Position numbers and translations under genes: made by a program. This document shows positions 1 through 64,000 of a stretch of DNA of 64,000 bases, piece after piece. The notes under the pieces were generated by a model. It did not search any database and had not been told where the DNA came from. It saw nothing but the letters and a program-made list of their open reading frames with translations. The stretch's first letter is position 1. Every line of letters starts with the position of its first letter. Source of the DNA: Nocardiopsis suaedae (GTDB lineage Bacteria > Actinomycetota > Actinomycetes > Streptosporangiales > Streptosporangiaceae); assembly GCF_027706745.1 (NCBI RefSeq), contig NZ_JAQFWP010000010.1, positions 1 to 64,000 of the forward strand. Direction: 5' to 3'.

Positions 1-50
1 GATGGTACTGCCTCCATGGTGTGGGGTGGGAGAGTAGGTTGCCGCCGCAT
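1..50 (+). rRNA. rrf: 5S ribosomal RNA, 3' end only
   Basis: The first 50 bases contain the blocks GATGGTACTGC and GTGGGAGAGTAGG followed by GCCGCC, which are the typical 3' third of actinobacterial 5S rRNA. The 5' two thirds lie before the window. A run of T follows immediately, then a strong hairpin terminator. The window therefore opens at the end of an rrn operon transcribed on the plus strand. Confidence 0.9.
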
Positions 51-60
51 TTTTTTGAAG

Positions 61-100
61 GGGGGCGGGGTCCTTGTTGGGGCCCTGCCTCCTCTTTTTT
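61..100 (+). terminator. Rho-independent terminator of the rRNA operon
   Basis: Bases 61-73 (GGGGGCGGGGTCC) pair with 80-92 through 13 base pairs, including a few G-U pairs, around a 6-nt loop. The stem is followed by six T residues at 95-100. A shorter T run at 50-56 directly after the 5S rRNA may assist. This is a classic intrinsic terminator, uncommon in its strong T tail for this GC-rich DNA. Confidence 0.85.
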
Positions 101-628
101 GCGCGCATGCTTGTGAACATGTGAACAAGGTGGTTTGGTGGGTGTCGGCTCCGGCCGGGTGGCGGCCTCCTGTGGTGCGGGGGCGGGGCGGCGACGGTGT
201 GAGCGGGCTGGTTCCCCGGTGCTGCTTGCCGGGTGGTAGGACCCTCGCGGTTCGGCCGGGCGCCTCTGAGGTGGGCCGATACCGCCTTGCCCTAGGGAGG
301 CGGTTGCACCGCGTTCCCAGGGGCCTGGGTGCGGCGCCTCGTGTTGAACCTGGCCCCCCTGGAGGTGAGGTGGGGTAGGTGCCCCACCCCCCTCGCGGGC
401 GGATGGACCGGGTATTGCAGGGTCTTTGAAAATCATGTCGCAAGCTCTCTTAGAGGGCTTGCGGCGTCGTTTCGTCGGCTTCTTGGAAAAGGTTTCAGCT
501 GCATCGCGTCGAGAGTTGCTCCCAAGATCAACATCGCTCTGACCTGGACTTTCGGCGTTTCTTGGAATTTCTTTAGAAAGCCCTGGGGATCTTCCCATAA
601 AGCCGCCGCGATCGCTTATCTTTGGTAT
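101..628. other. Non-coding region between rrn terminator and HNH gene
   Basis: I see no convincing gene here. It holds a 7-bp hairpin at 369-388 (GGTGGGG and CCCCACC arms) without a T tail, and a near-perfect 25-bp palindrome at 439-463, listed separately. Bases 420-620 are clearly less GC-rich than the rest of the window, as expected of a promoter/leader region or of recently acquired DNA. No tRNA-like cloverleaf was recognised. Open frames crossing it lack a ribosome binding site and family resemblance. Confidence 0.5.
439..463. repeat. 25-bp near-perfect palindrome upstream of HNH gene
   Basis: The sequence runs from CGCAAGC to GCTTGCG and reads the same on both strands except for the centre base and one symmetric T/G mismatch pair. 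As RNA it would form an 11-12 bp hairpin with almost no loop. It lies about 165 bp before the start of the DUF222/HNH gene. It could be an operator, an RNA structure in the leader, or a recombination-site relic; nothing here decides between these. Confidence 0.55.
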
Positions 629-2011
629 ATGGCGATCGAGCAGCACCCCGGCATCCCCGCCGGTTCTCCCGCAGAGGAGATCCGGAAGGGCCTGGCGGGC
701 GTGCTGCGCGGGGTGGAGCGGGCCGTGGGGGCCGAGGTGGCCCCCGGCCACCGCGAGGGCCTCACCCAGGCGATGGCCGCTCTGGCCGGAGGCCAGGACG
801 CCCTGGACCTGGCGGCGGCCCGGCTGGCCGCGCGGATGCGCGAGACCGGCGCCCTGGCCGGATCCGACCACTCCACCGTCACCGGGCTCCTGCGGGACAA
901 CGGTCGCAGCCTGGCCCAGGCCAAGGACATCGTCCGGGTCGCCCAGCACATGGACGAGTACGGCGACTCGGTCCGGGCCGCGGAGTCGGGGGAGATCGGT
1001 TTCGCGCACCTGGCGAAGATCGTGGCCGAGTGCGAGAACGCCACCGACAAGCGCCCCACCGGCGAGTACCCGGACGCGGCCGGGTTCCGGGCCAAGGCCG
1101 AGCCGATCATGCTTCAGGCCGCCAAGGCGGGCGCGGACAAGAGCGGGCTCGGGAAGATCGGCCGCACCCTCGTGTGCCGCATCTCGCCCAAGACGCACGA
1201 GGAGGAGAACCGGCGGGCCTACGAGGAGCGCAGGGCGCGGTTCGTGAAGAACCGCTTCGGGTTCACCTTCGATGTGCAGGGCGACATCGCCAGCGAGCAC
1301 ATCCTTGCCTCCGCCGTGGACTGCCACCTCGCTCCTCCGGGGGAAGGTGACGAGCGGACCATGGACGAGCGGCGGTTCGACGCTCTGATCCAGCTGTGCG
1401 AGAACCGGCTGATCGCGGAGGGCGTCGAGGTTCCGGTGCCCGAGGAGGGCTCGGACGCGGCCACGGCCCTGGCGGTCCCGCGCCCCTGCTCCTGCGGCGG
1501 GCGCAAGGGGGCCGGGCGGCCGCTGGTGAACATCACGGTGCCGCTGGCCGCCCTGCGGGGCGAGGAGGGGGCCGAGCCCGCGGTCAGCGACCGCGACCGG
1601 GTCCTTCCCGGCTCCGCCGCCCGGGCCTTCTCCACCGACTGCGTCCTGCAGCGGATCGTGACCGACCCGGTCTCGGGCAAGGTGCTGGACGTGGGCACCG
1701 CCCGTCGGCTCTTCCCGGACAAGGTCCGCCACGCGCTCGCCGCGCGCACCACGGTGTGCCAGTGGGAGGAGGGGTGCACCACCCCGGTCCGCTGGTGCGA
1801 GGCCGACCACCGGACCGAGTGGTGGGAAGGCGGCGCCACCACCGTGGAGAACGGCCAGATGCTCTGCGGCCGCCACAACCGGGAGAAGCACCGGCGCCGG
1901 GCGGAGGCCCATTACCTGGCCACCGACCGCCGCCCCCGCGCCCGCCGTGGCGGTACCTCCCACCGGGAGCCCGGGGGAGGGGAGGCCGGGCCGGACCCTC
2001 CCGGTGACTGA
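629..2011 (+). CDS. DUF222 / HNH endonuclease-domain protein
   Basis: The 460-residue product has an alpha-helical N-terminal region typical of DUF222 proteins of the mycobacterial 13E12-repeat family, and a C-terminal HNH nuclease fold. The HNH region carries CQWEEGC, then CEADHRTEWWEGG and LCGRHNREKH, giving the metal-binding histidines and asparagine. The ATG at 629 was chosen because family similarity begins there; the frame stays open upstream to 329 but that part is unlike the family. No strong Shine-Dalgarno precedes 629. These genes are often multicopy in actinomycete genomes and behave like mobile or selfish elements, but no flanking repeats or integrase are visible. The substrate is unknown. 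Confidence 0.8.
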   Translation: MAIEQHPGIPAGSPAEEIRKGLAGVLRGVERAVGAEVAPGHREGLTQAMAALAGGQDALDLAAARLAARMRETGALAGSDHSTVTGLLRDNGRSLAQAKDIVRVAQHMDEYGDSVRAAESGEIGFAHLAKIVAECENATDKRPTGEYPDAAGFRAKAEPIMLQAAKAGADKSGLGKIGRTLVCRISPKTHEEENRRAYEERRARFVKNRFGFTFDVQGDIASEHILASAVDCHLAPPGEGDERTMDERRFDALIQLCENRLIAEGVEVPVPEEGSDAATALAVPRPCSCGGRKGAGRPLVNITVPLAALRGEEGAEPAVSDRDRVLPGSAARAFSTDCVLQRIVTDPVSGKVLDVGTARRLFPDKVRHALAARTTVCQWEEGCTTPVRWCEADHRTEWWEGGATTVENGQMLCGRHNREKHRRRAEAHYLATDRRPRARRGGTSHREPGGGEAGPDPPGD

Positions 2012-2081
2012 AGACCGGCCTTACTGAGACCCCCGCAGGGTCGGGCACAACCCGGAAGAAGCACCTCCGGCGGGACTCCTC

Positions 2082-2100
2082 CCGCTTCAGGGCGGTTTTT
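2082..2100 (+). terminator. Possible weak terminator after HNH gene
   Basis: CCGC (2082-2085) can pair with GCGG (2092-2095) around a 6-nt loop and is followed by TTTTT. The stem is only 4-5 bp, so this is a tentative call. It sits between two convergent genes, where a terminator is expected. Confidence 0.35.
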
Positions 2101-2134
2101 CCCGGCCCCTACTCCGAAAAGCGCCCGGGTTCTG

Positions 2135-2575
2135 CTACACCGCTCCCCGGGTGTGGAAATGCCGAACGTACCACCGCTGCCACGGGGTCTCCACGGAGCG
2201 CCGGTGGTAGTTCCTGCGGACGTATTCGACGGCCTCATCCGGTGCCAGGCCGTCGAGCACCGCGATGCACGCCAGGGTGGTCCCGGTGCGGCCGATCCCC
2301 GCCGAGCAGGCGACCTCCACGCGTTCGTCCGCGGTGCGCCGCCAAGCCGTTCTGAAGTGCTCTCCTGCGGCCCCGTCGAGGGGGAGCAGGAAATCCGGCC
2401 AGCGTACCCACACGCTCTCCCACGGCATCGCGGGAGGGCGGCGTCCTTGCAGGTAGAGACCGAAGTCGGGGGGTGGGCCGTCCGGTTCGGGGCGGCGCAG
2501 GCCACGGCCGCGGATCAGGCGCCCGGACGGCAGTGCCAGGACCCCCGCTGCCTTGGAATCCCACGTCGTCGGCAT
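2135..2575 (-). CDS. Small dual-specificity/tyrosine-type protein phosphatase
   Basis: The 146-residue protein has the phosphatase P-loop C90-S-A-G-I-G-R96-T-G, matching CX5R followed by T. The usual histidine before the catalytic cysteine is replaced by alanine (VACSAGIGR). W59-P60-D61 fits a WPD-loop general acid. The start is the ATG at 2575 because AAAGGAG stands 9 nt upstream; a longer frame to 2647 has no such site. It would remove phosphate from phosphotyrosine or a similar small substrate in the cytoplasm. It is divergent from the membrane protein at 2801 and convergent with the HNH gene. No partner kinase lies nearby. Confidence 0.75.
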   Translation of the reverse strand: MPTTWDSKAAGVLALPSGRLIRGRGLRRPEPDGPPPDFGLYLQGRRPPAMPWESVWVRWPDFLLPLDGAAGEHFRTAWRRTADERVEVACSAGIGRTGTTLACIAVLDGLAPDEAVEYVRRNYHRRSVETPWQRWYVRHFHTRGAV

Positions 2576-2800
2576 GGCCGAAACTCCTTTCTTCCGCCGG
2601 TGGGAAATCCGGCCGGATGGTGCGGATGTGCGGTTCCCGGTGCGCATTCGCTCGCTTTCGGAACGTCCGTCGCCATTGCGGGCGGTACGGGGGAGGGAAA
2701 CGGGCGCCGGACGGGCGGGAAAGCGTCCCGGCCCAGGTGGCGGGCGTCCATTCCGGAGCTATGATCCATGCACTTCGCCCGCCCTTCGGAGGGGATCGCG

Positions 2801-3415
2801 ATGGGCAAGCACGTGGCCGCGTGGTTCACCACCTTCGTCCTCGACATGGTCGCCGTTCCCGTTCTGGCCTACCTCATGGGGGACACGGGCGCCGTACTGG
2901 GCATGGCGGCGGGCGGCGTGGCCCTGGCCGGGGTGGCGGTCGCGGCCGCCGTGGACGGCGCCGTCGGTGCTGTCGCCCTGCTCCTCCTGGTCCCCGTGGG
3001 CCTGGCCGCTCCGGCCGGGGTCGTCACCTCCGCCGAGGTCGCCGCGGGCCGCCCCGTCGCCTCCGTGGTGCGGGGCGAGGAGGCCGGGTCCGGGACGACC
3101 GTCCCGCTGGGGGACCCCGGGGTGCGGTCCGAGGTCGGTGTACCCGGGGAGTCCTCGCCGTGCGCCGAGGACGCCGTCCTGGCCGAGGGGAGCGGGACCT
3201 GCCCGCCGACCGTCGTCTCCGTGCCGTCCGAAGGGGCCACCGGCGGCCCCGACGGCGGCAGCGAGGACGGCACTCAAGGGGGTGCTGAGCAGGGGGGCGC
3301 TGAGGACGTCGGCGGTACCGACGGTTCCGGGGGTACCGGCACCGGCGGGAGCACGGGCGAGGGGAGCGGCGGTACCGGCGGCGGACCGTCCCCGGGGGTG
3401 AGCACGGGGCCGTAG
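2801..3415 (+). CDS. Hypothetical membrane protein with low-complexity tail
   Basis: The 204-residue product has two or three hydrophobic segments within roughly residues 7-75, then a hydrophilic domain and a Gly/Thr/Ser/Glu-rich low-complexity tail from about residue 145. The ATG at 2801 was chosen because GGAGGGG precedes it by 6-7 nt; an ATG at 2768 in the same frame lacks this. I do not recognise the family. The codon third positions are GC-rich as in neighbouring genes, which supports real coding. The tail is probably extracytoplasmic, but orientation cannot be fixed from sequence alone. Confidence 0.55.
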   Translation: MGKHVAAWFTTFVLDMVAVPVLAYLMGDTGAVLGMAAGGVALAGVAVAAAVDGAVGAVALLLLVPVGLAAPAGVVTSAEVAAGRPVASVVRGEEAGSGTTVPLGDPGVRSEVGVPGESSPCAEDAVLAEGSGTCPPTVVSVPSEGATGGPDGGSEDGTQGGAEQGGAEDVGGTDGSGGTGTGGSTGEGSGGTGGGPSPGVSTGP

Positions 3416-3718
3416 CCGCCGACAGCCGCCGACGCCGGGGCGGGCGGTTACTCCCTGGAATGGCTTGACCCGCTTTCGGGCGGTGTGGGTCGACCGTCTT
3501 CACCCACGGTGAACACGGGGCCGGGCGGGCCAATATGGGCCCCCGCCCTGTGAAATAAGAGTCCTGTAAGAATCGGCCGCTGACCATTCCCCGCGACATC
3601 GGGCGGCGGCGGGGCCGGGTATCGTGTTGGCGGGGTTTTCGGCGGTCTCCCCCGCAGCGCCGTTCCCCGCCCGAGATTTCTGCTGAACCGATTCGGCCCA
3701 TGTCCGCGTCACACAGCG
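3416..3718. other. Intergenic region before the penicillin-binding protein gene
   Basis: No gene is visible. Bases 3514-3552 can fold into an imperfect GC-rich hairpin (CACGGGG and CCCTGTG ends) that could end the upstream gene. An AT-richer stretch at about 3548-3595 is the best place for the promoter of the downstream PBP gene, but no clear -35/-10 pair was found. Confidence 0.4.
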
Positions 3719-6700
3719 GTGGACACGTATGGGGGATCGAGGATTCCAGGGGGCCTCCAACTGAGTGACAGCACCAACGGCGCCGGCGACGAGCGGCGCC
3801 CTGAGACGCCAGAGAACGACGAGACCGCCGCGGGTGCCCCCGCTGAGCAGGGGGTGCCGGTCGACGCGGCTGCCGGTGACGTGCCCGAGAGCGACGAGTC
3901 CGCGAGCAGGGAGTCCGAAAACGGTGGGCCTGGGGAGTCGGAGGCCGGTGAGGCACCGGTGAGCGACGACAGCGACGACAGCGACGACAAGGGCGCGGAC
4001 GCGGGCGACGCCGACGAGGGCGTGGGCGCCTTCAAGGACAGCGGCAGCTTCTTCCGGGACAAGGTCGCCCAGACCCTTGCCGAGCAGGGGTTCAGCCTGC
4101 GCAGTGACGGGACCTGGGATGACGGCGGCCCCGCGGCGTCCCCGGGCGGGGAGGCGGCGAAGGGCGCGGCCGAGGCGGACGACGAGGCCGAGCCGGTCAA
4201 GGCGGCTGACAAGGCCGAGGAGCAGGAGAGACCGGCTTCTCCGGACGCCTCTGACGCGCCCTCCGATGACTCCTCCGACGCGTGGGACCCGGAGAGCACC
4301 GCGGCGTTCGCCCCGGTGCTCGACGACCTCGACGACGATGACGCCCCTGAAGAGCCCGGCGGGGAGCCTGAAGCGGAGCCGCCGGCGGCAGAGGCCGAGT
4401 CCGACACGGCGGCGGACACGTCATCCGGTGCGGAGCCCGAAGGGGAGAAGGGCTCCGCCGCCGCTGATGAGGACCCTGAGAGCACGTCCGCCTTCACGCC
4501 GGTCTTCTCGGACGACAGCGCTGACGGCGCCGCTGCCGACACCGTTGACGGTTCTGCTGAGGGTGCGGACGGTAAGGGCGAGGGCGAGGCCGGGGGAAAG
4601 GCCGGGGACGGCGACTCCGGCGCTGCGGCTGCCGCCGCTTCCGAGGGCTCCCCCAAGGCGGGGGACGGGCCCGTCTACGCGATCCCCACGCCTCCTCCGG
4701 CTCCGGCGTCCGCGGGACCCTCCACCCCTGATCCCACCCCCACCCCCTCCTCCGAGTCCGAGGCGGAGTCCGGCCCCGCCGCCGGATCCGGCTCCGGCGG
4801 TACGGACGAGCCGCCGGTCACGGGTGCGCGGAACCTGCTCCGGGCCAAGGTGCCGGGCAAGGGCAAGGCGGGTGACGGCGCCGCCGCCTCCGGCGGGGCG
4901 GCGTCGGCCGCGGCGGCCGGTGGGCCCGGCAAGGGCAAGGGGGGGAAGGGCCCCAAGGGGCCGAACGGCCCATCCGGTCCGGGGAAGGGCAAGAAGCCCA
5001 AGAAGCCGATGTGGTTCCGGGCGACGCGCGCGCTGCTGATCACCGCGGGCGTTTTCATGCTGCTCGGCATCGGTGGGTTCGCGGTGGCCTACGCCTCCTT
5101 CGAGGTGCCCACGACGGCGAAGGCGGAGGCGACCGACCAGGGGTCGATCTTCTACTACGCGGACGGCGAGACGAAGTTCGCCGAGCGGGGTGTCGACCGG
5201 GACCCGGTCTCCTACGACGAGATCCCCGAGCACGTCCAGGAGGCGGTGATCTCCGCGGAGGACCGCGGCTTCTGGACCGAGCCGGGCGTGTCGCTCTCGG
5301 GCACCGTGCGGGGCGCGTGGTCGACGTTCACCGGCCAGCAGGTGCAGGGCGGGTCCACCATCACCCAGCAGATGGTGCGCAACTACTTCGAGGGCGTCTC
5401 CAAGGAGCAGACCATCTCCCGCAAGGTCAAGGAGATGATCATCGCCCTCAAGATCGACCGCTCGGACGAGTACGATAAACAGTGGGTGATGGAGCAGTAC
5501 CTCAACACCATCTACTTCGGCCGCAACGCCTACGGCATCCAGGCCGCCGCCCAGGCCTACTACCACAAGGACGTGGGGGAGCTGTCGCCGGACGAGGCGG
5601 CGTTCCTGGCGGCCGCCATCCAGCAGCCGACCAAGTTCGGCACGGCCGACAGCGACACCACCCCCGAGATGGAGAAGCGCTGGAAGTACGTGGTGAACGG
5701 GCTGGTCTCGGAGGAGATCATCACCCCGTCGGAGGCAGACGGGATGGAGTTCCCCAAGCCCGAGGAGAGCCGCCCCGCCGAGGGGATGGACCTGAGCGGC
5801 TACAAGGGGTACATGCTCCAGCAGGCCATGTCCGAGCTGCAGGACCTGGGCTACACCGAGGACAACATCAACCGGAACGGCCTCAAGGTCGTCACCACGT
5901 TCGACAAGGGCCTGATGGACGCCGCCGTGGAGGCGGTGGAGAGCAACGTCAACGTGGACACGCTGCCGGACGGGGTGTACGCGGGGCTGACCGCGATCGA
6001 CCCGGCGACCGGTGAGGTCGTGGCGTTCTACGGCGGCCAGGACTACAACGAGAACCAGTACGACAGCGCGTTCCGCGGCTCGGCGCAGGCCGGGTCGGCG
6101 TTCAAGCCCTACGTGCTGGCGGCGGCGCTGGAGTCGGGCAAGAGCCTGAACACGATCGTGGACGGCACGTCGGGCCAGTCGTTCAACGGGTCGGTGGTGA
6201 ACAACTCCCATCCGGGGGGCGGTCCGCAGAACCTGATCGACGCCACGCGCGAGTCGAGCAACACCGGGTTCATCAACCTGGCGCTGGAGACCGGCCTGCC
6301 GAAGGTCGTGGACATGGCGCACGCGGCCGGCATCCCGAAGGACAAGATCACCGAGCAGCAGGCGGCCGCCCCCACGCTGGCGCTGGGCGTGTCCGATGTG
6401 AGCGCGGTCGACCAGGCGAGCGGCTTCGCGACGTTCGCCAACGGCGGTGTGCACATCGAGCCGCACGTGGTGAGGGAGATCATCGGCCCGGACGGGGAGA
6501 ACGCGCGGCCGGCGCCCGAGGAGAACCGCGCCATGAAGGAGGGCGTGGCGGCCGACGTCACCTACGCCCTGCAGCAGGTGGTCACCTCGGGTACGGGGAC
6601 CGCCGCGCGGCTCCCGGACGGGCGCCCGGTGGCGGGCAAGACCGGGACCACCGACTCCAGCGTGGCGGGCTGGTTCGCGGGCTACACCCCGCAGCTGTCC

Positions 6701-7144
6701 ACGGCGGTGGGCGTGTACAACGGCAACAACCAGCCGTTCGTCCTGCCGGGGGTGGGCGAGGTCTACGGCGGCAACGCGCCGGCGTCGATCTGGCGCACGT
6801 TCATGGCCGAGGCGATGGAGGGGAAGGATCCCGAGCCGTTCCCGTCGCCGAGCTATGGGGGGACGACGGAGAACTACGCTCCGGACGTGCCGACGCAGGA
6901 TCCGGACGGGGACCCGGGGCAGCAGCAGCCCGAGGAGCCCCAGCAGCCGGAGCAGCCGCAGCAGCCCGAGCAGCCGGAGCAGCCGGAGGTCCCGGCGGAG
7001 CCGGGCCCGACCGGCCCGGGCGGAGGCGAGACCCCGCCGGACGGCGGGGGCGGAGGCGAGACCCCGCCGGACGGCGGGGACGGAGGTGCGACCCCGCCGG
7101 ACGGCGGCGGGGGAGGTGGTGACGACGGCACCTTCTTTCCCTGA
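3719..7144 (+). CDS. Class A penicillin-binding protein (PonA-type)
   Basis: This 1141-residue bifunctional enzyme polymerises and cross-links peptidoglycan. Residues 1-430 form a very acidic, repetitive, probably disordered cytoplasmic tail ending in a Lys/Gly/Pro-rich stretch. One membrane segment follows at about 437-460. The GT51 transglycosylase has the catalytic Glu in SAEDRGFW and the QGGSTITQQ motif. The transpeptidase has S793-x-x-K, S847-S-N and K974-T-G-T. The C-terminus is a Pro/Gln/Glu linker plus TPPDGG repeats. The start is uncertain: GTG 3719 has no ribosome site, while CTG at 3761 has AGGGGG 7 nt before it. It stands alone, ended by the hairpin at 7168-7200. Confidence 0.93.
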   Translation: MDTYGGSRIPGGLQLSDSTNGAGDERRPETPENDETAAGAPAEQGVPVDAAAGDVPESDESASRESENGGPGESEAGEAPVSDDSDDSDDKGADAGDADEGVGAFKDSGSFFRDKVAQTLAEQGFSLRSDGTWDDGGPAASPGGEAAKGAAEADDEAEPVKAADKAEEQERPASPDASDAPSDDSSDAWDPESTAAFAPVLDDLDDDDAPEEPGGEPEAEPPAAEAESDTAADTSSGAEPEGEKGSAAADEDPESTSAFTPVFSDDSADGAAADTVDGSAEGADGKGEGEAGGKAGDGDSGAAAAAASEGSPKAGDGPVYAIPTPPPAPASAGPSTPDPTPTPSSESEAESGPAAGSGSGGTDEPPVTGARNLLRAKVPGKGKAGDGAAASGGAASAAAAGGPGKGKGGKGPKGPNGPSGPGKGKKPKKPMWFRATRALLITAGVFMLLGIGGFAVAYASFEVPTTAKAEATDQGSIFYYADGETKFAERGVDRDPVSYDEIPEHVQEAVISAEDRGFWTEPGVSLSGTVRGAWSTFTGQQVQGGSTITQQMVRNYFEGVSKEQTISRKVKEMIIALKIDRSDEYDKQWVMEQYLNTIYFGRNAYGIQAAAQAYYHKDVGELSPDEAAFLAAAIQQPTKFGTADSDTTPEMEKRWKYVVNGLVSEEIITPSEADGMEFPKPEESRPAEGMDLSGYKGYMLQQAMSELQDLGYTEDNINRNGLKVVTTFDKGLMDAAVEAVESNVNVDTLPDGVYAGLTAIDPATGEVVAFYGGQDYNENQYDSAFRGSAQAGSAFKPYVLAAALESGKSLNTIVDGTSGQSFNGSVVNNSHPGGGPQNLIDATRESSNTGFINLALETGLPKVVDMAHAAGIPKDKITEQQAAAPTLALGVSDVSAVDQASGFATFANGGVHIEPHVVREIIGPDGENARPAPEENRAMKEGVAADVTYALQQVVTSGTGTAARLPDGRPVAGKTGTTDSSVAGWFAGYTPQLSTAVGVYNGNNQPFVLPGVGEVYGGNAPASIWRTFMAEAMEGKDPEPFPSPSYGGTTENYAPDVPTQDPDGDPGQQQPEEPQQPEQPQQPEQPEQPEVPAEPGPTGPGGGETPPDGGGGGETPPDGGDGGATPPDGGGGGGDDGTFFP
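7021..7110 (+). repeat. Three tandem 30-bp units inside the PBP gene
   Basis: Three in-frame 30-bp units (7021-7050, 7051-7080, 7081-7110) each encode a Gly-rich TPPDGG block in the external C-terminal tail of the penicillin-binding protein. They differ by only a few bases, so copy number probably varies between strains by slippage. Confidence 0.9.
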
Positions 7145-7167
7145 CCCGCCGCCCCCGGAACCGACTC

Positions 7168-7200
7168 CGGAGCCGCGCCCCTCGTAGGGGCGCGGCTCCG
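7168..7200. terminator. Strong hairpin between convergent genes
   Basis: A perfect 14-bp stem (7168-7181 with 7187-7200) encloses the loop TCGTA. There is no T run on either side. It lies between the 3' ends of the PBP gene and the minus-strand trio and can serve both directions. Confidence 0.85.
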
Positions 7201-7217
7201 CCGCGTTCAGGGGGGTG

Positions 7218-8297
7218 TCAGAAGGGGCAGCCGCACAGGCCGCGCGGGTCGGCCGGGGGCTCGCCCCAGTCGGCGGTGAACGCCCGGGCGCCGGGGGTGG
7301 CCCCGGTCAGGGCGTCGGCGGCGAGGATGACGGCGGCCGCGGTCCAGGTGCTGCGCTCGACCGGCCAGTTGACCCGTTCGGCGAACTGGTAGCCGGTCCA
7401 GTAGGCGCCGTCGTCGGGGTCGCGCAGGTGGGCGATGTCGGCGAGCAGGCGGGTGCCGCGCTCGGTGTCGCCGACGGCGGCCAGGGCCAGGACGAGTTCG
7501 CTGGTCTCGGCGCCGGTGACCCAGGGCTGGTCGCTGACGCAGCGGATGCCCAGGCCGGGGACGACGAAGGTGTCCCACCGCTCGTCCAGGCGCTTGCGGG
7601 CGGCGGTTCCGCGCAGCGCGCCGCCGAGGACGGGGTAGTACCAGTCCATGGAGAAGCGGGACCGGTCGGCGAAGACCTCGTCGTGTTCGGCGACGAGGTG
7701 GCCGAGGCGGTCGGCGGCGGCCCGCAGGCCGGGGCGGTCGCGGCCGAGCCGGGCGCCGAGGGCGGCGGCGCAGCGCAGCCCGTGGTGGACGCTGGCGCAC
7801 CCGGTGAGCAGGGCGTGGTCGCCGGGGGAGCCGTCGGCGCCGCGGGCCCACAGGATCTCGCCGCGTTCGGTGGCCAGGCCGAGGGCGAATTCGGCTCCGG
7901 CGGCCACGGCGGGCCACATCCGTTCGGCGAAGGCGGTGTCGCCGGTGGCCAGGAAGTGGTGCCAGACGCCGACGGCGGGGTAGGCGGCGTGGTTGGGCTC
8001 GCGGTGGTCGGCGGCGGTGCGGCCCTGGCGCATCTTGGCGGGCCAGGACCCGTCGGCGTGCTGCACCCCGGCCAGCCAGGTGTAGGCGCGGCGGGCGGCG
8101 CCGTGGTGGCCGGCGGCGGTGAGGGCCATGGCGCATTCGACGTGGTCCCACACGTCGAGGTGGCCGCCGGGGAACCAGGGCAGCGCCCCGCCGGGCTCCT
8201 GGCTGGCGAGCAGGTAGCGGGCGGAGCGCTCGATCTGGTCGGCGGTGAGGACGCCGGGGACCTCCAGGACGGTGGCCGGTGCGGGGGCGGGGCTCAT
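7218..8297 (-). CDS. Prenyltransferase/squalene-oxidase-repeat-like protein
   Basis: The 359-residue product looks like an alpha/alpha-barrel protein of the prenyltransferase and squalene-cyclase repeat type, with repeated helical blocks such as ALPWFPGGHLDVWDHVE and GSWPAKMR. No membrane segment or signal peptide is seen. Its ATG at 8297 overlaps the TGA of the upstream methyltransferase (ATGA), so translation is coupled. It is the last gene of a trio with a GT4 glycosyltransferase and a SAM methyltransferase, which suggests synthesis or modification of a glycosylated, perhaps isoprenoid or lipid, product. The substrate is unknown. A six-hairpin glycosidase-like fold is an alternative. Confidence 0.7.
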   Translation of the reverse strand: MSPAPAPATVLEVPGVLTADQIERSARYLLASQEPGGALPWFPGGHLDVWDHVECAMALTAAGHHGAARRAYTWLAGVQHADGSWPAKMRQGRTAADHREPNHAAYPAVGVWHHFLATGDTAFAERMWPAVAAGAEFALGLATERGEILWARGADGSPGDHALLTGCASVHHGLRCAAALGARLGRDRPGLRAAADRLGHLVAEHDEVFADRSRFSMDWYYPVLGGALRGTAARKRLDERWDTFVVPGLGIRCVSDQPWVTGAETSELVLALAAVGDTERGTRLLADIAHLRDPDDGAYWTGYQFAERVNWPVERSTWTAAAVILAADALTGATPGARAFTADWGEPPADPRGLCGCPF

Positions 8298-9022
8298 GCG
8301 GGTCCCGCGTCGAGGGGCTTGCGGACGTAGACGACGACGCTCTTGCCGATGAGGGGGTTGAGGGCCTTCTCGGCGATCCGGGTGGTGGGGGGCGCCTGGA
8401 GCATGTCCCACACGAGCATCCGGTGGTAGGCCTGGACGGCGGGGTGCGCGTCGTCGTCGGTGCCCACGGCGCACTTGAGCCACCAGTAGGGGGCGTGCAG
8501 GGCGTGGGCGCGGTGGTTCGGGCCCAGGACGAACCCGGCCGCCTTGAGCTTGGCCTGGAGTTCGGCGCGGGTGTAGATGCGCACGTGGCCGCCTTCGGCG
8601 GTGTGGTAGTCCTCCGACAGCGCCCAGCACAGGCGTTCGGGCAGGAAGCTGGGGACGGTGACGGCGGCGATGCCGCCGGGGCGCAGCACCCGGTACAGCT
8701 CGGCCATGGCGGCGGTGTCGTGCGGCAGGTGCTCGAAGATCTCGGCGGCGATGACGCGGTCGAAGGAGCCGTCGTCGAAGGGCATGTCGAGGGCGTCGCC
8801 CTTGACGGTCTCGGCCTCGGTCTCCTGGGGCGCCTCCCCTTCGGCGCGCATGGCGGCGAACATGGTGGCCACGTCGGCCAGGTCGGCGGTGTTCTGGTCG
8901 AAGGCGACCACGTCGGCGCCGCGCCGGTAGGCCTCGAAGGCGTGGCGTCCGCCTCCGCATCCCAGGTCGAGGACGCGGTCGCCCGGGCCGACGGGGAACA
9001 GGGAGAAGTCGACGGTGATCAG
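8294..9022 (-). CDS. Class I SAM-dependent methyltransferase, CTG start
   Basis: The 242-residue protein carries the SAM-binding motif VLDLGCGGG (residues 17-25), an acidic residue after the next strand (VVAFDQN), and the motif FDRVIAAEIFEHLPHD of the class I Rossmann fold. It ends at 8294, overlapping the start of the prenyltransferase-like gene by 4 nt. No ATG or GTG fits the N-terminus. A CTG at 9022 has AAGGAG 6 nt before it and overlaps the TGA of the glycosyltransferase gene, so I infer a CTG start with coupled translation. The substrate is probably the product of the neighbouring glycosyltransferase or prenyltransferase-like protein. Confidence 0.85.
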   Translation of the reverse strand: MITVDFSLFPVGPGDRVLDLGCGGGRHAFEAYRRGADVVAFDQNTADLADVATMFAAMRAEGEAPQETEAETVKGDALDMPFDDGSFDRVIAAEIFEHLPHDTAAMAELYRVLRPGGIAAVTVPSFLPERLCWALSEDYHTAEGGHVRIYTRAELQAKLKAAGFVLGPNHRAHALHAPYWWLKCAVGTDDDAHPAVQAYHRMLVWDMLQAPPTTRIAEKALNPLIGKSVVVYVRKPLDAGPA

Positions 9023-10299
9023 TGCTGGCTCCTTCGGTTCGTTGCGAGGGCGGCGGCGTACCGGGCGGCGGTGGCCTCGGCGACGGCGCGCCAGGTGAAG
9101 CGCTTTTGGACGCGGTCCCAGGCGGCGCGGCCCATGCGGGCGCGCTCGGCGGGGTCGTCGAGGAGGGCGCCGATGCGGGCGGCGAGCTCTTCGGGGTCGC
9201 CGGGCTCGGTGAGCACCCCGGCGGCGCCGTCGGTGCCGACGACCTCGGGCAGGGCGCCGGCGCGGCTGGCGACCAGGGGGGTGCCGCAGGCCATGGCCTC
9301 GACGGCGGGCAGGGAGAAGCCCTCGTAGAAGGAGGGGACGACGGCGACCTCGGCGGAGGCGATGAGGCGGCCGAGTTCGGCGTCGTCGATGCCGTTGACG
9401 AAGGTGGTGATCCCGCGCAGGGAGAGTTCGTCGACGAGGGTGTCGGTGGGGCCGCCGGGTTTGGGGCGGCTGACGACGGTCAGCGACACGTCGCGTTCGG
9501 TGGCGAGTTTGGCGACGGCGCGCAGCAGGGTGGCGACGCCCTTGAGGGGGCTGTCGGCGCTGGCGGTGCACACGATGCGGCCGGGGACGCGCTCCCTCTC
9601 GGGGCGGGGGTGGAAGTGGCGGGTGTCGACGCCGAGGGGGACGACGTCGATGCGCGGGCGGTCGACGCCGAATTCGCGGACGATGTCGTCGGCGGAGGAG
9701 CGGGAGGGCACGAGGACGGGGTCGAGGCGGCGGGCGACGCGGCCCTGCATGGCGGTGAAGGAGTACCAGCGGCGCTTGGAGAGGCGCTGCCAGCCGCGGG
9801 CCTCCTCCAGTTCGATGCGCCGGTCCACGGTGATGGGGTGGTGGATGGTGGTGACCAGGGGGAATCCGGCCTTTTGCAGGCCGAGCAGGCCGTAGCCGAG
9901 GGTCTGGTTGTCGTGCACGACGTCGAATTCGCCGCGGCGGCGGCGCAGGTCGCGCAGGGCGCGCAGGGAGAAGGTGAGGGGTTCGGGGAAGCCGGCGGTC
10001 CACATGGTGCCGACCTCCAGGGCGTCGATCCAGTCGCGCCACTGGCGCAGCGGGGGCGTGGCGAAGGGGTCGGCGTCGTTGTAGAGGTCGAGGCTGGGCA
10101 GCTTTTCGAGGATGACGCCGTCGTCGAGTTCGGGGTAGGGCTGGCCGGACAGCACGGTGACCCGGTGGCCGAGGGCCGCGAGCTCCCGGGACAGGTGGCG
10201 GACGTAGACGCCCTGCCCGCCGCAGTGGGGTTTGCTCCGGTAGGAGAGCAGGGCGACGCGCAGGGGTCGCTGGGCGGGGGGCGGCGGGGTGTGCGGCAT
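9019..10299 (-). CDS. Glycosyltransferase family 4 (GT-B fold)
   Basis: The 426-residue enzyme has the N-terminal signature SKPHCGGQGVYVRHLSRELAALGH and the C-terminal nucleotide-sugar region with an E-x7-E pair in EGFSLPAVEAMACGTPLVAS. These are GT4 retaining glycosyltransferase features, as in PimA-like and MshA-like enzymes. It is the first gene of the minus-strand trio; its TGA overlaps the CTG start of the methyltransferase. The ATG at 10299 is preceded by GAGGA at a short distance. The acceptor is unknown; a lipid or polyprenol-linked acceptor would fit the neighbours, but that is inference. About 90 bp separate it from the steroid-type SDR upstream, so it may have its own promoter. Confidence 0.9.
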   Translation of the reverse strand: MPHTPPPPAQRPLRVALLSYRSKPHCGGQGVYVRHLSRELAALGHRVTVLSGQPYPELDDGVILEKLPSLDLYNDADPFATPPLRQWRDWIDALEVGTMWTAGFPEPLTFSLRALRDLRRRRGEFDVVHDNQTLGYGLLGLQKAGFPLVTTIHHPITVDRRIELEEARGWQRLSKRRWYSFTAMQGRVARRLDPVLVPSRSSADDIVREFGVDRPRIDVVPLGVDTRHFHPRPERERVPGRIVCTASADSPLKGVATLLRAVAKLATERDVSLTVVSRPKPGGPTDTLVDELSLRGITTFVNGIDDAELGRLIASAEVAVVPSFYEGFSLPAVEAMACGTPLVASRAGALPEVVGTDGAAGVLTEPGDPEELAARIGALLDDPAERARMGRAAWDRVQKRFTWRAVAEATAARYAAALATNRRSQH

Positions 10300-10391
10300 G
10301 GTCCTCGAACCCGTCGGGGGCGGTGGATGGAGCGAAAAGTTACCGAGCAGTTTAGTACGCGGCCGTCCCGCCCGATCTTAAGGTCCGCCCC

Positions 10392-11285
10392 TCAGGCCAG
10401 CGACGCGGCCTCGGGGGTGGTGAAGCCGTGCGGTGGGAGGTCGGCGCCGCCCACGGCGCGGGCGACCTCCCCGGGCCCGCTCCACCCGCCGGAGGCGTCC
10501 GCGCGCAGCACGGGGCCGATCTCGGGGGGCCGGAGCACCCCGATGACGCCGCCGTGCACGAGGAACACCTGGCCGGTGACGCCGGCGGCGGCGGGCGAGG
10601 CGAGGTAGGCGACGAGGGGGGAGACGTGGTCGGGCGCCAGCGGGTCGGGGCCGTCCTGCGGGGGCGGGCCGAACACCTCGGCGGTCATGGCGGTGCGGGC
10701 GCGCGGGCAGATGGCGTTGGCGGTGGCGCCGTAGCGGCGCAGGGCCTGGGCGGTGGCCGTGGTCAGGGCGGCGATGCCGGCTTTGGCGGCGGCGTAGTTG
10801 GGCTGGCCGGGGGAGCCGAGGAGGAACGCCTCGGAGGCGGTGTTGACGATGCGGCCGTGGACGGGGCCGCCCTCGCGCTTGGAGCGGGCGCGCCAGTGCG
10901 CGGCGGCGGCGCGGGAGGCGAGGAAGTGGCCGCGCAGGTGGGTGCGGACGACGGCGTCCCAGTCGGCCTCGTCCATGTTGAACAGCATCCGGTCGCGGAC
11001 CACCCCGGCGTTGTTGACCAGCACGTCCAGGCGGCCGTAGTGCTCTTCGGCGGCGGAGAGGAGGCGTCGGCCGGCGCCGTCGGCGGCGGCGTCGCCGCCG
11101 AGGGCGCGGGCGGTGCCGCCGCGGTCGCGGATCTCGGCGGCGACCTCGTCGGCGCCCTGCAGGTCGGCCACGAGGACGCGGGCGCCGCCGTCGGCGAGGG
11201 CCAGGGCGTGGGCCCGGCCGAGGCCGCGCCCGGCGCCGGTGACGGCGGCGGCGAGGCCGTCCAGGCGCACGTTCGGCTCATCCAT
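10392..11285 (-). CDS. Short-chain dehydrogenase/reductase, steroid-catabolism type
   Basis: The 297-residue SDR has the cofactor motif TGAGRGLG, the NNAG motif, serine in NTASEAF and the catalytic pair in NYAAAKAG. The stretch ANAICPRARTAMT resembles SDRs found in mycobacterial cholesterol loci (Rv3548c type), where they act on hydroxyacyl-CoA or hydroxysteroid intermediates. Its start overlaps the end of the metallo-hydrolase gene by 8 nt, and GGAGGAG lies 5 nt before the ATG. The two genes form one unit downstream of a 20-bp palindrome and next to the chsE-chsH-ltp2 operon, so a role in side-chain oxidation is likely. The exact substrate is not determined. Confidence 0.85.
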   Translation of the reverse strand: MDEPNVRLDGLAAAVTGAGRGLGRAHALALADGGARVLVADLQGADEVAAEIRDRGGTARALGGDAAADGAGRRLLSAAEEHYGRLDVLVNNAGVVRDRMLFNMDEADWDAVVRTHLRGHFLASRAAAAHWRARSKREGGPVHGRIVNTASEAFLLGSPGQPNYAAAKAGIAALTTATAQALRRYGATANAICPRARTAMTAEVFGPPPQDGPDPLAPDHVSPLVAYLASPAAAGVTGQVFLVHGGVIGVLRPPEIGPVLRADASGGWSGPGEVARAVGGADLPPHGFTTPEAASLA

Positions 11286-12330
11286 GTGCTCTCCTCCAGG
11301 TCAGGACCTCGGGCGGGGGGCCGGTCGAGGGCGCCGTCCGCACGGCGAGGCCGCGGCGTTCCAGCACCCGCAGGTGTGCGGCGGTCTCGGAGGCGGCCAG
11401 GCGGCGCTGGACCACGCCCATCGCCTCCCAGCCGCGGCTCCAGGGCAGCGCGGCGCACAGCTCCCACAGGGTGGCCGGGCCGCGCTGCAGGGCGGCGGCG
11501 AGCAGGTCGAGGCGTTCGGCGTGGTGGGCGGCGATGGCGGCGGCGCGTTCGGCCAGGCCGGTGAAGCGGGCCTCGTGGGCGGGCAGGGCCTCGACGTCGG
11601 CGGGGGCGGTGTCGGTGATCTGGGCCAGGGAGTCGAGGAAGGCGCCGAGCGGGTCGCGGTCGTCGGGGCGCCCGCCGGGCAGGGTGAAGGGGTACAGGCC
11701 GATGTGCGGGGTGATGCGGGGCAGCACGTGGTCGCCGGTGAACAGGCGGTCGGCGTCCTCCAGGTGGAGGCAGATGTGGCCGGGGGAGTGGCCGGGGGTC
11801 CACACGGTGCGCAGCTTGCGGCCGGGGACGTCGACGAGTTCGCCGTGGGCCAGCTCGGTGTCGGGGGCGGCGGGCGGGTCGAGCCGGGGGTCGGTGCGCG
11901 CGTAGGCGGCGACCTGGTCTTCGGGGGCCCCGGCGAGGCGGAGCTGGGCGGTCTCCAGGCCCGACCCGTCGCCGACCCCGGCCTCGGCGACGAAGCGGAG
12001 CATCTCGGCGTCGGCGTGGTGCATGGCGATCCAGCAGCCGGAGGCGGCGCGCACCCGCCCGGCGAGCCCGGCGTGGTCGGGGTGGAAGTGGGTGACGACG
12101 ACGCCGTGCACGTCGGCGGGGTCGGACCCGGCGGCGCGCAGCCCGTCGGCCAGCGCGGCCCAGGAGTCCTCGTGCTCCCATCCGGCGTCGACGAGGACGG
12201 GGCCGCGGGGGGTCTCCAGGGCGTAGACGAGGGTGTAGCCGAGCGGATTGCCGGGGATCGGCACGGGGATGGACCAGACCCCGCCGCCGAGGTCTTCGAC
12301 GGGCGGCAGCTCGCGGGGGAGGGGGCGCAT
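11278..12330 (-). CDS. MBL-fold metallo-hydrolase
   Basis: The 350-residue protein has the metal-binding motif THFHPDHAG (HxHxDH), a second metal histidine in TPGHSPGHICLH and the aspartate in LFTGDHVLP. This defines a two-metal beta-lactamase-fold hydrolase. A C-terminal helical region of about 90 residues (winged-helix-like) follows, as in LACTB2-type proteins. AAAGG stands about 8 nt before the ATG. The gene starts 14 bp after a perfect 20-bp palindrome (12344-12363) and is coupled to the SDR. In this setting it may cleave a thioester or lactone in steroid breakdown, but the family also acts on RNA and small esters, so the function is open. Confidence 0.85.
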   Translation of the reverse strand: MRPLPRELPPVEDLGGGVWSIPVPIPGNPLGYTLVYALETPRGPVLVDAGWEHEDSWAALADGLRAAGSDPADVHGVVVTHFHPDHAGLAGRVRAASGCWIAMHHADAEMLRFVAEAGVGDGSGLETAQLRLAGAPEDQVAAYARTDPRLDPPAAPDTELAHGELVDVPGRKLRTVWTPGHSPGHICLHLEDADRLFTGDHVLPRITPHIGLYPFTLPGGRPDDRDPLGAFLDSLAQITDTAPADVEALPAHEARFTGLAERAAAIAAHHAERLDLLAAALQRGPATLWELCAALPWSRGWEAMGVVQRRLAASETAAHLRVLERRGLAVRTAPSTGPPPEVLTWRRAHG

Positions 12331-12343
12331 GCGTCGCCTTTCG

Positions 12344-12363
12344 TAGAACCGAATTCGGTTCTA
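12344..12363. promoter_or_regulatory. Perfect 20-bp palindrome, operator-like
   Basis: TAGAACCGAATTCGGTTCTA is identical on both strands. It contains the same TAGAAC/GTTCTA half-sites seen at the KstR-like sites of this locus, but spaced by 8 bp rather than 2. It overlaps the ltp2 stop codon and lies 14 bp before the MBL-hydrolase ATG, a position suited to controlling the hydrolase-SDR pair. Confidence 0.7.
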
Positions 12364-13548
12364 ACTGTAGGCGCCGAGCACCAGGCCGCTCGTGGGCACC
12401 CCCGTGCCCGCGGTGACCAGGACGTGCCCGGCCCCGGGGACCTGGTTGGCGGCGGTGCCGCGGAGCTGGCGGACGGCCTCGGCGATGCCGTTCATCCCGT
12501 GGATGTAGGCCTCGCCGAGCTGGCCGCCGTGCGGGTTGACCGGCAGGTCGCCGCCGGGGCCGATGCGGCCGTCGGCGACGAGGGCGGGCGCCTGCCCGCG
12601 CTTGCAGTAGCCCAGCGCCTCCAGCTGCATGAGGACGTAGGGGGTGAAGTGGTCGTAGAGGATCGCCGCGTCCATGTCCCCGGGGCCCAGACCGCTGTCG
12701 GCCCACAGGCGCTCGGCGACGGCGGCCATCTCGGGCAGGGCGGCGATGTCGTCGCGGTAGAAGTCGACCATGGTCAGCTGCCCGGCGCCGGACCCCTGGG
12801 CGGCGGCCTCGATGACGGCGGGGGGCCGGGGCAGGGAGCGGGCGCGCCGGGCGCCGACGACCACGAGCGCGACGCCGCCGTCGCTCTCCTGGCAGCAGTC
12901 GAGCAGCCGCAGCGGTTCGGCGACCCACCGGGAGGCCTGGTGCTCCTCCAGGGTGATGGGGCGGCGGTGGAACCAGGCGCGGGGGTTGGTGGCGGCGTTG
13001 GCGCGCATCTGGACGGCGACCCGGCCGAAGTCCTCGCCGGTGGCGCCGTACTCGTGCATGTAGCGGCGGGCGGGCAGCGCCGCCCAGGCGGCGGGGGTGG
13101 CCAGCCCGGCGGGCACGTGCCAGCCCAGCTCCAGGGCCTGAGAAGCGGGGGCGCCGGTGGGGGCGCCGTCCTGGGGCACGGCGCGCCCGTAGCGGCGCCC
13201 GCTGCGCTCGTTGAAGGCCCGGTAGACCAGGACGACGTCGGCGGTGCCGGAGGCGGCGGCCATGGCGGCCTGGGCGACGGCGCCGCAGGCGGCGCCGCCG
13301 CCGTAGGGGACGCGGGTGAAGAAGCGCAGCGCCCCGGCGCCGATCTCGCGGGCGAGCGCGATCTCGGAGGTGGGGTCCATGGTGAAGGTGGCCATGCCGT
13401 CCACCTCCTCGGGGGAGATCCCGGCGTCGGCGAGGGCGTCGAGGGCCGCGTCGGCGGCCAGGCGGGTCTCGCTGCGCCCGGAGTCCTTGGAGAACCCGGT
13501 GGCGCCGATCCCGGCGATCACCGCCTTCGTCGCGGTCACGGCCTTCAT
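12361..13548 (-). CDS. ltp2: Steroid side-chain aldolase, thiolase-fold (Ltp2)
   Basis: The 395-residue protein closely follows the mycobacterial Ltp2 (Rv3540c) pattern: VIAGIGATGFSKDSGRSETRLA at the start (IGATGFSKDSG core), YGGGAACG, VYRAFNERSG, RYMHEYGAT, RLLDCCQESDG, LYDHFTPYVL and HGGQLGEAYIHGMNG. Ltp2 performs the retro-aldol step that removes the last side-chain piece from the 17-hydroxy steroid CoA thioester, releasing propionyl-CoA and a 17-ketosteroid, and works in complex with the DUF35 part of ChsH2. Its ATG at 13548 overlaps the TGA of the chsH fusion gene and GGAGG precedes it, so translation is coupled. Its stop lies inside the palindrome at 12344-12363. Confidence 0.93.
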   Translation of the reverse strand: MKAVTATKAVIAGIGATGFSKDSGRSETRLAADAALDALADAGISPEEVDGMATFTMDPTSEIALAREIGAGALRFFTRVPYGGGAACGAVAQAAMAAASGTADVVLVYRAFNERSGRRYGRAVPQDGAPTGAPASQALELGWHVPAGLATPAAWAALPARRYMHEYGATGEDFGRVAVQMRANAATNPRAWFHRRPITLEEHQASRWVAEPLRLLDCCQESDGGVALVVVGARRARSLPRPPAVIEAAAQGSGAGQLTMVDFYRDDIAALPEMAAVAERLWADSGLGPGDMDAAILYDHFTPYVLMQLEALGYCKRGQAPALVADGRIGPGGDLPVNPHGGQLGEAYIHGMNGIAEAVRQLRGTAANQVPGAGHVLVTAGTGVPTSGLVLGAYS

Positions 13549-14801
13549 CGGTCCTCCAGGTCGACGGTGGCGGTGACGTGCCGTCCCAGTGAGGTGGTGC
13601 CGCGCACGTCGACGCGGCCCTCGCGGGGGCGGTCCGTTCCGGTGAGCACGAGGGTGTCCCCGGCGTGGGCGGGGGCGCCCAGGCGCACGGCGATGCGGCG
13701 CACCCGGGCGCCGGGGCGGTGCGCGGTGGCGTAGCGCTGCACGAGGCCCTGGGTGGTGAGGATGTTGAGGAAGACGTCGCGCGCCCCTTGGGCGCGGGCG
13801 CGGTCGGGATCGTGGTGCACGGGGGTGAAGTCGCGGGTGGCCAGGGCCTGGGCGGTGACGGAGGTGCGGGTCAGTTCCAGCTCCAGGGCGGGCAGGGGGA
13901 CCTGGTCGGCGGGGCGCCACCGGGGCGGCTCGGCGCCGCCGCGGGCGAAGTCGGCCCGGACGGGCATGCCCACGCGCACGTCGGCGGGGTCGGCGCCGGT
14001 GACGGCGCCGACGACGCGCACCCCTTCGGGCAGGTCGACCAGGGCGACGGCGAAGGGGGCGGTGCGCCCGGGGACCGGCGGGTGGTGGTGGACGGTGTAG
14101 CTGTGCACGGTGCCCTCGCCGGAGGCCGTGACGTGGTCGGCGGCGGCCGAGCGGCACGCGGGGCACAGGGGGCCGGGCGGGTGGCGCAGGGTGCCGCAGT
14201 CGGCGCAGCGGCGGATGCGCAGCTCCCCGGCGGCGGCGCCGTCCCAGAAGAAGGCGGTGTCGGCGGTGCGGGGGGGGGGCGGGGGCGGCGCTTCGGGGGT
14301 GCCTCCGGGGGCACTGCCGGGGGCACGGGGTTCGGGGCGGGTCGCCGGGTCGAACTTGAGCACCCGGAACGTCATGGTGCCGACGCGTTCTTCGCCGCAG
14401 TACCAGGTGGTGTCCCAGGTGAGGAAGTAGCCCCGGCCCATGGCGGTGGACTTGGGGCCGCGCAGGGAGGAGAACCGGGTGGCGGCGCGCGGGGTCTCGC
14501 CCATGCGCAGGGGGCGGTCGTAGGCCTGGGTGCAGTCGGTGGCGACCACGCCGGTGCAGCCGCGGGCGTCGAGCCCGGCCAGCACCGTGTCGACGGCCGA
14601 GGGGCGGGGGCCGCCGTCGGGGCCGGGCATGGTCCACACCTGCAGCATGGCGGGCGGGGCCAGGCCCTCGTCGAGGTAGGGGGCGGCGGTGTCGCCCATG
14701 GCCTGCAGCCAGTGCCGGACCATGGCCGCGTTGACGGGGTCGGGGGCGGTGCCGCCGTCGACCTCTCCGCGGGCGCGGGCGGCGTCGGCGAGATCCTCCA
14801 T
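13545..14801 (-). CDS. Fused steroid enoyl-CoA hydratase ChsH2-ChsH1
   Basis: The 418-residue protein joins two proteins that are separate in mycobacteria. Residues 1-150 resemble the MaoC-like domain of ChsH2. Residues 180-295 are its DUF35 part with zinc cysteines C199, C202, C213 and C216. Residues 300-418 match ChsH1, including ALATRDFTPVHHD with the catalytic pair D324 and H329, and DVFLNILTTQGLVQRY. A Pro-rich linker (about 153-178) separates the first two. It would hydrate the C22 enoyl-CoA of the steroid side chain, while DUF35 docks Ltp2, the next gene. GAGGAG precedes the ATG. The uninterrupted frame rules out a simple annotation artefact within this sequence. Confidence 0.92.
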   Translation of the reverse strand: MEDLADAARARGEVDGGTAPDPVNAAMVRHWLQAMGDTAAPYLDEGLAPPAMLQVWTMPGPDGGPRPSAVDTVLAGLDARGCTGVVATDCTQAYDRPLRMGETPRAATRFSSLRGPKSTAMGRGYFLTWDTTWYCGEERVGTMTFRVLKFDPATRPEPRAPGSAPGGTPEAPPPPPPRTADTAFFWDGAAAGELRIRRCADCGTLRHPPGPLCPACRSAAADHVTASGEGTVHSYTVHHHPPVPGRTAPFAVALVDLPEGVRVVGAVTGADPADVRVGMPVRADFARGGAEPPRWRPADQVPLPALELELTRTSVTAQALATRDFTPVHHDPDRARAQGARDVFLNILTTQGLVQRYATAHRPGARVRRIAVRLGAPAHAGDTLVLTGTDRPREGRVDVRGTTSLGRHVTATVDLEDR

Positions 14802-14811
14802 GGGGCTCCTC

Positions 14812-15981
14812 TCAGCGGGGGGCGCGCGGCAGGCCCAGCCCGAGCGTGGCGATGAGCTCGCGCTGCACCTCGTTGACGCCGCCGCCGAAGGTCATCACCA
14901 GCGCCCCCTTGGCGGCGGTGTCCATGCGCTCCAGCAGGCCGGCGGTGGCGGGGTCGGCGGGGTCGCCGAAGCGGGCGGCGGTCTCGGCGATGATCCGGGG
15001 GACCTCCTGCAGCCGTTCGCCGGCGTAGACCTTGTTGGCCGAGGCGTCGGGGGCGCCGATCCACCCGCTGCCGTCGCCCGCGGCGACCTGCCAGTTGAGC
15101 AGTTCGTTGACGCGCAGGTAGGCGTGGACGCGGCCGAGGGCGCGGCGGACCTCGGGGAGTTGGGCCGGGGGGCGGCCGCCGGGGCCGCGGGCGGTGTGGG
15201 CCCACTCCAGGAACCGGTCGAAGAGGCGGCCGATGGTGCCGGAGGGCCCCAGGGTGAGGCGTTCGTGGTTGAGCTGCTCGGTGATGATGCCCCAGCCCTC
15301 GCCCTCGCCGCCGACGCGGCGGCCGGAGGGGACGCGCACGCCGTCGTAGTGGGTGGCGTTGGTGTGGTGGTGGCCGTCGGCGGTGGTGATGGGGGTCCAG
15401 GAGAAGCCGGGGTCGGCGGTGTCGGCGATGAGCAGGGTGATGCCTTCGTGCCGGGAGCCGGGCGGGCCGGTGCGGGCGGCGAGCCAGATGTGGTCGGCGA
15501 AGTGCGCCCCGGAGGTGTAGAGCTTGGAGCCGTGGACGGTGTAGCCCCCGGCGCCGTCGGGGGCGGCGGTGGTGCGCAGGGCGGCCAGGTCGGTCCCGGC
15601 CTCGGGCTCGGTGTAGCCGATGGCGAAGTGCAGCTCCCCGGCGAGGAGGGGGGGCAGGAATTTCGCGCGCTGGCCGGGGGTGCCGCGGCGGAGGACGACC
15701 GGGGCGACGGTCTGCAGGGTGACCAGCGGGTAGGGGACTCCGGCGCGGGAGGCCTCGTTGACGAACACCTGCTGTTCGACGGGGCCCAGACCACGTCCGC
15801 CGTACTCTTCGGGCCAGCCGAGGGCGAGCATGCCGTCGGCGCCCAGGCGGCGCACCACCCGCTTGTACACCTCGGGTTCGTCGGCGGCGCGGTCGCGCTC
15901 GTCGGGGGGCACGCTGCGGGCGAAGTAGGCGCGCAGTTCGTCGCGGAGCCGTTTCTGGTCGTCGGTGAGGTCGATGAACAC
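14812..15981 (-). CDS. chsE2: Steroid acyl-CoA dehydrogenase subunit ChsE2 (FadE29-like)
   Basis: The 389-residue flavoprotein matches the FadE29 (Rv3543c) pattern: FIDLTDDQKRL at the N-terminus, GWPEEYGGRGLGPVEQQVFVNEA, HFAIGYTEPEAGTDLAALRTT in the FAD-binding core, TNATHYDGVRVP, and GGGVNEVQRELIA near the end. ChsE1 and ChsE2 form an alpha2beta2 dehydrogenase that introduces the C20-C22 double bond into the three-carbon steroid side chain CoA ester. GTG at 15981 is preceded by AGGAG. It starts 18 nt after chsE1 and ends 10 nt before the fused hydratase gene, so all four belong to one operon. Confidence 0.92.
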   Translation of the reverse strand: MFIDLTDDQKRLRDELRAYFARSVPPDERDRAADEPEVYKRVVRRLGADGMLALGWPEEYGGRGLGPVEQQVFVNEASRAGVPYPLVTLQTVAPVVLRRGTPGQRAKFLPPLLAGELHFAIGYTEPEAGTDLAALRTTAAPDGAGGYTVHGSKLYTSGAHFADHIWLAARTGPPGSRHEGITLLIADTADPGFSWTPITTADGHHHTNATHYDGVRVPSGRRVGGEGEGWGIITEQLNHERLTLGPSGTIGRLFDRFLEWAHTARGPGGRPPAQLPEVRRALGRVHAYLRVNELLNWQVAAGDGSGWIGAPDASANKVYAGERLQEVPRIIAETAARFGDPADPATAGLLERMDTAAKGALVMTFGGGVNEVQRELIATLGLGLPRAPR

Positions 15982-15999
15982 GGGCGGCTCCTGTTCTCG

Positions 16000-16971
16000 C
16001 TAGGCGCAGGCCAGGTCGCCGAGGGCGGCCAGGCGCGCCTCGGGGCCGCCGAGGGCGGCCGATGCCCATTTGGCGGTGGCGAAGTGCCGGTGCAGGGGGT
16101 AGGAGGCGTCGACACCCAGGCCGCCGTGCAGGTGCTGGGCGGCGTAAAGGGCGTCCAGGGCGTCCTCGGTGGCGAGCAGGGCGGCCGATTCGAGGACGGG
16201 GGCGGCGTCGGGGTCGCCGCGGTCGAGCCGCCAGGCCCCGGCGAGCAGGGCGGCGTCCAGGGCGCGGGAGGCGATGGAGATGTCGGCGACGCGCATGGTG
16301 ACGGCCTGCAGTTGCGCCAGGGGGCGGCCGAACTGGTGCCGGGTGCGCACGTGTGCGCAGGTCAGGTCGAGGGCGGCGCGCAGGGCCCCGGAGGCGGTGG
16401 CGATGAGCGCGGTCAGGGTGCACAGGTGCAGGGTGCGGGCGGCGGCAGCGCCGCCGGGGAGGGGTTCGGCGCGCACGCCGTCCAGCCCGGCCCGGAAGGC
16501 GGGGATGCGGGCGCCGGTGTGCTGGGGGGCCAGGGTGAGGCCGTCGGCGCCGGCGGGCACCCGGGCGACGGCGGGGCCGTCGGGGGTGCGCACGGGCAGG
16601 AGCAGGGTGGCGGCCTCGTCGGCGTAGGGGATCCCGGCGGCGGCGCCGTCGACGCGCAGGGCTCCGGTCCCGTCGGGGCGGGCGTCGGCGCCGCGTGGGC
16701 CGGATGCGGGGACGGGGGCGGTGGCCGGGGCGCCGGCGTCGGCCGGGTCCAGCAGCGGGTCGAGGGCCAGGGCGGGCACCAGGGGCGCGGGCGCGGCGCG
16801 GGCGGCGGCCTCGCGCAGGACCAGGGCGGCGCCGACGGCGCCCTGCCGTGCGGTGGTGATGCCGGTGTCGGCCAGTGCGCGGCGCAGGCGGCGGGGGTCG
16901 TCCTCGCGGTCGAGGACCTCGGCGGCCAGGGCGCGCAGGTCCTCCTGGGACTCGTCGGGGGAGAAGTCCAC
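16000..16971 (-). CDS. chsE1: Steroid acyl-CoA dehydrogenase subunit ChsE1 (FadE28-like)
   Basis: The 323-residue protein is the short partner subunit of a heteromeric acyl-CoA dehydrogenase. It has MDFSPDESQEDL at the start, RTRHQFGRPLAQLQAV, IASRALDAALLAGAWRL and the HLHGGLGVDASYPLHRH motif of FadE28 (Rv3544c). The N-terminal and middle domains are degenerate and Ala/Pro-rich compared with ordinary dehydrogenases, as in that family. The GTG start at 16971 has GAGGAGG 4 nt before it. It is the first gene of the operon; an operator-like palindrome at 16986-17007 lies directly upstream, next to the ribosome binding site, which points to repression by the divergent KstR-like regulator. Confidence 0.9.
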   Translation of the reverse strand: MDFSPDESQEDLRALAAEVLDREDDPRRLRRALADTGITTARQGAVGAALVLREAAARAAPAPLVPALALDPLLDPADAGAPATAPVPASGPRGADARPDGTGALRVDGAAAGIPYADEAATLLLPVRTPDGPAVARVPAGADGLTLAPQHTGARIPAFRAGLDGVRAEPLPGGAAAARTLHLCTLTALIATASGALRAALDLTCAHVRTRHQFGRPLAQLQAVTMRVADISIASRALDAALLAGAWRLDRGDPDAAPVLESAALLATEDALDALYAAQHLHGGLGVDASYPLHRHFATAKWASAALGGPEARLAALGDLACA

Positions 16972-16985
16972 GGGTCCTCCTCGAA

Positions 16986-17007
16986 AATCTAGAACAGATT
17001 CTAGATT
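16986..17007. promoter_or_regulatory. KstR-like operator before chsE1
   Basis: AATCTAGAA and TTCTAGATT form a perfect inverted repeat around CAGA. The inner 14 bases TAGAACAGATTCTA fit the KstR consensus TnnAACnnGTTnnA with one mismatch (A for G). It lies 15 bp upstream of the chsE1 GTG, so bound repressor would block transcription of the operon. Confidence 0.75.
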
Positions 17008-17079
17008 GTTGCGCCCGGAAGGGGAAGGGTGTCCGCAATCCTCCGGTTAACACGGCCGCAACATCGCAAGATGAGGTCT

Positions 17080-17097
17080 TCTCCACAGTTGTGGAGA
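17080..17097. promoter_or_regulatory. Palindrome in the chsE1-kstR intergenic region
   Basis: TCTCCAC and GTGGAGA form a 7-bp inverted repeat around AGTT. It lies in the middle of the divergent promoter region and does not resemble the TAGAAC sites, so it may bind another regulator or form a leader hairpin. The role is unknown. Confidence 0.4.
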
Positions 17098-17120
17098 GCT
17101 GATCCGCTGGGGGATCCTTA

Positions 17121-17134
17121 GATAACGTGTTCTT
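17121..17134. promoter_or_regulatory. KstR-like operator before the TetR gene
   Basis: GATAACGTGTTCTT read on the minus strand is AAGAACACGTTATC, which shares the 12-base core AGAACACGTTAT with the site at 17767-17780. It keeps the AACnnGTT core of the KstR motif. It is 30 bp before the regulator start, consistent with autoregulation. Confidence 0.75.
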
Positions 17135-17163
17135 GTGGACGGCAGCGAACGGGGAGGGGCACC

Positions 17164-20172
<3,009 letters not shown>

Positions 20173-20212
20173 CGCTCCTCCCCTCCGTGCCCGAGCCGCT
20201 CTGTGCCCGAGG

Positions 20213-20251
20213 GTCCCGCACCGGCCGGGGCCATGGGCCGGGTGCGGGGAC
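20213..20251 (-). terminator. Hairpin terminator after nadA
   Basis: GTCCCGCACCGGCC (20213-20226) pairs with the GGCCGGGTGCGGGGAC arm ending at 20251 with two bulged G residues. It lies just downstream of nadA and before the sigma-like gene. There is no T run. Confidence 0.6.
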
Positions 20252-20271
20252 AAGGAGAGGAATCCGTTATC

Positions 20272-21252
20272 TCACTCGCCCCCGCGCGAGGGGGTGCCGA
20301 TGGCGATCATCCGCTCCACCGAACGGCGCGCCCGGTCGGCGGTCGCGGTGTCGACGCGGATCTCCCCGCTGCCGGTGCGCAGCGACTCCAGCAGCTTCTC
20401 GCCGGTGATCATCTTCATGTAGTGGCACTCGGCGCGCGGGTTGACCGGCTCGAAGGAGGTGTCCGGGTTGGCGGCGCGCAGCTGGTGCAGCATCCCGGTC
20501 TCGGTGGCGATGAGCACCTTGTCCGCGGTGGTGGTCTCGGCGGCGGCGAGCATGCCGCCGGTGGAGAGCACCTTGACCCGCTCCTGGGGGACGGTGCCCT
20601 CGCCGACGAGGTAGAGGGCGGAGGTGGCGCAGCCGCACTCGGGGTGGACGTACAGCTCGGCGTCGGGCTCGGCGGCGGCGCGCTCGCGCAGGGCGGCCCC
20701 GTCGATCCCGGCGTGCACGTGGCACTCGCCCATCCACACGTGGATGTTCTCCCGTCCGGTGACCCGCTTGACGTGGGCCCCCAGGAACTGGTCCGGGAGG
20801 AAGAGGATCTCGGTGTCCTCGGGGACGGACCGGATGACGTCGGCGGCGTTGGAGGAGGTGCAGCAGATGTCGGTCTCGGCCTTCACCGCCGCGGTGGTGT
20901 TGACGTAGGCGACGACCACGGCGCCGGGGTGCTCGGCCTTCCAGGCGCGCACGTCCTCGGCGGTGATGGTGTCGGCCAGGGAGCAGCCCGCCTTCGGCTC
21001 GGGCAGCAGCACGGTCTTCTCGGGGGCGAGGATCTTGGCCGTCTCGGCCATGAAGTGGACCCCGCAGAAGACGATGGTGTCGGCCTCCACATCGGCGGCC
21101 AGGCGGGACAGGGCCAGCGAGTCGCCGGTGTGGTCGGCGACGTCCTGGATCTCGGGGCGCTGGTAGTTGTGGGCGAGGATGACCGCGCCGCGCTCATCGG
21201 CGAGGCGCCGGACCTCGGCGGCCCAGGTCTGGCTTGCGTTGACGGTGGCCAT
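20272..21252 (-). CDS. nadA: Quinolinate synthase
   Basis: The 326-residue enzyme condenses iminoaspartate with dihydroxyacetone phosphate to quinolinate in de novo NAD synthesis, using a [4Fe-4S] cluster. Visible motifs include [53 protein letters not shown] and [10 protein letters not shown], with cysteines available for the cluster. The ATG at 21252 is preceded by GAAGGAAG; the frame extends upstream to 21315 but without a better start. nadB and nadC are not next to it. It is divergent from an NrtR-type regulator, and a shared inverted repeat (21276-21298) lies between them, so NAD status probably controls it. Confidence 0.95.
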
Positions 21253-21275
21253 GGCCGGTTCTTCCTTCGGAACGG

Positions 21276-21298
21276 GTTTTTGACTTGTAGGCAAAAAC
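21276..21298. promoter_or_regulatory. Putative NrtR operator between nadA and nrtR
   Basis: GTTTTTG and CAAAAAC form a 7-bp inverted repeat with a 9-bp spacer in an AT-rich island within the 71-bp divergent region. It overlaps the -35 area of the likely nrtR promoter (TAACAT at 21310-21315, 8 nt before the ATG) and is 24 bp before the nadA start. Confidence 0.65.
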
Positions 21299-21323
21299 TC
21301 GAAAAAGCCTAACATGGGGGGCC

Positions 21324-22046
21324 ATGGACGACACAGCGGGCAGGGGGGCGCGGGCCGGGCACGAGGTCCTGGCCGCGGTGCTGCAGATCCGGTCCGGGCG
21401 GCTGAGCGTGCTGCTGTGGCGCCGCGCGCGCCCGCCGTTCGAGGGCGCCTGGGTGCTGCCGGGCGGGCGGCTGGGCGGCGACGAGGGGCTGGGCGAGTCC
21501 ATCCGGCGCCAGCTCGCCCAGAAGGTGGACGTGCGCGACCTGGCCCACCTGGAGCAGCTGGAGACCCGCGGGGCGCCGGACCGGTGCCCGGGCGGGCGCA
21601 CCCTGGCCACCGCCTACCTGGGCCTGGTGCCCGCGCACATCGAGCCGGTGGTGCCGGCCGACACCGCCTGGCACCCCGCCTCCGACCTGCCGTCCATGGG
21701 CTACGACCACGCGGCGATCGTGCACTCGGGGCGCCGCCGGCTGCGCGCCAAGCTCTCCTACACCAACATCGGCTTCGCGCTGGCCCCGCCCGAGTTCACC
21801 ATGTCCGAGCTGTCCGGGTACTACCGGGCCGCGCTGGGGCACGACGTGGCCGCCACCAACCTGCGCCGGGTGCTGCTGCGCCGCGGCCAGATCGAGGAGA
21901 CCGGCCGCTCGGTGCCCTCCGGCCGCTCCGGCGGCCGCCCGGCGGCGCTCTGCCGGTTCCGGGCCCCGCGGTTGGAGGTGACCGACGCCTGCGCGGTGCT
22001 GCGCCCGCCCGGCGCGGCCCGTCCGGATCAGCGCCCTCCGTGCTAG
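21324..22046 (+). CDS. nrtR: Nudix-related transcriptional regulator NrtR
   Basis: The 240-residue protein joins an N-terminal Nudix-type domain ([23 protein letters not shown]...) to a C-terminal winged helix ([20 protein letters not shown], then [14 protein letters not shown]). In the Nudix box the usual REXXEE glutamates are not intact ([10 protein letters not shown]), which indicates a ligand-binding rather than hydrolytic domain, as in NrtR repressors that sense ADP-ribose. It faces nadA across a short region with an inverted repeat. TAACAT 8 nt before the ATG suggests a leaderless transcript. The HAD gene follows 10 bp later. Confidence 0.85.
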
Positions 22047-22056
22047 CGTCCTGACC

Positions 22057-22713
22057 GTGATGATGAGGAGTGTGGTCTTCGACGTCGGGGAGACGCTGGT
22101 CGACGAGACGCGCATCTTCGAGCGCTGGGCCGACCGCCTCGGCGTCCCGCGCCTGGCCTTCTTCGGCCTGATGGGCGGGGTGATGGCCCGCGGGCGTCCG
22201 CTGATGGACGCCTTCCGGCTGGTCAAGCCCGGCTTCCGGCTGGAGGAGGAGGTCGCGGCCTGGAGGGCCGAGGACCCCGGCACCCCCGCCGACGGCTTCG
22301 ACTCCGGCGACCTGTACCCGGACGTGCGCCCGGCTCTGGCCGAGCTGCGCGCGATGGGCCTGAACGTGGTGGTGGCCGGGAACCAGCCCGCGCAGGCCCG
22401 CGCCGCGCTGGAGGCCATGGACCTGCCGGTGGACGCGGTGCACGTGTCCGAGGAGTGGGGGCTGGAGAAGCCCGACCCCGCCTTCTTCGAGCGGGTGGTG
22501 CGCGAGACCGGCTCGGCCCCCGGGGAGATCGCCTACGTGGGCGACCGGCTCGACAACGACGTGCTCCCCGCGCGCGCCGCCGGGATGGCCACGGTGCTGG
22601 TGCGCCGCGGCATGCACGGCTACCTGCACGCCGACGACCCCGACGCCAAGCGGGCCGACCTGGTGGCCGACTCCCTGACCGACATCCCCGCCTGGATCGC
22701 CGGGCGCCGCTGA
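22057..22713 (+). CDS. HAD-family hydrolase
   Basis: The 218-residue protein has HAD motif I FDVGETLVDET with the nucleophilic Asp, motif II near VVVAGNQP, the lysine of motif III in LEKPDPAFF, and motif IV GDRLDNDV. A cap region lies between motifs I and II. It is a subfamily IA-type phosphatase or dehalogenase-like enzyme; the substrate cannot be read from sequence. The first codons are GTG-ATG-ATG, so the exact start is ambiguous. TAGCGT, overlapping the nrtR stop, stands 7 nt before the GTG and could be a leaderless -10 element. The ABC-transporter genes follow after 7 bp. Confidence 0.85.
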   Translation: MMMRSVVFDVGETLVDETRIFERWADRLGVPRLAFFGLMGGVMARGRPLMDAFRLVKPGFRLEEEVAAWRAEDPGTPADGFDSGDLYPDVRPALAELRAMGLNVVVAGNQPAQARAALEAMDLPVDAVHVSEEWGLEKPDPAFFERVVRETGSAPGEIAYVGDRLDNDVLPARAAGMATVLVRRGMHGYLHADDPDAKRADLVADSLTDIPAWIAGRR

Positions 22714-22720
22714 GGACGGC

Positions 22721-23893
22721 ATGATCACCTTCGAGGGCGTGACGAAGCGCTACCCGGACGGCACCGTCGCCCTGGACGGGCTGGACCTGCGGGCCCCCAG
22801 CGGGCGCACCACCGTGCTGGTCGGCTCCTCGGGCAGCGGCAAGACGACCGCGCTGCGGGCCGTCAACCGGCTGGTGGAGCCGACCGGCGGGCGGGTCCTC
22901 ATCGACGGCACCGACGTGCGCGAGCGCGACCCGGCGCTGCTGCGCCGCTCCATCGGCTACGTCATCCAGCAGGCCGGGCTGTTCCCGCACCGCACCGTGC
23001 TGGACAACATCGCCACCGTGCCGCTGCTGCTGGGCTGGGGCCGCCGCCGCGCCCGCTCCCGCGCCGCCGAGCTGCTGGAGCTGGTGGGGCTGGAGGCCGC
23101 GCAGGGGCGGCGCTACCCGCACCAGCTCTCCGGGGGCCAGCAGCAGCGGGTGGGGGTGGCCCGCGCGCTGGCGGCCGACCCGCCGGTGCTGCTGATGGAC
23201 GAGCCGTTCAGCGCGGTCGACCCGGTGGTCCGCGCGGGCCTGCAGGACGAGCTGCTGCGCCTGCAGTCCGAGCTGCACAAGACGGTGCTGTTCGTGACGC
23301 ACGACATCGACGAGGCGGTCCGGCTCGGCGACGGCATCGCCGTGTTCCGCCCGGGCGGGGTGCTGGCCCAGTACGACACCCCCGAGCGGCTGCTCGCCGA
23401 ACCGGTGGACACGTTCGTGGAGGGGTTCGTCGGCTACGACCGGGGCGTGCGGCGGCTGTCCTTCTTCCCCGCCTCCCGGCTGGAGCTGCACACCGACGCG
23501 GTGCTCGACGGGGGCCGGACCGCGGGCGCGGCCGCGCGCACCGCCGCCGCCACCGGTGAACCGTGGCTGCTGGTCACCGGCGCCGGCCGGGCCCCGCTGG
23601 GGTGGCTGTCGGCCGGGCGCGCGGCCGCCGCCGACCCCGAGCGGCCCCTGGAGTCCCTGGAACTGGAGGGCTACGGCCACATCTTCCACGTGGAGGCCGA
23701 CTCGCTGCGGGCCGCCCTGGACGCCGCGGTGCTCTCCCCGGCGGGGCGGGCCGTGGGGGTGGACCCCGGCGGCGCGGTGCTCGGCGTGGTCTCCCAGGCG
23801 GACCTGGCGGCGGCGATCTGGTCGGTGGGCGAGGACACGGTGGGCGAGGACACGGTGGGCGGGGACACGGTGGGCGGGCAGGACCATGGGTGA
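22721..23893 (+). CDS. Quaternary-amine ABC importer, ATP-binding protein (OpuCA-like)
   Basis: The 390-residue ATPase has Walker A GSSGSGKTT, the Q-loop region IQQAGLFPHRTVLDNI, signature LSGGQQQRVGVARAL, Walker B VLLMDEPFSAVDP and the H-loop VTHDIDEA. The FPHRTV-type Q-loop and the long C-terminal extension are typical of OpuCA/ProV. The extension is CBS-like but degenerate, and ends in a short repeat EDTVG. It energises uptake of glycine betaine, choline, carnitine or a related solute. Its stop overlaps the first permease gene by 8 nt. Four genes in a row (ATPase, two permeases, binding protein) form a complete importer. Confidence 0.9.
   Translation: MITFEGVTKRYPDGTVALDGLDLRAPSGRTTVLVGSSGSGKTTALRAVNRLVEPTGGRVLIDGTDVRERDPALLRRSIGYVIQQAGLFPHRTVLDNIATVPLLLGWGRRRARSRAAELLELVGLEAAQGRRYPHQLSGGQQQRVGVARALAADPPVLLMDEPFSAVDPVVRAGLQDELLRLQSELHKTVLFVTHDIDEAVRLGDGIAVFRPGGVLAQYDTPERLLAEPVDTFVEGFVGYDRGVRRLSFFPASRLELHTDAVLDGGRTAGAAARTAAATGEPWLLVTGAGRAPLGWLSAGRAAAADPERPLESLELEGYGHIFHVEADSLRAALDAAVLSPAGRAVGVDPGGAVLGVVSQADLAAAIWSVGEDTVGEDTVGGDTVGGQDHG
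23824..23875 (+). repeat. 15-bp tandem repeat at the 3' end of the ATPase gene
   Basis: Three copies of a 15-bp unit (GGTGGGCGAGGACAC, with one G variant) plus a 7-bp partial copy encode EDTVG-type pentapeptides at the C-terminus of the ATPase. The length is a multiple of three, so copy-number change would keep the frame. Confidence 0.85.
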
Positions 23894-24566
23894 GGTGATC
23901 CGCTGGGACTGGATCGCCCGCGGCCTGGAGGACCCGATCGGCACCGCCGTGCTCCAGCACCTCCAGCTCTCCCTGGTGCCCATCGCCCTGGGCCTGCTGG
24001 CGGCGCTGCCGCTGGGGGTGGCCGCCGCCCGCTGGCGGCGGGTGTACCCGCCGCTGCTCACCGTGGTCAACGTGCTCTACGCGGTGCCCTCGATCGCGCT
24101 GTTCTTCCTGCTGCTGCCCTACACCGGGCTGACGATGTGGACCGCGGTGCTGCCGCTGGCCCTGTACACCCTGGCGATCCTGGTGCCCAACATCGTCGAC
24201 GGGCTGCACCAGGTGCCCGGCCACGTGCGCCAGGCCGCCACCGCGATGGGGTTCGGCCCGCTGCGCCGCCTGGTGCTGGTGGAGCTGCCGGTGGCGGTGC
24301 CCGCGGTGATCGCCGGGCTGCGGGTGGCCTCGGTGGCCACCATCAGCATGGTCAGCGTCGCCTCCATGGTGGGCCTGGGCGGCCTGGGGGCGCTGATCCT
24401 GCGGGAGGGGTTCAACAACCGCTTCGCCACCCCCATCATCGTCGGCGTGGTGCTGACCGCCGTGCTCGCCTTCGCCGTCGACGGGCTGCTGGTGCTGGCC
24501 CAGCGGCTGCTCACCCCGTGGGTGCCGCGCCCGGCGCGCGGCCGGGAGCGCAAGGGGGTCCGGTGA
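23886..24566 (+). CDS. Quaternary-amine ABC importer, permease (OpuCB-like)
   Basis: The 226-residue membrane protein has five or six hydrophobic segments and the binding-protein-dependent permease signature around QAATAMGFGPLRRLVLVELPVA (coupling helix, AATAMGFG core). LQHLQLSLVPIALGLL near the N-terminus and VYAVPS-like LYAVPSIALFFLLLP are typical of OpuCB/OpuBD permeases. ATG 23886 overlaps the ATPase gene; its TGA overlaps the GTG of the second permease. It forms half of the membrane channel. Confidence 0.88.
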   Translation: MGEVIRWDWIARGLEDPIGTAVLQHLQLSLVPIALGLLAALPLGVAAARWRRVYPPLLTVVNVLYAVPSIALFFLLLPYTGLTMWTAVLPLALYTLAILVPNIVDGLHQVPGHVRQAATAMGFGPLRRLVLVELPVAVPAVIAGLRVASVATISMVSVASMVGLGGLGALILREGFNNRFATPIIVGVVLTAVLAFAVDGLLVLAQRLLTPWVPRPARGRERKGVR

Positions 24567-25246
24567 GCATCTACGAGCTGGTCGCCGCCTGGTTCTCCGA
24601 CCCGGGCAACTGGACCGGTCCGGGCGGCATCCCCGCCCGCTTCGCCGAGCACACCGCCTACTCGGCCGCGGCCATGGCGGTGGCCGCCGCGATCGCGGTG
24701 CCGCTGGGCCTGGCCACCGGGCACACCGGCCGGGGCGGGCTGCTCGCCGTGGGGCTGGCCAACGCCGCCCGCGCGCTGCCCACCATCGGCGTGATGTTCC
24801 TGGTGGTGCTGGCGATGGGGATCGGCCTGGTGCCGGTGCAGGTGGCGCTGGTGGTCCTGGCGGTGCCGCCGATCCTGGTGAACACGCATGAGGGGGTGCG
24901 CGCGGTCGACCCCGGCCTGCGCGACGCCGCCGCCGGGATGGGCATGCGCGGGCCGCAGGTGCTGCTGCGCCTGGAGCTGCCGGTGGCGCTGCCGATGGTG
25001 CTGCTGGGGCTGCGCACCGCGGCGGTGCAGGTGGTCTCCACCGCCACCATCGCCGCCTACGTCGGCGTGGGCGGCCTGGGGCGGTTCATCTTCGACGGGC
25101 AGAACCGCCAGGAGTTCGGCATGGTGGCCGGGGGGTCGCTGCTGGTGGCGCTGATGGCGGTGCTGGTGCTGGTGTTCTTCTGGCTGCTGCGCCGCCTGGC
25201 GGTGTCCCCCGGGCTGCGTGCCCGCGAGGCCGCCGTCCGGGAGTAG
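24563..25246 (+). CDS. Quaternary-amine ABC importer, permease (OpuCD-like)
   Basis: The 227-residue membrane protein is a paralog of the preceding permease, with the coupling-helix region DAAAGMGMRGPQVLLRLELP, RALPTIGVMF and VGVGGLGRFIFDG. It has about six hydrophobic segments. GTG at 24563 overlaps the previous stop (GTGA). Two non-identical permeases fit the OpuC rather than the single-permease ProW arrangement. Confidence 0.88.
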   Translation: MSIYELVAAWFSDPGNWTGPGGIPARFAEHTAYSAAAMAVAAAIAVPLGLATGHTGRGGLLAVGLANAARALPTIGVMFLVVLAMGIGLVPVQVALVVLAVPPILVNTHEGVRAVDPGLRDAAAGMGMRGPQVLLRLELPVALPMVLLGLRTAAVQVVSTATIAAYVGVGGLGRFIFDGQNRQEFGMVAGGSLLVALMAVLVLVFFWLLRRLAVSPGLRAREAAVRE

Positions 25247-25270
25247 TCGACGTTCGAGGGAGTTGGGACG

Positions 25271-26188
25271 ATGCGCAAGAACCGCGTGGGCCTCGGAACG
25301 GGGGCGGCCGCGGCCGCCGGGGCGCTGGCGCTGGCCGCCTCGGCTTGCGGCGGAGAGGACCCCTACGCCGACGGCGGCGGGGGCGGCGGCTCCGGGGTGA
25401 TCACCGTGGGTTCGGCGGACTTCCCCGAGTCGGCCCTGCTCGCCCAGATCTACGCCCAGGCGCTGGAGGCGGCCGGCAACGAGGTGGAGACCCAGCTCAA
25501 CATCGGCAGCCGCGAGGTCTACTACGACCAGGTGGAGTCGGGGGCCATCTCGGTGCTGCCCGAGTACAACGGCGGCATCCTGCTCTACCTCGACCCGGAG
25601 GCCGAGTCGGGCCCGACCGAGGAGACCAGTGAGCGGGCGGCCGCGGAGCTGCCCGACGGGCTGAGCATCCTGGACGCCTCCCCGGCGGAGAACAAGGACT
25701 CGGTGACGGTCACCCAGGAGACCGCCGACGAGGAAGGGCTCACCGAGATCGGGGACCTGGCGGACGTGGCCGGGGACATGGAGATCGGCGGGCCGCCGGA
25801 GTTCGAGACGCGCCCGCAGGGGCTGCCCGGCCTGAAGGACGTCTACGGGGTGGAGTTCGGCGGGTTCCGGTCGCTGGACCCGGCGCTGGTGCCCACCGCG
25901 CTGAACGACGGGGACGTGCAGGCCGCCAACCTGTTCACGACCGACCCGGCGATCGCCTCCGAGGGGTTCGTGACCCTGGAGGACCCGGAGAACCTGTTCG
26001 GCGCGCAGAACGTGGTGCCGCTGATCCACGACGCCTCGGTGCCCCGCGACGCGCGCGAGGTCCTGAACCGGGTGTCGGCGGAGCTGACCACCGAGGACCT
26101 GGTGGAGATGAACGAGCGGGTCGGGGTCGAGCACGAGAGCGCCGACGCGGTGGCGGCGGACTGGCTCGAGCAGGCGGGGCTGGACTAG
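25271..26188 (+). CDS. Quaternary-amine ABC importer, substrate-binding lipoprotein
   Basis: The 305-residue protein begins with a lipoprotein signal peptide (Lys/Arg n-region, Ala-rich h-region, ASAC lipobox with Cys27) and a Gly-rich linker. The mature part has GSADFPESALLAQIYAQALE and VLPEYNGGILLYLDP, typical of OpuAC/OpuCC-type binding proteins for glycine betaine, choline or related trimethylammonium compounds. GAGGGAG precedes the ATG. It is the last gene of the importer. Ligand identity cannot be settled: EgtU-type ergothioneine binders share this fold. Its stop overlaps the stop of a small antisense reading frame. Confidence 0.88.
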   Translation: MRKNRVGLGTGAAAAAGALALAASACGGEDPYADGGGGGGSGVITVGSADFPESALLAQIYAQALEAAGNEVETQLNIGSREVYYDQVESGAISVLPEYNGGILLYLDPEAESGPTEETSERAAAELPDGLSILDASPAENKDSVTVTQETADEEGLTEIGDLADVAGDMEIGGPPEFETRPQGLPGLKDVYGVEFGGFRSLDPALVPTALNDGDVQAANLFTTDPAIASEGFVTLEDPENLFGAQNVVPLIHDASVPRDAREVLNRVSAELTTEDLVEMNERVGVEHESADAVAADWLEQAGLD

Positions 26189-26250
26189 AGGATCATGGCC
26201 AGGATCAGCCCGGCCACCAGGATTCCGAGAACCGTGTAGAAGCCGTCCAT
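26185..26250 (-). CDS. Possible 21-residue single-pass membrane peptide
   Basis: The minus strand encodes MDGFYTVLGILVAGLILAMI plus a final Leu: a short polar start and then a continuous hydrophobic helix, a shape expected of tiny membrane subunits such as those that stabilise transporters. Its stop shares CTAG with the binding-protein stop. No clear Shine-Dalgarno precedes the ATG. An overlapping alternative ATG two codons upstream in another frame gives an unconvincing peptide. It could be a chance frame; no family was recognised. Confidence 0.3.
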   Translation of the reverse strand: MDGFYTVLGILVAGLILAMIL

Positions 26251-26311
26251 GCGCCCATTGCACCGCCCGGGCGGCGCCCTGTGAACTGGCGCCGCCCGCA
26301 CAGCGGTGTGC

Positions 26312-26329
26312 CCGGAGGGTAGCCCCCGG
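26312..26329 (-). terminator. Hairpin downstream of flavin reductase gene
   Basis: CCGGAGGG can pair with CCCCCGG around TAG with one mismatch. It lies 23-40 bp after the flavin reductase stop. A perfect 12-bp palindrome CTCTCTAGAGAG (26334-26345) stands between the stop and this hairpin and may add to the structure. Confidence 0.45.
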
Positions 26330-26351
26330 CGACCTCTCTAGAGAGTTTCGC

Positions 26352-26846
26352 TCACTTCAGGGTGCGGTACCGGCCCTCGAAGCGCACGAGCGGGTGCGCC
26401 CCGCCGCCGACCCGCGGCAGGCCCGTCACCTCGGCGAAGTAGACGGCGTGGTCGCCCACCTCCAGGCTCTGCCGGACCGAGCACTCCAGCGCGGCCAGGG
26501 CCTCGGTGAGCACCAGCGCCCCGGTGTCCCCGCCGCGGTCGTGCGGCTCGGCGGCCAGCAGCAGCCGGGCACTGGGCCGCCCCTCGGCGGAGAACCGCCC
26601 GGCGATGGCGCGGTGCCCGGCGCCGAGCACGCTGACGGCGAAGGCGCCCTGCCGGTCGATCACCTCGCGCAGGTACCCGTCGGAGACCACGCTGAGCATG
26701 ACCACCGGCGGGTCGGCCGAGATCGAGCACAGGGCGCTGACGGTGCTGCCGATGTCGTCGCGCCCGTCGCGCACCGCCACCACCGCCACCCCGGTGGGCA
26801 GGGCCGCCATGGCCTCGGTGAAGGCGCCGGGGGCGGGGGCGCTCAC
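26352..26846 (-). CDS. Flavin reductase-like FMN-binding protein
   Basis: The 164-residue protein has the flavin_reduct domain pattern: LPTGVAVVAVRDGRDDIGSTVSALCSISADPPVVMLSV (STVSALCSIS core), FAVSVLGAGH and FAEVTGL near the end. Such proteins supply reduced FMN or FAD to two-component monooxygenases; HsaB of steroid-ring degradation belongs here, but nothing ties this copy to it. The GTG at 26846 overlaps the TGA of sppA (GTGA), so the two are translated together. No monooxygenase partner is adjacent. Confidence 0.82.
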   Translation of the reverse strand: MSAPAPGAFTEAMAALPTGVAVVAVRDGRDDIGSTVSALCSISADPPVVMLSVVSDGYLREVIDRQGAFAVSVLGAGHRAIAGRFSAEGRPSARLLLAAEPHDRGGDTGALVLTEALAALECSVRQSLEVGDHAVYFAEVTGLPRVGGGAHPLVRFEGRYRTLK

Positions 26847-28549
26847 CGCACCTCCCAGTCGCCGGGCAGCACCAGCGGGCCGGCGGCGGGCAGGCCGGCG
26901 CGGGCCGACAGCTCGGCCAGCGGCCCCCAGGCGTCCAGCCGGGTGCGGGCCGCCGCGGAGCGCTCCTCGCTGGACTCGGCGGGGCGCAGCCGCTCCAGGG
27001 CGCCCATGCGCGGGAAGGGGCGCAGCGGCGCGTGCGGCGCCCCGGCCAGTGAGCGGGCCAGCCGCACCGCGGTCTCCAGCCCGCCCAGGGCGTCCACCAG
27101 GCCCCGCTCGTAAGCCTGGGCGCCGGACCACACCCGGCCGCGCGCCAGCCGGTCGACGCGGTCGGCGTCGAGGCCGCGGGCGATGGCCACCTTCCCGGTG
27201 AAGTCGGCGTAGACCGCGTCCAGCAGGGCGTCGACCCGCTCCCACTCGGAGTCGGTGAAGGGGCGGGCGGTGGAGAACATCCCGGCGTGCGGGTCGCTGT
27301 CCACGGTCCCGTACCCGATGCCCAGGCGGTCCATCAGCCCCCGGGCGTCGGGCTTGGCGACGAACACCCCGATGGAGCCGGTGACGGTGCCGGGCTGGGC
27401 GACGATGCGGTCGGCGCCCAGGGAGACGTAGTACCCGCCGGAGGCGGCCACGTCGCCCATGGACACCACCACGGGTTTGCCCGCCTCGCCGGTGAGCCGC
27501 ACCTCGCGGCGGACGGCGTCGGAGGCCGAGTGGGAGCCGCCGGGGCTGTCCACCCGCAGCACCACGGCGCGCACCGAGGAGTCGCGGCGGGCGGCGCGCA
27601 GGGCGGCCGAGACGGTCTCGGCCCCGGCGGTGGTGCGCCCGGTGGGGGAACGGCGGGAGTGGCCGGAGTGGATCTGGCCGTGCATCCCGATCAGCGCGAT
27701 CTGGCCGCGGCCCGGGTGCGGCCCCATCTGCTCGGCGGCGGCCCGGTGCCGGTTGTAGCGGGAGGCGAAGCGCAGCACCGGCTCGGGGCCGCCGTCCTGG
27801 ACGCTCTTCAGCAGGTCGGCGTAGACCTGGTCGCGGTAGGCGAGCCGGTCCACGAGCCCGGCCTCCATCGCCTCGGAGGCGGTGAGCGGGGCGCGGGCGG
27901 CCAGCTCGGCGACGCGTCCGGCCTCCAGGCCGCGGTCGGCGGCGATGCCGGTGCGCACCTGTTCGGAGAGCGACTCCAGCAGCCCCTCGGCGGCCGCGCG
28001 GTGGGCGTCGGTGAAGCCGTGCTCGGTGAAGGTGTTGACGGCGGTCTTGTACTCGTGGCGGGCGGCGGTCTCGGGGCGCACCCCGGCCTTGTCGAAGGCG
28101 CCGCGCAGGAAGAGCGCGTTCAGCGACAGGCCGGTCAGCCCGACGGTGCCGGTGGGCGCCAGGGCGATCTCGCCGAAGGCGGCCGCCAGGTAGTAACCGA
28201 CGGTGCCGGGGCCGAAGTCGCCGATGGACTCGCTCCAGGCCACGGCCGGCTTGCCGGAGGCGCGGAAGTCGGCGACCGCGTCGCGGATCTGCTGCACGGC
28301 GGCCAGCCCGGCGGGGGCGCCGCCGACCTTGGCCAGCACCCCGCCCACGCGGGGGTCGCGGGCGCCGCGGCGCAGGCCCTCCACGATGTCGGTGAGCCGC
28401 TCCCGGCGGCGCGCGAGGACCTGGGCCAGCGGTGGGCCCGGCGGCCCGTCGGTGGTCCCTTCGGTCAGGTCGAGTTCGAGGACCAGCGGTGCGGTGCGCC
28501 TGCGCCGCAGGTCGGCCAGTGGGGCGATGAGGTCGGGAAGGTCCGCCAT
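26843..28549 (-). CDS. sppA: Signal peptide peptidase SppA, two-domain type
   Basis: The 568-residue protein has the tandem-domain arrangement of the 67-kDa SppA type. The N-terminal domain carries the general-base lysine K168 in ARHEYKTAVNTF, and the C-terminal domain the nucleophile S370 in GDVAASGGYY, with SIGVF downstream. It degrades cleaved signal peptides or stress-related membrane fragments. Unlike E. coli SppA no clear N-terminal membrane anchor is present. TACCCT lies 6 nt before the ATG at 28549 on the minus strand, a leaderless-type promoter. It is divergent from a lipoprotein gene and coupled to the flavin reductase gene. Confidence 0.9.
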   Translation of the reverse strand: MADLPDLIAPLADLRRRRTAPLVLELDLTEGTTDGPPGPPLAQVLARRRERLTDIVEGLRRGARDPRVGGVLAKVGGAPAGLAAVQQIRDAVADFRASGKPAVAWSESIGDFGPGTVGYYLAAAFGEIALAPTGTVGLTGLSLNALFLRGAFDKAGVRPETAARHEYKTAVNTFTEHGFTDAHRAAAEGLLESLSEQVRTGIAADRGLEAGRVAELAARAPLTASEAMEAGLVDRLAYRDQVYADLLKSVQDGGPEPVLRFASRYNRHRAAAEQMGPHPGRGQIALIGMHGQIHSGHSRRSPTGRTTAGAETVSAALRAARRDSSVRAVVLRVDSPGGSHSASDAVRREVRLTGEAGKPVVVSMGDVAASGGYYVSLGADRIVAQPGTVTGSIGVFVAKPDARGLMDRLGIGYGTVDSDPHAGMFSTARPFTDSEWERVDALLDAVYADFTGKVAIARGLDADRVDRLARGRVWSGAQAYERGLVDALGGLETAVRLARSLAGAPHAPLRPFPRMGALERLRPAESSEERSAAARTRLDAWGPLAELSARAGLPAAGPLVLPGDWEVR

Positions 28550-28630
28550 GCCCACAGGGTAGTGGCGGTCGGCTATCGTCGGAGGGCCGATCCGGGGCGG
28601 ATGCGGCACCGGTTGTCGAGGAAGGGACCG

Positions 28631-29368
28631 ATGTCCGAGGCGTTGGGGCTCAAGGCGGTGGCGGCCGCGGGGCTGCTCCTGCTCGCCGCCGGGTGCGGCG
28701 GCGGTGGCGACGGCGACGATGGCGGTGACGGCGCGGGCGGGGCCCCGTCGGTCGAGGGCGCCTACACGGACGCGCTCCCGGCGGCGTCCGCCTCCCTGTC
28801 CGGGACGTCCTTCGAGGGCGTGGCGATCGGCATGCCCGAGGGGTGGTCGCGCTCCGACGGGAACGGGCGCATGTGCATGGACCCGCCGGAGGGCGAGCGG
28901 TGCGGCTACGGGTCGGTGCAGCTGTACCCGAAGGCCGCCGAGCGCCACGGCGGGGACTGGCCCGCCAAGGGCACCGCGTACAACGAGAACGACGGGTGGC
29001 GCGGCGGGGACGCGTCCTGCCGGGCCCCGGGGGCCGAGGGCCAGAAGCCCGGCGGTGCCGAGCTGACCGTCGGCCCGCCGGAGGTGACCGAGCACGCCGA
29101 CGGGCTCCGGTCGCACCACCGGGTCTGGGAGGTGGAGTGCGACGGCGGCGCCTCGTTCGAGGTGCGCATGTGGTTCCTGCCGGACAGCGACGTGATGGTG
29201 TACGTGCCGTCGGTGGACCCGGCCTATGGGCCCGTGTACGACCAGGTGGCCGCGTCGATGGACGTCACCGAGTACAAGAAGGCCCGGGCTGAGGAGCAGA
29301 AGAAGGAGCAGGAGAAGAAGGAGCAGAAGGAGAAGGACGAGAAGAAGGAGGAGAAGAAGGACGACTGA
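28631..29368 (+). CDS. Lipoprotein with Lys/Glu-rich C-terminal tail
   Basis: The 245-residue protein starts with a lipoprotein signal peptide ending at LLAAGC (Cys22), followed by a Gly/Asp linker. The body (about 40-215) is a compact domain with several cysteines (MCMDPPEGERC, ASCRAPG, EVECDGG) that may form disulfides outside the cell. The last 25-30 residues are almost only Lys, Glu, Gln and Asp. GAGGAAGGG precedes the ATG. I do not recognise the domain; it resembles general actinobacterial exported hypothetical proteins. Its last 104 bp are antisense to the 3' end of the DUF418 gene. Confidence 0.8.
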   Translation: MSEALGLKAVAAAGLLLLAAGCGGGGDGDDGGDGAGGAPSVEGAYTDALPAASASLSGTSFEGVAIGMPEGWSRSDGNGRMCMDPPEGERCGYGSVQLYPKAAERHGGDWPAKGTAYNENDGWRGGDASCRAPGAEGQKPGGAELTVGPPEVTEHADGLRSHHRVWEVECDGGASFEVRMWFLPDSDVMVYVPSVDPAYGPVYDQVAASMDVTEYKKARAEEQKKEQEKKEQKEKDEKKEEKKDD

Positions 29369-30353
29369 CCCGGAGGGGGACCGCCTCCCACCAGGTGGCG
29401 CACCGCCAGGCCCACTCCAGGGGGCCGTAGCGGAAGGCGCGCAGCCACAGGGAGGAGAACACCCACTGGGCGGCGAGCACGCCGGCCGCCAGTGCGAACA
29501 GGGCGCCCCACATGAAGCCGGAGCGGAAGTCCAGCAGGGCCCCGGCGGCGAGCACGGCCACCGTCGCGGTCACGTAGTTGGTCAGCGCCATGCGGCCGAG
29601 CGGGGCGAAGACGGCGCGCAGGGCCCCGGCGAGCGGGGTGCGCATCAGCAGGGCCAGGCCGCTGACGTAGGCCGTGGCCATGAGCAGCCCGGCCACCGCG
29701 CTGGAGGCGGCGAAGCCGGAGTTCTCGACCTCTCCGTACTGCCACAGCGCCGCCGGGACCGCCGCGGCGGCGGACAGGGCGAAGGCCAGGGCGGTCCACC
29801 CGGTCAGCCGGTCGAGGCGCTGGGGGACCCGGTACCGGGCCGTGGCCAGGCCCAGCAGGAACAGGCCCGGGATGAGCAGCGTCCCGCCGTGGCCGAGGGC
29901 GGCGGGGACGGCGGTCCCGGCGGCGCCCAGGGCCAGCACCGCCCAGGAGGGCAGGTAGCTCGCGGGCAGCAGGACCGCGATCCCGAAGACCGCGTAGGGG
30001 GTCAGCGCCTCCCCGGGCTGCAGCACCTGGTGGGCCAGGCCCAGCAGGCCCAGGGCGGCCAGGCGCCGCACCAGGAGCAGCCGGGGCCGCGGGTGCCGCC
30101 GCCCGGCCGACTCCAGGAAGATCGCGAACCCGATCCCGAACAGGAACGAGAAGACCGGGAAGAACCGCTCGGCGACGAGCAGGTCCAGCCACACCTCGGG
30201 GGCGGCCGCGGGCAGCCCCTGGCCGGGCGGCAGCGCTTCCAGCACGTCGGCGCCCATCTGCGTGATGGGGCCGATGTTGACCGTCAGGATCCCGCACAGG
30301 GCGAACCCGCGGACCACGTCCAAGGCGTCGATGCGCCGACCCGGCTCGGCCAC
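29265..30353 (-). CDS. DUF418-family membrane protein
   Basis: The 362-residue protein has RIDALDVVRGFALCGILTVN at the N-terminus, FFPVFSFLFGIGFAIFLE, MALTNYVTATV and the ending LEWAWRCATWWEAVPLR, all typical of the DUF418 (YeiB-like) family with about eight membrane helices. After the usual family end the frame runs on for about 32 Ser/Pro-rich residues, which are read antisense to the Lys/Glu-rich tail of the lipoprotein gene. GTG at 30353 has GAGGAGAG in front. The substrate or role of this family is unclear; transport or acyl transfer has been proposed for relatives. Confidence 0.85.
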   Translation of the reverse strand: MAEPGRRIDALDVVRGFALCGILTVNIGPITQMGADVLEALPPGQGLPAAAPEVWLDLLVAERFFPVFSFLFGIGFAIFLESAGRRHPRPRLLLVRRLAALGLLGLAHQVLQPGEALTPYAVFGIAVLLPASYLPSWAVLALGAAGTAVPAALGHGGTLLIPGLFLLGLATARYRVPQRLDRLTGWTALAFALSAAAAVPAALWQYGEVENSGFAASSAVAGLLMATAYVSGLALLMRTPLAGALRAVFAPLGRMALTNYVTATVAVLAAGALLDFRSGFMWGALFALAAGVLAAQWVFSSLWLRAFRYGPLEWAWRCATWWEAVPLRVSRPSSPPSSRPSPSAPSSPAPSSAPQPGPSCTR

Positions 30354-30454
30354 GGCGCTCTCCTCTCGTCGTACTTCTCGACCAGGGAGAACGTACGCGG
30401 CGCGGCGCGGGCGGCGGATCGGCCGACCGGCCGGATCCGGTCTCGTCCTTTCGG

Positions 30455-32644
30455 CTACCCCCGCCGGGTGGGCCCATCCGGTTCGAGCCACAGCACGCCC
30501 AGCGGCGGCAGGTCGAGCACCGCGGAGGCGGGCAGGCCGTGCGCGGGCCGGGCGGAGGCCTCCACCCGGGTGCGGCCGCCGCGGAACCCGCTGCCGCCGA
30601 ACCGGGCGTCGTCGGTGTCCAGCAGCACCTGCCAGCCGCCCGGCTCGGGCAGCCCGACGCGGCGGCCCTCGTGCGGGACGGCCGCGAAGTTCACCAGGCA
30701 GGCCAGCGGCCGCCCGCCGTCGTCGAAGCGCAGGAAGGCCAGGGTGTTGCCGTCGGCGTCGCCGCCGTCGATCCACCGGAAGCCCTCGGGTTCGCAGTCG
30801 CGCGACCACAGGGCCGGGCGCCCCCGGTAGAGCCCGTTGAGCTCGTCCACCAGGGACTGCACGCCCCGGTGGAAGCCGTGGTCGAGCAGCCACCACTGCA
30901 CCCCGGCCTCGTGCGACCACTCCTCGCCCTGGCCGATCTCCCCGCCCATGAACAGCAGCTTCTTGCCGGGGTGGGCCCACATGTAGGCGTACAGGGCGCG
31001 CAGCCCGGCGAACCGGCGCCACTCGTCCCCGGGCTGCTTGTACAGCAGGGACGCCTTGCCGTGCACGACCTCGTCGTGGGAGAGCGGCAGGATGTAGTTC
31101 TCGCTGTAGGCGTAGATCATCGAGAAGGTGATCTCGCCGTGGTGGTGGGCGCGGTGCACCGGGTCGCGCTTGAGGTACTCCAGGGTGTCGTGCATCCAGC
31201 CCATGTTCCACTTGAAGCCGAACCCCAGGCCGCCGTGGTGGACGGGGCGGGTCACCCCGGGCCAGGCGGTGGACTCCTCGGCGGCCATGATGATGCCGGG
31301 GTTGCGCCGGTGGCAGACGGTGTTGAGCTCGCGCAGGAACTCCAGCGCCTCCAGGTTCTCCCGGCCGCCGAAGGCGTTGGGCTCCCATTCGCCCGAGTCG
31401 CGGGAGTAGTCCAGGTAGACCATCGAGGCCACGGCGTCCACCCGCAGCCCGTCGATGTGGAACTCCTCCAGCCAGAACAGGGCGTTGGCGATGAGGAAGT
31501 TGCGCACCTCGGTGCGGCCGTAGTCGAACACGAGGCTGCCCCAGTCGGGGTGCTCGCCGCGGCGCGGGTCGGGGTGCTCGTAGGTGGGCGAGCCGTCGAA
31601 CCGGGCCAGCGCCCAGGCGTCCTTGGGGAAGTGCGCGGGCACCCAGTCCAGCAGCACCCCGATCCCGGCCCGGTGCAGCTCGTCGACGAGGTACCGGAAC
31701 CCGTCGGGGGAGCCCAGACGGGAGGTGGGGGCGTAGTAGGAGGTGACCTGGTAGCCCCAGGAGCCGCCGAAGGGGTGCTCGGCCACGGGCAGGAACTCCA
31801 CGTGGGTGAAGCCGCGGGCGCGCACGTGCCCGACGAGCTCGGCGGCGAGCTCGGTGTAGCCCAGGCCGGGGCGCCAGGAGGGCAGGTGCACCTCGTAGAC
31901 GCTCATCGGCTCGCGGGTGTGGTCGCGGGCCTTGCGCTCGTTCATCCAGGCGTCGTCGGCCCAGGTGTGCGCGGAGGCGTGCACGATGGAGGCGGTCTCG
32001 GGCGGGTGCTGGGCGGCGAATGCCATCGGGTCGGCCTTGTCGCGGACGCCGCCGTCGCGGCCGTGCACCCGGAACTTGTACAGCGCGCCGGGGCCCAGCC
32101 CGGGGACGAACAGCTCCCACACCCCGCTGGAGCCCAGCGAGCGCATCGGGTGGGCGGTGCCGTCCCAGTGGTTGAAGTCGCCGATGAGCTGCACCCCCTG
32201 GGCGCCGGGCGCCCAGACGGCGAAGGCGGTGCCGTCGGGGCCGGGGTGGGCGCCCAGCGCCCGCCACAGCTCCTCGTGCCGCCCCTCGGAGATGAGGTGC
32301 AGGTCCAGGTCGCCGAGCGCGGGCGGGTGCCGGTAGGGGTCGTCGGCGACGGTCTCGGGGCCGCCGGGGGCGTAGGTGCAGGCGATGCGGTAGTCGGGCG
32401 GTGCGCCGGGCCCAGGGGTGGGCAGCGCGGCGGCGGGCGCCTCGGCGGTGAACACGCCGCCGTGGGCGTGCTCCATGGGCACCCGGGAGCCGTCCGGCAG
32501 GACGGCGTGCACGGTGCGGGCGAGCGGGCGCAGCGCCCGCAGCGCCACGTTCCCGGCGCCGTCGGGGTGGGCGCCCAGCAGGGCGTGCGGGTCGTGGTGG
32601 CGGCCGGCGGTCAGCCGGTCGACCTCGGCGGGGTCGGGTGTCAA
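30455..32644 (-). CDS. glgB: 1,4-alpha-glucan branching enzyme
   Basis: The 729-residue GH13 enzyme makes alpha-1,6 branches in alpha-glucan. It has an N-terminal carbohydrate-binding part, [20 protein letters not shown], the (beta/alpha)8 barrel with [12 protein letters not shown] (nucleophile Asp), MAAEES (acid/base Glu) and [10 protein letters not shown] (third Asp). The start is TTG at 32644, with GAGGAG 5 nt before it; there is no closer ATG or GTG. It is the last gene of the glgE-treS-mak-glgB operon and follows mak by 9 bp. GlgB branches the glucan made by GlgE from maltose 1-phosphate. Confidence 0.95.
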
Positions 32645-32653
32645 TGGGGCTCC

Positions 32654-34035
32654 TCAGGCGTGGGCGAGCGCGGCGATGGAGTCCAGCGGGACGCGCAGCC
32701 AGGTGGGGCGGTGGTGGGCCTCGTAGAGCACCTCGTACACCGCCTTGTCGTACTCGAAGGCGCGCAGCGCCGTCAGGTGCTTGTCCGGGTCGGTGCCGCC
32801 TCCCGCGGCGTACCCGGCGCAGAACGCCTCCCGGTTCCGGTCGGCCCAGGCGCGGGCCGCCGGGGCCAGCAGGTCCTCCTCGGCGCTGCCGATGAGCTGG
32901 TGGCGGGCGGCGTAGTCGAACGAGCGGAGCATCCCGGCCACGTCGCGCAGCGGGCTGGAGGGGCGGCGCCGCTCGGCCACCGGCACGGCGGGCTCGCCCT
33001 CGAAGTCCAGCAGCACCCACCCGGCGTCGGTGCGCACCACCTGGCCCAGGTGGTAGTCGCCGTGCACGCGCTGCACGGGCAGCGGGTCCGGGGCGCGGGC
33101 GAAGTCGTCGAAGGCGCTGCGCAGCACCCCGGCGTAGGGGGCCAGTTCGGGCACCTGCCCGGTGGCCTCGTCCAGGCGGCGGGCCATGGCGTCGGCCAGG
33201 CCCCGCAGGCACGACGGGGAGAGCACGTCGGTGGGCAGGGCGCGGGCCAGCGCCCGGTGCACCGCGGCGGTGGCGGCGCCGAGCCGCTCGGCCTCGGCGG
33301 CGAAGTCGCCCCCGGCGTCGGCGGGGCCGGTGCCGGGCGCGGCGTACAGGTCGCGCACGCTGGTGGCGGCCAGCACCCAGCCGTCGGTGGCGCTGCGCAG
33401 GTAGCCCTGGAGCATGGCGACGGTGGTGGGCACGGGCCGGCCGCCGTCCTCGATGTCGGCCTCGATCCACCCGTGCGGCGGGGCCGCGTACGGCGAGCCC
33501 TCCAGGGCGCCGTTGAGCTCCAGGTCGGGGTTGAGGCCGGGCCACAGCCGCCGGAAGGCCTTGAGCACGTAGTCCTCGCCGAAGACGAGGGAGGTGTTGG
33601 ACTGCTCGCCGGTGAGCACGAGGCTGCGCAGCCCGGTGCGCACCGCGTGCCCGGGGCGGGTGCGGAAGCGCACCGGCCCGCGGTCGGCCCCGCGGGCGAT
33701 CAGGTGCAGCAGGCGGCCGGTGAGCTCGGGGTCGTGCAGGGCGTCGTAGGCGGTGCGGCGGGCGCCGCGGACGCGGCACCGGCCGATGGCGCAGTGCTCC
33801 AGCCCGGGGCGGAGCCGGCCGGGCTCGGCGAGGCCGAGCACCACCAGGTAGCGGTCGGTGCCCCGGGGCTGGTCCACCCGCACCACCAGCAGGCGCAGGC
33901 CGGGGCCGTGCGCCCCGGGGTCGCCGCCGCCGACGGGCAGGTCGCGCTCGATGCGCACCGCCTCGACGGGGGCGGCCTTGCCGGCGAACCAGCGCTGCCG
34001 CGGCAGCCAGGCGGCCAGCAGCTCCTCGATCTCCT

Positions 34036-34039
<4 letters not shown>
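32654..34039 (-). CDS. mak: Maltokinase
   Basis: The 461-residue kinase uses ATP to make maltose 1-phosphate, the GlgE donor. It has the N-terminal [11 protein letters not shown] cap region, a protein-kinase-like core with [23 protein letters not shown] (nucleotide-binding lysine, shown here in parts as EQSNTS and VLKAF), the catalytic [12 protein letters not shown] and the metal-binding LLDFEGEP. The C-terminus ends with [10 protein letters not shown], also typical. The ATG at 34039 overlaps the TGA of treS. In some actinomycetes it is fused to treS; here the two are separate. Confidence 0.95.
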
Positions 34040-35741
<1,702 letters not shown>

Positions 35742-35745
<4 letters not shown>

Positions 35746-37694
35746 GGGAGCGGCTCCACCGTCAGAACGTGGGCGGGCTGGACGGCCGGGTCGAGGCGCA
35801 CGTAATTGGCCTGACCCCAGGTGTAGGCCTCGCCGGAGAGCTCGTCGCGTACCGAGAGGCTCGTTTCGGGCGAGAATCCCAAAGTGGGCATGTCGAGCCG
35901 CACCGTCGCCTCGCGGGCGCGGTGCGGGTCGAGGTTCACCACGACGATGACCGTGTCCCCGGCCAGCCGTTTCGAATAGCAGATCAGCTCGGGCTGGTCG
36001 ACATGGTGGAACCGCAGGTTGCGCAGTTCCTGCAATGCCGGGTGGTCGCGCCGCAGACAGTTTAGCCTGCGGATCAGCGGGGAGATCGACATTTCCGCGG
36101 CATCGGCCGCGTCCCAGTCCCGGGGTTTGTACTCGTATTTCTCGGAGTCGAGGTATTCCTCGCTGCCCGGGCGCAGCGGGGTGTTCTCGCAGAGCTCGTA
36201 TCCGGAGTAGATCCCCCACGTGGGCGCGAGGGTGGCGGCCAGCACCGCCCGCGCCTCGAACGCCGGGCGGCCGCCCTCCTGCAGGCAGGCGTGCAGGATG
36301 TCGGGCGTGTTGCAGAAGAGGTTGGGCCGCATGTAGGCGGCGGCCTCCCCGGTGAGGGAGGCGGCGAACTCCTGCAGCTCCTCCTTGCCGGTGCGCCAGG
36401 TGAAGTAGGTGTAGGACTGGTGGAACCCGGCCCGGGCCAGGGCGTGCACGGTGGCCGGGCGGGTGAAGGCCTCGGACAGGAAGACCGCGTCGGGGTCGGT
36501 GGCGGCGACGTCGCCCAGCAGCCGCTCCCAGAACGCCAGCGGCTTGGTGTGCGGGTTGTCCACCCGGAAGATGCGCACCCCGCGGTCCATCCAGAACCGC
36601 ACCACCCGCAGCACCTCGGCGTAGAGGCCCTCGGGGTCGGTGTCGAAGTCCAGCGGGTAGATGTCCTGGTACTTCTTGGGCGGGTTCTCGGCGTAGGCGA
36701 TGGTGCCGTCGGCGCGGTGGGCGAACCACTCGGGGTGCTCGGCCACCCAGGGGTGGTCGGGGGAGCACTGCAGGGCCAGGTCCAGGGCGACCTCGATGCC
36801 GTGCGCGGCGGCCTCGGACACGAAGGCGTCGAAGTCGCGCAGGTCGCCCAGGTCGGGGTGGACGGCGTCGTGCCCGCCCTCGTGGGAGCCGATCGCCCAG
36901 ACCGACCCGGGGTCGCCGGGCGCGGCCGACGGGGCGTTGTTGCGGCCCTTGCGGAAGGTGTGCCCGACGGGGTGGACGGGCGGCAGGTAGACGACGTCGA
37001 AGCCCATGTCGGCGATGGCGGGCAGCCGCTTGGCGGCGGTGCGCAGGGTGCCCGACCGCCACACGCCCTCCTCCTCGTCGAAGGCGGCGCCCTCGGAGCG
37101 GGGGAAGAACTCGTACCAGGAGCCGACCAGGGCGCGCCGCCGGTGCACCTGCAGCGGGAAGCGCTTGGTGCGGGTGAGCGCGTCGCGCAGCGGCTCGGCC
37201 CGCATGATCGCGGCGGCCTCCCCGGCGGCGGCCGCGGCGAGCCGTTCGGCGGCGGGCAGGCAGGCGTCCCGGAGGGTGCGGGCGGCGGCGGCCAGGGCGG
37301 GGCGGCGGGGGACGCGGCGGGCGGCGCGCTCCAGCAGCCGGGCGCCCTCCTCCAGGACGAGCTCGGTGTCCTGGCCGATGGGGATCTTGACGGCGGCCTC
37401 GCGCCGCCAGGTGGTGTAGGGGTCGGCCCAGGCCTCGATCGCGAAGCTCCACCGGCCGGGGGCGTCGGGGCGCAGGCCGGCGGTGTACCGGTCGGTGCCG
37501 GGGGCCTGTTCGGCCATGCGCACGCGGGCGCGGCGGCGCCCGCGCGGGTCGTACAGGACCGCGTGCGCGCCGAGGGCGCCGTGGCCCTCGCGCAGCACGG
37601 TGGCGGCCACCGGCACCGTCTCGTGCTCGGCGGCCTGGGCGGTGCCGTAGGAGAGCACGGGGGCGGGGTCCAGCACTGGAATTCGTCCGATCAC
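35742..37694 (-). CDS. glgE: Maltose-1-phosphate maltosyltransferase
   Basis: The 650-residue GH13_3 enzyme extends alpha-1,4-glucan with maltosyl units. It has an N-terminal beta domain ([12 protein letters not shown]), a helical insert (about 130-190), and the barrel with [43 protein letters not shown] (nucleophile Asp), FLSEAFTRP (acid/base Glu) and [14 protein letters not shown] 37694 was chosen; an upstream in-frame ATG at about 37724 is possible, and neither has a strong ribosome site. It is the first gene of the operon, divergent from glgP across 388 bp that contain a CRP-type site. TreS follows with a GTGA overlap. Confidence 0.95.
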
Positions 37695-38082
37695 GTGTGC
37701 ACCAATTCTTCGCGAGCGGCGCATTTCGCCGCGTGTGGCCGGTGTGACCCCGAGTCGGGCAGCACCCATCACCGGATGAAGGCATGGGACGCCTGGGGTT
37801 TTCGGGGGGAAACGCGGCCGGAACGGTGCCGCGCCCACAGTCCTATCGTCGGTGCGCGGGCGCCCGTGTCCGACAGTCCGGCGGTCCTTATTTTTGTGAT
37901 AGTCGTCACAGTACCGATTCGGAAGTCCCCGGCGATTTCGCCGCGTTTTATTTCCGTGAAATCCGGCATAACGGTCTTCCGTCACCGTGGTAACGGCGCC
38001 ATCGGAAATTCGGCGTGCGAATGCACGTGAAATTGCGCGGCGTCCTGGTGCGCGGGCCGCCGCTGGACTAGCGTGCCGCTGC
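37695..38082. other. Divergent regulatory region between glgE and glgP
   Basis: This 388-bp gap is relatively AT-rich in its centre (37885-37985). It holds a perfect CRP-type palindrome at 37895-37910, and TAGCGT at 38069-38074, 8 nt before the glgP GTG, a likely leaderless -10 element. No gene is seen; an open frame through it has no ribosome site and no family likeness. Confidence 0.6.
37895..37910. promoter_or_regulatory. CRP/FNR-family binding site
   Basis: TGTGATAGTCGTCACA is a perfect TGTGA-N6-TCACA palindrome, the consensus of cAMP receptor proteins including actinobacterial Crp/GlxR. It lies 185 bp from the glgE start and 173 bp from the glgP start, so it could control either or both. 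Confidence 0.75.
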
Positions 38083-40713
38083 GTGAAGGCCATCCGCAGA
38101 TTCACCGTCCGTACCGTCCTGCCCGAGCCGCTGGCCCCGCTGGGGCGGCTCGCCGCCAACCTGCGCTGGGCCTGGCACGCCCCGACCCGGGAGGTCTTCC
38201 GCGCCGTCGACCCGGACCTGTGGCGCGCGGCCGGGGGCGACCCGGTGCGCCTGCTCGGCGACGCCGGGGCCGACCGGCTGGCCGCGCTGGCCGGCGACGC
38301 CCCGTTCACCGCGCGCGTCGCCGAGGCCGCCGCCGACCTGGACGCCTACCGGGCCGAGCCGCGCTGGTACCAGCGCGCGGCCGAGGAGGCCGCGGCGGCC
38401 GGGCGGGAGGCGCCTCCGGCCGCGGTGGCCTACTTCTCCGCCGAGTACGGGCTCACCTCCGCGCTGCCGCAGTACTCCGGCGGCCTGGGCATCCTGGCCG
38501 GGGACCACCTCAAGAGCGCCAGCGACCTGGGCCTGCCGATGGTCGGGGTGGGGCTGCTCTACCGGCACGGCTACTTCGCCCAGACGCTCTCGCCCGAGGG
38601 GTGGCAGCTGGAGTCCTACCCCGAGGTCGACCCGGAGGGCCTGCCGGTGTCCCGGCTGGCCGGGGCGGAGGGCGCCCCGGCCGAGGTGGCGGTGGACATG
38701 CCCGACGGCGAGCGGCTCGCCGCCCGCATCTGGGTGTGCCGGGTGGGGCGGGTGCCGCTGCTGCTGCTGGACGCCATGCACGAGGGCAACTCCCCGCAGA
38801 TGCGGGCGGTCACCGACCGGCTCTACGGGGGCGGGGGCGAGCACCGGCTGCGCCAGGAGATCCTGCTCGGCGTGGGCGGGGTGCGCGCGGTGCGGCTCTA
38901 CTGCGAGCGCACGGGCCACCCGGTGCCCGAGGTGTTCCACATGAACGAGGGCCACGCCGGGTTCCTGGGGCTGGAGCGGGTCCGCGAGTACATGGAGTAC
39001 GGCCTGGGCTTCGACGAGGCGGTGGAGGCCGCGCGCGCGGGCACGGTGTTCACCACCCACACCCCCGTCCCGGCCGGGATCGACCGGTTCGCGCGCGAGT
39101 CGGTCCGCCGCCACCTGGCCGGTCCTTCCCCGGCGGTGCCGGGGCTGCCGGCCGACCGGCTGCTCGCGCTGGGCGCCGAGGACCACGACGGGGGCGACCC
39201 GGGCGTTTTCAACATGGCGGTCATGGGGCTGCGCATGGCCCAGCGCGCCAACGGGGTCAGCCGCCTGCACGGGGCGGTGAGCCGGTCGATGTTCCAGGGG
39301 CTGTGGCCCGGGTTCGACGCCGACGAGCTGCCCATCGCCGCGGTCACCAACGGGGTGCACGCCCGCACCTGGGTCGCCGAGGAGGCCCAGGAGCTCGCCG
39401 CGCGCCTGGTGCCCGACTCCGGGGAGTTCACCGGCCCCGAGGGGTGGCGCAAGGTCACCGGCGCCGACGAGGCCGAGCTGTGGCACATGCGCGGGGTGCT
39501 GCGCACCCGGCTGGTCGAGGAGGCCCGGGAGCGGCTGCGCGCCTCGTGGCGGGCGCGCGGGGCGGGCGCCCCCGAGCTGGGCTGGGTGGACGAGGCGCTC
39601 GACCCCGAGGTGCTCACCATCGGCTTCGCCCGCCGGGTGCCCTCCTACAAGCGGCTCACCCTGATGCTGCGCGACGCCGAGCGGCTGCGGCGGCTGCTGC
39701 TCCACCCGGACCGGCCGGTGCAGATCGTCATCGCGGGCAAGGCGCACCCGGCCGACGAGGGCGGCAAGCGGCTCATCCAGGAGATCGTGCGCTTCGGCGA
39801 CGACCCGCGGGTGCGGCACCGCCTGGTGTTCCTGCCCGACTACGACATGGCGCTGGCCACCGCCCTGGTGCAGGGGTGCGACGTGTGGCTGAACAACCCG
39901 CTGCGCCCGCTGGAGGCCAGCGGCACCTCGGGGATGAAGTCGGCGCTGAACGGCGGGCTCAACCTGTCGGTGCGCGACGGCTGGTGGGACGAGTGGTTCG
40001 ACGGGTCGAACGGATGGGCCATCCCCACCGCCGACGGCGTCGAGGACCCCGAGCGCCGCGACGACCTGGAGGCCCACGCCCTTTACGACCTGGTGGAGAA
40101 CCGGGTGGCGCCGCTGTTCTACGACCGCGACGCCGCCGGGCTGCCCAAGCGCTGGCTGGAGATGGTCAAGCACACCCTGGTGTCGCTGGGGCCCAAGGTC
40201 CTGGCCACCCGGATGGTGCGCGAGTACACCGAGCGGCTCTACCAGGGCGCGGCCGACTCCTCGCGCCACCTGCTGGCCGACGGCGCGGCCGGGGCGCGGG
40301 AGCTGGCCGGGTGGAAGCGGCGGGTGCGCGCGGGCTGGTCCGGCGTGCGCATCCAGCACGTGGACGTGGCGGGCGGGCAGGAGGCGCCGCAGGTGGGCGG
40401 AGAGCTGGCGGTGCACGCCACGGTGGTGCTGGGCGGTCTGGAGCCGCGGGACGTGCGGGTGGAGGCGCTGATCGGCCGGGTGGACGAGGGGGACCGCCTG
40501 GAGGAGCCGCTGGCGGTGGAGCTGAAGCCGGACGGCGGCGAGGGGGCGCTGCTGCGCTACACCGGCACGGCGCCGCTGTCGCGGGCCGGGGCCTGCGGGT
40601 ACACGGTGCGGGTGCTGCCGCACCACCCGCGTCTGACCTGCCCGGTGGAGATGGGCCTGGTGGCGGTGCCCGATCCGCCGCAGGCGATGGACGACGGCAT
40701 CGTGCTGCGGTGA
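38083..40713 (+). CDS. glgP: Alpha-glucan (glycogen/maltodextrin) phosphorylase
   Basis: The 876-residue GT35 enzyme releases glucose 1-phosphate from alpha-glucan. It has the DUF3417-type N-terminus (PLAPLGRLAANLRWAWH), VAYFSAEYGLTSALPQYSGG, MNEGHAGFLGLERVRE, TTHTPVPAGIDRF, GFARRVPSYKRL and the PLP region EASGTSGMKSALNGGLNLSV in which the lysine binds pyridoxal phosphate. This is the long actinobacterial type. The GTG at 38083 follows TAGCGT by 8 nt without a ribosome site, so the message is probably leaderless. It balances the synthetic glgE operon opposite to it. Confidence 0.94.
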   Translation: MKAIRRFTVRTVLPEPLAPLGRLAANLRWAWHAPTREVFRAVDPDLWRAAGGDPVRLLGDAGADRLAALAGDAPFTARVAEAAADLDAYRAEPRWYQRAAEEAAAAGREAPPAAVAYFSAEYGLTSALPQYSGGLGILAGDHLKSASDLGLPMVGVGLLYRHGYFAQTLSPEGWQLESYPEVDPEGLPVSRLAGAEGAPAEVAVDMPDGERLAARIWVCRVGRVPLLLLDAMHEGNSPQMRAVTDRLYGGGGEHRLRQEILLGVGGVRAVRLYCERTGHPVPEVFHMNEGHAGFLGLERVREYMEYGLGFDEAVEAARAGTVFTTHTPVPAGIDRFARESVRRHLAGPSPAVPGLPADRLLALGAEDHDGGDPGVFNMAVMGLRMAQRANGVSRLHGAVSRSMFQGLWPGFDADELPIAAVTNGVHARTWVAEEAQELAARLVPDSGEFTGPEGWRKVTGADEAELWHMRGVLRTRLVEEARERLRASWRARGAGAPELGWVDEALDPEVLTIGFARRVPSYKRLTLMLRDAERLRRLLLHPDRPVQIVIAGKAHPADEGGKRLIQEIVRFGDDPRVRHRLVFLPDYDMALATALVQGCDVWLNNPLRPLEASGTSGMKSALNGGLNLSVRDGWWDEWFDGSNGWAIPTADGVEDPERRDDLEAHALYDLVENRVAPLFYDRDAAGLPKRWLEMVKHTLVSLGPKVLATRMVREYTERLYQGAADSSRHLLADGAAGARELAGWKRRVRAGWSGVRIQHVDVAGGQEAPQVGGELAVHATVVLGGLEPRDVRVEALIGRVDEGDRLEEPLAVELKPDGGEGALLRYTGTAPLSRAGACGYTVRVLPHHPRLTCPVEMGLVAVPDPPQAMDDGIVLR

Positions 40714-40765
40714 AGCGTGGGCCGGGTCGTTGTCGGAGTGATATGTCCCTTTCGCGGCCATCGGT

Positions 40766-40771
40766 CATAAT
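40766..40771 (+). promoter_or_regulatory. Probable -10 element before the TPP riboswitch
   Basis: CATAAT at 40766-40771 lies 10-15 bp before the first conserved riboswitch base, so transcription would start close to 40778 and include the whole aptamer. No clear -35 was found. Confidence 0.5.
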
Positions 40772-40779
40772 GGACGGGC

Positions 40780-40872
40780 AACGACAGGGGAGCGCTCCGG
40801 CGCTGAGAGTGCGGTCCGGCCGCAGACCCTTAGACACCTGATCCGGATCATGCCGGCGAAGGAAGTCGTAGG
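40780..40872 (+). ncRNA. TPP riboswitch (THI element)
   Basis: The conserved blocks appear in order: AGGGGAGC (40786-40793), GCTGAGAG (40802-40809), AGACCCTTAGA (40824 on), then ACCTGATCCGGATCATGCC (40836 on) and GGCGAAGGAAG. This is the thi-box aptamer that binds thiamine pyrophosphate. It is followed 70 bp later by the TTG of ykoE. The short distance and lack of a T-run terminator suggest control of translation, as usual in actinobacteria. Ligand binding would lower expression of the transporter. Confidence 0.95.
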
Positions 40873-40941
40873 ACCCGCCCGCGCGACGGGCGCTCTTGGC
40901 TCACGCCCCCTCGTGTCGCAACCGATGCGAAGGGACATCCA

Positions 40942-41529
40942 TTGAAGACCGCGAATCCGCAGGCGGGCTCGGTCCGCTGGCGCACCGTGGACATCGTCGT
41001 CGCCGCCGTGCTCGGCGTCGCCGTCGGCGTCGTGTTCTGGATCTGGGGCATGCTCTGGTCGGCGACCGGGCCCGTGTTCCTGTTCTTCCCGCCGGCCCAG
41101 GCCGTGATCTACGGGATGTGGCTGGTGCCGGGCGTGCTGGGCATGCTGGTGATCCGCAGGCCCGGCGCGGGCGTGCTGACCTCGCTGGCCGCCGCGGCCG
41201 TCTCGGCCCTGCTGGGCACCTCCTGGGGGCTGATGGTGCTCGTCGCCGGGCTGCTCCAGGGGCTGCTGCCCGAGCTGGTGTTCGCCGCCACCCGGTACCG
41301 CCGCTGGGGCATGGGCGTGTCGGTGGCCGCGGGCGCGGTGGCCGGGCTGGCGCCGGTGGCCATGGACCTGACCCTGTACTACCCGACCTGGCCGCCGCAC
41401 TTCATGCTGGCCTACGGGGTGATCGTGGTGGTCAGCGCCGCCGCCATCGGCGGCGCGGGGAGCCGGGCGCTCACCACCGCGCTGGCCCGCGCCGGGGCGC
41501 TGTCGCCGTTCCCGTCGGCCCGCGGATGA
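40942..41529 (+). CDS. ykoE: Thiamine-precursor ECF transporter, S component YkoE
   Basis: The 195-residue membrane protein has about five or six hydrophobic segments with WRTVDIVVAAVLGVAVGVVFW at the start (TVDIVVAAVLGVAVG core) and a central GMWLVPGVLGMLVIRRPGAG, typical of YkoE S components that bind hydroxymethylpyrimidine or thiamine. The start is TTG 40942 with AAGGGA 8 nt before it. A TPP riboswitch precedes it, and ykoD starts in its stop codon (ATGA). The riboswitch gives independent support for a thiamine-related substrate. Confidence 0.93.
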   Translation: MKTANPQAGSVRWRTVDIVVAAVLGVAVGVVFWIWGMLWSATGPVFLFFPPAQAVIYGMWLVPGVLGMLVIRRPGAGVLTSLAAAAVSALLGTSWGLMVLVAGLLQGLLPELVFAATRYRRWGMGVSVAAGAVAGLAPVAMDLTLYYPTWPPHFMLAYGVIVVVSAAAIGGAGSRALTTALARAGALSPFPSARG

Positions 41530-43049
41530 GCGCGGACGCCCTTGAGGGTGCCCGCGTGGAGCTGTCCGGGTGGGGCTGGCGCTACGCCGGGCGCGACGCC
41601 TGGTCGCTGCGCGGGGTGGACCTGTCCGTCGCGCCGGGGGAGCGGGTGCTGCTGCTCGGCCCCTCGGGGGCGGGCAAGTCCACCCTGCTGCACGCCCTGG
41701 CCGGGCTGACCGGGCCGGACGCCGCGGTCACCGGCGAGTCCGAGGGGGAGCTGCTGCTGGACGGCGCCCCCGCCCGGCGCGGGCGCGGCGGCGCGGCCCT
41801 GGTGGGCCAGGACCCGCAGGCCCAGCTGGTGATGGCGCGCGCCGGGGACGACGCGGCCTTCGGGCCGGAGAACCTGGGCGTTCCGCCCGAGGAGATCGGC
41901 CCGCGGGTGCGCGCCGCCCTGGAGGACGTGGGCTTCCCCTACGGCACCGACCGGTCCACCGCCGCGCTGTCCGGCGGCGAGCAGCAGCGCCTGGCGATCG
42001 CCGGGGCGCTGGCCATGCGGCCGCGGCTGCTGCTGCTCGACGAGCCCACCGCCAACCTCGACCCGGCCGGGGCCGCGCTGGTCCGCGGGGTCGTGGCCGA
42101 CCTGGCCGCGCGCAGCGGCGCCACCCTGGTGCTGGTGGAGCACCGGGTGGCCGAGGCGGTCGGCCTGGTCGACCGGGTCGTGGTGCTGGAGCCGGGCGGC
42201 GGCGTGGCCGCCGACGGCCCGCCCGAGCGGGTGTTCGCCGACCGCGGCGCCGACCTCGCGGCGCGCGGGGTGTGGGTGCCGGGGCGCGAGCCCGGGGCCC
42301 CGCGCGGCCACGGCCGCCCGGGGGAGGCGCTGATCGAGGCGCGGTCCGTTCGCGCGCTGGAGCCCCGCGGCCCCGGCGCGCCCTCGCGCGGCCGCCGCGC
42401 CGTGCTGGACGGGGTGGAGGCCGACGTGCCCGCCGCCGCGGTCACGGCGCTGACGGGGCCCAACGGCGCGGGCAAGTCGACCCTGCTGGGGCTGCTGGGC
42501 GGGCTGGCCCGCCCGGACGGCGGCCGGGTGCGCCCCGCCGGTCCGCTGGCCGGGGCCGACCGGCGCGACCTGGTGCGCTGGCCCGCCCGGCGGCTCGCCG
42601 GTCGGGTGGGGACCGTCTTCCAGCACGCCGAGGACCAGTTCGTCACCGGGTCGGTCCGCGATGAGCTGGAGTTCGCGCCGCTGCGCGCCGGGCTGGGCGC
42701 GCGCCGGGCGCGGGCCTGGGCCGCCGAGCTGATGGGGCGGCTGCGGCTGGAGGGCCTGGCCGGTGCCCACCCCTTCACCCTGTCCGGCGGGGAGAAGCGC
42801 CGCCTGTCGGTGGCCACCGCGCTGAGCGCGGGGCCCGAGCACGCCCCCGACGTGCTGCTGCTGGACGAGCCGACCTTCGGGCAGGACGCGGTGACCTGGG
42901 CGGAGCTGGCGCAGCTGCTGCACGGGCTGCGCACCGAGGGCCGGGCCGTGGTCGCGGCCACCCACGACGAGCGGCTGCTCGGCGGGTTCGCCGACGCCGA
43001 GCTGCGCCTGGCGGCGGGGGAGCGCGGGCAGGGGGAGGAGCCGTGCTGA
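41526..43049 (+). CDS. ykoD: ECF transporter ATPase, two fused ABC domains (YkoD)
   Basis: The 507-residue protein has two ATP-binding cassettes. Domain 1: Walker A GPSGAGKST, signature LSGGEQQRLA, Walker B LLLLDEPTANLDP. Domain 2 (from about residue 270): Walker A GPNGAGKST, signature LSGGEKRRLS, Walker B VLLLDEPTFGQD. One polypeptide thus supplies both ATPase sites of the ECF module. ATG 41526 overlaps the ykoE stop; it overlaps ykoC by 7 nt. Confidence 0.94.
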   Translation: MSADALEGARVELSGWGWRYAGRDAWSLRGVDLSVAPGERVLLLGPSGAGKSTLLHALAGLTGPDAAVTGESEGELLLDGAPARRGRGGAALVGQDPQAQLVMARAGDDAAFGPENLGVPPEEIGPRVRAALEDVGFPYGTDRSTAALSGGEQQRLAIAGALAMRPRLLLLDEPTANLDPAGAALVRGVVADLAARSGATLVLVEHRVAEAVGLVDRVVVLEPGGGVAADGPPERVFADRGADLAARGVWVPGREPGAPRGHGRPGEALIEARSVRALEPRGPGAPSRGRRAVLDGVEADVPAAAVTALTGPNGAGKSTLLGLLGGLARPDGGRVRPAGPLAGADRRDLVRWPARRLAGRVGTVFQHAEDQFVTGSVRDELEFAPLRAGLGARRARAWAAELMGRLRLEGLAGAHPFTLSGGEKRRLSVATALSAGPEHAPDVLLLDEPTFGQDAVTWAELAQLLHGLRTEGRAVVAATHDERLLGGFADAELRLAAGERGQGEEPC

Positions 43050-43753
43050 AGCGCCGCAACCCGGCGGCCAAGCTGGTGGCGGCCCTGCTGGTCGCCGCCG
43101 CGCTGGCGCCGGTGGTGGACCCCGTCACCCCCGGGGTGGTGCTGGCGGCCGTCGTCCTGCTGCTGCCGTTCGCCGGGATCCCGGCGCGGGCCGCGCTGGT
43201 GCTGTTCCCGCCGCTGCTGCTGGCGGCGGGGTCGGTGGCGGTGGTCAACCTGCTCTACGGGGACGCCGGTCCGATGGCCGCGCTGGGGCTGGGGGTGCGG
43301 CTGGCGGCCATCGCCCTGCCGTGCGTGCTGGCGGTGCTCACCAGCGACCCCACCGAGACCGCCGACGCGCTGGTGCAGCGGCTCCGGGTGCCCGAGCGGC
43401 CGGCCCTGGGGGTGCTGGCGGCGCTGCGCCTGGTGCCGCTGCTGGCGGAGCAGTGGCGCACCCTCACCCTGGCCCGCCGTGCGCGCGGCCTGGAGGCGGG
43501 CGGGCGGCCCGCCGCCGCGGTGCGCCTGTTCGCGGGGAAGGTGTTCGCGCTGCTGGTGCGGGCGGTGCGGACGGGGACGCGGCTCGCGGCGGCGATGGAC
43601 GCGCGCGGGTTCGGTACCGGGCCGCGCACGCACGCCCGGCGCAGCGTGTGGACGGGGGCCGACACGGCGCTGCTGGCGGCCACGGCCGCCGTGCTGGCCG
43701 CCGCCTACGGCCTCTCCCTGTGGCTGGGGGCCTGGCGCCCGCTGTTCGCGTGA
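43043..43753 (+). CDS. ykoC: ECF transporter transmembrane T component YkoC
   Basis: The 236-residue protein has several hydrophobic segments and the EcfT coupling motif ARRARGLEAGGR, followed by a second MDARGFG-type motif (AAMDARGFGTGPRTHARR). These Ala-Arg-Gly motifs contact the two ATPase domains. The GTG at 43043 is preceded by GGAGGAG. It completes the ykoEDC thiamine-precursor importer governed by the riboswitch at 40780. Confidence 0.92.
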   Translation: MLKRRNPAAKLVAALLVAAALAPVVDPVTPGVVLAAVVLLLPFAGIPARAALVLFPPLLLAAGSVAVVNLLYGDAGPMAALGLGVRLAAIALPCVLAVLTSDPTETADALVQRLRVPERPALGVLAALRLVPLLAEQWRTLTLARRARGLEAGGRPAAAVRLFAGKVFALLVRAVRTGTRLAAAMDARGFGTGPRTHARRSVWTGADTALLAATAAVLAAAYGLSLWLGAWRPLFA

Positions 43754-43814
43754 GCGCGTGGTAGACACCTGGGTGACAGGCAGCGGGCAACAGCGGGTAC
43801 AGGAGGCGACCGAC

Positions 43815-44603
43815 GTGCCGGAGTTCGTGCGTGTGGAGAAGGACCCGACCCACCCGGCGGTGGCGGTGGTGCGGCTGGACCGCCCCAAGATGAACGCGCT
43901 CAACGCGCAGGTGCAGCGGGAGATCGGGGCGGCCGCCGAGGAGGTCGCCGCCGACGCCTCGGTGGCGGCCGTGGTCCTCTACGGCGGTGAGCGGGTCTTC
44001 GCCGCCGGGGCCGACGTCAAGGAGATGGCCGACATGTCGTTCGCCGACATGAGCGCCCACTCGCGCACCCTCCAGGACTGCTTCACGGCCGTGGCGCGGG
44101 TGCCCAAGCCGGTGGTCGCCGCGATCACCGGCTACGCCCTCGGCGGCGGGTGCGAGCTGGCGCTGTGCGCCGACTTCCGGATCGCGGCCGAGGACGCCAA
44201 GCTGGGCCAGCCCGAGATCCAGCTGGGCATCATCCCGGGCGCGGGGGGCACCCAGCGCCTGCCGCGCCTGATCGGACCGGCCCGGGCCAAGGACCTCGTC
44301 TTCACCGGGCGCCACGTGGGCGCCGCCGAGGCCGAGCGCATCGGACTGGTCGACGCGGTGGTCCCGGCCGGCCGGGTGTACGCCGAGGCGGTGGAGCGGG
44401 CGGCCCGGTACGCGGGCGGCCCCGCGGTGGCGCTGCGCGCGGCCAAGGAGGCGATCGACCGGGGCCTGGAGACCGACCTGGACACCGGCCTGGAGATCGA
44501 GCGCGGGTGGTTCTCCGGCCTGTTCGGCACCGAGGACCAGAAGGCCGGGATGCGCAGCTTCGTCGAGCAGGGCCCCGGCAAGGCCGAGTTCACCGGGCGC
44601 TGA
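43815..44603 (+). CDS. Enoyl-CoA hydratase/isomerase family protein
   Basis: The 262-residue crotonase has the oxyanion-hole region GERVFAAGADVKEM, the ALGGGCELALCADFRIA segment with one catalytic Glu, and GQPEIQLGIIPGAGGTQRL with the second Glu. Both catalytic glutamates are present, so hydratase activity is expected (EchA8-like). The GTG at 43815 has AGGAGG 8 nt upstream. It starts 61 bp after ykoC and is not part of that operon by function. Nearby etfBA suggest a fatty-acid oxidation role, but they are 3 kb away. Confidence 0.9.
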   Translation: MPEFVRVEKDPTHPAVAVVRLDRPKMNALNAQVQREIGAAAEEVAADASVAAVVLYGGERVFAAGADVKEMADMSFADMSAHSRTLQDCFTAVARVPKPVVAAITGYALGGGCELALCADFRIAAEDAKLGQPEIQLGIIPGAGGTQRLPRLIGPARAKDLVFTGRHVGAAEAERIGLVDAVVPAGRVYAEAVERAARYAGGPAVALRAAKEAIDRGLETDLDTGLEIERGWFSGLFGTEDQKAGMRSFVEQGPGKAEFTGR

Positions 44604-44631
44604 GGGGTCCCGTCGAGGAAGGAGTGAGCCG

Positions 44632-45336
44632 ATGCAGGTGTGGGGATTCGACGCCGTGCCCGCCCGCGAGCGGCCCGACCTGCTCGCCCCGCCCGTCGCC
44701 GCCGCCCTGGAGGGCGGGAAGGGGGCCGGGGGCGAGGAGGAGCCGCTGGTGGCGCCCATCGACCCGGACCTGGCCGACACGGCCGCCTGCTGCGGGCGCT
44801 ACGGCGTGCCGCCGGAGGACTCGGCCAACTGCGTGATCGTGGCGGGCAAGCGGGCGGGCGAGGTGCGCATGGCGGCCTGCGTCGTGCTCGCCACCACCCG
44901 GGCCGACGTCAACGGGGCGGTGCGCCGCCTGCTGGGGGCGCGCAAGGCCTCCTTCGCCCGCCAGGAGGAGGCGGTGGAGGCGACCGGGATGGCCTTCGGC
45001 GGCATCACCCCGGTGGGGCTGCCGCCGGATTGGCCGGTCCTGGTCGACGCGGCCGCGGCGGAGCGCCCCCGGGCGGTCATCGGCGCCGGGGTGCGGTCGG
45101 CCAAGCTCATCGTGCCCGGCGCCGCCCTCGCGCGGCTTCCGGGGGCCCAGATCGTCGACGGACTGGGGGTCGCGGCCGGGGGGGTGAGGAACCGGGCGCC
45201 CCGGATTTCCGTCATACTCGTGGGGTCGCCCGAACTTCCGGGGCCCCGGCCGACGGCCGCGGAGGGCCCCCGGCCGACGGCTAAGCTGGTGTGGTGGTAT
45301 GCGGGGTTTGAGGGGATGAGCAGGCAATGGCTATGA
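44632..45336 (+). CDS. YbaK/EbsC-type aminoacyl-tRNA deacylase
   Basis: The 234-residue protein has the YbaK-like fold: ANCVIVAGKRAGEVRMAACVVLATTRADVN (core CVIVAGKRAG), the conserved lysine region RRLLGARKASFAR, EEAVEATGMAFGGITPVGLP, and GAGVRSAKLIVPGAAL. Such proteins hydrolyse mischarged tRNA such as Cys- or Ala-tRNAPro. The usual domain ends at about residue 190. The frame continues for some 40 residues containing two GPRPTA repeats and ends 10 nt inside the kinase gene, so the tail may be read-through of the upstream region of that gene. AAGGAG stands before the ATG. Confidence 0.82.
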   Translation: MQVWGFDAVPARERPDLLAPPVAAALEGGKGAGGEEEPLVAPIDPDLADTAACCGRYGVPPEDSANCVIVAGKRAGEVRMAACVVLATTRADVNGAVRRLLGARKASFARQEEAVEATGMAFGGITPVGLPPDWPVLVDAAAAERPRAVIGAGVRSAKLIVPGAALARLPGAQIVDGLGVAAGGVRNRAPRISVILVGSPELPGPRPTAAEGPRPTAKLVWWYAGFEGMSRQWL

Positions 45337-47249
45337 CGGCAGGTTTCCCCGAGGGCGAGGAGCTGCCGGAACGCGTCGGCCCTTACACCATCCGGCGGCG
45401 CATCGGCCAGGGCGGCATGGGCGTCGTGTACCAGGGGCACGACCCCCGGCAGGACCGCTTCGTGGCGATCAAGGTGCTGCGTTCGGAGGTGGCCGGGGAC
45501 GCGATCGCCCGCGCCCGGCTGGCCCGCGAGGTGGAGACCATGCGGCGGGTGCGCAGCCGCAACGTCGCCGAGGTCATCGACGCCGACACCGACGCCGAGC
45601 TGCCCTGGGTGGTCACCGAGTACATCCCGGGCCCGACCCTGGACGCCACCGTGGAGAACCACGGCCCGCTGCGCGGGCGCGCGCTGACCCGCTTCGTGGG
45701 CGGCATGGCGCGCGCCATCGACGACATCCACGCCGCCGAGGTCATCCACCGCGACCTCAAGCCGGGCAACGTCATCATCTCCAACGGCGAGCCCATCGTC
45801 ATCGACTTCGGCATCGCCCACGCGGTGGACGGCGCCAAGCTGACCCAGACCGGCACCTTCGTGGGCACCCCCAGCTACCTGTCGCCGGAGGTCATCGAGG
45901 GCACCGCGCTCGGCCCGGCGACCGACGTGCACGCCTGGGGCGCCACCGTCGCCTTCGCCTCCACCGGCACGGCGCCCTACGGCGCCGGGTCGTTCGAGGT
46001 CATCTTCTTCCGCATCCTCAACGGGGAGATCAGCCTGGACGGGATGCCCGACCAGCTGCGCCCGCTGGTGACCGCGGCGGTCTCCCGGGACATGGAGGCC
46101 CGCCCCACCGCGGCCCAGCTGGTGGCCGAGACCGGGCGGCTCAACCTGGACCTGCCGCTCAGCGACGACATGGCGGCCTACGCGGCGTCGGGGACGACCG
46201 GCAGCCACACGGTGCACGCGCCCATGCAGGAGCGCCCGCCGCAGCAGCAGGAGCAGGCCCTGTACGCCGAGCCGGAGGCGCCTGAGGAGCCCGAGGCGCC
46301 GCGGACGCAGGCGTTCGATCCGTCCTCGGCGCAGCAGGCGCCGCAGCAGGCGCAGCACACGCAGGTGGCCCCCTCCGAGCCCGAACCGCAGGTGCGCACC
46401 TACTACGCCGACGACGACGAGGACGACGGCGCCGCGCAGGGTCCGCACACCCAGTACTTCAACTCCACGCTGCGCCCCGAGGACTTCCGCGACATCCTGA
46501 CCCCGGTCGGCCAGGAGCAGGGGCGCGGCGGCGCCCCCGACCAGACGGCGATGTTCGGCGGCGACGGCGTCGAGGAGGGCTACACCACCTCCCGCGAGTA
46601 CGGCGGCGAGGGGGGCGGCCGCCGCAGCCGCACCGACCGGTGGTCGGACTACTTCGGCGGATACGGCGGCGACGAGTACGACGACGAGCGCTGGCACCTG
46701 CCCAAGCTCTACCTGCTCCCGGTGGCGGCGCTGATCGCCGGGCTGGCGCTGGTGGTGCCCACCATCGGCCTGGTGCTGGGGATGCTGGCGGTGAGCGTCC
46801 TGGGCGCGCTGGACAAGGTCAAGTCCGACCACGCCCGGCGGCTGCAGACCCGCGGGCCGCGCAGCTCCGACACCATGGTGGTGGCGCTGAGCATGCCGGT
46901 GGCGCTGATCCGCTCGCTGGGGGTGAACCTGCTGTTCGGGATGGGGTACCTGCTCGTCGGCGTCGTCCTGGGCATCATCATCGGGCTGGTCACCGATACC
47001 AACACCGCCAACAACGTGGGCTCCTACGCGGTGTTCTTCATGGTGCTGGGCAGCATGGTGGGCCCCAACGGCAAGGGCGCCCGGCGCCAGGCGATGGAGC
47101 TGGTGGACAAGGCGGGCTTCCGCAACGTCTACGTCTACTGGGGCGTGATCGTGTTCACCGTGCTCTTCGCGCTGCTGGTGCTCTCCTTCGGGTTCACCTC
47201 GGCCCCGGTGTGGACGGGGTGGTCGCCCTCCCAGCCGTTCGGCGGCTGA
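45327..47249 (+). CDS. Ser/Thr protein kinase with membrane C-terminal domain
   Basis: The 640-residue protein has a Hanks-type kinase domain (about 17-270): IGQGGMGVVYQG, K49 in VAIKVL, H141-R-D143-LKPGN, D160-F-G and GTPSYLSPE. A long Gln/Pro/Glu/Asp-rich linker (275-450) follows. Then there are about four hydrophobic segments in the last 180 residues, with a polar loop containing KSDHARRLQTRG. Most actinobacterial PknB-like kinases have one membrane pass and an external sensor, so this multi-pass end is unusual. The ATG overlaps the previous gene by 10 nt. Its substrate is unknown. Confidence 0.9.
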   Translation: MAMTAGFPEGEELPERVGPYTIRRRIGQGGMGVVYQGHDPRQDRFVAIKVLRSEVAGDAIARARLAREVETMRRVRSRNVAEVIDADTDAELPWVVTEYIPGPTLDATVENHGPLRGRALTRFVGGMARAIDDIHAAEVIHRDLKPGNVIISNGEPIVIDFGIAHAVDGAKLTQTGTFVGTPSYLSPEVIEGTALGPATDVHAWGATVAFASTGTAPYGAGSFEVIFFRILNGEISLDGMPDQLRPLVTAAVSRDMEARPTAAQLVAETGRLNLDLPLSDDMAAYAASGTTGSHTVHAPMQERPPQQQEQALYAEPEAPEEPEAPRTQAFDPSSAQQAPQQAQHTQVAPSEPEPQVRTYYADDDEDDGAAQGPHTQYFNSTLRPEDFRDILTPVGQEQGRGGAPDQTAMFGGDGVEEGYTTSREYGGEGGGRRSRTDRWSDYFGGYGGDEYDDERWHLPKLYLLPVAALIAGLALVVPTIGLVLGMLAVSVLGALDKVKSDHARRLQTRGPRSSDTMVVALSMPVALIRSLGVNLLFGMGYLLVGVVLGIIIGLVTDTNTANNVGSYAVFFMVLGSMVGPNGKGARRQAMELVDKAGFRNVYVYWGVIVFTVLFALLVLSFGFTSAPVWTGWSPSQPFGG

Positions 47250-47493
47250 GGACGGGACGGGCCCCGGTCCGCCCTGATGTTCGCTCTGAGCGCACACCCG
47301 CGTTCGCCGTCTGGGCTACCAGTCAGTAACATCGGGGGTGTCACGACGACGAACCCGCGGGGCGCGGGACCGGAACGCGCCCCCGGCGCCGGATGCGACC
47401 AGCGCATTTGGCACCCTTAGGGACCACGGACGCGCCCGCGTCCGCGCCGCCGGAGGGCGACGCATCGGAGTGCAGGGAGGTCGGCCACCGGCC
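47250..47493. other. Promoter region of etfB
   Basis: This 244-bp gap carries no gene. The stretch CTACCAGTCAGTAACAT (47318-47334) contains TACC and GTAA half-sites in inverted orientation and could be an operator or a -10 region (AGTAACAT) for the electron-transfer flavoprotein genes. The call rests on composition only. Confidence 0.35.
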
Positions 47494-48273
47494 ATGAATA
47501 TTGTCGTTTTGGTCAAGCAGGTCCCGGACACGGCGACCGAGCGGAAACTGACGTCCGACGACTTCACGCTCGACCGCGCCGCGTCGGACGGGGTCATCAA
47601 CGAGCTCGACGAGTACGCGATCGAGGAGGCCCTCCTCCTGCGCGAGAAGCACGGGGGCGAGGTCACCGTCCTGACCATGGGTCCGGACCAGGCGACCGAC
47701 TCCATCCGCAAGGCGCTGTCCATGGGCGCCGACAAGGCGGTGCACCTCGTCGACGACGCGCTGCACGGCTCGGACGCGCTGCAGACCGCCTACGCGCTGT
47801 CCAAGGCGCTGGGCACCCTGGAGTTCGACCTGGTCGTCCTGGGGTCGGAGTCCACCGACGCGCGCACCGGCGTGGTCGGCGCCGCCCTGGCCGAGTACCT
47901 GGGCCTGCCCCAGCTCACCCTGGCGGGCAAGGTCGACGTGGAGGGCACCGCGGTCACGGTCCAGCGCCAGACCGACTACGGCTACGACGTCGTCGAGGCG
48001 CAGCTGCCCGCGGTGGTGTCGGTCGTGGAGAAGATCAACGAGCCGCGCTACCCGTCCTTCAAGCTGATCATGCAGGCCAAGAAGAAGCCGGTGGCCAAGC
48101 TCGGCATCGCCGACGCCGGCATCGAGGCCGACCGGGTCGGGGTGTCCGCCGCGGGCACCGAGACCGTCGAGGCCAGCCCCGCGCCGCCGCGGGCCGCCGG
48201 GACGATCGTCAAGGACGAGGGCGACGGCGGCGCCAAGGCGGCCGACTTCCTCGCCGAGAAGAAGTTCGTGTAG
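47494..48273 (+). CDS. etfB: Electron-transfer flavoprotein beta subunit
   Basis: The 259-residue protein has MNIVVLVKQVPDTATERKL at the N-terminus, YAIEEALLLREKHGGEVTVL and the AMP/FAD interface region LGSESTDARTGVVGAALAEYLGLPQLT (core STDARTGVVG), typical of FixA/EtfB. With EtfA it carries electrons from acyl-CoA dehydrogenases to the respiratory chain; the ChsE enzymes at 15-17 kb are plausible clients. AGGGAGG lies about 14 nt before the ATG, rather far. etfA follows after 30 bp. Confidence 0.95.
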   Translation: MNIVVLVKQVPDTATERKLTSDDFTLDRAASDGVINELDEYAIEEALLLREKHGGEVTVLTMGPDQATDSIRKALSMGADKAVHLVDDALHGSDALQTAYALSKALGTLEFDLVVLGSESTDARTGVVGAALAEYLGLPQLTLAGKVDVEGTAVTVQRQTDYGYDVVEAQLPAVVSVVEKINEPRYPSFKLIMQAKKKPVAKLGIADAGIEADRVGVSAAGTETVEASPAPPRAAGTIVKDEGDGGAKAADFLAEKKFV

Positions 48274-48303
48274 GCCGGCGGAGACGAAAGAGGGGTTTTA
48301 CCA

Positions 48304-49248
48304 ATGGCTGAGGTCCTCGTCCTCGTCGACCACGTCGACGGTGAGGTCAAGAAGGTCACCACCGAGCTGCTGACCGCCGCCCGGCGGATCGGCGAGCCGT
48401 CGGCCGTGTGGGTCGGCGAGGCGTCCGACTCGGGCACGGCCAAGCTGGCCGAGTACGGCGCGCAGAAGGTCTACACCGCCCCGGCGGAGCTCAACGACCA
48501 CGTCGTGGCGCCCACCGCCGAGCTGCTGGCCCGGCTGGCCGAGGAGAAGGGGGCCGGAGCGGTCCTGGTCTCGGCCACCGCCGGGAACAAGGAGATCGCC
48601 GGGCGCACCGCGGTCAAGCTGGGCTCGGGCGTGCTCACCGACGTCGTCGACGTCTCCGCCGAGCTGGTCACCGACCACAGCATCTTCGGCGGCGCCATGG
48701 TCACCAAGGCCAAGGTGCGCACCGGCACCCCGGTGGTGGCCGTGCGGCCCAACTCCGTCCCGGCCGAGCCGCAGGCGGGCGAGGCCGCCGTGGAGGCCGT
48801 GGACATCGAGGTCTCCGCGGCCGCCAAGGGCGCCCGCGTGGTCGAGCGCGTGGCCCAGGAGCAGGGCGAGCGCCCGGAGCTGACCGAGGCCGCGATCGTG
48901 GTCTCCGGCGGCCGGGGCGTCGGCTCGGACGACTTCACCGTGGTGGAGGGGCTGGCCGACGCGCTGGGCGCGGCCGTGGGCGCCTCCCGCGCCGCGGTCG
49001 ACGCGGGCTGGTACCCCAACCAGTTCCAGGTCGGCCAGACCGGCAAGACGGTCAGCCCGAACCTGTACATCGCGCTGGGCATCTCCGGCGCGATCCAGCA
49101 CCGGGCCGGCATGCAGACCTCGAAGAACATCGTGGCGGTCAACAAGGACCCCGAGGCCCCGATCTTCGAGATCGCCGACTTCGGCGTGGTGGGCGACCTG
49201 CACACGGTCGCCCCGCAGCTGACCGAGGAGATCGGGAAGCGCAAGTAG
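48304..49248 (+). CDS. etfA: Electron-transfer flavoprotein alpha subunit
   Basis: The 314-residue protein has [19 protein letters not shown] and the C-terminal FAD-binding signature [35 protein letters not shown] (core SGGRGVG), [23 protein letters not shown] and [21 protein letters not shown]. These are hallmarks of EtfA. GAGGGG lies 8 nt before the ATG. It forms the EtfAB heterodimer with the preceding gene. A strong hairpin follows at 49260. Confidence 0.96.
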
Positions 49249-49259
49249 CGGCGCACGGA

Positions 49260-49297
49260 GCGGCGGGGCCCCGGGCGATGCGCCCGGGGCCCGCCGC
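49260..49297 (+). terminator. Hairpin terminator after etfA
   Basis: A 17-bp GC-only stem (GCGGCGGGGCCCCGGGCG with CGCCCGGGGCCCGCCGC, one bulged G) closes on the loop ATG, 12 bp after the etfA stop. No T run follows, which is common for actinobacterial hairpin terminators. Confidence 0.8.
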
Positions 49298-49407
49298 GCG
49301 CCGTCCTAGGCGAGGGGGTCGCCCTCGGTCCTCTGCCACCCGGGTACCTGCCCGGCACCCCTCCGGGCGTTCCACCCCTTCCGGGCCGCCGTATCCGTGG
49401 GGGCGCC

Positions 49408-50583
49408 ATGGTGTATCTGGATCACGCCGCGACGACGGCCGTGCGCCCCGAGGCCCTCGCCGCGATGACCGAGGAGTTCGGGCGCCTGGGGAACGCCTCC
49501 GCGCTGCACGGGGCCGGGCGGGCCGCCCGGCGGGCGGTGGAGGAGGCCCGCGAGGACATCGCCGGGGCTCTGGGGGCCTCCCCGAACGAGGTGGTGTTCA
49601 CCGCGGGCGGCACCGAGGCCGACAACCTCGCGGTCAAGGGCCTGTACTGGGCGCGGTCGGCGGCCGCCCCCCGGCGGCGCCGGGTGCTGGTGAGCGCGGT
49701 GGAGCACCACGCGGTGCTGGACCCGGCGCACTGGCTGGGCGGGCGCCAGGGCGCCGTGGTCGAGGAGCTTCCGGTGGACGGCCGCGGCGCGGTCCGCCCG
49801 GAGGACCTGCGCGCCGCGATCGCCCGCGACCCCGACGGTGTGGCGCTGGTCTCGGTCATGTGGGCCAACAACGAGGTCGGCACCGTGCAGCCGGTGGCCG
49901 AGCTGGCCGCCGTGGCCGCCGAGTACGGGGTGCCGATGCACACCGACGCCGTGCAGGCCGTGGGCGCCCTGGAGGTGGACTTCTCCGCGCACGCGGGCCT
50001 GGCGGCGCTGACCGCCTCGGCGCACAAGATCGGTGGGCCGGTGGGCGCGGGCGCGCTGGTGCTGGCGCGCGGGGTGGACCCGGAGCCGGTACTGCACGGC
50101 GGGGGCCAGGAGCGGGACGTGCGCTCGGGGACGCTGGCGCCGCCGCTGCTGCGGGGCTTCGCCGAGGCGGCGCGGCTGGCGGCGGCCGAGCGCGCCGAGC
50201 ACGCCGGGCACCTGGCGCGGCTGCGCGAGGAGCTGGTGCGCACCGTGCACAAGGCGGTGCCGGACGCGGTGCTCAACGGCGACCCGGAGGACCGCCTGCC
50301 GGGCAACGCCCACTTCTCCTTCCCCGGCTGCGAGGGCGACGCGCTGCTGATGCTGCTGGACGCCCAGGGCATCGCCTGCTCGACCGGGTCGGCGTGCACG
50401 GCCGGGGTGGCCCGGCCCTCGCACGTGCTGCTGGCGATGGGCGCCGACACCGACACCGCGCTGGGCTCGCTCCGGTTCAGCCTGGGCCGCGGCTCGACGG
50501 CGGCGGACGTGGAGGCACTGGGCGCGGCGATCGGCCCCGCGGTGGAGCGGGCCCGCGCCGCGCGCGGCAAGCGGCGGCGCTGA
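49408..50583 (+). CDS. Cysteine desulfurase (IscS/NifS type)
   Basis: The 391-residue PLP enzyme has [55 protein letters not shown], the PLP lysine K207 in ASAHKIGGP and the persulfide cysteine C330 in [10 protein letters not shown]. It moves sulfur from cysteine to acceptors. Directly downstream on the same strand, across one opposite gene, lies mnmA, the tRNA thiolase that needs this sulfur; the pair is also close in other actinobacteria. The ATG at 49408 was chosen from the family N-terminus. Confidence 0.94.
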
Positions 50584-50586
50584 GCT

Positions 50587-51744
50587 CTAGCGCTGCCGCC
50601 GGATGGGCTGGGTCAGCGCTCCGATGAACCGCCAGTCCGGGTCCATGCTGCTGCCGACCGAGGCGCCGTGCGGCCACTGCCGCGCGGCCTCCTCCAGCGG
50701 GCCCATCACCCCGGCCTCGGGGTCCAGGTACAGGTAGAGCCGCCGCTTCCCGGCGGAGGTCTCCTGGCCGAACAGGGCGCCGTCGCCGCCGGCCACCCGC
50801 TGCAGCCGCTGGGAGAAGGCGTCCATCTCGGCGGCGGCCTCGGCGGTGGGCTGGCGCTCGTCGTCGGTGTCGGTGTAGGCCAGCTCGACGCGGGCCAGCA
50901 GGGTGAAGGCCGGGAAGTCGCGGCGGCGCAGGGGGTGGCGGGCCTGCACCTCGATCACGCCGCGCAGCGGCACCCGCGCCCGGAAGGACACCCAGGAGCC
51001 GCCCGAGCCGCCGGTGAGCTGTTCGACGACCGAGGGCACGGCGGTGGGCGGCAGCGGGTCCAGCGGCTTGTCCACCAGCGGGCGGACCTCGCCCACGGCG
51101 CGCACCCGGTCGTCCTCGCCCACGGCGAGCAGCACCACGTGCTCGGCGACCCCGGCCCGGTCCTCCTCGGGCAGGAACATGAAGTCGGGGTGGTAGACCC
51201 CGGCGTCGACGCGGCCCCGGCGCTGGTCCACCCGCAGCTCCACGGTGGCGTGCGACAGGTCCAGCTCGTGGCCGTTCCAGTCCAGGCCCCCGGTGAGCGC
51301 CCGGTGGTCGGCGGGGACGGCGGGGCGGAACACCCACTCCGGCTCCCCGGGGGCCGCGCGCGACCAGCGCTCGGACAGCACCCGCGCCTCGTCGTCGGGG
51401 CCGGGGCGCAGGGTGAGTGCGTAGTCGGGGGCCGGACCGCCCACCGCCTCGTCCTGCTCGGCCAGCTGCCGCAGCAGGTCCTCGGGGTCGGCGTCGAGCG
51501 GGGCGTCCAGGCCCGCCGGGCCCGGCTCGGCGGGCTCGGGGGCGCGGCCCACGTCCCACCCCAGGGCGGGGTGGATGCGCTGCACCAGCTCGGTCAGGCG
51601 CGCCGCCGCCTGCTCGGGTACGGGTTCTCCGGCGTCGACGGCCGACGCCAGCGCGGTGCGCAGCTCGGGCCAGGCGGCCCAGAAGGCGTCGATGGTGACG
51701 GCGGAGTCGGACTCGGGGGAGCGGCGGCGACGGAACAGAGCCAT
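50587..51744 (-). CDS. Hypothetical protein, possibly DUF695-like
   Basis: The 385-residue soluble protein begins [13 protein letters not shown] and contains two related halves: a central part with [18 protein letters not shown] and VEVQARHP-like strands, and a C-terminal part [19 protein letters not shown] and [12 protein letters not shown] that recalls DUF695-type domains. No catalytic motif, signal peptide or membrane segment is seen. Its ATG is 68 bp from the mnmA start on the opposite strand, so the two share a promoter region. The DUF695 link is a weak resemblance; function is unknown. Confidence 0.75.
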
Positions 51745-51811
51745 GGTCCGATTTTCGCAGAAGCGGGAGGTGTCCTGGGCCCGCCCCGGGGGCGCATACC
51801 CTGGAGGGGCT

Positions 51812-52906
51812 ATGACTCTGCGCGTACTGGCCGCCATGTCCGGCGGCGTCGATTCGGCCGTGGCCGCCGCCCGCGCCGCCGAGGCGGGGCACGAGGTGAC
51901 CGGCGTCCACCTGGCGCTCTCCAAGAACCCGCGGTCCTACCGGACGGGGGCCCGGGGCTGCTGCACGGTGGAGGACTCCCGGGACGCCCGGCGGGCGGCC
52001 GACGTGATCGGCATCCCGTTCTACGTGTGGGACATGGCCGAGGAGTTCGACCGGGACGTGGTCCAGGACTTCGTCGCCGAGTACGCCGCCGGGCGCACCC
52101 CCAACCCGTGCCTGCGCTGCAACGAGAAGATCAAGTTCGAGGCGGTGCTGGACCGGGCGGTGGCGCTGGGCTTCGACGCGGTGTGCACCGGCCACCACGT
52201 GCGCAAGGCGGACGGCCGCCTGGTGCGCAGCGTGGACGAGGGCAAGGACCAGTCGTACGTGCTGGGGGTGCTCACCCGCGAGCAGCTGGAGCACGCGATG
52301 TTCCCGCTGGGCGACTGCACCAAGGAGGAGGTGCGGGCCGAGGCGGCGCGGCGTGGGCTGGCGGTGGCCGACAAGCCGGACAGCCACGACATCTGCTTCA
52401 TCGCCGACGGCGACACCGCCGGGTTCCTCAAGGGGCGCCTGGGCGGCGCCCCGGGGCCGATCAAGGACGAGTCCGGCACCGTCGTGGGCGAGCACGAGGG
52501 GGCGCACGCCTTCACCGTGGGCCAGCGCAAGGGGCTGGACCTGGGCGGGGCTCCGGAGCGGCGCTACGTGCTGTCCATCGAGCCGGTGGAGAACACGGTG
52601 ACGGTGGGCCCGCGCTCCTCGCTGCGGGTCGGGGCGATCCGCGGCGACCGCCCGGTGTGGAGCGGCCGCGCCGCGCCCGCCGCCGACGAGGGCCCACTGG
52701 CCTGCACCGTGCAGCTGCGCGCGCACGGGGAGGTGTACGGCTGCACCGTGCGGCCCGACGGCGCGGGGCTGCGCATCGAGCTGGACGCGCCGGCGGCCGG
52801 GGTGGCCCCGGGGCAGACCGCGGTGTTCTACGACGGCGCGGCGGTGCTGGGGTCGGCGACGATCGGCGCCACCGAGCCCGCCCCTTCCCCGGCCGTATCG
52901 GGTTAG
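51812..52906 (+). CDS. mnmA: tRNA-specific 2-thiouridylase
   Basis: The 364-residue enzyme thiolates uridine 34 of tRNA Lys, Glu and Gln. It has the PP-loop [12 protein letters not shown], the first catalytic cysteine in [19 protein letters not shown], the second cysteine in [12 protein letters not shown], and [10 protein letters not shown] in the C-terminal beta domain. The ATG at 51812 is preceded by GGAGGGG and by TACCCT. Its sulfur donor is probably the cysteine desulfurase at 49408. The last bases overlap a near-consensus iron box. Confidence 0.96.
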
Positions 52907-52921
52907 GTTAGCCTTAGCAAT
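52903..52921. promoter_or_regulatory. Near-consensus iron box (IdeR/DmdR type)
   Basis: TTAGGTTAGCCTTAGCAAT matches the 19-bp actinobacterial iron-box consensus TWAGGTWAGSCTWACCTWA at 16 of 19 positions, with the left half perfect. It overlaps the mnmA stop codon and lies 42 bp upstream of the DedA/VTT-type gene start, where bound regulator would block transcription. Confidence 0.6.
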
Positions 52922-52963
52922 GCCGTCCGGGGGGTCCAGGCGGCGCGGGCACCGGGAGGGCGC

Positions 52964-56727
<3,764 letters not shown>

Positions 56728-56853
56728 CCGGGCGTTCTTCCGGAATCGGGCGCAAACCTCCAAGGCTCACCTAAAGTCCTTGTGCGGCGACAGCAGGTGA
56801 TGAAGCGTCGTAAGCTGTGCCTGGAAGGTACGAGAGGGGGTGCCCGGAACGCG

Positions 56854-58905
56854 ATGAAGGACCCGAACAACACCCGTGACGTGGGCCCGCGGGTCGGCAC
56901 GCCGCTCTGGCTGTACCTGGCGGGCACCACGGTCGCCGGGTGCGGCCTCCTCGGCGGGTCCCTGGTGTGGACCGGCCCCTCGGGCCTGGCGGCGCTGGCC
57001 GATGAACCGCTCGTCTGGGTCGTGCTGTGCATGGTCGTCATCGGTGAGCTGCGGCCCATCGCCACCCCGAACGCCCCGGCCACCAGCGGCGCCCCCACCT
57101 CGCTGCCGTTCTCCTTCGCGCTGCTGATCTTCTTCGGGCTGCCCGCGGCGGCCCTGGTGCAGGCGGTGGCCACGGTGGTGGCCGGGATCGCCCGGCGGCA
57201 CGCCGCCCACCGCACCGCCTTCAACCTCGCCCAGTACGTGCTGAGCTTCGGGGTGGCCGACGCCGTCATGCGGCTGTTCCACCCCGCGGCCTCCGCCGGG
57301 CCGTGGGTGCCGCAGGGCGCCGAGCTGCTGCTGGTGGGCCTGGCCGGGGCCGCCTACTTCGTCACCAACCTGGTGCTGGTGGAGTGCGCGGTGGCCATGC
57401 ACGAGCGGGTGCCGCTGCACAGCGTGCTGGGCAAGGACATCGGCCAGCGGCTGTTCGTCAACGCGGTGCTGCTCAGCCTGGCCCCGCTGGTGGTGGCGGC
57501 CATGGTGCACTCCATCTGGCTGGTGCCGCTGTTCGCCTTCCCGCTGGCCGCGCTGTACACCAGCGCCACCCTGTCGGTGAAGCGCGAGCACCAGGCCAAC
57601 CACGACGAGCTCACCGGGCTGGCCAACCGCAAGCTGCTCATCCTGCGCACCCAGCAGGCCCTGGGCGAGGCCCGCCAGCGCCACCACCGGGTCGGCCTGC
57701 TCCTGCTCGACCTGGACCGGTTCAAGGAGGTCAACGACACCCTGGGGCACCCCACCGGGGACCGGCTGCTGCAGACCGTGGCGCTGCGCCTGACGCACAG
57801 CGTGCGCCCCGGCGACCTGGTGGCCCGGCTCGGCGGGGACGAGTTCGCGGTGCTGCTGCCGCAGGTGCGCGACGCCGCCTCGGCCCGCGAGGTGGCCGCC
57901 CGGCTGCGGGTGGCCCTGGCCGAGCCGGTGCGGCTGGACGGGATGGACTTCGACCTGGAGGCCAGCGTCGGCATCGCGCTCTACCCCAACCACGCCCCCG
58001 ACTTCGAGCTGCTGATGCAGCGCGCCGACGTGGCCATGTACGTGGCCAAGGAGGCCCGCACCGGGGTGGAGCTGTACGCCCCGCACAAGGACCGCAACTC
58101 CACCGCCCGGCTCAGCCTCTTCGGCGAGCTGCGCCGCGCCCTGGTGGAGAAGGAGCTGGAGATGTTCTACCAGCCCACCGTGGACCTGTCGGACCGGCGG
58201 CCGGTCGGGCTGGAGGCGCTGGTGCGCTGGCGCCACCCGCGCCGCGGGGTGCTGGACCCGCACGAGTTCGTGCCGCTGATCGAGCAGTCCTACCTGATGC
58301 GCGGCTTCACCCACGAGGTGCTGGAGCAGACCCTGTCCCAGGTGGCGCGGTGGCGGGCGGAAGGCGTGGAGCTGCCGGTGTCGGTGAACCTGTCCGCGCG
58401 CGAGCTGCTCGACCCGGCCCTGCCCGATGTGGTCGCCGCCGGGCTGCGGCGGCACGGGGTGCCGCCCGCGGCGCTGCGCCTGGAGATCGGCGAGCGGGTG
58501 ATGGTCGCCGAGGCCGACGCGGTGGCCCCGGTCATCCTGGCCCTGTCCGACCTGGGGGTGCCGCTGTCCCTGGACGACTTCGGCACCGGCTACTTCACCC
58601 TGGCCCGGCTCAACGGGCTGCCGGTGCAGGAGATCAAGATCGACGGCTCGTTCGTGCGCCGGGTGGAGGAGGACGCCGACGGGCGGGTGATCGTCGCCTC
58701 GGCGATCGACCTGGTGGGCACGCTGGGCATGCGGGCGGTGGCCGAGGGCGTGGAGTCCGAGGGGGTGGCCGAGGCGGTGGCCGCGATGGGCTGCCACGCC
58801 GCCCAGGGGCGGCTGTTCTCCCCGCCGCTGGAGGCCGCCGAGGCGGCCGCGTGGCTGCGCGCGCACGGGGGCGCCCACGACGGCCATAGGATTGAGGCGC
58901 CCTGA
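56854..58905 (+). CDS. Membrane-bound GGDEF-EAL cyclic-di-GMP protein
   Basis: The 683-residue protein has about seven hydrophobic segments in residues 15-235, a GGDEF domain with intact LGGDEF at about 326-331, and an EAL domain with intact E454-A-L, NLSAREL, DDFGTGY, KIDGSF and AEGVES. Both catalytic sites look complete, so it may both make and break c-di-GMP. In the EAL motif LEITES the residues read LEIGER, keeping the Glu. The start is uncertain: ATG 56854, ATG 56800 and GTG 56782 share the frame. It lies between ligA and gatC with no other link. Confidence 0.9.
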   Translation: MKDPNNTRDVGPRVGTPLWLYLAGTTVAGCGLLGGSLVWTGPSGLAALADEPLVWVVLCMVVIGELRPIATPNAPATSGAPTSLPFSFALLIFFGLPAAALVQAVATVVAGIARRHAAHRTAFNLAQYVLSFGVADAVMRLFHPAASAGPWVPQGAELLLVGLAGAAYFVTNLVLVECAVAMHERVPLHSVLGKDIGQRLFVNAVLLSLAPLVVAAMVHSIWLVPLFAFPLAALYTSATLSVKREHQANHDELTGLANRKLLILRTQQALGEARQRHHRVGLLLLDLDRFKEVNDTLGHPTGDRLLQTVALRLTHSVRPGDLVARLGGDEFAVLLPQVRDAASAREVAARLRVALAEPVRLDGMDFDLEASVGIALYPNHAPDFELLMQRADVAMYVAKEARTGVELYAPHKDRNSTARLSLFGELRRALVEKELEMFYQPTVDLSDRRPVGLEALVRWRHPRRGVLDPHEFVPLIEQSYLMRGFTHEVLEQTLSQVARWRAEGVELPVSVNLSARELLDPALPDVVAAGLRRHGVPPAALRLEIGERVMVAEADAVAPVILALSDLGVPLSLDDFGTGYFTLARLNGLPVQEIKIDGSFVRRVEEDADGRVIVASAIDLVGTLGMRAVAEGVESEGVAEAVAAMGCHAAQGRLFSPPLEAAEAAAWLRAHGGAHDGHRIEAP

Positions 58906-58932
58906 CTGCAAGAAGAGAACGGTTAGCAATCC

Positions 58933-59232
58933 ATGTCCGCCATCACCCGTGATGAGGTCGCGCACCTCGCCCGGTTGTCGCGGCTGGCGCTGAACGAGGA
59001 CGAACTCGACCACCTCGCCGCCCAGCTCGATGAGATCATCTCCGCGGTGGCCAAGGTCCAGCAGGCCGCCGAGGGCGACATCCCGCCGAGTTCGCACGCC
59101 CTGCCGCTGGCCAACGTCCACCGTCCCGACGAGGCCCGGCCCGGCCTCACCCCCGAGCAGGCCCTGGCCGCCGCACCGGCCGTCGAGGACCAGCGCTTCC
59201 GGGTCCCGCAGATCCTGGGGGAGGAGGAGTGA
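58933..59232 (+). CDS. gatC: Asp/Glu-tRNA amidotransferase subunit C
   Basis: The 99-residue subunit has the conserved [20 protein letters not shown] and the C-terminal [30 protein letters not shown] (core LTPEQAL). It binds GatA and stabilises the GatCAB complex, which converts Asp-tRNAAsn and Glu-tRNAGln to the amide forms. Its TGA overlaps the gatA ATG by one base. Confidence 0.96.
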
Positions 59233-60731
59233 TGGGCGCCGAACTGATCCGCATGACCGCCGCCGAGCTCGGCTCGGCGATCGCCGCGGGGCAGGTGTCG
59301 GCGGTGCAGGCGGCCGAGGCCTACCTGGACCGCGTCGCGCTGGCCGAGCCGGAGGTCAACGCGTTCCTGCACGTGGACCGGGAGACCACGCTGGCCCAGG
59401 CGCGCGCGGTGGACGAGCGCCGCGCCGCGGGGGAGGACCTGGGCCCGCTGGCCGGGGTGCCGGTGGCGCACAAGGACGTGTTCACCACCACGGACATGCC
59501 CACCACCGCGGCCTCCCGCATCCTGGAGGGGTACCGGCCGCCCTACGACGCCACGGTCACCGCGCGGCTGCGCGAGGCCGGGCTGGTGGTGCTGGGCAAG
59601 ACCAATATGGACGAGTTCGCGATGGGCTCGTCCACGGAGAACTCGGCCTTCGGCCCCACCCGCAACCCGTGGGACGCCTCCCGGGTGCCGGGCGGCTCCT
59701 CCGGCGGCTCCTCGGCGGCCGTGGCCGCCTTCGAGGCGCCGCTGGCCACCGGCACCGACACGGGGGGCTCCATCCGCCAGCCCGCGGCGGTGTGCGGCCT
59801 GGTGGGCGCCAAGCCCACCTACGGCGGCTCCTCCCGGTACGGGCTGATCGCCTTCGCCTCCTCGCTGGACACCCCGGGCCCCTTCGCCCGCAACGTGCTG
59901 GACGCGGCGCTGCTGCAGGAGGCCTTCTCCGGGCACGACCCGCGCGACTCCACCTCCATCGACGCGCCGGTGCCGCCGGTGGCCGAGGCGGCCCGCCGGG
60001 CGGACGTGGCCGGGCTGCGCGTGGGCGTGGTCAAGGAGCTGTCCGGGGAGGGGTACCAGGCCGGGGTGCTCACCCGGTTCCAGGAGAGCGTGGAGCTGCT
60101 GGAGTCGATGGGCGCCAAGGTCGTCGAGGTGTCCTGCCCCAGCTTCGACACCGCGCTGGCCGCCTACTACCTGATCGCGCCCAGCGAGTGCTCGTCCAAC
60201 CTGGCCCGGTTCGACGCCATGCGCTACGGGCTGCGCACCGGCGACGACGGCACCCGCAGCGCCGAGGAGGTGATGGCGCTGACCCGGGCCGAGGGGTTCG
60301 GACCGGAGGTCAAGCGCCGCATCATCCTGGGCACCTACGCGCTGTCCAGCGGCTACTACGACGCCTACTACGGGTCGGCGCAGCAGGTGCGCACGCTCAT
60401 CAAGCGGGACTTCGAGGCGGCGTTCGAGGGCGTGGACGTGCTGGTCTCGCCGACCGCGCCGACCACGGCGTTCCCGCTGGGCGAGCGGACCGGTGACCCG
60501 ATGGCGATGTACCTGGCCGACCTGTGCACCATCCCGACCAACCTGGCGGGCAACGCGGCGCTGTCGGTGCCCTGCGGGCTGGCGCCCGAGGACGGGCTCC
60601 CGGTGGGGCTGCAGGTGATGGCGCCGGCCATGGCCGACGACCGCGCCTACCGGGTGGGCGCCGCGGTGGAGGCGGCGCTGCGCGACCGCAGCGGGGCCGA
60701 CTTCCTCAGCGGCAGCCCGTACGCGGTCTGA
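59232..60731 (+). CDS. gatA: Asp/Glu-tRNA amidotransferase subunit A (amidase)
   Basis: The 499-residue amidase releases ammonia from glutamine for the GatCAB transamidation. The amidase signature is complete: K81 in VAHKDVF, S156 in [13 protein letters not shown] and S180 in [11 protein letters not shown] form the Ser-cisSer-Lys triad. Spacing (75 and 24 residues) matches characterised GatA proteins. ATG 59232 touches the gatC stop. A 14-bp terminator hairpin follows, and gatB lies 3.1 kb further on after two minus-strand genes, so the gatCAB operon is interrupted here. Confidence 0.97.
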
Positions 60732-60761
60732 GCGGGCACCGGCGGACACGCAGGACACGAA

Positions 60762-60793
60762 GAAGGGGCGGAGGGAAGACCCTCCGCCCCTTC
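60762..60793. terminator. Perfect hairpin between gatA and thioester-protein gene
   Basis: A 14-bp perfect stem (GAAGGGGCGGAGGG with CCCTCCGCCCCTTC) closes on AAGA. It lies 30 bp after the gatA stop and just beyond the stop of the convergent minus-strand gene, so it can end both transcripts. Confidence 0.88.
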
Positions 60794-60816
60794 CGTGCGC
60801 CTCAGGCCGTCGGGCC

Positions 60817-62055
60817 TCAGACCTCGCTGGAGGCCTTGCGCTTGCGGCCGAAGTAGATCGCCGCGGCGCCGCCGCCGACCGCGGCCACGGCCGCGCCGAT
60901 CAGGCCGTACAGCGCGCCGCCGGTGACCGGCAGGCCGCCGCCCTGGTCCTCGTCGCCGCCGCCGGGCGCGGGCTTGTCGTCGCCCTCGTCCTGGCCGCCG
61001 TCGCCCTCGTCGCCGCCGCCGTTCCCGCCGTCGTCAGGGGTGGACGGGGAGGGGGAGGGGCTGGGCTGCTCGTCGCCGTCGTCGCCGCCGTCGTCCGGCG
61101 GGGTCTCGCCGCCGGAGGTCCAGGAGACCTCGGCGCCGGCGGTGATCTCCGTCTCGGAGCTGTCGGCGGTGATCAGCGTCTGGGTGGCGGGCTGGCCGTC
61201 GACGCCGCGGAACAGGCGGCCGACCTCGACGGTGGCGGTGATGGTGCCGGAGAAGGAGGCCTCGCCGTCCTCGGCGCCCTCGGGGACCTTGACGCCCAGC
61301 GTGTCGCCGTCGGCGGCGGCCTCGACCGGCTCGCCGCTCTCCACGTCGACCAGCTGGAAGCCCTCAGGGGCGTCCAGCTTCAGCGGCACCGAGTCGGCGC
61401 TGGTCTCGACGGTGAATTCGCCGATGGTCTCCCCGGCGGCGCCCTCGGCGGCCTCGGGGGTGATGGTCAGCGACGCCTCCGGCTCGGGGGTGTCGGACTT
61501 CTCGGCCTGCTCCACCAGGTGGGCGTAGAGCGCGTCGACGTTGGCGCCGTGCTTGCCGCCCTCGGTCAGCTTCGTGCCGTTGCTGAAGTGCCAGACCGCG
61601 GCCTGGGTGCCGGCGACGGCCTCCTTCTCGGTCAGGCCCTCGATGCCCGCGGCCTCGGCCAGGTCCGCGACGCCGACCGTGGGGAAGGAGGACTGCAGGA
61701 CGGTGTGCACCTTGCCGGGCTGGGCGAAGTCGCCCTTGCCGGGGTAGGTGTCCCAGGCGTCCTCGCGGTACTCGGCGCCGCCGCGGATCGCGGTCTCGGC
61801 GTCGATGCAGTAGGTCTGCAGGGTGGCGCCGTCGTCCAGCTGCAGCTTGAACAGGTTGGTCTGGATCTTTCCGTGGTTCTCGGTCTCGACGGCGATACCG
61901 CCGGGGCCGTTGCCCACGTACTTTCCGGTGGCGCCGTCGGCCAGGGCCGGGGCCGAGGACAGGCCGAAGGCCAGGGCGGCCGCTGCGGTCACCGCGGTGG
62001 CCGCGACGAAGCGGCGGCCGCGGCGGGCGGCGTGGGGGTGGACCGTAGTGATCAA
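60817..62055 (-). CDS. Sortase-anchored thioester-domain surface protein
   Basis: The protein (412 residues from TTG 62055) has a signal peptide after RRGRRF ending near ALA-DG, then a thioester domain: C83 in LQTYCIDAET and Q151 in AGTQAAVWHF, the pair that forms a Cys-Gln thioester able to bind host or substrate amines. A beta-rich middle part, an acidic Gly/Asp/Pro linker, LPVTG at 375-379, a hydrophobic helix and RKRK complete a class LPXTG anchor. The start is uncertain: GTG 62238 is 14 bp after a good promoter but gives a 61-residue leader before the signal peptide. No sortase is nearby. Confidence 0.85.
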   Translation of the reverse strand: MITTVHPHAARRGRRFVAATAVTAAAALAFGLSSAPALADGATGKYVGNGPGGIAVETENHGKIQTNLFKLQLDDGATLQTYCIDAETAIRGGAEYREDAWDTYPGKGDFAQPGKVHTVLQSSFPTVGVADLAEAAGIEGLTEKEAVAGTQAAVWHFSNGTKLTEGGKHGANVDALYAHLVEQAEKSDTPEPEASLTITPEAAEGAAGETIGEFTVETSADSVPLKLDAPEGFQLVDVESGEPVEAAADGDTLGVKVPEGAEDGEASFSGTITATVEVGRLFRGVDGQPATQTLITADSSETEITAGAEVSWTSGGETPPDDGGDDGDEQPSPSPSPSTPDDGGNGGGDEGDGGQDEGDDKPAPGGGDEDQGGGLPVTGGALYGLIGAAVAAVGGGAAAIYFGRKRKASSEV

Positions 62056-62417
62056 ATCGCGTCCCGGGTCTCGTATCGGGGAATGATGCGCCGGGCCCTC
62101 CCGGACCGGTGAATTCCGAGGTCGAGAGGGGTCGGCCGGGGAAGCGCGCACCCGGGTTGTGTCGAGCGGGTCCGTCTCGGGTGCGTCGGGATCGCCTGAG
62201 CCGCGGGATGTCTCGGGGCCGCGGGGCGAATGCGTCACTTCCGCACCGCCCGATCCTAGCGACCCGATTCCGGACTTCCAACAGGGTTCGCGGAATTCTC
62301 GGTAACAATGCCTGAACTGTGCGGTTCGTGCAGCTCAGGAAAGGGGATCAACGGTATTTGGTCCGAAAACGGACATGCGTCAAACGTGACCGGAACCACG
62401 GAGGCGCGGGCGGCGCC
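62056..62417. other. Intergenic region between the two thioester-protein genes
   Basis: Apart from the promoter at 62253-62281 this 362-bp stretch shows no gene on either strand that has family likeness. It contains the possible extended N-terminus (to 62238) of the downstream gene. The part 62280-62400 is AT-richer than average and may hold further regulatory sites. Confidence 0.45.
62253..62281 (-). promoter_or_regulatory. Promoter of the thioester-protein gene
   Basis: On the minus strand TTGGAA (62281-62276) and TAGGAT (62258-62253) stand 17 bp apart, an ideal spacing for the housekeeping sigma factor. Transcription would start near 62246, upstream of both candidate start codons (62238 and 62055). 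Confidence 0.6.
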
Positions 62418-63626
62418 CTAGCGGCGCCGCTTGAGGAGCCGGGCGGCCACCAGCGCCGCGGCGCCCGCGGCCGCCAGGCCGCCGCCGATCGCCAGCAGCC
62501 CGCCCAGCCAGGTCCCGGTCAGCGCCAGGCCGCCGGAGGCCTCGGTGTCGGCCGCCCCGCCTTCGGGTGCGGCGGGAGCGGGGGAAGGGGGCGGCGCGGG
62601 GGAGGAGGGGGCCTCCGGCCGCTCGCGGGCGGGGACGTGCGAGGAGGCCTGTGGCATCGGTGCGGCCCCGGGTGCGCCCTCGGGGGCCGGGGCGGACCAG
62701 TCCGCCTTCACCTCGGCCGAGGCGCCGGTCAGCGCCTCATCGGCGGCGACCACCGGCAGGGTGGCCACGCCGTCGCGCCCGGAGAAGGCGCGGCCCGGGG
62801 ACAGCGCGGCGGTGCCGGCGCGGGCGTGCACGGTGGCCACCCCGGCGCCCGGGTCGGCGGGCACGTGCAGGTAGAACTCCTCGCCGTCGGCGACCTCGGA
62901 GACCGTCTCCCCGTCGGCGTCGGCCAGCCGGGCGCCGGGCGCGCCGTTGACCGCCACCCGGACCGGGCCGGTTCCGGTGGTGCTGACCCGCAGCGGGCCC
63001 AGCGGGGCGGCCGGGTCGGCGCCGGAGATCCGGTCCGGGGCCAGGGCCAGGGTGGGCGCGGCGGGGGCGTCCGGGGCCCGCTCGGCCTCGGAGACCAGGT
63101 GCCGGTAGAACCGCTCCACGCGGGGGTCGTTGCCGCCGCTGCCGCCGGGCCCGGCCAGTTCGGCGCCGTCGGTGAAGTGCCACACGGCCGCCTGGGTGGC
63201 GGCGATGGCCTGGCTCTCGTTCAGCCCCCCGGCGCCCGGGGCGTCCAGGTCCTCCAGGCCGACGGAGGGGTAGGAGTGGGCGACCACCCAGGCGACCGGT
63301 CCGGCGGCGTCCTCGGGCGCCTCCAGCGCCTCGAAGCCGGACTCGACGTAGGCGGCGGAGTGGTCCACCTCCCCGTCGAGGTCGGCGCCGTAGGCGGGGA
63401 CCGAGGCCGAGTCGTCGATCCGCAGGCTGTAGAGCGCGGTGGCCACGCTGTCGCCGCTCTCCAGGTGCACCTGCGCGCCCTCGGTGACGGCCCGCTCCAC
63501 GCGGGCGGGGCCGTCCGGGGAGGCCGCGGCGGCCGGGGCCCCGGAGCAGGCCAGGGCGGCCGCGCCGAGCAGCGCCGCGGCGGCTGCGGCCGGGCGGGCG
63601 GGTGCGGCGGTCGGGGTGCGGGGCAC
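62418..63626 (-). CDS. Degenerate thioester-domain paralog with LAXTG anchor
   Basis: The 402-residue protein is a paralog of the neighbouring thioester-domain protein: signal peptide (Ala-rich, with ALAC near residue 27), a domain with the conserved AATQAAVWHF (Q145), a beta-rich middle, a Pro/Ala/Ser linker, LALTG at 367-371, a hydrophobic helix and KRRR. The thioester cysteine is absent: the aligned position reads AYGAD (Gly80), and no other cysteine is present in the mature part. The anchor fits the LAXTG motif of class E sortases rather than LPXTG. GTG 63626 has AAGGAG 11 nt upstream. It probably arose by duplication and lost covalent adhesion. Confidence 0.8.
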   Translation of the reverse strand: MPRTPTAAPARPAAAAAALLGAAALACSGAPAAAASPDGPARVERAVTEGAQVHLESGDSVATALYSLRIDDSASVPAYGADLDGEVDHSAAYVESGFEALEAPEDAAGPVAWVVAHSYPSVGLEDLDAPGAGGLNESQAIAATQAAVWHFTDGAELAGPGGSGGNDPRVERFYRHLVSEAERAPDAPAAPTLALAPDRISGADPAAPLGPLRVSTTGTGPVRVAVNGAPGARLADADGETVSEVADGEEFYLHVPADPGAGVATVHARAGTAALSPGRAFSGRDGVATLPVVAADEALTGASAEVKADWSAPAPEGAPGAAPMPQASSHVPARERPEAPSSPAPPPSPAPAAPEGGAADTEASGGLALTGTWLGGLLAIGGGLAAAGAAALVAARLLKRRR

Positions 63627-63841
63627 GGCGGTGCGGGCTCCTTCGGGTCGGTCGGGGTCGCGGTCAGGGTAACCGGAGGGGCGCGCGCGTCCAGGAGGAA
63701 CCGCGCGTGGGAGCCGAATCGTGCGCGTGCTGTGACATTCCGCGCCCGTCGTCGCCGGTGCCCGGCCATCGGTAGGCTTCTCATGAGGTCCCGCGGGTAC
63801 GCGGGAGGAATTCCACGACGACGGAAACGGGTAGTGCGGCG
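63627..63841. other. Divergent region before gatB
   Basis: This 215-bp gap serves the minus-strand thioester paralog and gatB. It has a 6-bp hairpin CCCGCG-GGTA-CGCGGG at 63790-63805 in the gatB leader, and TAGGCT at 63773-63778 as a possible -10. No gene is seen. Confidence 0.4.
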
Positions 63842-64000
63842 ATGGTCAGCGCGGTAACGAACGGCACTGCCGCGGGCGCGGCGCCGGTGGCGTACGACGA
63901 CGCGGTGCGGCGGTACGAGCCGGTCCTCGGGCTGGAGGTGCACATCGAGCTGGGCACCGCCTCGAAGATGTTCTGCTCCTGCCCGACCGCGTTCGGAGCC
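63842..64000 (+). CDS. gatB: Asp/Glu-tRNA amidotransferase subunit B, N-terminal part
   Basis: The first 53 codons reach the window end in frame. They encode [20 protein letters not shown] and CSCPTAFGA, the unmistakable start of GatB with its metal-binding cysteines. GatB phosphorylates and amidates the mischarged tRNA together with GatA and GatC at 58.9-60.7 kb. It has its own promoter region because two minus-strand genes separate it from gatA. Confidence 0.95.

Follow-up and report, generated by a model that had tools for sequence, protein, structure and literature searches.

The window analyzed here, a 64,000-nucleotide stretch of DNA, carries a gene that by its sequence probably encodes a single-chain version of the igr-type ChsH1-ChsH2 enoyl-CoA hydratase (probability roughly 0.78). 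The fusion is real, conserved in its genus, and recurrent, and it represents a known hydratase in a new form. A sequence-only reading had described one 418-residue frame with the order MaoC, DUF35, MaoC at 13545-14801, with no strand given. That frame is borne out by the open reading frame, by Pfam, and by matches to PDB sequences, and it lies on the minus strand. The gene and its parts are as follows.

13545-14801, minus strand: fused ChsH2-DUF35-ChsH1 gene (418 amino acids, ATG start, single open reading frame)
14346-14744, minus strand: N-terminal MaoC domain, ChsH2-like, residues 20-152 (D37 kept, Y42 at the catalytic-histidine position)
13908-14264, minus strand: DUF35, zinc ribbon plus OB fold, residues 180-298 (Pfam zf-ChsH2 and OB_ChsH2_C; PDB 6ok1)
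14154-14207, minus strand: zinc cysteines C199, C202, C213, and C216 (residue check)
13548-13895, minus strand: C-terminal MaoC domain, ChsH1-like, residues 303-418 (Pfam and PDB sequence matches)
13815-13832, minus strand: catalytic dyad D324 and H329 (alignment of fused proteins)

Pfam places FAS1_DH_region at residues 20-134 of the 418-amino acid protein, zf-ChsH2 at 186-219, OB_ChsH2_C at 224-285, and MaoC_dehydratas at 299-387, the last of these (25.1 bits) being slightly below the Pfam cut-off of 27 bits. When searched against PDB sequences, residues 9-157 matched ChsH2 of 4wnb and 4w78 (E 3e-28), residues 178-298 the ChsH2-DUF35 of T. curvata in 6ok1 (E 2e-29), and residues 303-416 ChsH1 of 4wnb and 4w78 (E 3e-25). 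The molecule names in entry 4w78 are swapped relative to ChsH1 and ChsH2. There is next to no linker at the ChsH2/ChsH1 join: DUF35 ends with R296-P297-A298, and ChsH1 begins after D-Q-V-P. DUF35 with its four zinc cysteines is internal in the fusion, whereas it is C-terminal in ChsH2.

The functional residues were followed through an alignment of 42 fused proteins, a subset of the fused loci chosen for spread. The dyad of D324 and H329 is present in all 42, and cysteine occupies each of the four zinc positions in 41 of 42. No histidine occurs at position 42 of the first MaoC domain, the catalytic-histidine site of ChsH2 (23 W, 15 Y, 1 F, 1 D, and 2 gaps among 42 rows), while position 37 is aspartate in 38 of 42 (2 His, 1 Pro, and 1 gap in the others). 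The positions that the sequence-only reading assigned to the four cysteines and the dyad agree exactly with our residue check, and its account of a ChsH2-DUF35-ChsH1 fusion with the dyad in the second MaoC domain only and ltp2 adjoining is supported. A second ChsH1 or ChsH2 match was not found in the same genome at E 0.001, at which two further DUF35 matches were the only other ones. Values of dN/dS by segment ranged from 0.22 to 1.07 and are uninformative, because they are probably inflated by a GC content of ~96% at third positions.

The gene lies in an operon with its presumptive partners, and the flanking features are as follows.

10392-11285, minus strand: short-chain dehydrogenase (SDR; profile search)
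11278-12330, minus strand: MBL-fold hydrolase, downstream of ltp2 (profile search)
12361-13548, minus strand: ltp2, aldolase partner (NF005892/PRK07855, 619 bits; cut-off 469)
14812-15981, minus strand: acyl-CoA dehydrogenase, ChsE2/FadE29-like (Pfam Acyl-CoA_dh_N, _M, and _1; named by the gene order in PMC8708139)
16000-16971, minus strand: acyl-CoA dehydrogenase-like, ChsE1/FadE28-like (Pfam Acyl-CoA_dh_1 only; named by the same gene order in PMC8708139)
16990-17003, no strand: KstR-box-like palindrome TAGAACAGATTCTA (1 mismatch to TNNAACNNGTTNNA)
17164-17769, plus strand: KstR-related TetR regulator (128 bits; equivalog cut-off of 280 not reached)
17767-17780, no strand: KstR-box-like site TAGAACACGTTATA (0 mismatches)
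17792-18904, plus strand: steroid 3-ketoacyl-CoA thiolase, FadA5-like (NF005889/PRK07850, 564 bits; cut-off 515)

The minus-strand order is ChsE1-like, ChsE2-like, fusion, ltp2, MBL-fold hydrolase, and SDR, with the KstR-related TetR regulator and the FadA5-like thiolase divergent. The naming of 14812-15981 as ChsE2/FadE29-like and of 16000-16971 as ChsE1/FadE28-like also leans on the usual sizes of these proteins. The operon has the two acyl-CoA dehydrogenase genes and the ltp2 gene that mark membership in this type of locus, and the ATG of ltp2 overlaps the stop codon of the fusion as ATGA. This neighborhood recurs: ltp2 follows directly at all 91 fused loci and at 118 of the 120 split adjacent ones, a locus present in two collections being counted twice, and a relative of the 14812-15981 gene lies just upstream at 80 of 91 fused loci (2 of the others having no room for it) and 106 of 120 split adjacent loci. 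The window has 6 KstR-box-like sites with at most one mismatch to the consensus TNNAACNNGTTNNA, where 1.42 would be expected. Across 73 related and unthinned loci, an upstream site with 0-1 mismatch is present at 19 (1.4 by shuffling), and the other 54 have none as good. Among the 20 open reading frames scanned of the ~50 predicted genes of the window, no steroid genes were found outside the operon; the non-operon frames include ABC transporter parts, a penicillin-binding protein, SppA, GlgB, and NadA.

All 6 genomes of the genus have the fused gene, and each of the other 5 assemblies contains one full-length match without stops. Because of this conservation, the fusion is no artefact. There is virtually no chance that a sequencing or assembly error erased a stop codon: such an error could draw on the high GC content and a run of 10 C in the first linker, and nothing else, and it is refuted for the genus by the 6 fused genomes, besides which 45 genomes of a family sample are fused. 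The run of 10 C is the only long homopolymer in the gene and encodes the MaoC-DUF35 linker, away from the ChsH2/ChsH1 junction. Residues 295-305, where the sequence-only reading had envisaged that a stop or frameshift might come to light, contain neither in the sequence as given.

The family sample consisted of 200 genomes, of which 142 had a match at E 1e-15, and 116 of these 142 were inspected at the locus level for in-frame stops. The fused form is present in 45 of the 116 genomes (14 genera), chsH2 and chsH1 are adjacent yet separate in 52 (16 genera), and the two genes are apart in 18 (9 genera). The rest comprises one locus ended by a contig end and two genomes with a DUF35-less locus (one of them also counted as apart); one other genome carries both split types. 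By name, the fused genera are Nocardiopsis, Actinomadura, Actinocorallia, Actinoallomurus, Actinoplanes, and one metagenome-assembled genome (MAG) labelled Gordonia, and the split ones include Nonomuraea, Streptosporangium, Planobispora, Sphaerisporangium, Microbispora, and Planotetraspora. More fused loci occur beyond the family, in a class sample of 394 genomes and in two Myxococcota MAGs. The nearest named relative among the matches listed is Nocardiopsis endophytica (90%). A plasmid collection gave 8 matching records, none with an annotated fusion. These frequencies and the tree described below do not bear out a singular event. The sequence-only reading had allowed that fused forms might already be the described norm in this order. 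They are indeed common in the family, but no description of a ChsH2-ChsH1 fusion was found in the literature searched; the T. curvata structure and Ltp2 aldolase papers lay outside that search and may mention it.

The number of match pieces proved a poor guide to fusion and was abandoned: 8 genomes that it made look split (G117, G094, G056, G175, G173, G054, G093, and G052) are fused with long linkers. The adjacent class was set by arrangement, and 7 of 97 loci (3 fused and 4 split) are nearer to T. curvata by their ChsH2 part; the split loci in genera g37 and g16 are of the T. curvata type. The loop length before APPAM in the first MaoC domain was rejected as a correlate of fusion, short and long loops occurring in both groups by a crude pattern that gave no match at 39 of 231 loci. 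For the tree, linkers, and junctions, but not for family rates, loci of relatives were found by patterns; these loci lean to close relatives, because the patterns were derived from the query and the best 80 of 149 were used.

The tree contained 47 representatives, of which 30 were fused and 17 split; they were obtained by thinning 122 rows out of 162, with T. curvata-type loci outside the tree. The fused/split label changes 6 times on this tree, and at least 5 of the changes are forced by well-supported branches. None of 200 bootstrap trees put all fused forms on one side of a branch, and a single clade of all fused forms was rejected (p 9e-9). For the Nocardiopsis-type and Actinomadura-type fusions as one clade, a single origin was not rejected (p 0.26). 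The tree thus indicates that the fusion arose or was lost several times, with gains and losses indistinguishable. Of 120 split adjacent loci, 102 have a start codon in the chsH1 frame that overlaps the chsH2 stop codon as NTGA (83 of 98 when identical DNA is counted once), and therefore a single small indel can bring the two frames together. The junction segments of fused forms are 1-66 residues in length by BLAST boundaries, some including part of the DUF35 end, and some (those of loci L153, L185, and L081) are short repeats. Most likely, the fusion arose by the joining of two adjacent, overlapping genes, and it would simplify assembly and leave the chemistry unchanged.

Domains, residues, operon, and recurrence are observed for the fusion itself, and the split enzyme supplies the model for its chemistry and substrate. 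In the split enzyme, the dyad is in ChsH1 only, and ChsH2, whose catalytic histidine is replaced by tyrosine, holds the rings (PMC11321319). By analogy, the upstream acyl-CoA dehydrogenase pair would make the C17-C20 double bond of the substrate, which for the igr hydratase is 3-oxo-4,17-pregnadiene-20-carboxyl-CoA (3-OPDC-CoA), the inert first MaoC domain would hold the ring system, and the D324/H329 dyad of the last MaoC domain would add water across the double bond. The central DUF35 would dock on Ltp2, which would remove the hydrated product by retro-aldol cleavage. The two MaoC domains may pair within one chain, or they may swap between the two chains of a dimer.

The sequence-only reading had proposed that the fusion fixes a 1:1 stoichiometry and may change how the intermediate is passed to Ltp2. 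The stoichiometry argument adds little, since the split enzyme is already α2β2 (PMC12502768) and its adjacent genes mostly overlap as NTGA (102 of 120). A real gain in channelling or coupling, by which the fusion would alter the route of the intermediate to Ltp2, is improbable. The repeated changes between split and fused forms and the presence of ltp2 as the next gene at 91 of 91 fused loci are consistent with such a gain, but the variation in junction length (1-66 residues as judged by BLAST) argues against it, as does the fact that 43 of the 52 split adjacent genomes also lack KshA, yet are unfused. In Comamonas testosteroni TA441, the ChsH2 MaoC domain and DUF35 were expressed separately and both activities remain, and so a covalent link is not strictly needed, although each complex must form properly if removal is to be efficient (both from PMC12502768). 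The authors of the work on the related Shy-Sal pair hold flexible linkers against direct channelling and leave the case of ChsH1-ChsH2-Ltp2 open (PMC12329534).

It is very unlikely that an internal start still yields free ChsH1, such that the enzyme would be partly or wholly two-chain. An in-frame ATG does occur at codon 279, and GTG at codons 275 and 277, and 75 of 91 fused loci have an in-frame NTG near the junction (ATG in 28). However, codons 279-328 of the window gene have no in-frame ATG, GTG, or TTG between them, no Shine-Dalgarno-like run precedes M279 by eye, and M279 belongs to a G-M-P motif near the DUF35 end that is present in 6ok1 as well. We favor the single-chain hydratase.

Two genomes are informative about the role of DUF35. 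In G020, a 289-residue frame consists of the ChsH2 MaoC domain, a Pro/Ala linker, and ChsH1 with its dyad, with DUF35 absent; in G120, the body of DUF35 is missing, and a stop lies between the two MaoC parts. ltp2 was not found in a 16-kb stretch around the locus in G020 or in a 19-kb stretch around that in G120, while dehydrogenase genes are retained at both. Comparison with relatives suggests that DUF35 and ltp2 were lost at these loci. Both genomes carry KshA and a second hydratase-aldolase locus: each has Ltp2 at a T. curvata-type locus, and G120 has one more. These two cases agree with DUF35 serving Ltp2 and not the hydratase, and the joint absence amounts to a natural experiment on the purpose of DUF35.

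A setting of full cholesterol catabolism is doubtful, because searches of the genus yielded neither KshA nor a strong HsaC-type enzyme. KshA_C (PF19298) reaches 307 bits in T. curvata and 293-296 bits in two class-level comparison genomes, but none of the 6 genomes of the genus gives a match, even with the threshold relaxed to E 0.001. The HsaC-type profile TIGR03213 scores 345 bits in T. curvata and 323-328 bits in the two class-level comparison genomes, but no more than 77 bits in the genus; in the genome of the window, the top match scores 68 bits and is HpaD. TIGR03213 was judged on bit scores only, because T. curvata also misses the 366-bit cut-off, which none of 15 genomes passed. This extradiol dioxygenase of the genome of the window was accordingly rejected as HsaC. 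In the family sample, KshA was called present at E 1e-80, a threshold set after two score groups had appeared (at least 278 bits and at most 114 bits, exceptions to the latter being partial matches in genomes that also hold a full one), and strong KshA is found in 52 of 200 genomes. By arrangement, genomes with and without KshA number 19 and 26 for fused genes, 9 and 43 for split adjacent genes, and 18 and 0 for genes apart. By likeness of the ChsH2 part, they number 23 and 67 for window-like loci against 23 and 2 (G167 and G193) for T. curvata-like loci.

These distributions suggest a possible stand-alone side-chain module, whose natural substrate would not be a steroid headed for complete degradation, with the same fold and mechanism. 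It would act on a sterol, a cholanoate, or another polycyclic compound with an isopropyl-type side chain, the nucleus being spared by the 9,10-seco pathway. We regard this as possible, at somewhat less than even odds, and as compatible with a single-chain igr-type hydratase. Among the 97 genomes whose genes are fused or adjacent, 69 show no KshA above 270 bits, and all 6 of the genus belong to this group. Completeness is 90% or more in 67 of these 69; the others, G180 and G127, are 73% and 77% complete and have congeners with KshA. On the other hand, KshA is present in 28 of the 97, two fused genomes without it (G112 and G105) encode dioxygenases that score 217 and 296 bits to TIGR03213, and the neighbors in the window are KstR-like, FadA5-like, and Ltp2. 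A divergent ring-opening enzyme or hydroxylase could also escape a search that covered KshA and HsaC. We tentatively propose that the family may have a compact KstR-linked module (an acyl-CoA dehydrogenase pair, fused or overlapping ChsH2-ChsH1, Ltp2, and sometimes FadA5) without the 9,10-seco pathway, acting on a polycyclic substrate or excreting a 17-keto product.

Less expected than the fusion is that a conserved side-chain operon occurs in a genus where two key enzymes of ring degradation were not detected. A 2016 survey of 9,10-seco steroid degraders had KshA and HsaC among its criteria (PMC4810484), and therefore such genomes would go uncounted. If the proposal is true, a side-chain-only module is invisible to surveys that demand both enzymes; if the absence of ring enzymes holds, these operons hint at a use of steroid-type side-chain β-oxidation that genome surveys based on ring enzymes leave out. 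The repeated switching of the split and fused states, together with the two genomes whose loci lack both DUF35 and ltp2, provides evolutionary evidence on which contacts matter, and a natural single-chain hydratase is a handy construct for structural work and steroid biocatalysis.

Among known systems, the ChsH1-ChsH2 igr hydratase (4w78 and 4wnb) is alike in having three domains, with one inert and one catalytic MaoC domain, and its operon likewise has adjoining ltp2 and acyl-CoA dehydrogenase genes in the same order (by the Rv numbers of the igr genes in PMC8708139). Unlike that enzyme, the fusion is one chain instead of two and has DUF35 in an internal position, and no KshA was found in its genus. 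We class it as a variant of the igr hydratase, because it is encoded in one frame and is not two chains. The Ltp2-ChsH2(DUF35) complex of T. curvata (6ok1) shares the type of DUF35 and Ltp2, but its ChsH2 is unfused and is 38% identical to the fusion in the MaoC part, with ~1.1 kb between chsH2 and chsH1. The order in Nocardioides simplex is chsE2-chsH2-casN-chsH1-ltp2 (PMC7807495). Following the enzyme descriptions in PMC11321319, ChsH3, CasD, and CasQ similarly have two MaoC domains per polypeptide, but their substrates carry C5 side chains, and they lack the DUF35 that the fusion has. The proteobacterial enzyme Shy (PMC11321319) also combines DUF35 with a catalytic MaoC domain in one chain and has an aldolase partner; it differs from the fusion in being a homodimer with a single MaoC domain and DUF35 first.

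The first linker of the fusion is proline-rich and is encoded in part by a 10-base homopolymer (window 14270-14279), which is likely a slippage spot. Short repeats make up the linkers between DUF35 and ChsH1 at loci L081, L153, and L185 (AQNSAAG-, TESAP-, and TEPP-like). At locus L120 (genome G486), chsH2 and chsH1 share a reading frame and only one TGA stands between them; a GTG follows two codons later.

DUF35 is missing from two loci.

G020:C4:322000-338000, from ~8518 of the stretch: MaoC-MaoC frame (L238)
G120:C10:430000-449000, ~10326-9349 of the stretch, minus strand: two MaoC parts (L239)

The ChsH2 MaoC is joined to ChsH1 in L238, while in L239 the DUF35 body is absent and a stop separates both MaoC parts. 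No ltp2 occurs within the 16-kb stretch around L238 or the 19-kb stretch around L239.

In the window, ltp2 is followed by two genes.

11278-12330: MBL-fold hydrolase
10392-11285: SDR

Within 6-kb flanks, relatives of both occur at all three named Nocardiopsis loci, and a relative of the MBL-fold hydrolase at 2 of 25 Nonomuraea loci.

Strong KshA (E 1e-80) was not found in the six genomes of the window's genus (G000-G005) or in 63 more genomes with fused or adjacent chsH2/chsH1; a strong HsaC-type dioxygenase was likewise not found in G000-G005. Genomes G167 and G193 are among those without strong KshA. Their loci, L171 and L234, respectively, have a ChsH2 resembling that of T. curvata, yet chsH1 adjoins.
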